Position numbers and translations under genes: made by a program
Part shown: positions 1-36,051 of the stretch, piece after piece
Layout of the letters: each line of letters starts with the position of its first letter
Numbering within the stretch: the stretch's first letter is position 1
The notes under the pieces: model-generated
Told to the model about the DNA's origin: nothing
The model's database searches: none
What the model saw: only the letters and a program-made list of their open reading frames with translations
Source: Bacteroidales bacterium
Lineage (GTDB): Bacteria > Bacteroidota > Bacteroidia > Bacteroidales > JAIOZK01
Direction of reading: 5' to 3'
DNA length: 36,051 nucleotides
Assembly (NCBI GenBank): GCA_021740625.1
Contig: JAIOZK010000036.1
Coordinates: forward strand, 1-36,051

Positions 1-74
1 ACTTTAAAGCTTTCACTGAAGTTCCTTCGCCTTCTCTCAGATACGGTTAATTTTTGTGATTTTCTTGTTGCCAT
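1..74 (-). CDS. IS transposase OrfA, N-terminal part only
   Basis: On the minus strand an ATG at 72-74 opens a frame that stays open to the window edge and gives 24 residues rich in Lys and Arg, including the stretch SERRRRNFSESFK. This Lys/Arg-rich start followed by R-NFSESFK is characteristic of the small helix-turn-helix transposase subunit (OrfA) of IS3-type insertion sequences in Bacteroidetes. The rest lies outside the window. The 65 bases between it and the permease stop at 140 are AT-rich and hold a short GTCAA/TTGAC inverted repeat (115-135), a possible part of the IS end. The IS would then sit directly downstream of the permease gene. Only 24 residues are visible, so the family call is tentative. 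Confidence 0.5.
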   Translation of the reverse strand, partial: MATRKSQKLTVSERRRRNFSESFK

Positions 75-139
75 TTTTAACTAATTTTAGTTTGTTTTTC
101 TGTTAAAAAGTGGTCAACGTATTTCAGGCATTGACAGTT

Positions 140-1369
140 TTAACTGAACCTTATCGCCTTCACCGGTGTGATCCTGGTTATGATATACGAGGGTATGATC
201 AGCATCGAAACACAAACGATCAGGGTTCCGGTATTCAGGAGCAGAATTGGCAACACTTCAAGATTAATGGGCACTACGCTCACATAATAGGATTCCTGGT
301 TCAGCTTGATAAGTTCGAAATGATCCTGCAGCAAACACAAACCTATTCCGATCAGGTTGCCCCAGATCAAACCTATGCCTATGATATATGCTGCATTGTA
401 AAGAAAAATCCACCTTATGCTGATATTCCTGGCCCCCATCGCTTTCAATATCCCGATCATATTGGTCCTTTCCAGGATCAGGATAAGCAGGGTGGAAATC
501 ATGGTGATGCCCGAAACCAATACCATCAGGATGATAATAATGATCACGTTTTTATCCTGCAAATCTAGCCAGTCGAAGATTTGGGGATAAATATCCTTAA
601 TGGAACGGGCATCCAGGTCATAGGGGATTTTATTAAAAATATATTTGGTCAGCGCTTCCAGATCATCCAGATCCTCGATAAGCACCTCAAAACCGCTCAC
701 CTGGTTTTCATCCCAGCGATTCAGGCTGATCACATGTTTAATATCGCCCAGGATGTACATTTTATCAAATTCTTCCAGCCCGGTTTCATAAATGCCCGAT
801 ACATTGAATTTCCTTCCCCGGGGTCTCGACTGATCGCTCGAAACAAAGTACATCCTCAAAGGGTCCCCAATATCCAGTTTTAACAATTCCGATAGTGCGC
901 TGGAAATGATCACATCATCTGATAATGCGCTGTCGCTGATATGAACAGGATTTCCTTTGATGATCTTATCCTGAAAAAACGACCAGTCATAATCACCTCC
1001 GATTCCTTTGAGGACCACGCCCTGTATTTGGTTTTCGGTTTTGATGATCCCAGCTTTGTTGGCAAAAACCTGTACATGCCTGATATTTTCATGCTCGGCC
1101 AGTCCGGGATAAAAATTCTGATCCCTGCTGATTGGTTTTGCTTCCAGTGAAATATTCTGGTCGTAATTACTGATCTGTATATGCCCCCCGAAACCGGTAA
1201 CTTTTCCTTGGATTTCGTTCTGAAATCCGGTGACAATAGCAATGGAAACGATCATCACGGCCAGGCCAAGAGCAATGCTGATAATGGCGATCTTGACCGC
1301 TGGCCGGGATACATTTTCCCGGCTTTTCCCTGTAATATGCCTTGCTATGAAAAGTTCCGTATTCACCAA
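140..1369 (-). CDS. LolC/LolE-type ABC transporter permease (FtsX/MacB family)
   Basis: This 409-residue integral membrane protein has the MacB/FtsX permease architecture. There is one N-terminal membrane helix (about 25-48), a long periplasmic domain (about 49-270) and three C-terminal helices (about 275-300, 320-350 and 370-400). The N-terminus, with FIARH..GK and the segment IISIALGLAVMIVSIAIVTGFQ, matches lipoprotein-releasing permeases. It would extract outer-membrane lipoproteins from the inner membrane together with an ATPase encoded elsewhere. Length is normal for the family. The ATG at 1369 lies just downstream of an outward-facing TACCTTTG element (1383-1390), so the leader would be very short. 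The gene is divergent from the NamZ-like gene and faces an IS remnant at its 3' end. Whether it handles lipoproteins or another substrate cannot be told from sequence alone. Confidence 0.85.
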   Translation of the reverse strand: MVNTELFIARHITGKSRENVSRPAVKIAIISIALGLAVMIVSIAIVTGFQNEIQGKVTGFGGHIQISNYDQNISLEAKPISRDQNFYPGLAEHENIRHVQVFANKAGIIKTENQIQGVVLKGIGGDYDWSFFQDKIIKGNPVHISDSALSDDVIISSALSELLKLDIGDPLRMYFVSSDQSRPRGRKFNVSGIYETGLEEFDKMYILGDIKHVISLNRWDENQVSGFEVLIEDLDDLEALTKYIFNKIPYDLDARSIKDIYPQIFDWLDLQDKNVIIIIILMVLVSGITMISTLLILILERTNMIGILKAMGARNISIRWIFLYNAAYIIGIGLIWGNLIGIGLCLLQDHFELIKLNQESYYVSVVPINLEVLPILLLNTGTLIVCVSMLIIPSYIITRITPVKAIRFS

Positions 1370-1381
1370 ACCTGCTTTATT

Positions 1382-1407
1382 GCAAAGGTAGAAAAGTTTA
1401 CCTTTGC
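1382..1407. promoter_or_regulatory. Symmetric divergent promoter with two mirrored -7 elements
   Basis: GCAAAGGTA (1382-1390) and TACCTTTGC (1399-1407) form a perfect 9-bp inverted repeat around an 8-base spacer. Each arm contains the Bacteroidetes -7 consensus TAnnTTTG pointing outward, one toward the permease (ATG 1369) and one toward the NamZ-like gene (ATG 1414). The distance from each -7 element to its ATG leaves leaders of only a few nucleotides. No clear -33 TTTG was found for either direction. Confidence 0.55.
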
Positions 1408-1413
1408 TTATCT

Positions 1414-2604
1414 ATGAATCTTCTGTTGACCAAAAGCTATACTTACGGTATCATGTTATTTCTGGCAATCTCATGTACCGCAACATCAGGAAAAAAAAAT
1501 CCTGACACCCTTCGCACAGGTGCTGAAAGAACAAAATTATATCTCCACTTGCTGAAGGATCAAAAAGTGGGATTTGTTGGCAATCATACCAGCATGATCG
1601 GTCATACACATCTTGTTGACAGTCTTCTGAAGCTGGGTATCAACATTGTAAGGGTTTTCAGCCCCGAACATGGATTCAGGGGAAATGCGGATGCAGGTGC
1701 AGTCATTGCATCCGGAATTGACCAGAAATCGGGCTTGCCCGTAATATCCCTTTACGGGGATCATAAAAAACCAACAAAGGACGATCTGAAGGATATTGAG
1801 CTTTTTATTTTCGATATCCAGGATGTTGGGGTACGTTTCTATACATATATTTCAACCATGACCTATGTGATGGAAGCATGTGCGGAAAACAACATCCCCC
1901 TGATCATCCTCGACCGGCCCAATCCAAATGGCCATTATGTCGACGGACCTGTTCTGGATACTACCTTCAGATCATTTATCGGATTGCATGCAGTGCCTGT
2001 TGTGCATGGTATGACGGTTGGTGAGTATGCCAGGATGCTAAATGGAGAAGGTTGGCTGGAAAATGGCCTTCAATGCGACATAAAGCTTATACCCGTCGAG
2101 AATTACACCCATCATACTTTTTATGAATTGCCTGTCAATCCTTCTCCAAATCTAAAAAACATGAATGCTATTTACCTCTATCCTTCATTGTGTTTTTTTG
2201 AAGGAACAATTGTCAGTGTGGGAAGGGGGACGGAACACCCGTTTGAGGTTTTTGGACATCCTGATTTTGCAATTGGAAGTTATGTGTTCACTCCCGAATC
2301 CATGAAAGGAGCCGGAAACCCAAAATACGAAGGGCAGAATTGTTACGGAACTTCCTTGATCAGTTACACCAAAACATCCGGTATCCCTTATCAAATAAAC
2401 CTTTCATGGCTCTTCAACTATTATGATTATTTTAAGGAAAAGGATGGATTTTTCAATTCCTATTTCGACAAACTCGCCGGCACGGATAAACTCAGGAAAA
2501 AAATTGAAAATGGAATTTCGGATGAAGAAATCAAGATCTCCTGGCAGGATGACCTGAATGCATTCAAAAAGATAAGAAAGAAGTATCTTCTTTATGATGA
2601 ATAA
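1414..2604 (+). CDS. NamZ-like exo-beta-N-acetylmuramidase (DUF1343, GH171), probable lipoprotein
   Basis: This 396-residue protein belongs to the DUF1343/NamZ family, whose Bacillus member cleaves terminal N-acetylmuramic acid from peptidoglycan fragments during wall recycling. The N-terminus is a short hydrophobic segment ending in LAISC, so Cys21 is a likely lipidation site. The family signature FSPEHGFRG is present, with Glu85 the likely catalytic acidic residue. FDIQDVGVRFYTY, LDRPNPN and HGMTVGEYA are further family blocks. Mature length is normal. The leader predicted from the -7 element at 1399-1406 is very short, but starting at Met14 would leave too short a signal sequence. Related genes are often found near peptidoglycan-recycling genes; none is adjacent here. 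Confidence 0.85.
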   Translation: MNLLLTKSYTYGIMLFLAISCTATSGKKNPDTLRTGAERTKLYLHLLKDQKVGFVGNHTSMIGHTHLVDSLLKLGINIVRVFSPEHGFRGNADAGAVIASGIDQKSGLPVISLYGDHKKPTKDDLKDIELFIFDIQDVGVRFYTYISTMTYVMEACAENNIPLIILDRPNPNGHYVDGPVLDTTFRSFIGLHAVPVVHGMTVGEYARMLNGEGWLENGLQCDIKLIPVENYTHHTFYELPVNPSPNLKNMNAIYLYPSLCFFEGTIVSVGRGTEHPFEVFGHPDFAIGSYVFTPESMKGAGNPKYEGQNCYGTSLISYTKTSGIPYQINLSWLFNYYDYFKEKDGFFNSYFDKLAGTDKLRKKIENGISDEEIKISWQDDLNAFKKIRKKYLLYDE

Positions 2605-2632
2605 AAAAGGCCTCAATCCCCCGACTGAAGCC
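2603..2632 (-). terminator. Rho-independent terminator of the aminotransferase gene
   Basis: On the minus strand a 7-bp stem with one mismatch (arms 2626-2632 and 2609-2615, 10-base loop) is followed by six T residues (complement of 2603-2608). It directly follows the aminotransferase stop at 2650 and abuts the convergent NamZ-like stop codon. Confidence 0.7.
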
Positions 2633-2649
2633 CAATTATTAATTATTAA

Positions 2650-3849
2650 TTATGTAGTTCTACCCGGATACACCTTCAGCGCTTCTTCCAAACACTTCAT
2701 TGCACTTTTCAGATCATTCACATTCAGCACATAGCTGATACGCACTTCATCCTCTCCCCTGCCCTTTGTGCTGTAAAAACCTGATGCCGGAGCAAACATT
2801 ACCGTCTGGTTCTTGTAGTTAAAATCTTCGAGCAACCACTGGCAGAATCTGTCGCTGTTGTCGATCGGCAGTTTTGCCACAACATAGAAAGCTCCCTTGG
2901 GTTTCGGACAAAATGCTCCTTCAATTTTGTTGATGGATTCATACACAACAGTCCTGCGGGCATCATATTCCTTCAGAACCTCATCGAAATAAGAATCGGG
3001 TACATCAATGGCGGCCTCTGCTGCAACCTGTCCAAAACTCGGCGGACTCAACCTTGCTTGTGCAAATTTCAGGGCGGTTTTCATCACCTCTTTGTTTTTG
3101 GAAATCATGAATCCAACCCGTATACCGCAGGCACTGTATCTTTTGGAAGTTGAATCGATCATGATCACATGATCTTCAACTCCCTTCAGATACATGGCAG
3201 AATAATGCTTGTGCCCGTCATAGCAAAATTCACGATAAACTTCGTCGGTGATCAGGTAAAGATCATATTTCTTTACAATGTCACGCAAGGTTTCCAGCTC
3301 TTCTTTGGAATACAGGTAACCCGTGGGATTGTTCGGGTTACAGATCATGATGGCTCTTGTTTTTTCCGTAATGGCCTTCTCAAATTCTTCCATGGGAGGC
3401 AGTGCAAAACCTGTGTCAATACTGGAGAAAATAGGTTTTACCACTACGCCCGCATTGATGGCAAACCCGTTGTAATTCGCATAAAAGGGCTCGGGTATGA
3501 TAATTTCATCGCCCTGATCAAGGCAGGAATTCATCGCAAAAAGAATCGCTTCGGATGCTCCGGCACCTACAATAATATCATCGGGTGTTAGATCAATATT
3601 GTACTTTTTGTAATATTCAGTAAGTTTTTTTCTGAAAGAAAGTATACCGGCAGAATGACTGTAGGCCACTACTTTATCTTTAAAATTCCTGACAGCGTTC
3701 AGGGCTACTTCCGGAGTTTCTATATCCGGCTGCCCTATATTCAAATGATAGACCTTAACGCCTTTACTTTTGGCAGTTTCTGCAAATGGTACCAACTTGC
3801 GAATGGGTGACTCGGGCATCATAACCCCTTTTTTTGAAATCTTCGGCAT
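2650..3849 (-). CDS. PLP-dependent aminotransferase, class I/II (aspartate aminotransferase-like)
   Basis: This 399-residue fold type I aminotransferase has the expected blocks: N-terminal MPESPIRKLVPFA and VYHLNIGQPDIETP, AGASEAILFA for cofactor phosphate contact, NPNNPTG, and DEVYREF with the cofactor-ring Asp. STSKRYSACGIRVG carries the Schiff-base Lys236. C-terminal EDEVRISYVLN contains the Arg that binds the substrate carboxylate. Substrate choice within the AspC-like group is not readable from sequence. It would transfer amino groups to 2-oxoglutarate or pyruvate in the cytoplasm. A strong terminator follows it, and another one (3876-3906) separates it from the upstream DUF1573 gene, so it is probably a single transcript. 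The start at 3849 gives the normal N-terminus. Confidence 0.85.
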   Translation of the reverse strand: MPKISKKGVMMPESPIRKLVPFAETAKSKGVKVYHLNIGQPDIETPEVALNAVRNFKDKVVAYSHSAGILSFRKKLTEYYKKYNIDLTPDDIIVGAGASEAILFAMNSCLDQGDEIIIPEPFYANYNGFAINAGVVVKPIFSSIDTGFALPPMEEFEKAITEKTRAIMICNPNNPTGYLYSKEELETLRDIVKKYDLYLITDEVYREFCYDGHKHYSAMYLKGVEDHVIMIDSTSKRYSACGIRVGFMISKNKEVMKTALKFAQARLSPPSFGQVAAEAAIDVPDSYFDEVLKEYDARRTVVYESINKIEGAFCPKPKGAFYVVAKLPIDNSDRFCQWLLEDFNYKNQTVMFAPASGFYSTKGRGEDEVRISYVLNVNDLKSAMKCLEEALKVYPGRTT

Positions 3850-3875
3850 GGTTTATAAATTTAATTCAGATCAAT

Positions 3876-3906
3876 AAAAAAATCCCGATATCATTACTAC
3901 CGGGAT
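3876..3906 (-). terminator. Rho-independent terminator of the DUF1573 gene
   Basis: The minus strand reads ATCCCG, a 13-base loop, CGGGAT, then seven T residues (complement of 3876-3882). The arms are 3901-3906 and 3882-3887. It sits 28 bases after the DUF1573 stop codon and upstream of the aminotransferase start. Confidence 0.7.
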
Positions 3907-3933
3907 AATATTTAACACCATTTCATTTTAATC

Positions 3934-4395
3934 CTATTTGTTAACTGGAGAACCTCCCTGATCAATATTCTTCACAGGTGCTTCTTCCTTTGGTTTTCTG
4001 GAAACCTCGCCCTTGATCCTGAGAATAACAGGATTGTTCTTGGCATTGGAATAAATAGTAACACTTTTGTTGATCCTTCCAACTCTCTTTGTGTTGTAAG
4101 TAACTTTAACCTTATCTGTCTTCCCGGGAAGGATAGGCTGTTTGGGCCATGTGGGGACAGTACAACCGCACGAAGACCTTGGTCTGCTGAGTATCAATGG
4201 TTCTTTCCCTGTGTTTTCAAATTCGAAATAACAGGTACCATCACCTCCCACTTCGATCGTTCCATAATCATGTACTGTTTTTTCAAATGATATTTCCGGA
4301 GCATTCGGATTATCTTCCTTATTGGAACTGCTTTGTGCATATAGCACAGAAGTACCAGCAAAAACCACTACGAGTATCAGTATTATTTTTTTCAT
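3934..4395 (-). CDS. Exported DUF1573 domain protein
   Basis: From the ATG at 4395 this is a 153-residue protein with a signal peptide (MKKIILILVVVFAGTSVLYAQ) and one DUF1573 domain (about 35-135). The domain has the typical HDYGTIEVGG start, FEFENTGKEPLIL, the SSCGCTVPTWP block and a late VTIYSNAKNNPVILRIKGE strand. DUF1573 domains have an Ig-like/ASPM-SPD-2 fold and are abundant in Bacteroidetes, but their molecular function is not established. The frame remains open 35 codons further upstream, but a -7 element at 4422-4429 lies inside that extension, so 4395 is the better start. The tail is rich in Lys, Glu and Pro. Confidence 0.8.
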   Translation of the reverse strand: MKKIILILVVVFAGTSVLYAQSSSNKEDNPNAPEISFEKTVHDYGTIEVGGDGTCYFEFENTGKEPLILSRPRSSCGCTVPTWPKQPILPGKTDKVKVTYNTKRVGRINKSVTIYSNAKNNPVILRIKGEVSRKPKEEAPVKNIDQGGSPVNK

Positions 4396-4421
4396 AGCTT
4401 TTGTGAATATTTTATTTCCGA

Positions 4422-4429
4422 CAAAGTTA
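4422..4429 (-). promoter_or_regulatory. Bacteroidetes -7 element (TAACTTTG) of the DUF1573 gene
   Basis: The minus strand reads TAACTTTG, a match to TAnnTTTG, 26 bases before the ATG at 4395. It excludes longer start codons. Bases 4430-4684 hold no gene; they are the divergent spacer toward the FakA-FakB fusion. Confidence 0.5.
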
Positions 4430-4684
4430 ATCAAATATTGAATGAATCCATGTGATTTATGTTTTTTTAACTGTATAGGATATTTATTATTGCGAATCAT
4501 GGATTATTTGTTATCGATTCCCTTGCTGGTCAGGTTGAAAATTTTCAATTTCACACCATACACCACTTATGATAATTAAAAGCATTTGAGTATTAATTTA
4601 CCATATTTTAAATACCGGTACTGATTATCAGTTAGATTACAAGGCTTATAGACAAAAGCAAACAAGCATCCACTAATTATTTTG

Positions 4685-4692
4685 TATCTTTG
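4685..4692 (+). promoter_or_regulatory. Bacteroidetes -7 element (TATCTTTG) of the FakA-FakB fusion gene
   Basis: TATCTTTG followed by GC is an exact TAnnTTTG match 20 bases upstream of the ATG at 4713. No convincing -33 TTTG is seen at the expected distance. Confidence 0.55.
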
Positions 4693-4712
4693 CAAAGCCA
4701 ATTTTTGAATAA

Positions 4713-6524
4713 ATGGACTCAAAGCAGAAATTAAAAGACATACAAAAGATAAACGGTAAGCAGCTTTACTACAGCTTTGTTGCCGGTGCCCAGAAAATTT
4801 TCGAACATCAGAAAGCGATTAACAAGATCAACGTTTTCCCTGTTCCTGATGGTGATACGGGAACCAACCTGGCTTCTACCCTGAGATCAATCGTGGATAC
4901 TTCCATTCCAACAAAAAACTTTAAAGAAACCGCTGTGGCTCTTGCAGATGCTGCCTTGATCGGTGCCAGGGGAAATTCCGGGATCATTTTTGCCCAGTTT
5001 CTTTATGGATTTAGCAATGAATTAGAAAATGAACAAAGCATCGATGTGAATTCATTTTCAAATTCGGTAAGCAAAGCTGTCGATTATGCTTACGATAGCA
5101 TCCAGAATCCTGTTGAGGGAACCATGATCACAGTTATCAAAGACTGGGCAGAATCGATGCACAGCCTGAAAGATAAGATTACGGATTTCAACAAACTCCT
5201 GGCTGATTCATACCAGCGAGCCAAACAATCTTTGCTTGAAACCAAGGAAAAACTCGAAATACTGGCCCGGAACAAGGTTGTCGATGCCGGAGCCAAAGGA
5301 TTCGTTGTTTTCCTGGAAGGAGTAATAGACTTCTTTAAAAACGGAAAACTTAAGGAACTCCTCCTCTCACACGCTTTGCAGCCGGCTTTTGAGGATAAGA
5401 TAGAAAGCCTTACCCACGAGCGTTTTAACTTCAGATATTGCACCGAGGCTTTGTTGTCAGGTGATGAACTCGACCGCTGTAACATCCGCAATAAACTGGA
5501 GCAATATGGAGATTCGATAGTGGTTGCAGGATCACCAAAAAAAGTCAGGGTTCACGTGCATACGGACCAACCTGCAAAACTTTTCAAGGATCTTTACCAA
5601 TGCGGCAATATCATTTCCCAGAAAGTAGATGATATGATCATGCAACAAAAAATCGTTCATGATCGGAATTCCAATATTGCACTGCTTACTGATTCAACCT
5701 GCGATCTTCCGCAGGAGATCATTGAAAAATATCAGATCCATGTCATCCCGCTTAGTGTGCATTTCGGAGAAACACATTTTCTTGATCAGGTAACACTGAA
5801 ATCCTCCCAATTCTATAAAATGTTTGAAAAGAGCAAGGTACATCCCAGCAGCGCTCAACCTACCATTAAAGAATTTACCAACAAATACAATTACCTGAGC
5901 ACACATTATGAGAACATCCTTGGAATACATCTGAGCAAAGCCCTGAGTGGAACAATGGAGAATAGCAAAAAATCTGCCCGAAGCATTCAGGAACAAACTG
6001 GCATGGATATAAATATCTTCGACTCCAGAAAAGTTACCGGCGCACTAGGCCTCATTGTTTTAAGAACAGCCAGAGCCATTGAAGCGGGGCTTTCAATTGA
6101 TGAGATCAAAAGCAAGATCAACAACTGGATTGATAACTGCGAAGTATTTGTAAGTGTAAAAACACTGAAATACATGGTTCGGGGAGGCAGGGTCAGCAGG
6201 ATGAAAGGCCTTATAGGCAATCTGATGAACATGAAACCGATTGTTAGCATGGATAAGGAAGGAAAGTCCAGATTACTCAGCAAATCATTTAGTGAAAAAG
6301 GCAGCATGAAGAAGATATATGGTTTGCTTGAAGAAAATTTTGCTGAGGGTAAAATCTGGGGTTATTCCATAACGCATGTCAAAAACGAAAAAACTGCCCA
6401 ATGGTACGCTGAAAAACTCAAGAATATTAGCGGAAAGGAACCCGAGTTTATACATGATGCATCTCCTGTACTTGGTGCAAATACAGGTCCGGGAACGGTT
6501 GCTGTATCCTTTATGAAGGAATAA
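4713..6524 (+). CDS. FakA-FakB fusion: DhaL/DAK2 kinase domain plus DegV fatty-acid-binding domain
   Basis: This 603-residue cytoplasmic protein joins two proteins that are usually separate. Residues 1 to about 205 are the DhaL/DAK2 kinase domain, with NVFPVPDGDTGTN (40-52) and GARGNSGI for metal-ATP binding. Residues about 230-310 match the middle domain of FakA, including Cys243 and the pair His281/His283, which align with the metal-binding Cys and HxH there. From about 317 to the end is a DegV/FakB domain with LLTDSTCDLP, SSAQPT and LSGT motifs that bind the acyl carboxylate. Fatty acid kinase makes acyl phosphate from exogenous fatty acid for phospholipid synthesis. The C-terminal FakB-docking domain of FakA is absent; the fused DegV replaces it. 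No phospholipid gene is adjacent. It has its own promoter at 4685. Confidence 0.85.
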   Translation: MDSKQKLKDIQKINGKQLYYSFVAGAQKIFEHQKAINKINVFPVPDGDTGTNLASTLRSIVDTSIPTKNFKETAVALADAALIGARGNSGIIFAQFLYGFSNELENEQSIDVNSFSNSVSKAVDYAYDSIQNPVEGTMITVIKDWAESMHSLKDKITDFNKLLADSYQRAKQSLLETKEKLEILARNKVVDAGAKGFVVFLEGVIDFFKNGKLKELLLSHALQPAFEDKIESLTHERFNFRYCTEALLSGDELDRCNIRNKLEQYGDSIVVAGSPKKVRVHVHTDQPAKLFKDLYQCGNIISQKVDDMIMQQKIVHDRNSNIALLTDSTCDLPQEIIEKYQIHVIPLSVHFGETHFLDQVTLKSSQFYKMFEKSKVHPSSAQPTIKEFTNKYNYLSTHYENILGIHLSKALSGTMENSKKSARSIQEQTGMDINIFDSRKVTGALGLIVLRTARAIEAGLSIDEIKSKINNWIDNCEVFVSVKTLKYMVRGGRVSRMKGLIGNLMNMKPIVSMDKEGKSRLLSKSFSEKGSMKKIYGLLEENFAEGKIWGYSITHVKNEKTAQWYAEKLKNISGKEPEFIHDASPVLGANTGPGTVAVSFMKE

Positions 6525-6577
6525 TTTTCTTGCTTGGAATGAAAAACATACCTTTATCTCAACAAAACAAAACGGAT

Positions 6578-7003
6578 ATGAAAATATTACTCAAACAATC
6601 GGTATTGCTGTTTGCTTTTGTCATGCTTCAAAGTATGTTGTTTTCTCAATCCTCATGGCAAATCACCCTGAACAATGATACAGAACCATTTTATGGAGAA
6701 TTCAATAAGGAAGACGGAATTGTTTTTAAATTCAAAAAGAGAACTGATTTTCTGCATTTTACAGAAACAAAAGCTTCTGAAAATATCGATAAGGAAAGGA
6801 TGATCATCATCCGGCCCAAAGGAAAAGAAGAAATACTTTTCGAAATCCCCCTTAAAAAGGGTGAGATCAACAAGGCTCATTTCCATGTCAACCGGGTCTA
6901 CCACATTCTGGATGAGGAATACAGAGTTGATGATCAGAAATTTGAAATTATAGAAGTGTGGGATGGCGGAGAAAAAGTGATCTTGACGTATACGTATATT
7001 TGA
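6578..7003 (+). CDS. Small exported protein of unknown function
   Basis: From the ATG at 6578 this is a 141-residue protein with a clear signal peptide (hydrophobic run LLKQSVLLFAFVMLQSMLFSQ) and a mature part of mostly beta-type sequence ending in a repeated Tyr/Thr pattern. I do not recognise a family. The upstream in-frame ATGs at 6530 and 6539 would bury the signal sequence behind a polar stretch, and a near-consensus TACCTTTA (6549-6556) suggests transcription starts after them. It lies 53 bases after the FakA-FakB fusion and could be partly co-transcribed. It has no Cys in the mature part and no membrane segment beyond the signal, which suggests a soluble periplasmic protein. Confidence 0.6.
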   Translation: MKILLKQSVLLFAFVMLQSMLFSQSSWQITLNNDTEPFYGEFNKEDGIVFKFKKRTDFLHFTETKASENIDKERMIIIRPKGKEEILFEIPLKKGEINKAHFHVNRVYHILDEEYRVDDQKFEIIEVWDGGEKVILTYTYI

Positions 7004-7078
7004 TGCTTGATACTGGATTGAGGAGCTAACCACTGAGAGAATCCAGCATCCATTATCTAGCTTTAAATTTCAATCTTC

Positions 7079-7810
7079 ATGAATGGCTTTGTTGCAAACA
7101 TCCAACGCTTTTGCATACACGACGGTCCGGGGATCAGAACAACAGTCTTCTTCCAGGGATGTCCTCTGAATTGTTGGTGGTGTCATAATGTTGAATTTAT
7201 ACCAATTGATGGCCAAACAACCAGGGAGTATTCGGTTGATTCGCTTCTGGAGGAGATTCTTAAGGACAGGGTTTTCTTTGAAACTTCGGAAGGTGGAGTT
7301 ACTTTTTCAGGAGGGGAACCATTGACACAGCCTCATTTCCTGAATAAAGTTTTAAAGGCCTGTAGAAAAAGGAATATACATACAGCAATTGATACCTCGG
7401 GCTATGCTCAAAGGAATATCATGCTGGAGATCGCTTCCCAGGCAAACCTGCTTCTGTTTGACCTGAAACTTTTCTCAGACAAGGATCATATTAAATACAC
7501 AGGAGTGTCCAACAAAATAATTTTGGACAACCTTATCCAACTGGACGAACAAAATTACCCCATGCGGATCAGGATACCCCTGATCCCGGGCATTAGCGAT
7601 CAGGTTGAAAACATTCAGGGCATAATCGAACTGATACAGTCATTGAAAAATACACACCCGGTTGACATCCTGCCCTATCACCAAATGGCAGAAGAAAAAT
7701 ACAAACGTCTCGAAATACCTTATAAAATCAAAGGGGCCAGGCAAAAAAAGCATGAGCTGCAAAAAGTCAGAAATATGTTTAAAAAACACAATATCACTGT
7801 AAATATTTAA
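7079..7810 (+). CDS. Glycyl-radical enzyme activating protein (radical SAM), short PflA-like form
   Basis: This 243-residue radical SAM activase has the cluster-binding motif Cys28-x3-Cys32-x2-Cys35 in GCPLNCWWC, followed by the SAM-binding TFSGGEP block and the DTSGY strand. The N-terminal FCIHDGPGIRTTVFF is typical of glycyl-radical activases. It would use S-adenosylmethionine to abstract the Gly762 hydrogen of the neighbouring enzyme, whose ATG lies 6 bases after its stop, so the two form one operon. Most activases of non-PFL glycyl-radical enzymes carry an extra ferredoxin-like insert with eight Cys after the first motif; here the sequence passes directly from CHNVEFIP to the YSVDSLLEEILKDR helix, so the insert is missing. 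In length it resembles PflA. The partner is inferred from adjacency. Confidence 0.85.
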   Translation: MNGFVANIQRFCIHDGPGIRTTVFFQGCPLNCWWCHNVEFIPIDGQTTREYSVDSLLEEILKDRVFFETSEGGVTFSGGEPLTQPHFLNKVLKACRKRNIHTAIDTSGYAQRNIMLEIASQANLLLFDLKLFSDKDHIKYTGVSNKIILDNLIQLDEQNYPMRIRIPLIPGISDQVENIQGIIELIQSLKNTHPVDILPYHQMAEEKYKRLEIPYKIKGARQKKHELQKVRNMFKKHNITVNI

Positions 7811-7816
7811 AAGAAT

Positions 7817-10180
7817 ATGAATAAGAGGACCAAATATTTGAGAGAGAGAAGCCTCGAAGTTCCGACCAGCATATCGCATGAAAGGGCTGAACTGATCACT
7901 GATTTTTATAATAGTGGCCGGGCAGATGGAAAGTCAATACCTGAGCAAAGAGCCCTCGCCTTCCTGTACATCATGGAAAACAAAAGCATATTCATCGATG
8001 CAAATGAATTGATCGTAGGAGAAAGGGGCGAAAAGCCAAAAGCAACTCCCACCTATCCTGAAATTTGCCTGCACTCCAAAGAAGATTTAGAAACCCTTGA
8101 CTCCCGCGAAAAACAAAATTTTGCAGTCAGCAAAGAAACTTACAATATTTTTAAAAAGGAAATCATTCCTTTCTGGCAGGGGAAAACCATGCGCGAAAGG
8201 ATTTTTGAGGAAATGACGGAAGCATGGAAGAATGCCTACTATGCAGGTGTTTTTACCGAATTCCAGGAGCAAAGGGCTCCCGGACATACCGTACTTGGAA
8301 AAGATATGTTCAGCAAAGGCTTTCTTAATCTGCAGGAAGAAATTAAAGGGCATATTTCACAACTCAACTTTCAGGATGATCCTAATGCACTGGATAAACT
8401 TGAAGAACTACGCGCCATGCATATAACATCGGATGCCATCATCCGATTTGCCGAAAGGCATGCCGACGCATTGAAGGACCTGGCAAGTCTTGAGCAGGAT
8501 ATCAGGCGAAAAAAAGAACTTTTCGAAATGGAGAGGATCTGCCGAAAAGTCCCTGCAAACCCACCCAATACCTTCCATGAGGCTTTGCAGCATTATTGGT
8601 TTATTCATCAGGGTGTGATCACAGAATTGAATCCATGGGATTCATTCAATCCGGGAAGACTGGATCAAAATATTTATCCATTTTATCAAAAAGAAATCCG
8701 GGCTGGAAGTCTCACAAAAGAAAGAGCCAAAGAATTGCTACAGGCCTTCTGGATCAAGTTCAATAATCATCCCTCCCCGCCCAAGATTGGGGTAACTGCA
8801 AAAGAAAGCAGTACTTACACAGATTTCTCACTGATCAACCTTGGAGGACTAACTGAAGAGGGTAAGGATGCAGTGAATGAACTGACTTATCTTATCCTTG
8901 ATGTGATCGAAGAAATGCGTCTGTTACAGCCCAGCTCTATGATACAGCTAAGTGATAAAAATCCGGACGATTTTATTCGAAGGGCTTTGAAGATCATCGG
9001 CACAGGTTTCGGCCAGCCTTCCGTATTCAATACGGATGCTATCATACAGGAATTGCTGCGGCAGGGAAAAAATTTAGTCGATGCACGCAACGGGGGCGCC
9101 AGTGGATGCGTTGAAACTGGCGCTTTTGGTAAGGAAAGTTACATCCTGACCGGCTACTTCAACCTGACCAAAGTTCTGGAGATCACCCTTAACAAAGGCT
9201 TTGATCCGATAAGCGGAAAGAAAACCGGTCTTGATACAGGTGATCCTGCCGAATTCAATTCCCTTGAATTGCTCATGGAAGCCTTTGAGAAACAGCTAAA
9301 TTACTTTATTGATATAAAAATTCAGGGTAACAACATCATCGAAAGACTTTATGCCAAATACCTGCCGGTTCCTTTCCTTAGCCTGCTGATTGGTGATTGC
9401 ATAAAAAACGGAAAAGACTACAATGCAGGAGGTGCACGCTACAACTCAAGTTATATTCAGGGTGTCGGAACAGGAAGTATCAGCGATAACCTTGCGGCGA
9501 TCAAGAAACATGTTTTTGAAAAAATGACTTTTTCTTTTGAAACCCTGATGAAGGCCATGAAAAATAATTATAGGGATTATGAAGAATTGCGGGATATCCT
9601 GATCAACAAAACTCCAAAATACGGTAATGATGATGATTATGTGGATGAACTAACCCGGCAGGTCTTTGAAATGTTTTTCATGGCAGTTGACGGAAGGCCG
9701 AATACAAAAGGGGGCCACTTCAGGATCAACCTCCTGCCCACGACATCACATGTGTATTTTGGGAGTATGATCGGGGCCATGCCCGATGGCAGATTAGCCG
9801 GAGAACCACTGTCGGAAGGCATTTCTCCTGTTCAGGGTGCCGACAGGCTGGGACCGACTGCCGTGCTGAAATCCGCAGCAAAGATCGATCACATCAAAAC
9901 CGGGGGCACGTTGCTGAACCAGAAATTCACCCCTGGTTTTTTTGAAGAAGAAAAAGGTATTGAAAGTATGATCCACCTGATTAGAGCCTACTTCAAGATG
10001 AATGGCCATCATGTACAATTCAATGTTGTGACGGCGGATCTGTTAAAGAAAGCCCAGGAACAACCTGAGCAACACCGCGATCTTATAGTCAGGGTTGCAG
10101 GATACAGCGATTATTTTGTGGATTTGAGCCCTGAATTGCAGAATGAGATCATCAGGCGAACGGAACATGATGGGGTTTAG
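7817..10180 (+). CDS. hypD: Glycyl-radical enzyme, probable trans-4-hydroxy-L-proline dehydratase (HypD)
   Basis: This is a full-length 787-residue glycyl-radical enzyme. The active-site loop SGCVETG places the thiyl Cys at 431 and the general base Glu at 433. The C-terminal RVAGYSDYF motif places the radical on Gly762. A single Cys rather than an adjacent pair excludes pyruvate formate-lyase. Compared from memory with the characterised Clostridioides HypD, blocks along the entire length agree (AELIVGE.G..P, APTYPEIC-like, FTEFQEQRAPGHTV, GCVETGxFGKE, KTPKYGNDDDY, KTGGTLLNQ) with active-site numbering shifted by three. HypD dehydrates trans-4-hydroxyproline to 1-pyrroline-5-carboxylate, which ProC reduces to proline. 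No proC is adjacent. Enzymes of this kind need anoxia, so the host is probably anaerobic. Other dehydratases or lyases of the family remain possible. Confidence 0.8.
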   Translation: MNKRTKYLRERSLEVPTSISHERAELITDFYNSGRADGKSIPEQRALAFLYIMENKSIFIDANELIVGERGEKPKATPTYPEICLHSKEDLETLDSREKQNFAVSKETYNIFKKEIIPFWQGKTMRERIFEEMTEAWKNAYYAGVFTEFQEQRAPGHTVLGKDMFSKGFLNLQEEIKGHISQLNFQDDPNALDKLEELRAMHITSDAIIRFAERHADALKDLASLEQDIRRKKELFEMERICRKVPANPPNTFHEALQHYWFIHQGVITELNPWDSFNPGRLDQNIYPFYQKEIRAGSLTKERAKELLQAFWIKFNNHPSPPKIGVTAKESSTYTDFSLINLGGLTEEGKDAVNELTYLILDVIEEMRLLQPSSMIQLSDKNPDDFIRRALKIIGTGFGQPSVFNTDAIIQELLRQGKNLVDARNGGASGCVETGAFGKESYILTGYFNLTKVLEITLNKGFDPISGKKTGLDTGDPAEFNSLELLMEAFEKQLNYFIDIKIQGNNIIERLYAKYLPVPFLSLLIGDCIKNGKDYNAGGARYNSSYIQGVGTGSISDNLAAIKKHVFEKMTFSFETLMKAMKNNYRDYEELRDILINKTPKYGNDDDYVDELTRQVFEMFFMAVDGRPNTKGGHFRINLLPTTSHVYFGSMIGAMPDGRLAGEPLSEGISPVQGADRLGPTAVLKSAAKIDHIKTGGTLLNQKFTPGFFEEEKGIESMIHLIRAYFKMNGHHVQFNVVTADLLKKAQEQPEQHRDLIVRVAGYSDYFVDLSPELQNEIIRRTEHDGV

Positions 10181-10358
10181 GGCCCTAAGAATTGGTAACA
10201 CAAAGACACCAGGACGCCAAGGAAATGATTCTGATAAAGAGTAATTTAGATTTATGTTAAATTCATGAGCAATCTTATAAAAAAACAAATCATTCTTCTT
10301 AGCGTAGCGGTTCTATTTCTTTGTGCCTTGACCGGCAACTATACACGATATGCTGGAA
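10181..10358. repeat. Degenerate intergenic palindromic repeat between convergent genes
   Basis: This stretch has no convincing gene. CACAAAG..AC..ACGCCAAG (10199-10222) recurs in inverted, degenerate form at 10296-10325 (CTTAGCGT..CTTTGTGCC). This resembles the dispersed CACAAAG/CTTTGTG repeats common between genes in Bacteroidetes. A 12-bp perfect palindrome TTAGGGCCCTAA (10177-10188) overlaps the hypD stop codon, but no T-run follows that would make it a terminator. Confidence 0.35.
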
Positions 10359-11105
10359 TTATAGACTCTCATAAAATGCAATCACCTTAACAAGATCATC
10401 CACCGACTTGCATTTGATCCTATTTTCTTTGATAAATTCCTTCACTTTATCTTTATGGTCCTCGAAAACATGGTAAAAACATTTCTTGTTCATCAATACC
10501 GGAACAGCCGGTTGATCGCCCAGTTTCAGGTAATAAGTACTGTTGTGAATATAAGTATCATCTTCAGGATCATCATTGGTAGGATCCATCACATGATGCG
10601 TGATCTCCCTGCGCGAAAGGATTTTGTTTTCCCCCTCCATCACCAGTTCAAAATAACCTTCTGATATAACATCGTCTTTTTCAAACTCTTCTACCACAAA
10701 TACTTTTTTGTCGAAATTGAGATATTTAATCTCTCCGGGTTCACCAAGGGCCAGGGTATCATCATCTTTATTGATGAATTGCATTTCCTGATATCGCACA
10801 TTGTACCTGAATTTCCAGTCTTTAATCTCTGAATTATCTTTCAGGATCAATGTACCTTCTTTCCAGGCATCATTCAGATACATACTTCCTTCCTTACCCA
10901 AATCACTCCGGTATTTGAGGATGCCCGCGATGCCCATCTGCTGGTCTGGTTGTGAAAAGCCAATGGGCTGCTGAAAATCGCTTGAAAAACTGCTGTGTTG
11001 TTTGTTAGGAGCATTGTTCTTATCCCTTGGGACATTCTGACTGCTTGCCGAAAAAGCAATGAAAAAAATAAGCAGAAACCCCGGTATTTTTGTAAAAAAG
11101 TTCAT
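10359..11105 (-). CDS. Exported protein of unknown function
   Basis: This 248-residue protein has a signal peptide (MNFFTKIPGFLLIFFIAFSA, cleavage near SSQ). The mature part starts with a low-complexity Asn/Gln/Ser-rich linker and continues as a beta-rich domain with the phrases YLNDAWKEGTLILKD and EIKYLNFDKKVFVVEEF. These resemble a Bacteroidetes exported family that I can describe but not name. The C-terminus is a charged helix. It is convergent with hypD and divergent from the ThuA-GDE fusion gene. No lipobox or sorting domain is seen, so a soluble periplasmic location is inferred. The near-consensus TAATTTCG upstream on the minus strand may be its -7 element, but it deviates by one base. 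Confidence 0.6.
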   Translation of the reverse strand: MNFFTKIPGFLLIFFIAFSASSQNVPRDKNNAPNKQHSSFSSDFQQPIGFSQPDQQMGIAGILKYRSDLGKEGSMYLNDAWKEGTLILKDNSEIKDWKFRYNVRYQEMQFINKDDDTLALGEPGEIKYLNFDKKVFVVEEFEKDDVISEGYFELVMEGENKILSRREITHHVMDPTNDDPEDDTYIHNSTYYLKLGDQPAVPVLMNKKCFYHVFEDHKDKVKEFIKENRIKCKSVDDLVKVIAFYESL

Positions 11106-11163
11106 GGCATTTAAAGTTTGGTTAATACTGTTAAAATTACGAAATTATCCGGATTTTTCCAAG

Positions 11164-11171
11164 TAAATTTG
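11164..11171 (+). promoter_or_regulatory. Bacteroidetes -7 element (TAAATTTG) of the ThuA-GDE fusion gene
   Basis: TAAATTTGC matches TAnnTTTG 32 bases upstream of the ATG at 11204. It probably drives 11204-16752 as one unit because only 56 bases without an obvious promoter separate the two glycosidase genes. Confidence 0.45.
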
Positions 11172-11203
11172 CATTATTAAGGAATTACGATATCAATACT
11201 TTT

Positions 11204-14200
11204 ATGAAAAGATTATTTTTACTTCAAATACTGATATTTTTCTTTTTAACTGGTATATCTCAGAAAAAGTCGGAGCTGATAAAGGTTGCACTTTTGAGCA
11301 GTAAGTCTTATGGTGGTTCCCACCTTGAAATCCAGGCATCCTTTGATTTTCTTAAACACTACGCTAACAACCTTGACTCCGAGCTGATTTCTTTCGTTGA
11401 TATTACTGAAGACCCATCCCTGCCGGAAAAATTTGATGTGATTTGGTTTCATGAAGTGGATACGAGTGATTTTTCAGAACAGGAAAAAGATCCTGTCGTT
11501 GTGCGTTCACTCCTGAAATATTTGAAAAATGGTGGAGGCATAATATTATCTATGACTGCAATGCGCTATATCAATGCGCTTGGCATAGAACCCATCAAAC
11601 CTGCTCTTCGCTGGAAAGAAGCCAGGGATCAGGGCTATGGCAGAAAACTGGGATTGCATGCTTTTCGCAGACACCCTGTATTCAAAGAACTGCACGGAGG
11701 TGCATATGTCTACAAACCGGTTTTGGATATGAAAGTTCCACAAATGGGATATTTTGACGAAAGAATCCCCGCCAAGGGGAAAGTTGTTGCTGTAGACTGG
11801 GAATATATCTTTTTGAGAGAAGACGATAAACTGGTTCTTGAGTATAACATCGGTCAGGGAACACTAATTGCTATCGGCGCTTATGTGCATTTTGGTGCCC
11901 CCAATTTTAACAGAAAACACCTGGATAAATTCATATTGAATAGCATTGAATACCTGGCCAATGGTTCAGATATACCCGCATATTACTGGAATTACACAGA
12001 AACAGAGATATCAGAAAAAGATCCTGAAAGATTGGACATTAAATATCAGCCAGCCATGAACTGGCCGGAAGACAGCCTCTCTCTTATGCTGCAAAGGCTG
12101 TTCGCAACAGAGAATTATTTCGAGGTTTCCACCGACAGGTTACTTATCATGGGCAAAGAAAAAGGGGGCATACAGGAAATATGGGCTCATCCTTTTATGG
12201 CTTTGCGGGATTACGAGGTTGGAATCAGGTTTTCTTATGGAGATAGCATTTACTGGTTGAATGATCAAACACCTGGCATTGAGGTCAGGCCCAATTCTTT
12301 TTCGCGGGAATACAAATTCAAAAGAGCTTATCTTACAGAGATCATCACTGCGCAAATGCATGAACCCACTGCGGTGATCCATTATGAATACCGCGGTGTA
12401 TATCCTGCAGAACTATATATCAAATTCAAGAGTAATTTCAGGTATATGTGGCCTTATGATCATCAGGCACTGGGCAATCTCTTTTATACAAGAGACAAGA
12501 TAAACAATGTCTTCCTTTTACAGGATAAATCGGAGGATTTCAATGTCATGCTGGGCTCCAATAAAAGAATCTATGCAGCCAATATCGGTCAGTTTGAAGA
12601 TTTTACAATCAACCCTGTTCCACCCGATCTCGACAAGCCGGTTGCAGAAGAAGATGTATTGCAAGGCATCCCGACAGAAGATTATCTTATTTCCGGGATC
12701 ATGAAGCTCGACCTGGAAATGAATGAAGATCTTGACATTCTTTTCAGTGCAGGCGGAACCGGCGAGAAAGAAATTATTGAAGTTTATGAAAAAACTGCCG
12801 GGGGTGCTTACGAAATATACCGACAGTCAGCTTCATACTACCAGGATCTTCTGGAATATAGCCTCTGTATTCAAACCCCCAACAGGACCTTTAATGAGGG
12901 CTACAAATGGGCCTTGATCGCCAGCGATAAATTTTTTGTCCATACTCCGGGAATTGGAAAATCTCTTGTTGCAGGCTATGCGACAACGAACAAAGGCTGG
13001 GATGGCGGCCATGTTGTAAATGGACGACCTGGATATGCCTGGTATTTTGGCCGGGATGCCATCTGGAGTGCTTTTGCTTTGCTTGATTATGGTGATTTCG
13101 AGAAAACAAAGGCGATCCTGGAAAACTTCCAGGATTACCAGGATCTAAGCGGTAAGATATATCACGAGCTCAGCACTTCCGGCATTGTTCATTACGATGC
13201 TTCGGATGCCACACCGCTCTATATTATCCTTGCAGGACGCTATCTCAGTCATACGGGCGACCTGGATTTCATCAGGAAGAGCTGGCCACATATCCATAAG
13301 GCCATTGAATTTTGTTTTTCGACCGACACCGACGCTGATCACCTGATCGAAAACACCAATGTGGGACATGGGTGGGTAGAAGGTGGTCATTTGTTTGGCT
13401 CGCACACTTCATTGCACCTTGCATCTTTATGGGGCGAAGCGCTGCATCAAAGTGCTTACATGGCTTCATTGCTCAAAAAGGAAGAACTGGCCGATCACTA
13501 CGCCTACGAATCTAAAGTAGTAAGCGAGCTGATCGATACATTGTTTTATAATGACTCCACCCGCTATTATTACCATGGTTTATACCAGGATGGAAGTTTT
13601 CTGGAAGAACAAACCATCATGCCGGCCATCCCCATGTACTTCGGACAAACACCGCCTGAAAAAGCTGCTCCCATATTGAAGGAGTTTGCATCTAACGCCT
13701 TCAACAGCGACTGGGGTATCCGTATCCTAAAAAAAGAAAGTGATAAATTCAATCCGCGAGGATACCATACGGGCAGCGTATGGCCTTTGTTCACCGGCTG
13801 GACAGCCCTTGCAGAATATCAATATGGAAATAAAGTGCAGGGTTACACACATATCATGAACAATTTGAAGATTTATCAGAACTGGGCAAAAGGTTTCCTG
13901 GAGGAGGTACTGAACGGCGCAGAATATTCGCCATCCGGAGTATGTGCACATCAGTGCTGGTCGGAAACCATGGTCCTGCAGCCTATTGTTGAGGGTTTGA
14001 TCGGATTTGAACCTAATGCTCCTGAACAAAAGCTAAAACTGCATCCTGCTTTCCCGGCAAACTGGGATCATATCAGTATAAAAAACCTGCGTTTTGACAA
14101 GAATGCATTTGACTTTGAAATGAAACGCACCAAAGGAAAAACTACATACTGGGTACGTCCAAAATACCAGAATGAATTCAGCCTGGATTTTAATCCCTTA

Positions 14201-14629
14201 TTTCCGGAAGGAACGCAAATTACAGAGATCAGACTCAACGGAAAAGTGCTGCCATCAGGAGAAGTGATGCCTCAATCATTTTCAGAATTAAAACTAAAAC
14301 TTGATATCAAGGGCGATTACCGGATAGATGTGAAACACAAACATGGAATTGAAGTACTTCCCTCAGTCCCGAATCCAAAGCCGGGAGATGCATCAACAGG
14401 TCTGAGGATCCCGGATGCAAAACTATTGGGCAACCGGTACTATATGAAACTAGAGGCAAAGCCAGGTAGCAACAATGAGATTCTTGTGTACATCGCAGAC
14501 AGGATGCCTGTTCGTTTTGGAAATTTACAACTGCTCGAAATCAAAGGGAATATCTTCCGGTTCAAGGTATTATTTGATGAAAATGGAGAAGAATATGTTG
14601 AAAAAGAAGTAAATATCCTCCTGGAGTAA
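11204..14629 (+). CDS. Exported two-part protein: ThuA/glutamine amidotransferase-like domain fused to a debranching-enzyme-like (alpha/alpha)6 glycosidase
   Basis: This 1141-residue protein has a signal peptide (first about 20 residues). Residues about 25-255 form a ThuA-like domain, seen as IKVALLSSKSYGGSHLE, FDVIWFHEVD and YLKNGGGIILSMTA. After a beta-rich region (about 270-560) comes an (alpha/alpha)6 domain (about 600-960) with GYAWYFGRDAIWSAFALLDYGD, YDASDATPLYIILAGRYLSHTGDLDF and GYHTGSVWPLFTGWTALAEY, closest to the C-terminal domain of glycogen debranching enzyme/amylo-alpha-1,6-glucosidase. A beta domain closes the protein. It presumably releases sugar from an alpha-linked glycan in the periplasm or at the cell surface; substrate and residues are not assignable. 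The ThuA domain may be a sugar-binding or non-catalytic module. It heads a probable operon with the GH63-like gene 56 bases downstream. Confidence 0.65.
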   Translation: MKRLFLLQILIFFFLTGISQKKSELIKVALLSSKSYGGSHLEIQASFDFLKHYANNLDSELISFVDITEDPSLPEKFDVIWFHEVDTSDFSEQEKDPVVVRSLLKYLKNGGGIILSMTAMRYINALGIEPIKPALRWKEARDQGYGRKLGLHAFRRHPVFKELHGGAYVYKPVLDMKVPQMGYFDERIPAKGKVVAVDWEYIFLREDDKLVLEYNIGQGTLIAIGAYVHFGAPNFNRKHLDKFILNSIEYLANGSDIPAYYWNYTETEISEKDPERLDIKYQPAMNWPEDSLSLMLQRLFATENYFEVSTDRLLIMGKEKGGIQEIWAHPFMALRDYEVGIRFSYGDSIYWLNDQTPGIEVRPNSFSREYKFKRAYLTEIITAQMHEPTAVIHYEYRGVYPAELYIKFKSNFRYMWPYDHQALGNLFYTRDKINNVFLLQDKSEDFNVMLGSNKRIYAANIGQFEDFTINPVPPDLDKPVAEEDVLQGIPTEDYLISGIMKLDLEMNEDLDILFSAGGTGEKEIIEVYEKTAGGAYEIYRQSASYYQDLLEYSLCIQTPNRTFNEGYKWALIASDKFFVHTPGIGKSLVAGYATTNKGWDGGHVVNGRPGYAWYFGRDAIWSAFALLDYGDFEKTKAILENFQDYQDLSGKIYHELSTSGIVHYDASDATPLYIILAGRYLSHTGDLDFIRKSWPHIHKAIEFCFSTDTDADHLIENTNVGHGWVEGGHLFGSHTSLHLASLWGEALHQSAYMASLLKKEELADHYAYESKVVSELIDTLFYNDSTRYYYHGLYQDGSFLEEQTIMPAIPMYFGQTPPEKAAPILKEFASNAFNSDWGIRILKKESDKFNPRGYHTGSVWPLFTGWTALAEYQYGNKVQGYTHIMNNLKIYQNWAKGFLEEVLNGAEYSPSGVCAHQCWSETMVLQPIVEGLIGFEPNAPEQKLKLHPAFPANWDHISIKNLRFDKNAFDFEMKRTKGKTTYWVRPKYQNEFSLDFNPLFPEGTQITEIRLNGKVLPSGEVMPQSFSELKLKLDIKGDYRIDVKHKHGIEVLPSVPNPKPGDASTGLRIPDAKLLGNRYYMKLEAKPGSNNEILVYIADRMPVRFGNLQLLEIKGNIFRFKVLFDENGEEYVEKEVNILLE

Positions 14630-14685
14630 TACTATGCCGGCCGTAGATTGAATATGATTTTGTAGACTTTATAGAAATAAATATC

Positions 14686-16752
14686 ATGACAAAACAAAAG
14701 ATTCTGATCAGCATTGCTTTCTTGCTGGCATTGAACCTCCAGTCGCAATATCTCTCTAATCTTAAGGCTACAAGGAACAGCCCAATCTTCACCACCTATG
14801 CCGCTCCTATGGAAAGTTCCAACTATGTCCTGGACCAGGGATATCGTTTCATGTGGACCCATACTCAGGAACCACTGGGATTTACCACCCAGCATGCAGG
14901 CGTTCTCTTTCTTGCCTTTGAAAAAGACCAGGAATTCAAATGGCAATCCGGCAATTTTCACAAGCAAGCTATCATCACAACTTCATACAGCGATCTGATG
15001 CAATATTCCTTTTATCCTTTTGAAAACATACGCATCAACTGCTTTTTCAATGTATATAATTCACAAACGATTATCTGGGAAATCGAAGTCATCAATGAAG
15101 GGTCTTTTTCTGAAACGATTCAGATCCATCCTGTTTTTGACGGAGCGGATATAAGGATCAACAACATTGAGTTTTATGAGGATGCTTTTACGTTTGAATA
15201 TCACAGGCCAAAAGATGACTGGATGGAAAACCACGATATACCACTGGTTGAAGATATTACCTCCTGTTTTCACACAACGCTGCCGGTGATATCCCGGAAG
15301 GCATTCCTGGAATTTGAAGACTTTGTTTCAGCAAGAGAAGCCAGTCGCGGCAGATCAGCAAATTTCGAAGAAGATGCCCGTGTATTAATATTTTCGCATG
15401 CATTGGAACTGACCCCGGGCGAACGTTGCTCCTTTCGACTGATCCGATCACAGGCAAGACAGCATGTTAAAAACACAGACTTGATCCAACAATGCAAGAA
15501 TGCTTCAAAGGCGGATATCATCAAAAGGTTATCCAAAAATGAGGCAATCTATCAAAAAATCCCACAACTTCATTTCGAAGATGAGGATTACGAGGCTGTT
15601 TACTGGAATGCTTACAACCTGATCCGCCAATGCATGATGCCCCCGGAGGGTGAATGCAGTTATAACTATTATGTATTTTCCCGTGAACCTGCTTGGGGAT
15701 GGGGCTATGGCGGACAGGTATTTCACGAAAGTCTTGTCATGCTGGCATATGCCTTTATGGATCCGGAAAGCGCCATGAATTCCCAGCGTGTTTATATGGA
15801 ACGACAGGATACTAGCGGTTTTATCAATTACCGCACCGGGCCCTACCTGAATGAGAATATTCCTTATAACAATCAGGTTACCAGTTCTGCTCCCTGGTAT
15901 AATTACCAGAATTATGAGATTTACAAAATTACTCACGACAGGGAATTCCTGAAGGAAGCTTATCAATCGGGAAAAATGTATTATGATTATTATATTGCAA
16001 ACCGGGATGCAGATAATGACGGCCTGGTGGAATGGGGAGCTCACGCTGTGCTGGAATCCGTCAGAGATGCGCGTGTAGCTGTATGGGACAAAGTAGGATG
16101 GCCATCCAATTTCGAAGGACCCGATATCAATTCCATGCTGATCATGGAAGCCAGATCCCTGGCCCAAATGGCAAAAGAACTGGGATATGCTTCAGCTTCT
16201 CTAAAATATCAGGCGGATGCCGACAAAAGGATTGCTTTGTTAAACCAATACCTCTGGGATCAGGAGACGGCCTTTTTCTATAATGCTGATATGAAGGACA
16301 ATGATTTCAGTTTTAAAGAAAAAAATGACCTAAAGATCAAAGAGATCATAGGATTCCTCCCGTTATGGGCGGGTGCCATTTCACAGTCAAGAGCCGACTC
16401 CCTGGTGAATTCATTGTTCAACAAGCAGAAATTCTGGCGAAATTATGGCATACCAACTTTATCTGCCGGTCATCCTTATTATAATCCCATAGGCTACTGG
16501 AATGGACCCGTCTGGGTGCAGTGGAATTATTTGATATTCCGCGGATTGCTTGACTATGGTTACAGGATGGAAGCAAAGATCCTGGCGGAAAAGGTTCTTG
16601 ACAACATCGCCTATCATCTCAAAAAAGATCACACTTTCTGGGAGTTTTACAGTGCAGATGATCTGCAGGCCGGCTGGAATCATGCCTACATCTGGACCGG
16701 CATCACCGCCCGTTTCCTCATCGATCTTGAAAGAGAAGGATTGCTTGATTAA
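14686..16752 (+). CDS. Exported GH63/MGH1-like glycosidase, paralogue A
   Basis: This 688-residue protein has a signal peptide (MTKQKILISIAFLLALNLQSQ), an N-terminal beta-sandwich (about 22-280) and an (alpha/alpha)6 barrel (about 290-688). The barrel has the GH63/MGH1-like signatures YVFSREPAWGWGYGGQVFHES, NRDADNDGLVEWG, and YWNGPVWVQWNYLI. The likely general acid is Asp461 in ESVRD, aligned with the Asp of the usual ESGxD motif, and the likely base is Glu653 in FWEFYSADD. GH63 enzymes are inverting alpha-glucosidases; the substrate here is unknown. It follows the ThuA-GDE fusion by 56 bases and is probably co-transcribed. It is strongly similar to the gene at 22539 across the entire barrel, so the two arose by duplication. 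Confidence 0.75.
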   Translation: MTKQKILISIAFLLALNLQSQYLSNLKATRNSPIFTTYAAPMESSNYVLDQGYRFMWTHTQEPLGFTTQHAGVLFLAFEKDQEFKWQSGNFHKQAIITTSYSDLMQYSFYPFENIRINCFFNVYNSQTIIWEIEVINEGSFSETIQIHPVFDGADIRINNIEFYEDAFTFEYHRPKDDWMENHDIPLVEDITSCFHTTLPVISRKAFLEFEDFVSAREASRGRSANFEEDARVLIFSHALELTPGERCSFRLIRSQARQHVKNTDLIQQCKNASKADIIKRLSKNEAIYQKIPQLHFEDEDYEAVYWNAYNLIRQCMMPPEGECSYNYYVFSREPAWGWGYGGQVFHESLVMLAYAFMDPESAMNSQRVYMERQDTSGFINYRTGPYLNENIPYNNQVTSSAPWYNYQNYEIYKITHDREFLKEAYQSGKMYYDYYIANRDADNDGLVEWGAHAVLESVRDARVAVWDKVGWPSNFEGPDINSMLIMEARSLAQMAKELGYASASLKYQADADKRIALLNQYLWDQETAFFYNADMKDNDFSFKEKNDLKIKEIIGFLPLWAGAISQSRADSLVNSLFNKQKFWRNYGIPTLSAGHPYYNPIGYWNGPVWVQWNYLIFRGLLDYGYRMEAKILAEKVLDNIAYHLKKDHTFWEFYSADDLQAGWNHAYIWTGITARFLIDLEREGLLD

Positions 16753-16987
16753 GTTTTTTTTATAATTCGGGAGAATTTTTAACCGCCATGTTCGTGAAGA
16801 AGTCGTAAGGGACGCAAAGAAATCGCATTCAGCACTTTTCCCTTATTGATCTTTGCAGTAACATTGCGTTCCTTTTGGTTAGTCAGTCTTTTGATACAGA
16901 CCCTATCTGCCCCGTTCAGTTAAAAAAATAATAGTATCTATTCGTGTAATAAATAATTCAACATTTCATTCGAGCATTCATAGCAAT
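16753..16987. other. Intergenic stretch with a degenerate inverted repeat
   Basis: No gene is seen here. A run of eight T follows the glycosidase stop, without a good stem. AAGGGACGCAA (about 16807-16817) and TTGCGTTCCTTTT (about 16864-16876) form a degenerate inverted repeat of the same general type as the one at 10181-10358. The rest is AT-rich and lies between convergent genes. Confidence 0.3.
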
Positions 16988-17338
16988 CTATTTTACAATA
17001 TCCCGCACCTCCCCTTTCATCTCAATATATATCTTATAACCACTTCTATTCATGCCCACCAGTTTTCCTTTGGCTTCAGGCTCAACCTTTAATTTTCGCA
17101 AAACGATATTGTGATAATCTTCGGGAATATATCCAAGAAAACGGCCTCTGTTTTTTACAGCGATCCGGTTTCTTCTTTCTTCGTATTCCATGTCAAGCAA
17201 ATCATCGAGTTCACAATGTGCCTGTGCACCCATGTCAGGCTTTTCCAAATAGAAGTCATTTCGCACCAGGTTTTTGAACCTTTTCGCAACAAGTAGCAGG
17301 GCAACTGCCACGATGATGATTACAATTGCAGCTTCCAT
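16988..17338 (-). CDS. Small membrane-anchored protein of unknown function
   Basis: From the ATG at 17338 this is a 116-residue protein: one N-terminal membrane helix (EAAIVIIIVAVALLLVAKRF, about 2-20) and a charged cytoplasmic or periplasmic part with RGRFLGYIPEDYHNIVLRKLK. The ending KLVGMNRSGYKIYIEMKGEV resembles a HIRAN-like or short beta module, but I do not assign it. A longer start at 17380 is unlikely because the -7 element TAGCTTTG (17356-17363, minus) lies inside that extension. The gene is divergent from the EamA transporter and is followed by the intergenic repeat region. Confidence 0.6.
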   Translation of the reverse strand: MEAAIVIIIVAVALLLVAKRFKNLVRNDFYLEKPDMGAQAHCELDDLLDMEYEERRNRIAVKNRGRFLGYIPEDYHNIVLRKLKVEPEAKGKLVGMNRSGYKIYIEMKGEVRDIVK

Positions 17339-17355
17339 AATAATTATTTGATTTG

Positions 17356-17363
17356 CAAAGCTA
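17356..17363 (-). promoter_or_regulatory. Bacteroidetes -7 element (TAGCTTTG), minus strand
   Basis: The minus strand reads TAGCTTTGC 17 bases before the ATG at 17338. It decides that start over a longer one at 17380. Confidence 0.5.
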
Positions 17364-17405
17364 TAAAAGATTGCAGTCAATCTTTCAGCTTCGTTCCAAA
17401 AAGCA

Positions 17406-17413
17406 TATCTTTG
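17406..17413 (+). promoter_or_regulatory. Bacteroidetes -7 element (TATCTTTG), plus strand
   Basis: TATCTTTGC at 17406 is an exact consensus match. It lies inside the longest possible reading frame of the EamA gene (TTG at 17353) and so rules that start out. Together with 17356-17363 it makes a divergent promoter region. Confidence 0.55.
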
Positions 17414-17433
17414 CGCACTTAAACTTCATTGAT

Positions 17434-18375
17434 TTGGATAACAGGTCAAAATCAGCGGTTGTGATGGGTGGAATTGCAGTCAGTTTTTCCGCCGTTTTGT
17501 GGGGCTTCGATGGTGTGGTACTCACCCCCAGACTCTACAACCTGAACATCGGTTTTGTGGTATTTATGCTGCATGCACTTCCATTTCTACTTATGAATCT
17601 TGTATTATTTGGGCAGTACAAATACCTGAATCGTTTTTCAGGGAACGACTACCTTGTTTTTACACTGATCGCCCTGTTCGGAGGAGCGATCGGGACCATG
17701 GCTATTGTAAAAGCGCTATTCCTGGTAAACTTCCAGAAACTGACCATTGTTGTCCTTTTGCAGAAAATGCAACCCATCTTTGCCATTGCGCTAGCCGCTA
17801 TTTTCCTCAAGGAAAAACTGGGAAAAAACTATATCCTCTGGGCGGGACTCGCGATCATCGCAGGATACTTCCTCACATTCGGCACAAAATTACCCAACCT
17901 GGATTCAGGTTCGGAAACTGTTTATGCTTCTTTGTTTGCCCTGCTGGCTGCATTCTCTTTTGGCAGTTCAACGGTACTGAGCAAGAAAATATTGAATCGT
18001 TACTCCTTTTACACTGCCACATTTTACAGGTATGGGTTTACCGGTCTGATCATGACCTTTTTTATCCTGATTACGGGTAAGATCAACGAGTTTGAAAATG
18101 TCACGACCGACAACTGGATCATATTTCTCATCATTGCCGTTACCACCGGAAGCGGAGCCATTTTCCTGTATTATTATGGACTAAAAAAAGTAAGGGCGAT
18201 CATTGCTACCATTTGTGAGTTATTCTTCCCCTTATCAGCCATTATTTTCGATTATATTTTTAATGACCAACATCTAAGTTTTGTACAATGGATCAGTGCA
18301 GCATTAATGATCTTTGCCATTGTAAACCTCAACATTTCAAATCGAAAAAGAAAACTTAAAAACAGGCATGCATAG
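17434..18375 (+). CDS. EamA/DMT-family transporter, ten membrane helices
   Basis: This protein of about 313 residues from TTG 17434 (303 from ATG 17464) has two repeated EamA domains of about five helices each, the usual plan of drug/metabolite exporters. The first repeat begins GGIAVSFSAVLWGFDG and ends near IIAGYFLTFGTK. The second begins ASLFALLAAFSFGSSTVLSKK and ends in ALMIFAIVNLNIS. The phrase LLQKMQPIFAIALAAIFLKEKL is the conserved fourth helix of the family. Substrate cannot be told; such proteins move amino acids, nucleotide sugars or small organics across the inner membrane. The start is uncertain: TTG 17434 leaves a short polar N-terminus before helix 1, while ATG 17464 starts right at the helix. 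The TATCTTTG element at 17406 excludes anything earlier. Confidence 0.8.
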   Translation: MDNRSKSAVVMGGIAVSFSAVLWGFDGVVLTPRLYNLNIGFVVFMLHALPFLLMNLVLFGQYKYLNRFSGNDYLVFTLIALFGGAIGTMAIVKALFLVNFQKLTIVVLLQKMQPIFAIALAAIFLKEKLGKNYILWAGLAIIAGYFLTFGTKLPNLDSGSETVYASLFALLAAFSFGSSTVLSKKILNRYSFYTATFYRYGFTGLIMTFFILITGKINEFENVTTDNWIIFLIIAVTTGSGAIFLYYYGLKKVRAIIATICELFFPLSAIIFDYIFNDQHLSFVQWISAALMIFAIVNLNISNRKRKLKNRHA

Positions 18376-18411
18376 TTTTTTCTTCTTATTTTTATCCTAA
18401 AATCAATTTTT

Positions 18412-20076
18412 ATGCAAAGGGTATTTTTACTTTTCAGCATTTTCGTGGTTGCCGGACTTTCAGCACAGGAAATCCCTTACAAAAATACACCCGACTGGGA
18501 ATCCACTGCGGCAGGAAGGATTTCTACCGGCCTTGGATTGGCTGATATCAATGGCGATGGCTGGAAAGACATGATCGTGGCAGACGGAAACGACATTCAA
18601 CGGCAGCATCTCACCCTGCATTACAATAATGGTGACGGAACTTATCCTCTTTCACCAGATTGGGAGTCGGATGATATCGATTATCATGGCCACCTGGCTG
18701 TTGGAGATCTGAATGATGACGGCTGGCCTGATGTTGCTGTTTCTGTTTACATCGGGCCTTCAGGATTCTCAGATCCGGGGAAACTCAAAATTTATTTCAA
18801 CCAGCAGGGAGAACTTGAATCCACACCCTCATTTGAATCAATGCCTTTCTACACTTTCAGTTGTGCCATGGGCGATGCCGATGGGGATGGTGACCTGGAT
18901 ATCGGTGTGGCTTGCGGTGAACCATACAGCAGCATCCTGGACAAAGGAAGGATATATTACAATGACAATGGAACCTTTAGCGATGATCATGTCTGGGAAT
19001 CCTATGTTAACATGGGATCCCTGGATGTTGAATTCGGTGATATCGACCTGAACGGATACCTTGACATTGTTTTTACCTGCGAAGACACGCACAATTATAT
19101 TTATTTTGCTGATGAGTTGGGCCAGATAAGCGATACGGCCGGATGGGAATCTTCAGATCCGGAAAATTATATCAATTCTGTCGACATTGGTTATCACCTT
19201 GAAGGAGATCCATATACCTTCCTTGTCATGACTGGGAACGATCAGTTGGGTGGAGATGGCAGGTTGAAAATGTACAATTTCGATTCAGATCCTTTTGAAA
19301 CGACCCCAAGCTGGGAATCCAATCCGTTTGGCTATGGTTCGGGAATTATATTGTACAGCGTTTTGTGGGAAGATGAACCGGACCTGATTTACGGGGGCTG
19401 GTGGAAACCAGTGAAAATTGCTTTGAATACTGAAAACGGTTATGAACTGAATGCCTCCTATACTTCCTCCGAAACTTCGGTGGTGGAAGCTATTCTAATC
19501 TCAGATCTGGGACAGGAATCATGGATCGATACGACTTATATTAACAACGATACCATACAAGGTAATCTTATTCTGCTACCGCATCCGGTTGTTGAAAAAG
19601 TAAGCTCTGTTTCGGTAGAAGATGTTGTACTTGCTGATGAGATGTGGAAACATATACCGGGAAAAGGCTGGGTAGTTGTGAGCGACGAAATTCCTCTCTA
19701 TCCTCCGGTAGCGGTTAAATACAAGCATAGTCCGCACGGGGACATGGTGATTACCAACTGGGATAGCGGCAAAGGCAATTTTATTTATTACAACACCAAC
19801 GAACCGGTAGGTATACCAGAAAACAACGTGCAGGATGAGCTTGAAGTTTATCCCAATCCGGCAGATGATTTTATTTATATCGACTTCGGTCGCATCCATC
19901 ATTCCTGCAACATCAGCATTCTTGATCAACATGGCAGGCAAATTTTGCATACTGACATTAGCAATACAGCAAATGCAAGGATTGCATGCCCTCAATTCCC
20001 TGCAGGCATGTATATTTTGAAATGTGCTATCGACGGGAATATCAAAGCGAAGAAATTTTTCATCATTCATAAATAA
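18412..20076 (+). CDS. Secreted FG-GAP/VCBS repeat protein with T9SS type A sorting domain
   Basis: This 554-residue protein has a signal peptide (MQRVFLLFSIFVVAGLSAQ) followed by FG-GAP/VCBS-like repeats. They show calcium-loop patterns such as DINGDGWKDM, DLNDDGWPDV, DADGDGDLDI and DIDLNGYLDI, between about residues 35 and 330, consistent with a beta-propeller. The last 80 residues form a type A T9SS sorting domain: EVYPNPADDFIYI, a central DQHGRQI turn and a closing AGMYILKCAIDGN..KKFFI. It would be exported by the Sec system, pass the outer membrane by T9SS and stay attached or be released. Ligand and role are unknown; FG-GAP proteins often bind glycans or other proteins. The gene starts 36 bases after the EamA stop. 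Confidence 0.85.
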   Translation: MQRVFLLFSIFVVAGLSAQEIPYKNTPDWESTAAGRISTGLGLADINGDGWKDMIVADGNDIQRQHLTLHYNNGDGTYPLSPDWESDDIDYHGHLAVGDLNDDGWPDVAVSVYIGPSGFSDPGKLKIYFNQQGELESTPSFESMPFYTFSCAMGDADGDGDLDIGVACGEPYSSILDKGRIYYNDNGTFSDDHVWESYVNMGSLDVEFGDIDLNGYLDIVFTCEDTHNYIYFADELGQISDTAGWESSDPENYINSVDIGYHLEGDPYTFLVMTGNDQLGGDGRLKMYNFDSDPFETTPSWESNPFGYGSGIILYSVLWEDEPDLIYGGWWKPVKIALNTENGYELNASYTSSETSVVEAILISDLGQESWIDTTYINNDTIQGNLILLPHPVVEKVSSVSVEDVVLADEMWKHIPGKGWVVVSDEIPLYPPVAVKYKHSPHGDMVITNWDSGKGNFIYYNTNEPVGIPENNVQDELEVYPNPADDFIYIDFGRIHHSCNISILDQHGRQILHTDISNTANARIACPQFPAGMYILKCAIDGNIKAKKFFIIHK

Positions 20077-20083
20077 TCAAAAC

Positions 20084-20335
20084 ATGGAAAAAAACGAAGA
20101 ACTGCTAAGGGTTTTTACAGGATCGGAGGTTCAGGCTGAATTTGTAAAAGTAATGCTGGAAGACAATGATATAGGTGCATTGGTTAGAAATACCTTGCGC
20201 GAGAGCCTGACTGCCGGATGGGTCTCTGGTTCTCAGGAAGATGCATGCCGCGTATTTGTTGCGAAAAGGCATCAGGAAAAAGCCGAAAAACTGGTAGAAG
20301 AATACCGCATTTCCGAAGGAATGAAGGAGGAATAG
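20084..20335 (+). CDS. DUF2007 family putative signal-transducing protein
   Basis: From the ATG at 20084 this is an 83-residue protein with the DUF2007 pattern: ELLRVFTGSEVQAEFVKVMLEDNDIGALVRN, then VFVAKRHQEKAEKLVEEY. The domain is a GlnB-like ferredoxin fold of unknown function, annotated as putative signal transducing. The reading frame extends to 20024 inside the upstream gene, but 20084 starts right at the conserved domain and 8 bases after the previous stop. It is separated by one base from the GNAT gene, so translation is probably coupled. Confidence 0.75.
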   Translation: MEKNEELLRVFTGSEVQAEFVKVMLEDNDIGALVRNTLRESLTAGWVSGSQEDACRVFVAKRHQEKAEKLVEEYRISEGMKEE

Positions 20336-20336
20336 G

Positions 20337-20903
20337 ATGATTGTTCTGAAAGTTGATCATGATATCCAATTGAAGCAGTTGGTAAGGGAAGATGCTGATG
20401 TCATCTTTATGGCCATTGACGAAAACCGCGATCATTTGCGTACCTGGCTGCCATTTGTCGATATGACCAGGAGTGTTGAGAATTCACGTTCTTACATACA
20501 TTCCCTGAATGAAACAAACTGCCCGAAAAAAGATATGGTTTTCAGGATTGACTACCGGGATGAATTTGCAGGATTGATCGGATTGAAAGAAATCGATCAA
20601 TTGAACAAGAAGACAGAACTTGGCTACTGGCTAACCCAAAAAATGCAGGGAAAGGGAATTATCATGCGTTCATCCCGGGCTTTGATCCGGTATAGTTTCG
20701 AAGAATTGGAGATGAACAGAATTCAGGTTAAGGTTGCCGCGGGCAACGAAAAAAGCAAACAATTGCCTTTTCGACTCAAATTTCATTTCGAAGGACTTGA
20801 GAGACATGGCGAACTTGTTAATGGGAAATTTTTAGATTTACAGGTTTTTAGTTTGTTAAAGAAAGAATGGATTCAATTCAAAAAATATGATCAGTCTGGC
20901 TGA
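20337..20903 (+). CDS. GNAT acetyltransferase, RimJ/RimL type
   Basis: This 188-residue protein has the RimJ/RimL-type GNAT pattern: LKQLVREDADVIFMAIDENRDHLRTWLPF, a central GLIGLKEIDQLNKKTELGYWL, the acetyl-CoA loop MQGKGI, and the late NRIQVKVAAGNEKSKQL...HFEG block. It would N-acetylate a protein terminus or a small amine in the cytoplasm; the target is unknown. The start codon follows the DUF2007 stop by one base, and its 3' end overlaps a truncated CoA-binding gene by 17 bases, so the cluster looks like a compact operon that lost its last member. The usual S..V..KLGF motif has become SKQLPFRLKFHF, a mild deviation. Confidence 0.8.
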   Translation: MIVLKVDHDIQLKQLVREDADVIFMAIDENRDHLRTWLPFVDMTRSVENSRSYIHSLNETNCPKKDMVFRIDYRDEFAGLIGLKEIDQLNKKTELGYWLTQKMQGKGIIMRSSRALIRYSFEELEMNRIQVKVAAGNEKSKQLPFRLKFHFEGLERHGELVNGKFLDLQVFSLLKKEWIQFKKYDQSG

Positions 20904-21027
20904 AATCCAGGAATTTCTGGCACCCAAAAAGCTGGCAATTGCTGGTGTTTCGAGGAATCCGATAAAATTCGGGTATACAGTTTTAAAAGAGCTCAGAGAA
21001 AAAGATTTTGAGATTTATCCCAAATAA
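20887..21027 (+). pseudogene. Truncated CoA-binding domain protein (N-terminal third)
   Basis: A 46-residue frame begins at ATG 20887 inside the GNAT 3' end. It reads MISLAEIQEFLAPKKLAIAG followed by VSRNPIKFGYTVLKELREKDFEIYP, the start of a YccU-type CoA-binding Rossmann domain. Intact members have about 120 residues and continue after YPV with a conserved NP motif. Here a stop follows YPK and the downstream bases are an unrelated TACCTTA-type low-complexity repeat. It is therefore best read as the remains of a gene cut by deletion. Any product would lack most of the nucleotide-binding fold. Confidence 0.7.
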
Positions 21028-21063
21028 TCAAAAAGTATGACCTTCCCCTTATATCTATATAAG

Positions 21064-21107
21064 CCTTTACCCTTGCACCTTATACCTTATACCCCCTTAT
21101 ACCTTAC
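21064..21107. repeat. Low-complexity CCTTATA tandem repeat
   Basis: ACCTTATA-like units recur about four times (CACCTTATACCTTATAC, CCCTTATACCTTAC). They lie just after the truncated CoA-binding frame and before the aminotransferase start, and are probably the scar or target of the deletion. Confidence 0.4.
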
Positions 21108-21119
21108 AATCAATAAACC

Positions 21120-21962
21120 ATGCTAAAAAGTTACTACGACTTCTACATACAAAACGGCGAGCTGAAACCCTCCGATCATTACAAGCCCGAACAGCTATGC
21201 AAGGGGCAATCGGTTTATGAAGTTTTCCGGATTATCGATAAAGTGCCTCTTTTTCTTGAGGAACATCTCGACAGGCTTTTTCGTTCGGCAGCATTGCTGG
21301 AAAGGAAGCCTGATCTGAGCAAAGATGAGATCATGCGTAATGTCAGAAAGCTTTCTGAAGCCAACAAAGTGGATTACGGGAACATAGAGATCATCATTAA
21401 TTTCTGTGAACCGGATGATACCAAAACCAATTATATCCTGCTTTTTATCGAACAACGCTACCCTTCCAAAGAGCAATATGATAAAGGAGTTGGCGCCATT
21501 ACTTTTGATGCCGTGAGGTACAATCCCCACATCAAGCAAATCAACCTGGAGATGCGGGAAAGAACCAGCAGCACCATTGCCGAAAACAATTTATATGAAG
21601 TGATCCTGGTGAAAGAGCAAAAACTTATCACAGAAGGCAGCCGTTCCAATGTTTATTTCATCAGGGGAAATAAAATTTATACCCCACCTGTCGAACTGGT
21701 GCTTCCGGGAATAACCCGTGAAAAGGTCTTTGAGATTTGTGAAAATAAAAACCTTCAAATCGAAGAAAAGAATATCCTGCTCGACGAAATCGCTACATAT
21801 GATGCGGCCTTTATTTCGGGCACCTCACCGAAGATCCTTCCCCTGCGATACATCGACAAAATATCCTACAATACGAAGAACGGACTTATGCGCGATCTGA
21901 TCAAAAAGTATGATGAAATGATTGATGAGTATGTGAAAAGGAGGTATTTGGTTTTTAATTAA
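21120..21962 (+). CDS. Class IV PLP-dependent aminotransferase/lyase
   Basis: This 280-residue fold type IV PLP protein resembles branched-chain/D-amino-acid aminotransferases and aminodeoxychorismate lyase. Key features are SVYEVFRI near the start, LFLEEHLDRLFRSA with an Arg (52) of the phosphate/substrate pocket, the likely Schiff-base Lys139 in NPHIKQIN, the cofactor Glu in LITEGSRSNVYF, LVLPGITREKVFEI and a late FISGTSPKILPL. The substrate cannot be assigned: PabC-like, DAAT-like and BCAT-like members share these features. It starts 12 bases after the low-complexity repeat. A simple ATTAATAATT stretch follows its stop; no clear terminator is seen. Confidence 0.8.
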   Translation: MLKSYYDFYIQNGELKPSDHYKPEQLCKGQSVYEVFRIIDKVPLFLEEHLDRLFRSAALLERKPDLSKDEIMRNVRKLSEANKVDYGNIEIIINFCEPDDTKTNYILLFIEQRYPSKEQYDKGVGAITFDAVRYNPHIKQINLEMRERTSSTIAENNLYEVILVKEQKLITEGSRSNVYFIRGNKIYTPPVELVLPGITREKVFEICENKNLQIEEKNILLDEIATYDAAFISGTSPKILPLRYIDKISYNTKNGLMRDLIKKYDEMIDEYVKRRYLVFN

Positions 21963-22070
21963 CAATTAATAATTGCTGTGTTAACTTCAGAGAATAAGGG
22001 CAGAGATAGTTAATCACTGCTGTCCGGTTAATTTGCGAAATAACACGTGACCAGTATCTAGCATCCAGCC

Positions 22071-22469
22071 TCAATCCGACTCAATCCTCCCCATGGTACC
22101 GGAGATAATATGCAGTCGGAATGTCTTTTCCGCTTCCTGCTCCGCTTCAAACTTTCTCAGGTAATCCAGCTTTAGGGTCGTTTCCCCTGCTGCAATGGTC
22201 TCAAAGGTAAAGGTATAAGTCCCTGGTGAGCCAATCATTTTATCCTGTGCTTCAAATTTCGCTTCACCGATCTGTCTTAAGACATTATTATCATAATCAC
22301 TTACGCTCCATGTATAGCCTGTGGAGGGATTCCCGACCAGTTTAATCTGGAATTGAGAATGCAGGGAAAATTCAACGGTTCTCCCATTGTCATTCATGGT
22401 GAAAGGTTCTGAACATGAGGCCAATAAAATGCCGACAAAAAACATCATGAAAGGAAAGCTCTTTTTCAT
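22071..22469 (-). CDS. Chagasin-like (I42) cysteine protease inhibitor, lipoprotein
   Basis: This 132-residue protein has a lipoprotein signal: a hydrophobic run MMFFVGILLASC with Cys19 in a good lipobox (LLASC). The mature part is a chagasin/I42 beta-barrel with the L2 loop motif NPSTGYTW and the L4-type GSPGTYTF block. The L6 motif usually reads RPW; here it is YLRKFE. Inhibitors of this family block papain-like cysteine peptidases, here in the periplasm or on the outer surface. A -7 element TATTTTTG lies 20 bases before the ATG on the minus strand (22489-22496). It is convergent with the class IV aminotransferase and divergent from the second GH63-like gene. Confidence 0.8.
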   Translation of the reverse strand: MKKSFPFMMFFVGILLASCSEPFTMNDNGRTVEFSLHSQFQIKLVGNPSTGYTWSVSDYDNNVLRQIGEAKFEAQDKMIGSPGTYTFTFETIAAGETTLKLDYLRKFEAEQEAEKTFRLHIISGTMGRIESD

Positions 22470-22488
22470 ATCAAAAAGTTTTATAATT

Positions 22489-22496
22489 CAAAAATA
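22489..22496 (-). promoter_or_regulatory. Bacteroidetes -7 element (TATTTTTG) of the chagasin-like gene
   Basis: The minus strand reads TATTTTTG 19 bases before the ATG at 22469, an exact TAnnTTTG match. The divergent GH63-like gene has only a near-match, TAATTTAG, at about 22509. Confidence 0.45.
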
Positions 22497-22538
22497 CCCG
22501 AAAAACCTTAATTTAGCAAGCATACCAAATTGATAATT

Positions 22539-24722
22539 ATGAATTGGCGTATGACAAGATTTTTCTTTTTGTTGGCACTGATCCTTACAATTCAGAACAG
22601 CATTGCACAAAAACTCAGCATCAGCGACGCATACCTTTTGCTCAATGCGAAAGCACATGATCCCTTGTATACAACCTACACCTCCCCCATGAACAGGGCG
22701 AGATTATACGGTGACAAAGGCTATAAGATGGATTACTTCACAGATGAGAATCCATTGAATTACGGCAGTGATGTTGGCGGAAGGTTTTACAACATCTGGA
22801 TGATCAACAAGCTGGTGATCAATAAAATGTCGGAGTTTTTCAAAAGGCCGGTAATCAGGGTGTCCTTTTCCGATATGGTGATCCTGGAATACGAACCTTT
22901 TGAAGGCCTCAAGGTGCAGGAGTGTTTCAATGTTTACAGCTCCAGAACTGCCATCGTGAATATGTGCATCGAAAACACATCCGATGAAATCCATGAAATT
23001 GAGGTTTTTCCTGTTCTGGAGATAGACAATGATTCGATGCGTATCCTTGGGTTTGATCATAAAAACCATGCATACGAAACCTACCATTACGAAAGCCTGG
23101 AAAGGCTGATCAGCGATCTTTACAAGGGTTTTGGTTATCCCACCGATTTGCGGAATATTTTCACGGCTGATTTCGAATCATACTCTTATGGTGGCTTTCA
23201 GGGTAACCTTGAAGATTTTTATGATTACATCAAAACCGATTTTTATTCCGAAACCCGTTACAATGATTCTTTGAACTTTCAGGAGGAAGGCGAAGTCGAT
23301 TTTGTTTCCCTGCAATACAAGTTCACTTTACAACCCGGTGAAAGTAAGAATATACGCTACATCCGGGGCATTCAGTCCATGGATGAAGATAAAATGGAAT
23401 TGATGTCTGAAATTAAAAAAGCTAAGACAATCGATTTGCAGGAGGTCCTTGATGATAATATAAAACTTTTTAAATCAGTTCCCCGTCTTGACCTGGATAA
23501 AAAACGGAAGATCGTTTACCTGAGCGCCCTGAACCTGGCCAGGGGTTGCATGTTGCCTCCCACGGGCAAAACAGATCGCAACTTTTATGTTTTTTCACGC
23601 GAGCCGCTCTGGGGCTGGGGACATGGTCATCAGGTTCTGCACGAATCCCTCGCCATGCTGGCCTATGTATATCTCGATCCGGAATCAGCACAGAATTCAC
23701 AACGGGTTTATATGGAACAACAGGATGAAGACGGACTCATTGCATACCGGCATGGCCCGAGAGGTATGCAGGATTATCCACATTATTCCAGAATATACGG
23801 GGACACTATGTCGACTACTTCGGCGCCTTTTTACAACTGGATCAACTGGGAAGTTTACCAGGTGAGCGGTGACAGGCAGTTTCTTGAAGATGCTTACCAA
23901 TCAGGGAACCGCTATGTGAAATGGCTGGAGAAGAACCGGGATGCCGACCGTGACGGAACTTTTGAATGGGGTCCGTATGGGATCATCGAAAATGTGCGCG
24001 ACTGGTACAATGCGGTTTTCCAGGTTTCTGCCGAAAGATATCTGGATGTTGACAAAGAAGATATCTCCGATGAGCTGGAATGCCTCGACCTGAGTTTGAT
24101 GGTGGTTAACGAGCTTCGCTGCCTCAAAGATATGGCCATCGAGCTGGACAAAAAAAAGGAGGCCCGAAAATGGCATCAGAAAGCCGAGAACATCACCGAA
24201 AAGATCAATGCGATGATGTGGGATGATTCGACTCAGTTTTATTATTCAGTAAACAGAGATGATCACACATTTCAATTTTTAACCCGTGATCTACGCAGAC
24301 AAGAGATCATAGGTTTCTTACCGCTATGGGCAGAGGTTGCTCCTCGCGAAAGGGCTGAAATACTTTTTAAAACTTTACAGGACACTTCAAAATTCTGGAG
24401 AATATACGGTGTGCCCACCCTTGCCGCCGATGATCCATGGTACAGTCCATATGTGGATTATTGTTGCAAATGGAACGGACCAGTTTGGCTTTTATGGAAC
24501 TATATGGTATTTGAGGGATTGCTTGATTACAACCAGTACAGACTAGCCCGGCAACTGGCCGAAAAAATGTACCTGGCGGTTGAAACCCAATTGTCGAAAA
24601 ACCATAATTTCTGGGAATCTTACAGCCCGGACAATGAAATACTGAACTGTCCTTCGAACTATATATGGGATGCCATCATTGCCAAAGTTTTTATTGACCT
24701 GGAAAAATTTGAAAACAAATAG
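22539..24722 (+). CDS. Exported GH63/MGH1-like glycosidase, paralogue B
   Basis: This 727-residue protein has a signal peptide (MTRFFFLLALILTIQNSIAQ, with three residues before it from ATG 22539; ATG 22551 is also possible). It has an N-terminal beta region (about 25-300) and an (alpha/alpha)6 barrel with FYVFSREPLWGWGHGHQVLHES, NRDADRDGTFEWG and WNGPVWLLWNYMV. The likely general acid is Asp488 in ENVRD and the likely base is Glu693 in NFWESYSPDNE. Long identical stretches shared with the gene at 14686 (such as DPESA.NSQRVYME.QD) show recent paralogy, but the N-terminal halves differ. It may act on an alpha-linked oligosaccharide outside the cytoplasm. No transporter or regulator of a saccharide locus is adjacent. 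Confidence 0.75.
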   Translation: MNWRMTRFFFLLALILTIQNSIAQKLSISDAYLLLNAKAHDPLYTTYTSPMNRARLYGDKGYKMDYFTDENPLNYGSDVGGRFYNIWMINKLVINKMSEFFKRPVIRVSFSDMVILEYEPFEGLKVQECFNVYSSRTAIVNMCIENTSDEIHEIEVFPVLEIDNDSMRILGFDHKNHAYETYHYESLERLISDLYKGFGYPTDLRNIFTADFESYSYGGFQGNLEDFYDYIKTDFYSETRYNDSLNFQEEGEVDFVSLQYKFTLQPGESKNIRYIRGIQSMDEDKMELMSEIKKAKTIDLQEVLDDNIKLFKSVPRLDLDKKRKIVYLSALNLARGCMLPPTGKTDRNFYVFSREPLWGWGHGHQVLHESLAMLAYVYLDPESAQNSQRVYMEQQDEDGLIAYRHGPRGMQDYPHYSRIYGDTMSTTSAPFYNWINWEVYQVSGDRQFLEDAYQSGNRYVKWLEKNRDADRDGTFEWGPYGIIENVRDWYNAVFQVSAERYLDVDKEDISDELECLDLSLMVVNELRCLKDMAIELDKKKEARKWHQKAENITEKINAMMWDDSTQFYYSVNRDDHTFQFLTRDLRRQEIIGFLPLWAEVAPRERAEILFKTLQDTSKFWRIYGVPTLAADDPWYSPYVDYCCKWNGPVWLLWNYMVFEGLLDYNQYRLARQLAEKMYLAVETQLSKNHNFWESYSPDNEILNCPSNYIWDAIIAKVFIDLEKFENK

Positions 24723-24792
24723 GATCGGACATTTTGTTGCCACATGAAACGCAGGATAATAAGGATTTGAAATCTATTACTTTTTTTATTCT

Positions 24793-24837
24793 GCCCTTTC
24801 AGGGCGTGCTGGAAAATTATTCACGGGGCTTTGCCCT
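24793..24837. repeat. Palindromic GCCCTTTCAGGGC / GGGCTTTGCCC repeat
   Basis: Two short hairpins, GCCCT-TTC-AGGGC (24793-24805) and GGGC-TTT-GCCC (24826-24836), lie in tandem. Such pairs are a common dispersed intergenic repeat in Bacteroidetes. There is no T-run after either stem on either strand, so it is not a typical terminator. The second stem overlaps the end of the ZIP transporter gene and encodes its last residues. Confidence 0.55.
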
Positions 24838-25552
24838 GCGCTTTGGTGTGCTTATAACAATAGTCATTCAGAGGGTACCAATATACCCATATCCCCATAT
24901 ATAAAAAGGTTCCTGCTGCCAGTGAAAGGATGATGGCTTTGATGATCAGCATGGCATGCATTCCCATCAATTCATGCAATTCATCTCCAACGATGATACC
25001 CACTGGTGTAGCACAGGCAAACAATGTAAACACAGCAAATACCTGTCGTTTGCTCATACTGCTTTGCACCATCTTCAACGACAGGGCAAAACCTGCAGAG
25101 GATTTATGGGCCAATACCGCGATCAGTAGAAGGATGGCCGACTGTATCTTACTCACACCAATGGCTGCTCCCATGAAAAAAGAAAGAATTCCAATGGTGA
25201 TGATCATGACCAGAGGAATGACAGGTGAGTCTAATTCATCTTCCTTCGGTCTTTTTTTGTCATGCATATGACTTGTATAATGCTCCAGGAATAAAAGTGA
25301 AAGGAAAACCACAATGGCAATCAATGCGGCAACAGGATAATCAATACCGGGCAAAACATTCCGGAAAATATGAAATGCAGATGGCAGCATCAAAGTCAGG
25401 GCCAGGGCCAGAAAGACACCGGCTGAAAAAGCCTGTCCAAGTGGAAAGCTTCTGGTTTTTTTTGCTTTTTCTTGATTGAACAGTGGCATGTAAGCTCCCG
25501 CAAATGTAATCAGCAGGATCAGTATTACAGCAATTATATCAAACAATCTCAT
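24821..25552 (-). CDS. ZIP-family divalent metal transporter
   Basis: From the ATG at 25552 this is a 243-residue, about eight-helix inner-membrane protein. The first helix starts RLFDIIAVILILLI. Helices 2 and 3 contain FSAGVFLALALTLMLPSA, followed by a hydrophilic His-containing loop (HYTSHMHDKKRPKEDE). The metal-site helix is ILLLIAVLAHKSSAGFALSL with the conserved HK(S/A)SAG pattern, and the next pair contains CATPVGIIVGDE. ZIP proteins bring Zn, Mn or Fe into the cytoplasm. The longer frame from 25615 starts inside a terminator stem and is unlikely. The C-terminal KAQGKAP is encoded by a dispersed palindromic repeat, which suggests the original end was nearby and was extended or replaced. 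Confidence 0.8.
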   Translation of the reverse strand: MRLFDIIAVILILLITFAGAYMPLFNQEKAKKTRSFPLGQAFSAGVFLALALTLMLPSAFHIFRNVLPGIDYPVAALIAIVVFLSLLFLEHYTSHMHDKKRPKEDELDSPVIPLVMIITIGILSFFMGAAIGVSKIQSAILLLIAVLAHKSSAGFALSLKMVQSSMSKRQVFAVFTLFACATPVGIIVGDELHELMGMHAMLIIKAIILSLAAGTFLYMGIWVYWYPLNDYCYKHTKAQGKAP

Positions 25553-25582
25553 ATGTAAATGATTTAATATTTTTGCTAAAAT

Positions 25583-25626
25583 AAAAAAAAAGTGATCCAA
25601 TGACATGATATTCATTGAATCACTTT
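25583..25626 (-). terminator. Strong Rho-independent terminator of the T9SS protein gene
   Basis: On the minus strand a 14-bp stem (arms 25613-25626 and 25589-25602, 10-base loop) is followed by a run of T (complement of 25583-25591). The one mismatch on the plus strand becomes a G-U pair in the minus transcript, so the stem is continuous only in that direction. Confidence 0.8.
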
Positions 25627-25690
25627 CACTTTATTATCTCTGGGTCAACAAGCCTTGAAAGCTCTTTGACCAGTCATTTATCAGGCAATC

Positions 25691-26740
25691 TTAACGCTTA
25701 ATCAGTTTTCCTGTATAGGATGATGCAGAGTTGTTGTTTATGACTCTATAAAAATACACCCCCTGTGTTTGACCGACGAGATTAAAGCTTGTCTTCAGGC
25801 CATCTGTTTGCTTGCTGTCAATGATCCTGCCGGTCAGATCGAGTATCTGCACCCTTCCATCAAATGTTTTATCAAATTCGAAATAGAGATTATTCTCAGC
25901 AGGATTGGGATATACTTTTACCAATGCATCATCGATATTCAATTCATTGGTGCCCTGGCTTACCTCTGATTTCATATAAGTAGCGTTCATTACATTGCCG
26001 GATTCATCCATGCTCAGTGTTGCAATTACAAATCCGGTACCTGCATCCGTTGACCACCAGCTATAGGAATCAATATTGTTTTCGAAGCGGTAAACAAAAT
26101 TCCAACCCAGAAAAGACTTTACCCAGACGCTGTCTGTAATAGTGGAAGTCTGGTGTACTCTCAAAACATTGTAAGTACCCATGGGAATCGACATTTCTCC
26201 CCAGGCATCCGCCTCTCTGTTGATATTCATTGTTTGTTTGATCCTGATTGAATCAATGCCTGTCTGGTTATATTCCAGATGGAAGGTCATTTCTGAAGTC
26301 CCTGAATAGGTATTACCATATTCCAGTGGGAATTCCACCATTGATTGGGCAGGATCAACATCTGCACGGAATTCGCCCAGTGTATCAATCTCCACAGCAA
26401 GGCCAACAAGTGCCATCCTGTCATCATTTCTTTCCACGTACAAAAACCCGCTGTCGCTGATATCTATCGCAAGGTTTGCCATGGGAAACTCGTCGGCAAA
26501 AGGTGTTTGAGCAGGATCCATGAAAGCCATGGTATCGTTGCTTGTTCCTGCAAGTGCTGAGAAGTCCCATGACATATCGGCACCGGCTTCTCCCGGTTGA
26601 ATAGACCCGTCAGGGTTCTCATCATTTGATTGAACGACTATATTTCCCTTACCAACAACATCGGCATTGGTAACCACAATCTGTGAATATGTAAAGTGTC
26701 CGAATAAAATTGCGAAAAGTAATGGTATAAGTTTTTTCAT
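25691..26740 (-). CDS. Secreted protein with T9SS type A sorting domain
   Basis: This 349-residue protein has a signal peptide (MKKLIPLLFAILFGHFTYSQ). Its large beta-rich middle part has no Cys, and I recognise no enzyme motif in it. A type A T9SS sorting domain spans about 270-349: VKVYPNPAENNLYFEF, a central ILDLTGRII turn and QTQGVYFYRVIN...GKLIKR. It would be secreted through the outer membrane by T9SS. The middle part carries repeated SGFLYVERND-like beta strands and a W-rich region (SYSWWSTDAGTGF). It has a good terminator at 25583. A near-consensus -7 element (AATCTTTG, 26779-26786, minus) lies 38 bases before the ATG. Confidence 0.8.
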   Translation of the reverse strand: MKKLIPLLFAILFGHFTYSQIVVTNADVVGKGNIVVQSNDENPDGSIQPGEAGADMSWDFSALAGTSNDTMAFMDPAQTPFADEFPMANLAIDISDSGFLYVERNDDRMALVGLAVEIDTLGEFRADVDPAQSMVEFPLEYGNTYSGTSEMTFHLEYNQTGIDSIRIKQTMNINREADAWGEMSIPMGTYNVLRVHQTSTITDSVWVKSFLGWNFVYRFENNIDSYSWWSTDAGTGFVIATLSMDESGNVMNATYMKSEVSQGTNELNIDDALVKVYPNPAENNLYFEFDKTFDGRVQILDLTGRIIDSKQTDGLKTSFNLVGQTQGVYFYRVINNNSASSYTGKLIKR

Positions 26741-27072
26741 ATCCTAAAAATTTAAAATTAAACTGGTTTAACCTCGATCAAAGATTTTGCCATTCGAAGC
26801 AATATTTGCAATATTTGTGTAATGCAACAATAGGAAGTGAATTCAATTGGGTGTAAATCACAGGAATTTTTTATTATCAATAAATGTGGATATTCGTCTA
26901 CATAAGTCAATGATGAAAGCCAATGATTTTTATGAATGCATCATTCAAGCAGTTCGAAAATGCACAATGAGTTCAGGTTCAACATGCTTGCATTTGAAAT
27001 ATAATGTAAGTATACCATCATGAATAAGATAACCCAAAAAGATAAAAGGAACATTCAATTCACAAAAACCCC
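26741..27072. other. AT-rich divergent intergenic stretch
   Basis: No gene or RNA is seen in this stretch. It carries a near-consensus minus-strand -7 element at 26779-26786. A 6-bp hairpin TGAATG-CAT-CATTCA lies near 26932-26947. The remainder is AT-rich spacer between divergent genes. Confidence 0.3.
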
Positions 27073-27080
27073 TATCTTTG
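27073..27080 (+). promoter_or_regulatory. Bacteroidetes -7 element (TATCTTTG) of the CAP-SPOR gene
   Basis: TATCTTTG lies 10 bases before the ATG at 27091. The predicted leader is only a few bases, as for the NamZ-like gene. Confidence 0.5.
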
Positions 27081-27090
27081 AACAAACAAA

Positions 27091-27966
27091 ATGCTTATGA
27101 TCAGGTCCATTATTATACTGCTGGTGTTTATACCGATACTCCTGAAATCCCAGGAGAAAGATCAGAGTAATGCTGTTTGCCTGACACAACAGGAATTGCG
27201 CCTTTATAACCTGATCAGCAGTCTGCGCATTGAGAATGGACAGGAAATGATCCCGCTTTCATCCTCCCTGACAAAAGTTGCACAATTTCATCTGAACGAT
27301 CTTACCGAAAATCATCCCGACACCTCGATTTGCAATCACCATTCCTGGTCTGACAAAGGAAACTGGGTAGCATGCTGCTACAATACTTATATTCCAAAAC
27401 CTGAATGCATGCAAAACAAACCCCGGGAAATAACAGATTATGACCATCCGGGATATGAGATCATTTTCTGGGACAGCGAAAAGATCAATCCCGACAGTGT
27501 CATGCAAATCTGGTCGTCAGTGGAAGCATCCCTGCAAATGTTCTTGCAACAGGGTAAATGGAAGAAAAAGAGATGGGAGGCCATTGGGCTGAGTTTAAAC
27601 GATCATTATGCTTCAGTCTGGTTTGCTGAAAAGCCTGATCATTTGCCACCTCCAAATCTTTGCGGTACAGAGCGGCAGTTGAGTAAGGAGGAGCTGACTA
27701 AAACAAGCAGGATCAGTCAACCTGAAGAACAATATATCCTGACAGAAAGTAATTCCTACCATATCATTTTTGGCAGTTATTCAAGCAGACCGGAAGCAAT
27801 TGAGGTACTAAAAACATACAATAAAAACTTTCCGGAAGCCGGTATTATTAAGGGGGATAACAATTACAGGATCAGCCTGGATTCTTACCCTTCCCTTCAG
27901 GAGGCAAAGCAAGTACGGGACGGTATGGGTGAACGATACAAGAAGGCGTGGATACTGAAATTTTGA
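27091..27966 (+). CDS. Exported CAP/SCP-like domain protein with C-terminal SPOR domain
   Basis: This 291-residue protein has a signal peptide (first about 20 residues, LLVFIPILLKSQ). Residues about 32-185 resemble a CAP/SCP domain: QQELRLYNLISSLRIENG, SSLTKVAQFHLNDL, CNHHSWS with the second conserved His, GYEIIFWDS in place of GENI, and the late IGLSLNDHYASVWFAEK strand. Residues about 222-291 are a SPOR-type repeat (YHIIFGSYSSRPEAIEVLKTY and YRISLDSYPSLQEAKQVRD), a fold that binds denuded septal peptidoglycan. A role at the cell wall or division site is therefore inferred; the activity of the CAP part is unknown. Both halves are clear but the pairing is not common. Confidence 0.75.
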   Translation: MLMIRSIIILLVFIPILLKSQEKDQSNAVCLTQQELRLYNLISSLRIENGQEMIPLSSSLTKVAQFHLNDLTENHPDTSICNHHSWSDKGNWVACCYNTYIPKPECMQNKPREITDYDHPGYEIIFWDSEKINPDSVMQIWSSVEASLQMFLQQGKWKKKRWEAIGLSLNDHYASVWFAEKPDHLPPPNLCGTERQLSKEELTKTSRISQPEEQYILTESNSYHIIFGSYSSRPEAIEVLKTYNKNFPEAGIIKGDNNYRISLDSYPSLQEAKQVRDGMGERYKKAWILKF

Positions 27967-27983
27967 GTTTTGAGTTTTGAATT

Positions 27984-28159
27984 CTGAATTAGAGTCTGTC
28001 CATAAACTCGCCCTCCTTCGCAAACCCCTCTAACTCTCCGCCTGAGGCGGAGAGAACCATCCAACCCCTTGGTTGTGTGGAGGATTTCCCCTTCAGAGGA
28101 CTAAGGGGGTGCGGAGGATGGTGGTAAAATTGACCCTTTATGGACAGACTCTAATTCAG
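27984..28159. mobile_element. 176-bp MITE-like element with perfect terminal inverted repeats
   Basis: The element is bounded by 23-bp perfect inverted repeats at 27984-28006 and 28137-28159; their shared core is AATTAGAGTCTGTCCATAAA and its complement. It has no open frame of note. The inside contains a 9-bp hairpin with a 3-base loop (CTCTCCGCC-TGA-GGCGGAGAG, 28035-28055) and further C-rich/G-rich inverted blocks. If the target is a TA dinucleotide, removing the insert restores the palindrome CTGAATTAATTCAG, which suggests insertion into a pre-existing hairpin. The family of the parent IS is not known to me; a TA target would point to an IS630/Tc1-like element. Confidence 0.65.
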
Positions 28160-28240
28160 GGGATAAGTTTCTATTATCCTGTAAGTAGCTGTTTTTGAAA
28201 ACTCAAAATTCAAAATTCAGAATTCAAAGCTTAACGAACC

Positions 28241-29110
28241 CTAGCCAAGCAATTTCATTACTTTCTCCCCAATCCCTGCCGGTGATTCTACCACATAAGC
28301 TCCGGCTTCTTTGAGCAGGGCTTTCTTGGCCTGGGCGGTATCGTCTTTTCCGCTGATGATGGCTCCGGCATGTCCCATGGTCCTTCCTTTGGGAGCGGTT
28401 GCACCAGCAATAAAGGCAACAACAGGTTTTGTGGCATGGTCTTTCAGCCAGCGGGCTGCCTCATTCTCCATGGAACCACCGATCTCACCGATCATCACAA
28501 TGGCATCGGTATCATCATCCTCCATGAATAATTTCAGAGCATCCAGGGTGGTAGTTCCAATGATCGGGTCTCCACCAATACCGATTGCAGTGGATTGGCC
28601 CATACCCAGTTTGGTAATCTGGTCAACCGCTTCGTAAGTCAGAGTTCCTGAACGACTTACGATCCCAATACGTCCCGGAGTATGAATGAATCCAGGCATG
28701 ATTCCGACCTTGGACTCATCCGGTGTGATAATACCAGGACAATTTGGCCCGATCAGTCGGGATTTGCGGCAGGAAAGGTATTCCTGCACTTTGATCATAT
28801 CTTTGGTTGGAATTCCTTCTGTGATACATACAATTACTTCAATACCTGCTTCGGCGGCTTCCATGATAGCATCGGCAGCAAAAAGCTGTGGCACGAATAT
28901 GACCGATACATTGGCCCCTGTTTCCTTCACCGCTTCTTCTACCGTATTGAAAACGGGTTTGTCGAGATGTGCTTTACCGCCCTTGCCAGGGGTAACGCCC
29001 CCAACCACGTTGGTACCATACTCTATCATCTGTCCTGCATGGAAAGTTCCTTCCGAACCTGTAAAACCCTGTACGATAACTTTGGAATTCTTATTGACGA
29101 GTATACTCAT
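28241..29110 (-). CDS. sucD: Succinyl-CoA synthetase alpha subunit
   Basis: This 289-residue protein is the CoA-binding alpha subunit of succinate-CoA ligase (TCA cycle, substrate-level phosphorylation). The N-terminal Rossmann part begins [21 protein letters not shown] and includes [20 protein letters not shown] and [13 protein letters not shown] follow. The active-site phospho-His sits in [10 protein letters not shown]. Length matches the family. The start at 29110 gives the standard N-terminus, and the -7 element TATTTTTG at 29138-29145 lies inside the longer frame from 29140. The beta subunit gene is not adjacent, as in many Bacteroidetes. The stop is followed by the GAATTC-rich repeat and the MITE. 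Confidence 0.95.
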
Positions 29111-29137
29111 TTTAATAGGAATTGATTTAGTTGCTTG

Positions 29138-29145
29138 CAAAAATA
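29138..29145 (-). promoter_or_regulatory. Bacteroidetes -7 element (TATTTTTG) of sucD
   Basis: The minus strand reads TATTTTTGC 27 bases upstream of the sucD ATG at 29110. It excludes a start at 29140. Confidence 0.5.
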
Positions 29146-29525
29146 ACAGGAATTCTTAAACGGACGAAAAAAAAGGTGAGATTCGATAGCTCTATTGCTC
29201 GATTGTTCAGGCCTCCGCCTACGGTCGAAGGTTCTCAGTTATTAACGGGAGTGGCCCAAGACCTGTCAGATTTCTAAAAACTGACAGGTCTGCCTTTTGT
29301 TGATCATAAGTCTTTGTTGCCCTTCGGCTGCGCTCAGTATAACTGTTAATTGATGGTTTTAAAACAGCTTCTCGGCTGCGCTCGAAGCTTACCCGGCCGC
29401 TATCTCAACACTTTGCCTGTCTTCTGCACCCAGATCGCCATCATCGCCTCTATCGCTCAAGTCGCCTTTCTCACCCAAATCGTCAAGCTCGCTGAAAAAG
29501 CTTGCCAAAAGCCTCCATTTCTTCG
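29146..29525. other. Repeat-rich divergent intergenic stretch before mnmE
   Basis: No gene is seen here. It carries CTTCGGCTGCGCTCAG (about 29325-29340) and a related CTCGGCTGCGCTCGAAG copy (about 29371-29387), plus the AGACCTGTCAG palindrome listed separately. These are dispersed repeat types of Bacteroidetes. A C-rich stretch with many TCGCC/TCGCT units leads to the mnmE promoter. Confidence 0.35.
29259..29291. repeat. Palindromic repeat AGACCTGTCAG / CTGACAGGTCT
   Basis: Two 11-bp arms (29259-29269 and 29281-29291) are perfect inverted copies around an AT-rich 11-base loop. This is a dispersed palindrome type seen in many Bacteroidetes genomes. No T-run follows, so a terminator role is unlikely. 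Confidence 0.6.
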
Positions 29526-29533
29526 TACATTTG
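29526..29533 (+). promoter_or_regulatory. Bacteroidetes -7 element (TACATTTG) of mnmE
   Basis: TACATTTGC lies 16 bases before the ATG at 29550. It excludes the in-frame TTG at 29502 as start. Confidence 0.5.
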
Positions 29534-29549
29534 CCATGAAGCAGACAAA

Positions 29550-30950
29550 ATGAAAAATCAAAAACACGAACAGGATACCATATGCGCCCTGGCTACTCCG
29601 CCCGGATCGGCTGCCATTGCTGTGATCCGTGTCTCGGGTCCCGATACATTTCTCATCCTTGAAAAAATTTTCAAACCCAAAAACAAGCAGGTTAATATTT
29701 CCAAATCCCCTGCCTATAAAATTTATTTCGGTACCATAGGAGATGAAAGGGAGCTGATCGATGAGGTATTGCTCAGTATTTTCAAAAACCCGAATTCATA
29801 TACTGGCGAAGATGCTGTGGAAATTTCCTGTCATGGATCGGAATACATCCAGCAAAAAATCATTGAAAGCCTGATCGACCATGGCGCCCGCCTGGCCAAC
29901 CCGGGAGAGTTCACCATGCGTGCCTTTGTGAATGGAAAGTTTGATCTTTCGCAGGCAGAAGCTGTTGCCGACCTGATTGCTTCGAATTCAAAAAGTAGTC
30001 ATGATCTTGCACTGGAACAAATGCGGGGTGGTTTTTCAAGCAAAATCAAAGAACTCAGGCAGCAATTGCTCGACTTTGTTTCCCTGATAGAGCTTGAACT
30101 GGACTTCAGCGAGGAGGATGTGGAATTTGCAGACAGAAAACAGTTGTTTGACCTGCTTGACACCCTGAAGCAAGAATTGAAAAAGCTGGTGGATTCCTTT
30201 AAGCTGGGAAATGTTTTAAAGCGTGGTATTCCTGTAGCCATCATCGGAAAGCCCAATGTCGGGAAATCCACTTTGCTGAATGCCATCCTGAACGAAGAAA
30301 AGGCCATTGTTTCCGAGATCCCCGGCACCACCCGGGATGTGATCGAGGATACCATTATCATTGATGGATATTCTTTCCGCTTCATTGATACGGCCGGTTT
30401 GCGCCATTCAGGGGATACCATTGAAACGATGGGCATAGAACGCACCCGGGAAAAGATCGCTCAGGCCAGCATCATCCTTTACATCTGCGATATTAGCGAA
30501 TGCACCATTGATGGGCTGGATGAAATCCTGGCGGAATTCAAGGAATACATCAACCACAAAAGCAAGCGCTTCATACTGATCGGCAACAAAATCGACAAGC
30601 TGGAAGAAATGCCGAAAAAATTCAAAGAACTGGTCGACCTGGAAACTATCTTCGTCTCAGCCAAACGCAAGGAAAATATCAGCCTCATCACCGATAGCCT
30701 GCTGAAATCCGTTAAAAAACAAAAAGTCTCCGACCGGACCATTGTCTCCAACACACGCCATTACGAAGCATTGAAAAAAGCGCTTGAGTCTGTTCAAAAT
30801 GTAGACAAAGGGTTGAAAGACGGACTTCCCTCAGATCTGGTGACCATTGACATCCGGCAGGCGCTGCATTACCTGGGGAGTATCACAGGAGAGATATCGA
30901 CGGATGAGATTTTGGGAAATATTTTTGGGAAGTTCTGCATCGGAAAGTAA
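29550..30950 (+). CDS. mnmE: tRNA modification GTPase MnmE (TrmE)
   Basis: This 466-residue protein is MnmE, which with MnmG installs 5-carboxymethylaminomethyl on U34 of certain tRNAs. The N-terminal folate-binding domain contains ATPPGSAAIAVIRVSG and the NGKFDLSQAEAVADLI block. The G domain sits inside a helical domain: GKPNVGKS (233-240, P-loop), GTTRD, DTAGLR, NKID. The C-terminal GKFCIGK carries the catalytic Cys. The protein is complete; the mobile element begins exactly at its end and leaves the last codons intact. ATG 29550 gives the normal N-terminus. No transcription terminator is visible after it, probably because the native 3' flank was displaced by the element. Confidence 0.95.
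   Translation: MKNQKHEQDTICALATPPGSAAIAVIRVSGPDTFLILEKIFKPKNKQVNISKSPAYKIYFGTIGDERELIDEVLLSIFKNPNSYTGEDAVEISCHGSEYIQQKIIESLIDHGARLANPGEFTMRAFVNGKFDLSQAEAVADLIASNSKSSHDLALEQMRGGFSSKIKELRQQLLDFVSLIELELDFSEEDVEFADRKQLFDLLDTLKQELKKLVDSFKLGNVLKRGIPVAIIGKPNVGKSTLLNAILNEEKAIVSEIPGTTRDVIEDTIIIDGYSFRFIDTAGLRHSGDTIETMGIERTREKIAQASIILYICDISECTIDGLDEILAEFKEYINHKSKRFILIGNKIDKLEEMPKKFKELVDLETIFVSAKRKENISLITDSLLKSVKKQKVSDRTIVSNTRHYEALKKALESVQNVDKGLKDGLPSDLVTIDIRQALHYLGSITGEISTDEILGNIFGKFCIGK
30933..30950 (+). other. Probable left attachment site core in the mnmE 3' end
   Basis: TTCTGCATCGGAAAGTAA are the last 18 bases of mnmE, encoding the C-terminal FCIGK and stop. SGI1-type islands integrate at the corresponding 18 bases of trmE in Gammaproteobacteria, and this sequence matches that site apart from a few synonymous differences. 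The integrase gene follows within 600 bases. The second copy (right end) is not in the window, so exact limits are unproven. Confidence 0.6.
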
Positions 30951-31016
30951 ACCATTTTCCTTTATTTGTTATTACCCTTCATTTACTGCACTTTATAGCA
31001 TTTTATTTTCTTTTAT

Positions 31017-31088
31017 TTGTTGCCCATTTATTCTTTTTTGTTTATTTTTGTTGTGCAGTTGTTGCCCAGTATTTCATATTTGTTGCCC
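31017..31088 (+). repeat. Four TTGTT repeats at exact 21-bp spacing (three are TTGTTGCCC)
   Basis: TTGTTGCCC occurs at 31017, 31059 and 31080, and TTGTTTATT at 31038, so TTGTT recurs four times at exact 21-bp steps. The last copy continues into CAACAA, giving a TTGTTG-CCCGA-CAACAA inverted repeat (31080-31096). A looser TTGTT..ACCC copy lies at 30966. Two helical turns per step puts all copies on one DNA face, as expected for arm-type integrase sites. There is no open frame here. Confidence 0.65.
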
Positions 31089-31111
31089 GACAACAAGACT
31101 GGTGAAATGAT

Positions 31112-31171
31112 GGCAGTAATTGACAGCTTATGACAGTAATAGACACTTAAAGGCAGTTGATGGCATGAGTA
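31112..31171 (+). repeat. Six GRCA repeats at exact 10-bp spacing across the xis-like start codon
   Basis: Six consecutive 10-mers begin with GRCA: GGCAGTAATT, GACAGCTTAT, GACAGTAATA, GACACTTAAA, GGCAGTTGAT and GGCATGAGTA. The ATG of the excisionase-like gene (31165) lies inside the last one. One helical turn per step suits cooperative binding by an excisionase on one DNA face, and its position fits autoregulation. Confidence 0.65.
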
Positions 31172-31533
31172 GCAACATTGAAGTTCAAAAGGTATGTGAA
31201 TTTTGCGGAAAGGAATTTACCGCCAAAACTACCGTTACCCGCTTTTGCAGTCATGGCTGTGCTTCACGATCCTATAAGCAACGGAAGAAGGAAAACAAGA
31301 TAGGCAAAGCCATTGAGGAAACCAACCAACAAAAACTACTATCTCTCACCGAACTCAACCTGGAAGCCATCAAACAAAAGGATTTTCTTTCCATCAAAGA
31401 AGCCCATACCCTGCTGGGATTAAGTGAACGAACATTTTACAGGCTATTGAAAGCCGGAACCATCCAGGCGGTCAGGTTGGGTAAACGTACCATTATTAAA
31501 CGCTCTGAAATCGATAAACTTTTTGCATCATGA
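31165..31533 (+). CDS. Excisionase-like HTH protein with an N-terminal zinc-finger-like motif
   Basis: From ATG 31165 this is a 122-residue protein. Residues about 9-33 hold a four-Cys pattern, VCEFCGKEF...[15 protein letters not shown], like a small zinc ribbon. Residues about 70-120 form an excisionase/MerR-type [51 protein letters not shown]. Such proteins bend DNA at the attachment site and set the direction of integrase. The 10-bp GRCA array overlaps its start codon and is a candidate binding site. An upstream in-frame TTG (31120) is unlikely because the ATG follows the array and lies next to the Cys motif. It shares the ATGA overlap with the integrase gene, so the two are translationally coupled. 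Confidence 0.75.
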
Positions 31534-32624
31534 AGGTAACCCTGCGACAAAGAAACAAAAACGGGAAAGTCAGTTTGTATCTTGACTACTATCATAAAGG
31601 TAAGCGTAAGTACGAATATCTCAGGCTTTACCTGATCGATAAGCCCCGTTCTGCTGAGGAAAGAAGCTTCAATAAGAAGACCTCCCAATTGGCAGAAAGT
31701 ATCCGTGCAAAGAGGCAACTGGAATTACAGAATGGTATCTATGGGTTCAATGATTCAGAAAAGATCAATTCAATCTTCCTGACTTACTTTGAATTGCTAG
31801 CAGAAAAGCGTAGGGATTCGGATGGCAATTACGGCAACTGGCTGAGTGCATTAAAACACCTGAAAAGCTGGGAGAAATCAAATGTCCGCTTCGCTGACAT
31901 TGATAAGGATTGGCTGGAAGACCTGAAACACTATCTTGTGCATGATGCGAAAACAAAACAGGGCAGAAATCTTTCTAAAAACTCCTGTGTTTCCTATTTT
32001 AATAAGGTACGTGCTGCGTTAAAGGAAGCTGTAAAGGATGGCATCATTGTTCGCAATCCTGCCGAAAGTATTGAAGGGATAAAAGAAGCTGAGACCAAAA
32101 GAGAGTTTTTAACCCTGGAGGAATTGAAAAAGGCTGTTAAAGCACACTGCGAAATTGAAGTTGTGAAAAATGCTTTCATTTTCAGCGCCCTTACAGGATT
32201 GAGGTTCTCAGACATTGAGAAACTTACCTGGTCGGAAATCCAACATTCTGATGCAAATGGTTACTATATCCGATTCAAGCAAAAGAAAACCAAAGGTCAG
32301 GAAACCCTGCCCATAGCGGATGATGCATTGCAATTCATGGGTGAACGCAAGGAAGGTAATGAAAAAGTATTTAAGGATCTTACTTACAGCGATTACAACA
32401 ATGCCAAAATCCGTGAATGGATGATTCGAGCCGGAGTTGAAAAGCACATCACGTTTCATTGTGCCCGACATACCTATGCTACCCTTCAACTGACATTAGG
32501 AACCGACATTTACACAGTATCGAAACTCTTAGGCCATAAGAGCCTGAAAACAACAGAAGTGTACGCAAAGATTATTGACCAGAAGAAAAAAGAAGCCGCC
32601 AACCGTATAAAACTTGACCTATGA
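31530..32624 (+). CDS. Tyrosine recombinase (site-specific integrase) of the element
   Basis: This 364-residue phage-type integrase has an N-terminal arm-binding part (about 1-85: [28 protein letters not shown]-type beta sheet), a SAM-like core-binding domain (about 90-185) and a catalytic domain. Catalytic residues are Arg225 (TGLRFSD), His310 and Arg313 (HCARH), His336 (GHKS) and Tyr345 (VYAKI); Lys in QKKTKG fits the beta-hairpin site. It would recombine the mnmE 3' end with the circular element. It overlaps the xis-like gene by ATGA and the next gene by ATGA. Similar integrases open Bacteroidetes mobilisable transposons. Confidence 0.9.
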
Positions 32625-33646
32625 GCAACAATTTAGAATTATACAATGAGATTTTATTCCTGAACCTTCGCCCATGGATTTTCGGTAAGCAGTCTGAAAT
32701 TAAATTCAAGCAGCTGTTGCTCGAAGTAAAGAAAGAGTATTATACACATCAGCCAATCTATGAGGTCGATTTCATAAAACCTCTTTCCCATATTCGCAAG
32801 TACTATTCTGCAATCATTGAATATGAAGCGATCAGTTACTTAAATGGCATGCATGCTGAAATTTCCCAGGCATTAACCGACAATGAGAAAACATATCTCA
32901 CACATTTTGCTTTGGATAAGTTGATCTCTCAAAAAATTAAAGAGACTGCTCAGGTCATAAAAGAAAGGAATTACACACAGGAGCAGTTCGACCTTAACCA
33001 ACATGCAAAGCAATCAGATACAAGCATTTCCGATGAATCTTATATCCTCCACCTTCTGAAACATCAATTGGTAAGATTGTTCATGGAAATTCAGGATGCC
33101 TATCCCGGTTACCTGAAAGAAGATGCTTTAAATCCTGATGAAATCTACTTTAAATTCTTTAACGAATCTGCACCGGAAAGGGCTTATATTATTGAAGCTG
33201 AAAACTATCCGAATACCAATCAAGCTCCACAACCTCAACCTACCGACAATAAACCTTCCTTCAATGCCATTCGAGATGATATTTGGGAGCCCGGCAAAAA
33301 CATTTATTCTTACAATCAACTTGTCAGGAACCCATCACGCTTTGCCCGGATTGAGGAAGAACTCTACGAAAAAGTCATCATTGATAACAATTACCATTTT
33401 ACCGACAGGCATGGTATGAAGAAGTACCTGGCAGCGTTTTACCACCAACTTATCCGCAAGGGTTATTTCAATAAGCGGATTTTTCCCGGTAATATGGAAA
33501 CCTCAAATCTTACTATCAGGAAATTTTTAGACTATCGCTATAAAACCAATGTTGACAAGCAATTCCGTAACTGGGATAATGACCAGGAAGGACTGTTATC
33601 GTTTATTGAGAAAGACTATTGGTTAGACCATATTCCTGCCTGTTAA
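32621..33646 (+). CDS. Unknown protein encoded in the integrase operon
   Basis: This 341-residue, mainly helical, soluble protein has no signal peptide or membrane segment. The middle has a Gln/Pro-rich linker (about 196-215: NTNQAPQPQPTDN) that separates an N-terminal helical part from a C-terminal part containing HFTDRHGMKKYLAAFYHQLIRKGYF and TIRKFLDYRYKTNVDKQF. The C-terminal part resembles a small HTH/RteC-like or DUF6617-like region, but I do not assign a family. It is translationally coupled to the integrase (ATGA overlap), so a role in integration, excision or control is likely. A 200-base gap with inverted TTACC repeats follows. Confidence 0.7.
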   Translation: MSNNLELYNEILFLNLRPWIFGKQSEIKFKQLLLEVKKEYYTHQPIYEVDFIKPLSHIRKYYSAIIEYEAISYLNGMHAEISQALTDNEKTYLTHFALDKLISQKIKETAQVIKERNYTQEQFDLNQHAKQSDTSISDESYILHLLKHQLVRLFMEIQDAYPGYLKEDALNPDEIYFKFFNESAPERAYIIEAENYPNTNQAPQPQPTDNKPSFNAIRDDIWEPGKNIYSYNQLVRNPSRFARIEEELYEKVIIDNNYHFTDRHGMKKYLAAFYHQLIRKGYFNKRIFPGNMETSNLTIRKFLDYRYKTNVDKQFRNWDNDQEGLLSFIEKDYWLDHIPAC

Positions 33647-33651
33647 AATTG

Positions 33652-33756
33652 CGGTAATTTGCTGTCAATTTACCGAATGAAATTACCACTCTTTTGGTAA
33701 TGGTGCTGTTTTTCTGACACTTACCTTTTCCGAAATTACCAGTCTTCAGGCTACCA
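33652..33756. promoter_or_regulatory. Cluster of GGTAA/TTACC inverted repeats
   Basis: The 105 bases after the integrase operon hold CGGTAATTTG-CTGT-CAATTTACCG (33652-33675, one mismatch) and ATTACCA-CTCTTT-TGGTAAT (33682-33701). TTACC at 33721, ATTACCA at 33735 and CTACCA at 33751 follow. No T-run follows a stem, so operators or iterons for the HTH genes downstream fit better than a terminator. The gap 33647-33846 has no gene. Confidence 0.45.
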
Positions 33757-33846
33757 AAAACCCTGATATAAATTCGCTATGTCTTTGAAAATCAAAGATG
33801 ACTTTAGCGCTGAAGTCCATTTCTCGAATTTTAATTCAATAGTAAA

Positions 33847-34146
33847 ATGGACGAAATTATTAAACGTCTCGAACGACTGGAAAGGCTTATTGAAAGCCAG
33901 GGTATCAATACTAAGGAAGTATTAAACTTCAATGAAACATGCCAGTATCTGGAACTTTCGCAATCGCATCTGTACAAGCTCACAAGTACCGGAGCCATAC
34001 CCCATTACAAACCCAATGGTAAAAAAATCTATTTCAACCGGCATGAGTTGGATGGCTGGTTACTCCGTAACCGGGCCACCTCAAAGGACGAAATAGAGCA
34101 GCAGGCTGCCGATTACCTGGTTAAAAACGGGAGGGTACAGCTATGA
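33847..34146 (+). CDS. HTH (excisionase/MerR-like) DNA-binding protein 1
   Basis: This 99-residue protein begins with a short coiled-coil (MDEIIKRLERLERLIESQ) followed by an HTH of the excisionase/MerR type: LNFNETCQYLELSQSHLYKLTSTGAIPHYKPNGKKIYFNRHELDGWL. Similar small proteins lie before the replication/mobilisation genes of many Bacteroidetes elements and may regulate them or serve as accessory DNA-binding proteins. It overlaps the next gene by ATGA and is separated from the integrase operon by the TTACC-repeat region, its probable promoter/operator. Confidence 0.8.
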   Translation: MDEIIKRLERLERLIESQGINTKEVLNFNETCQYLELSQSHLYKLTSTGAIPHYKPNGKKIYFNRHELDGWLLRNRATSKDEIEQQAADYLVKNGRVQL

Positions 34147-34436
34147 CCGAGTTATTTGATTTGTTGCTGAAAATCTCCCAGGAGATAAAAACCATCAAAA
34201 CTTATATTGAATTTTTCCGAAAGACAAGACTGGAAAAATTTAACGAAGCCTGGATTGATGGCCAGGATGTGATGCAGGTTATGCATATTAGCAAACGAAC
34301 CTTGCAATCACTCCGTGACAGCGGTTCACTCCCCTACAGCCGGTTGAACGGCAAATTCTACTATAAGCTTTCTGATATAGAAAACATGCTTGAATCCAAT
34401 TATTCAAACATTAAATCAGGGAGCCATGGAAATTAG
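34143..34436 (+). CDS. HTH (excisionase/MerR-like) DNA-binding protein 2
   Basis: This 97-residue protein has an N-terminal helix (TELFDLLLKISQEIKTIKTYIEFF) and an HTH domain: DGQDVMQVMHISKRTLQSLRDSGSLPYSRLNGKFYYKLSDIENML. It is paired with the previous gene through ATGA and its 3' end overlaps the next ATG (34426) by 11 bases. Paired small HTH genes of this kind are usual in the replication region of Bacteroidetes mobile elements. Which DNA site each binds is unknown. Confidence 0.8.
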   Translation: MTELFDLLLKISQEIKTIKTYIEFFRKTRLEKFNEAWIDGQDVMQVMHISKRTLQSLRDSGSLPYSRLNGKFYYKLSDIENMLESNYSNIKSGSHGN

Positions 34437-35358
34437 CAGAAAAGACATTTTGGACAAAACCCATTATGGGCTGAATATTTACGCCCACATATTAAGGCAA
34501 TTTTTTCCTGATGAGACAGTCCTTTCCCTTTCGGGGAGGGACTGTAAACCTGCCAGAAATCCTTTTAACCGGAACAGGTTTTCCCTGATGGTTTCCATTG
34601 TTAATAATTGTGCCATGCATACCGACACTGACAAAAGCATTCCTGAAGGGGATGTTTTTGATTTTGCAAAACTCCATTACAAAAAAGAAGGTCAGGAATT
34701 GCTGGAAACAATCAACAGAGATCTTCATTTGCATATCGGAGAGAACAGGAATTTTTACGGAAACAGATCTCCGGCAAAAGAAGAACCTGAAAAACGAAGT
34801 GTAAATAAGCCTAAGATCAGGATTCCTCATTGCAGCTATTTCAACCGGCCTGTGTCAAACATCATTCCTGCAAAGACTGTAAACCTGAAAGAAATATACT
34901 ATCTGATCAAAGGTGATTCATTCTCAAATGCAACAAGTACACTTCGTAGTATTGAGAATGTCAGGGAAGCTCGCAAATATAAGGCTTCAAATTTTGACTA
35001 TGTCTCCTTCTCAGGCACATTTTCAAAGCGAAACGATAAAGCTTTGCTTTCTCATTCCGGTTTGCTGACCATAGATTTTGACCACATCACAGACCTTGAT
35101 TCTTTGAAGAAATTCTTGATTCAAGACCCATATTTTGAAACAGAAATGCTTTTTATCTCGCCATCGGGCAATGGTTTGAAATGGATCATCCCTATTGACA
35201 TCACCAAGGCAAAACACCAGGATTTCTTTAAGGCTGTTTCAAATTATATCTACCAAACCTATAAACTGGAAGTTGACCAGTCGGGTAAGGATATTTCAAG
35301 AGCCTGCTTCATTCCGCATGATGCAGCCGTTTACATCAATCCCAAATATTTAGAGTAA
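34426..35358 (+). CDS. BT4734/VirE_N-type protein (primase-like N-terminal component)
   Basis: From ATG 34426 this is a 310-residue protein. After an N-terminal part with CKPARNPFN, VSIVNNCAMH and GDVFDFAKLHY, it carries a BT4734-like/VirE_N domain (about 130-305). Recognisable blocks are FSGTFSKRNDKALLSHSGLLTIDFDHI, FISPSGNGLKWIIPID and DQSGKDISRACFIPHD. The pattern of Asp and His residues resembles a primase-polymerase fold. It is often encoded next to, or fused with, the PriCT-2/DUF3987 protein that follows here with a one-base overlap (TAATG). The pair probably initiates replication of the excised element or its transfer intermediate. The longer frame from 34390 overlaps the upstream gene more deeply, so 34426 is preferred. 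Confidence 0.8.
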   Translation: MEISRKDILDKTHYGLNIYAHILRQFFPDETVLSLSGRDCKPARNPFNRNRFSLMVSIVNNCAMHTDTDKSIPEGDVFDFAKLHYKKEGQELLETINRDLHLHIGENRNFYGNRSPAKEEPEKRSVNKPKIRIPHCSYFNRPVSNIIPAKTVNLKEIYYLIKGDSFSNATSTLRSIENVREARKYKASNFDYVSFSGTFSKRNDKALLSHSGLLTIDFDHITDLDSLKKFLIQDPYFETEMLFISPSGNGLKWIIPIDITKAKHQDFFKAVSNYIYQTYKLEVDQSGKDISRACFIPHDAAVYINPKYLE

Positions 35359-36051
35359 TGGAAAGAAAAACGTTTAATCCGCTGGACTGGTTAGAACAAC
35401 CAACCCAACAAACAATAAATACAGAGCCTGAAAAAACATCCCATAATAATAATGGTATAAACAAAGATTCAATTACGCAGGTTGAAGGCATCATTCAGCA
35501 AATCGAAAACAAACAGATCGACATCGCCTCCGCATATAGCGACTGGCGCAATATCGGTTTTGCTTTTGCCGATGAGTTTGGTGAACCCGGTAGGGAACTG
35601 TTTCACCGGATCAGCCGCTTTTATCCTGATTATGCAGCCAGAGAATGCGACAGGCAGTATGATAATTGCCTTAAAGCAAAAGGTCAGGGCGTTTCCCTGA
35701 AAACATTCTTTTATCATGCAAAACAGGTGGGTATTCCAATAAACAACAAAAGTCTGAATACCAAAGAGGAATCTGTTGAGGTTCCACATTTCCCGGAATC
35801 CTTATATCCTCAACTTCCTGATTTCCTGAAACGGGTAGTTCAAATTTGCACTTCAAATGAAGAAAAGGACATCATGCTGTTGGGATCATTGGTAACACTC
35901 AGTTCCTGTTTGCCTAAAATCTATGGCATTTATGACGGCAAACGGGTATTTGCCAACCTCTACCTTTTTATTACTGCCCAGGCATCTGCCGGAAAAGGAA
36001 GGTTGGTTCATTGCAAGCAATTGGTAAAACCCATTCACAAAGCCCTGCGGG
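35358..36051 (+). CDS. PriCT-2 / DUF3987 primase-helicase-like protein, 5' part
   Basis: This frame runs off the window edge; 231 residues are visible. Residues about 45-125 are a PriCT-2 domain (IENKQIDIASAYSDWRNIGFAF, HRISRFYPDYAARECDRQYDNCLKAKGQG, TFFYHAKQVGI). The DUF3987 domain starts at about 150 (FPESLYPQLPDFLKRVV) and contains a Walker A-like AQASAGKGR near residue 212. In full form such proteins are helicase/primase-like ATPases of mobile elements. Its ATG overlaps the upstream stop by one base (TAATG), so the two proteins are made together in near-fixed ratio. Confidence 0.85.
   Translation, partial: MERKTFNPLDWLEQPTQQTINTEPEKTSHNNNGINKDSITQVEGIIQQIENKQIDIASAYSDWRNIGFAFADEFGEPGRELFHRISRFYPDYAARECDRQYDNCLKAKGQGVSLKTFFYHAKQVGIPINNKSLNTKEESVEVPHFPESLYPQLPDFLKRVVQICTSNEEKDIMLLGSLVTLSSCLPKIYGIYDGKRVFANLYLFITAQASAGKGRLVHCKQLVKPIHKALR

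Follow-up and report, generated by a model that had tools for sequence, protein, structure and literature searches.

Six direct repeats of 10 bp lie directly upstream of, and run into, the start codon of P0001, a small protein predicted to carry a winged helix-turn-helix (wHTH), at the int-side end of an integrative element located in the 3' end of mnmE. These repeats are probably the operator and the attachment-arm site of P0001 itself: the protein would bind them as a cooperative head-to-tail filament, read the bases directly through its residues 88, 89, and 93, turn down its own operon, and shape the attachment arm. Based on the comparison of sequences described below, we assign this reading a probability of about 0.72.

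The element and its insertion site

The stretch of DNA that was analyzed as a whole, called the window in the following, is an entire contig (G000:C12) of a draft genome and comprises 36,051 bases. The reading frame of MnmE terminates at position 30950, and the 18-mer at its end (30933..30950, plus strand; TTCTGCATCGGAAAGTAA), which we consider the attachment core, recurs in related genomes. In 8 of the 20 genomes searched, the contig carrying the P0001 homologue has a second copy of this core (at most one mismatch to the pattern) at a distance of about 8 to 39 kb; we therefore consider these elements to be integrated at the 3' end of mnmE. Arm-like sites are present inside the second core copy. 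The contig does not extend to the far end of the element in the window. Judging from the record titles, the relatives of this element are found in Bacteroidota.

The 3' end of mnmE (30933–30950) serves as the site for many Bacteroidota elements, and mnmE (trmE) is also a listed site of SGI1 and MGIVchHai6 (PMC5704250). On one contig (G194, C1), three successive mnmE-end cores are located at 395719, 401993, and 426532; this row of cores suggests stacked elements. Another locus (L183) contains an apparent partial copy of the mnmE end.

A non-coding stretch of 214 bp separates the end of MnmE from P0001. It is followed by the genes for P0001 (31165..31533, plus strand), a tyrosine integrase, a DUF6617 protein, two HTH_17 proteins, and a BT4734-like protein, in this order. 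The integrase (31530..32624, plus strand), whose gene overlaps the stop codon of P0001, contains Arm-DNA-bind_5, SAM-like, and catalytic domains and is 34% identical to the integrase of Tn4555. The HTH_17 proteins encoded downstream, P0004 and P0005, are 99 and 97 amino acids long, respectively. P0004 (33847..34146, plus strand), a second protein of the HTH_17/excise type after P0001, resembles the excisionase-family protein of Tn4555 (36% over 56 residues).

The decamer array and its conservation in related elements

The predicted P0001 binding array (31112..31171, plus strand) reads GGCAGTAATT GACAGCTTAT GACAGTAATA GACACTTAAA GGCAGTTGAT GGCATGAGTA, with motif base 1, a G, at 31112, 31122, 31132, 31142, 31152, and 31162. 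A preliminary description of this DNA had reported six GRCA decamers at a 10-bp step, the last of which spans the P0001 ATG at 31165. Both observations hold: the decamers can be read in the sequence, they are conserved in relatives, and the last one does contain the start codon.

On both strands of the 36-kb window, this is the only period-10 run of at least three GRCA words. The chance expectation for a run of six is about 1e-8, a post hoc figure, as the pattern was chosen after the fact. In a pattern-free self-match test confined to the window, the array was unremarkable, with 24/40 matches at lag 10; other stretches equaled or exceeded this value, the top one reaching 25/40 at 30969. The window statistics alone do not decide the matter, and we judge the array to be real because of its conservation in homologous loci.

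Thirty-five loci were drawn from genome contigs, and L002–L032 of these were used. Whole-genome searches for P0001 relatives matched 65 of 395 genomes of the class (E ≤ 0.001), 64 of 393 genomes of the order (E ≤ 1e-12), and 36 of 296 genomes of another order (E ≤ 1e-12). After duplicates and partial matches were dropped, the final set contained 135 non-redundant loci, including the window. The loci dropped were L001, L108, L033–L036, and L066–L080 (the window copy, a 52-bp stub, and matches that were weak or partial), four loci that lacked a start codon, and 18 near-duplicates; 15 partial or weak relatives on viral contigs were also left out. Among the 135 loci, mnmE is a neighbor in 110, and an integrase match is a neighbor in 118.

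Periodicity in the 90 bp preceding the start codon was compared to Markov shuffles, and stretches 297–390 bp upstream were used as controls. A lag-10 periodicity with p < 0.01 was present in 95 of the 135 upstream regions, compared to 1 of the 130 control stretches, and a chance origin of the array was rejected. The periodic regions include 85 of the 110 loci with mnmE at most 600 bp upstream and 10 of the 25 loci without it. Forty of the 135 loci fail at p < 0.01 and 23 fail at p < 0.05; several have no visible array.

Mean self-identity over positions -75 to +6, calculated for all 135 loci without selection, was 0.453, 0.413, 0.377, and 0.345 at lags 10, 20, 30, and 40, respectively. The other lags up to 45 gave values of 0.25–0.30, and lags 21 and 31 were at background. 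The step of the lattice is 10.0 bp, not 10.5. In 100 of the 135 loci the array score was at least 10; inside these selected arrays, self-identity was 0.53–0.65 at lags 10 to 60, values that reflect arrays chosen for 10-bp repeats. The arrays comprise 4–8 units, and the best-scoring run extends into the start codon in 31 of the 100. The clearest exception to the 10-bp rule is L104, in which an 11-bp lattice of GAAACAT words is located upstream of the P0001 homologue.

We scanned 21 loci with their own motifs. The arrays scored 34–55, and nothing comparable occurred elsewhere in these loci except for reverse-strand matches within the array. No comparable second array was detected at the far end or in mnmE, either in the own-motif scan of the 21 loci or in eight far-end stretches (nine were fetched), none of which was clearly above shuffles. 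On this result, we rejected the idea of such an array as a bridging target. Weak second matches above the shuffle maximum occur in several loci (for instance the window, L010, L015, L004, and L028). The one in the window is on the reverse strand at 30957–30996 and scores 14.5 vs. 10.6 ± 1.1 for shuffles, with a self score of 41.2. It lies between the core and the arm-type sites, around a CATTTACTGCACTTTA stretch that is partly conserved in close relatives, and is perhaps an extra site.

Array words vary between elements

In the preliminary description, GRCA was treated as the feature that homologous elements should keep in phase. The 10-bp lattice is indeed kept in most homologous elements, but the GRCA word is often replaced: the constant feature is the 10.0-bp lattice, and other words occur in phase. 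At least three GRCA words in 10-bp phase are present in 20 of the 135 loci, and 19 of these 20 have Arg at residue 89 of P0001, like the window. Repeated GRCAG is found in eight loci, all with the SERTF(Y/F)R helix of the window. Placed in a common register (G1 N2 N3 A4 C5 A6), the words include GRCAGT (the group of the window), GRCACA, GATACA, GTTACA, GCWACA, GCACCA, GAAACA, and GACACTTAAA. In L008, GATATGTAAA is repeated in tandem, almost without differences, upstream of 2240; this pattern suggests re-amplification of arrays from a single unit, apparently recent in this case.

Covariation between P0001 and the array

Covariation was calculated for 97 loci (effective number 52); three of the 100 array loci were omitted because of gaps in the helix, and columns with more than 90% of one residue were omitted as well. 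The resulting 106 variable P0001 columns and 10 motif positions gave 1060 pairs. The top three background-corrected couplings among these were R89 with base 3, E88 with base 5, and R93 with base 1; bases 1 and 5 may be favored here, because the register of each motif was chosen by its similarity to the mean motif. A structure model places the recognition helix of P0001 at residues 88–97 (31426..31455, plus strand). In the model (mean pLDDT 85, pTM 0.47) this helix begins at residue 88, and the coupled residues 88, 89, and 93 would be helix residues 1, 2, and 6. Helix positions 1, 2, and 6 are classic reading positions (PMC5045206).

W89 occurs together with C2 in 14 of 14 loci, compared to 2 of 83 loci with other residues. 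The corresponding values are 8/8 vs. 19/89 for M89 with T3, 41/49 vs. 5/48 for R89 with C3, 63/64 vs. 14/33 for R93 with G1, and 9/10 vs. 2/87 for E88 with G5. The window, which combines E88, R89, and R93 with GRCAG, matches this code. Six of the eight R89-C3 exceptions belong to a single group of relatives whose helices read TKRSVYNL or SKRCVYDL; this group may have been placed in the wrong register.

Ranked by permutation Z, the first four pairs were R93-1, R89-2, R89-3, and R104-6, with E88-5 only in 12th place. In a pair statistic for loci less than 50% identical, R93-1 and R89-3 lead after K38, and E88-5 is sixth; K38 topped this list because it is nearly invariant and was rejected as a coupled residue. 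As predictors of the word between loci less than 45% identical, residues 88/89/93 outperformed 2235 of the 2237 usable random triples drawn from non-helix columns; other helix triples containing R89 predict somewhat better than 88/89/93. In a joint test with integrase columns (80 loci), R89-base 3 ranked first, integrase columns 61 and 56 were second and third, and E88-5 and R93-1 were fourth and sixth, respectively. A tree built without the helix contained just one to three supported independent pairs per trait, and shared descent is not fully removable from these associations; the tree-based contrasts pointed in the same direction or showed no difference, were rarely opposite, and none was significant.

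From this covariation, P0001 very probably reads the array. The preliminary description had named the small HTH protein as the reader, and this part is supported; the filament with one protomer per turn that it also proposed would correspond to the known binding mode of structural relatives.

Prediction of array words in further loci

The hold-out set was derived from 52 further loci. Forty-six of these were fetched after the main covariation test; the other six, plasmid records, were fetched after the first pair test and viewed by eye before the hold-out. One locus without a start codon and 11 near-duplicates were removed, which resulted in 40 new non-redundant cases. Thirteen cases with an array score below 10 (among them one W89 locus, L239) and one with a gapped helix (L237) were then left out, and the remaining 26 have clear arrays.

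Residue 89 predicted base 3 correctly in 20 of 24 cases, compared to 8 of 24 when the commonest base is always guessed. Little or nothing was gained for base 1 (19 vs. 17 of 23), base 2 (17 vs. 14 of 24), and base 5 (20 vs. 20 of 23). Among the individual pairs, W89-C2 was observed in 7/7, M89-T3 in 4/4, R89-C3 in 6/6, and R93-G1 in 16/19 hold-out cases, and E88-G5 had zero cases.

Relationship of P0001 to TnpA and to excisionases

P0001 is 122 residues long and is predicted to consist of a four-cysteine, zinc-ribbon-like N-terminus, a long helix (41 residues in the model), and a winged HTH of the HTH_17/excise type. The cysteines C11, C14, C28, and C32 are invariant in 26 sequences. HTH_17 and TIGR01764 scored above cut-off, and the winged HTH is of the excisionase type. 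A Foldseek search with the P0001 model returned nothing at E ≤ 0.001, the best value being 1.9e-3. Among solved structures, those of Pukovnik Xis (Z 8.9), BldC (8.3), RdfS (7.4), and the lambda Xis filament (6.3) rank near the top for the HTH part; the structure search was dominated by the HTH (residues 72–122). P0001 is not a stand-alone wHTH of about 68 residues, as is the BldC type. As expected for a recombination directionality factor (RDF), its gene adjoins that of a tyrosine integrase, and direct repeats one helix turn apart are located near att; that these are the sites of P0001 is suggested by the covariation.

Over the zinc-ribbon-like and HTH part, P0001 is homologous to TnpA of Tn4555 (BLASTP 5e-15; hhalign probability 99.4 over 105 columns), and it corresponds to approximately the first third of TnpA. 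The layout is also that of the TnpA family, with the gene directly upstream of int and a separate excisionase-like gene downstream. The DUF6617 protein, P0003, gave an E of 2.2 against TnpC in a single-sequence comparison only. Repeats in 10-bp phase also occur upstream of Tn4555 tnpA. By eye, two separate stretches of phased TTKAC-like words can be seen upstream of tnpA (2983) in L187; a four-KAC run at L193:2860 is the sole run of at least three in 14 kb. The preliminary description called the P0001 gene xis-like. To name P0001 an excisionase is unjustified, since in Tn4555 the excisionase-family gene is a separate one located downstream, which is resembled here by P0004. P0001 is instead a homologue of TnpA.

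With this homology, P0001 could be mainly an accessory of target selection or integration, like TnpA, with a filament that steers the integrase and with autoregulation secondary or absent. Its location just upstream of int, the same as that of tnpA, and the phased repeats upstream of tnpA fit this role, and, according to a review, deletion of tnpA renders Tn4555 insertion essentially random (PMC5704250). We nevertheless treat it as a possibility short of probable. Own-motif scans of the mnmE side in the 21 loci and of the eight far-end stretches revealed no comparable array, the placement of the array in the leader of its own operon suits regulation, and TnpA has three extra HTH-like stretches that are absent from P0001 (by eye; one aligns).

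We are similarly hesitant about P0001 as the excisionase of the element, with the array as its attachment-arm site, in the manner of Apl, TorI, and lambda Xis. The fold and the type of array are those of excisionases, and the TorI sites of KplE1 and the repression of int by an att-bound RDF are close parallels. Against this role, two further HTH_17 proteins, P0004 and P0005, are encoded downstream, the former with its resemblance to the Tn4555 excisionase-family protein; moreover, the array is located outside the arm-type sites and the core, not between them.

Probable arm-type sites, predicted promoter, and leader

The word TTGTTGCCC occurs at 31017, 31059, and 31080, in variant form at 31048, and inverted at 31090 (31017..31096, in both orientations). 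These repeated words were previously described as a 21-bp array. The words are present, but their steps are 42 and 21. Related elements carry such words close to the core at their far end as well, and the best reading of the words is therefore as probable arm-type sites of the integrase. With this reading, the combination of two periods, earlier regarded as an unrecognized architecture, would instead be an attachment-site arm adjoining an operator. In 8 of 9 far-end stretches, TTGTTGCC or TTGTACC, depending on the element, is located some 35–50 bp inside the core (by eye). The putative arm word is TTGTTGCCC in 37 of the 135 loci and TTGTACC in 67; 31 are undecided. Where both ends are seen in L178–L186, the far-end arm word mostly follows (by eye); L180 has one of each.

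A promoter of the form TTTG-N23-TATTTTTG is predicted at 31016..31050 (plus strand). We take it to be an instance of the Bacteroidota -33/-7 pattern; its spacing is at the edge of the allowed 17–23. In 134 loci, TAnnTTTG is commonest 100–140 bp before the start codon, and the full two-box pattern is present in 28 of these. Since the predicted promoter is upstream of the array, the array would be in the transcribed leader and start-codon region, and bound P0001 would act as a roadblock or through occlusion, and not on the promoter. The direct autorepression by P0001 that the preliminary description suggested is plausible.

The box GGTGAAATGATG (31101..31112, plus strand) directly precedes the first repeat. 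A box of this kind (GG..GARA..NTG; GGNGAAATNATG-like) precedes the first repeat in 44 of the 135 loci, among differing array words. The box in the window is possibly the start codon of a leader. A conserved leader peptide is not supported, as the lengths differ between relatives (by eye).

An alternative is that the repeats control translation, through the RNA or by encoding short leader peptides, and are not DNA sites. Their location within the predicted transcribed leader and the NTG-like box in 44 of the 135 loci would agree with this, but the leader reading frames vary in length among relatives (by eye), the strict 10.0-bp lattice is a property of the DNA helix and not of codons, and the coupling to a DNA-recognition helix would be left unexplained; we regard this alternative as very improbable. 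Still less credible, and rejected here, are decamers that serve as arm sites of the integrase: they are located in the attachment arm, and in the joint test high-ranking couplings of motif bases 3 and 4 involve integrase columns 61 and 56, but a likelier integrase word (TTGTTGCCC or TTGTACC) is present at both ends, the P0001 recognition helix gives the strongest coupling, and no comparable array was found in the eight far-end stretches.

A model for P0001 and its array

From the lattice, its conservation, the coupling between residues and bases, and the hold-out prediction, we infer that P0001 may bind the array, form a filament on it, repress its own operon, and affect recombination. One P0001 protomer would dock its winged HTH on each decamer. 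With a step of exactly 10.0 bp, every protomer would be on the same face of the DNA, and adjacent protomers would bind cooperatively, head to tail, to form a short filament. Relaxed B-DNA has 10.5 bp per turn, and a filament with one protomer per unit would wind the DNA slightly tighter than that. Readout of the bases would be direct, with residues 88, 89, and 93 reading motif bases 5, 3, and 1; in the element of the window, E88, R89, and R93 would read G-R-C-A-G. The filament would occupy the leader of the P0001-int operon, with the probable arm-type sites of the integrase on one side and the start codon on the other. There, it would most likely lower the expression of its own operon through blocking transcript elongation or translation start, and most likely would also shape the int-side arm for recombination at mnmE.

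Comparison with known systems

Head-to-tail binding with one protomer per turn is a known mode of Xis, Apl, and BldC. Apl of phage 186 has short operators in the form of direct repeats with a spacing of one helix turn; seven of them are located between pR and pL, and five at att (PMC7498355). The array in the window likewise consists of direct repeats spaced by a helix turn, and Apl spreads cooperatively and represses promoters (PMC7498355). The spacing for Apl is 10–11 bp, whereas it is exactly 10 bp in the P0001 arrays; Apl monomers are described as having low sequence specificity, and the passages cited here from PMC7498355 mention no zinc-ribbon-like domain for Apl. TnpA of Tn4555, which is described as affecting the choice of the insertion site (PMC5704250), shares with P0001 the homologous N-terminal 105 residues, the location upstream of int, and the phased KAC repeats before the gene. 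However, TnpA is 311 amino acids long, contains further HTH-like stretches, and carries Q and K at the positions of R89 and R93.

BldC of Streptomyces also has a MerR-like wHTH and forms head-to-tail multimers on direct repeats, and Arg30 and Lys26 of its recognition helix contact bases (PMC5859096). It differs in being a 68-residue chromosomal regulator with an AT-rich wing readout, and its binding at smeA-sffA is not strictly consensus-dependent (PMC11963761). Glu19 and Arg23 of lambda Xis contact bases (PMC7145599). In both BldC (Arg30/Lys26) and lambda Xis (Arg23/Glu19), these residues are four apart, like residues 93 and 89 in P0001; we propose that these pairs are equivalent.

RdfS of ICEMlSymR7A is a further wHTH protein that forms filaments; its targets are attP and its own promoter, and it is called autoregulating (PMC11963761). 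For RdfS, that work found no consensus motif and proposes indirect readout (PMC11963761), whereas the P0001 arrays have a sharp, element-specific motif with signs of direct readout. In the lambda Xis microfilament, the protomers occupy adjacent sites (PMC7145599). Lambda Xis has three sites in attR and is assisted by Fis, whereas the P0001 arrays have 4–8 units on the int side. The location of the window array, outside the arm-type sites and on the int side only, is presumably also unlike the lambda layout.

TorI of KplE1 has five cooperative sites on attL. Apl, KplE1 TorI, and RdfS couple excision with promoter control and are close functional precedents; further literature is found in PMC8138268, PMC13183296, and PMC3509656. 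Excisionase-like filament proteins have been described as weakly specific or indirect readers (PMC7498355, PMC11963761), and a limited literature search found no description of a residue-base code for excisionase-like proteins. Helix-phased operator arrays of excisionase-like wHTH proteins are known; the TnpA-type family, the exact 10.0-bp lattice, and the legible residue-base code appear to be new.

Implications

A more speculative extension, which we consider unlikely as a whole, is that the P0001/TnpA-type proteins and their arrays represent a natural, diversifying address code. The filament-forming wHTH proteins would read the DNA directly, the word of the whole array would be rewritten whenever residues 88/89/93 change, and the private words would function as an incompatibility system. 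Selection may favor private words because many such elements use mnmE and can stack there. If the idea is true, private words could keep co-resident elements that share mnmE from mutual regulation or recombination; the five co-resident pairs that we looked at are too few for a test of incompatibility.

The approximately 120 natural pairs of protein and array (97 plus 26 from the hold-out) constitute a test set for the specificity of wHTH filaments while the site evolves as a whole array. For TnpA of Tn4555, which is implicated in target choice, a concrete candidate DNA site is now given. With a residue-base code of this kind, the operators of many integrative elements in Bacteroidota would become predictable from sequence.
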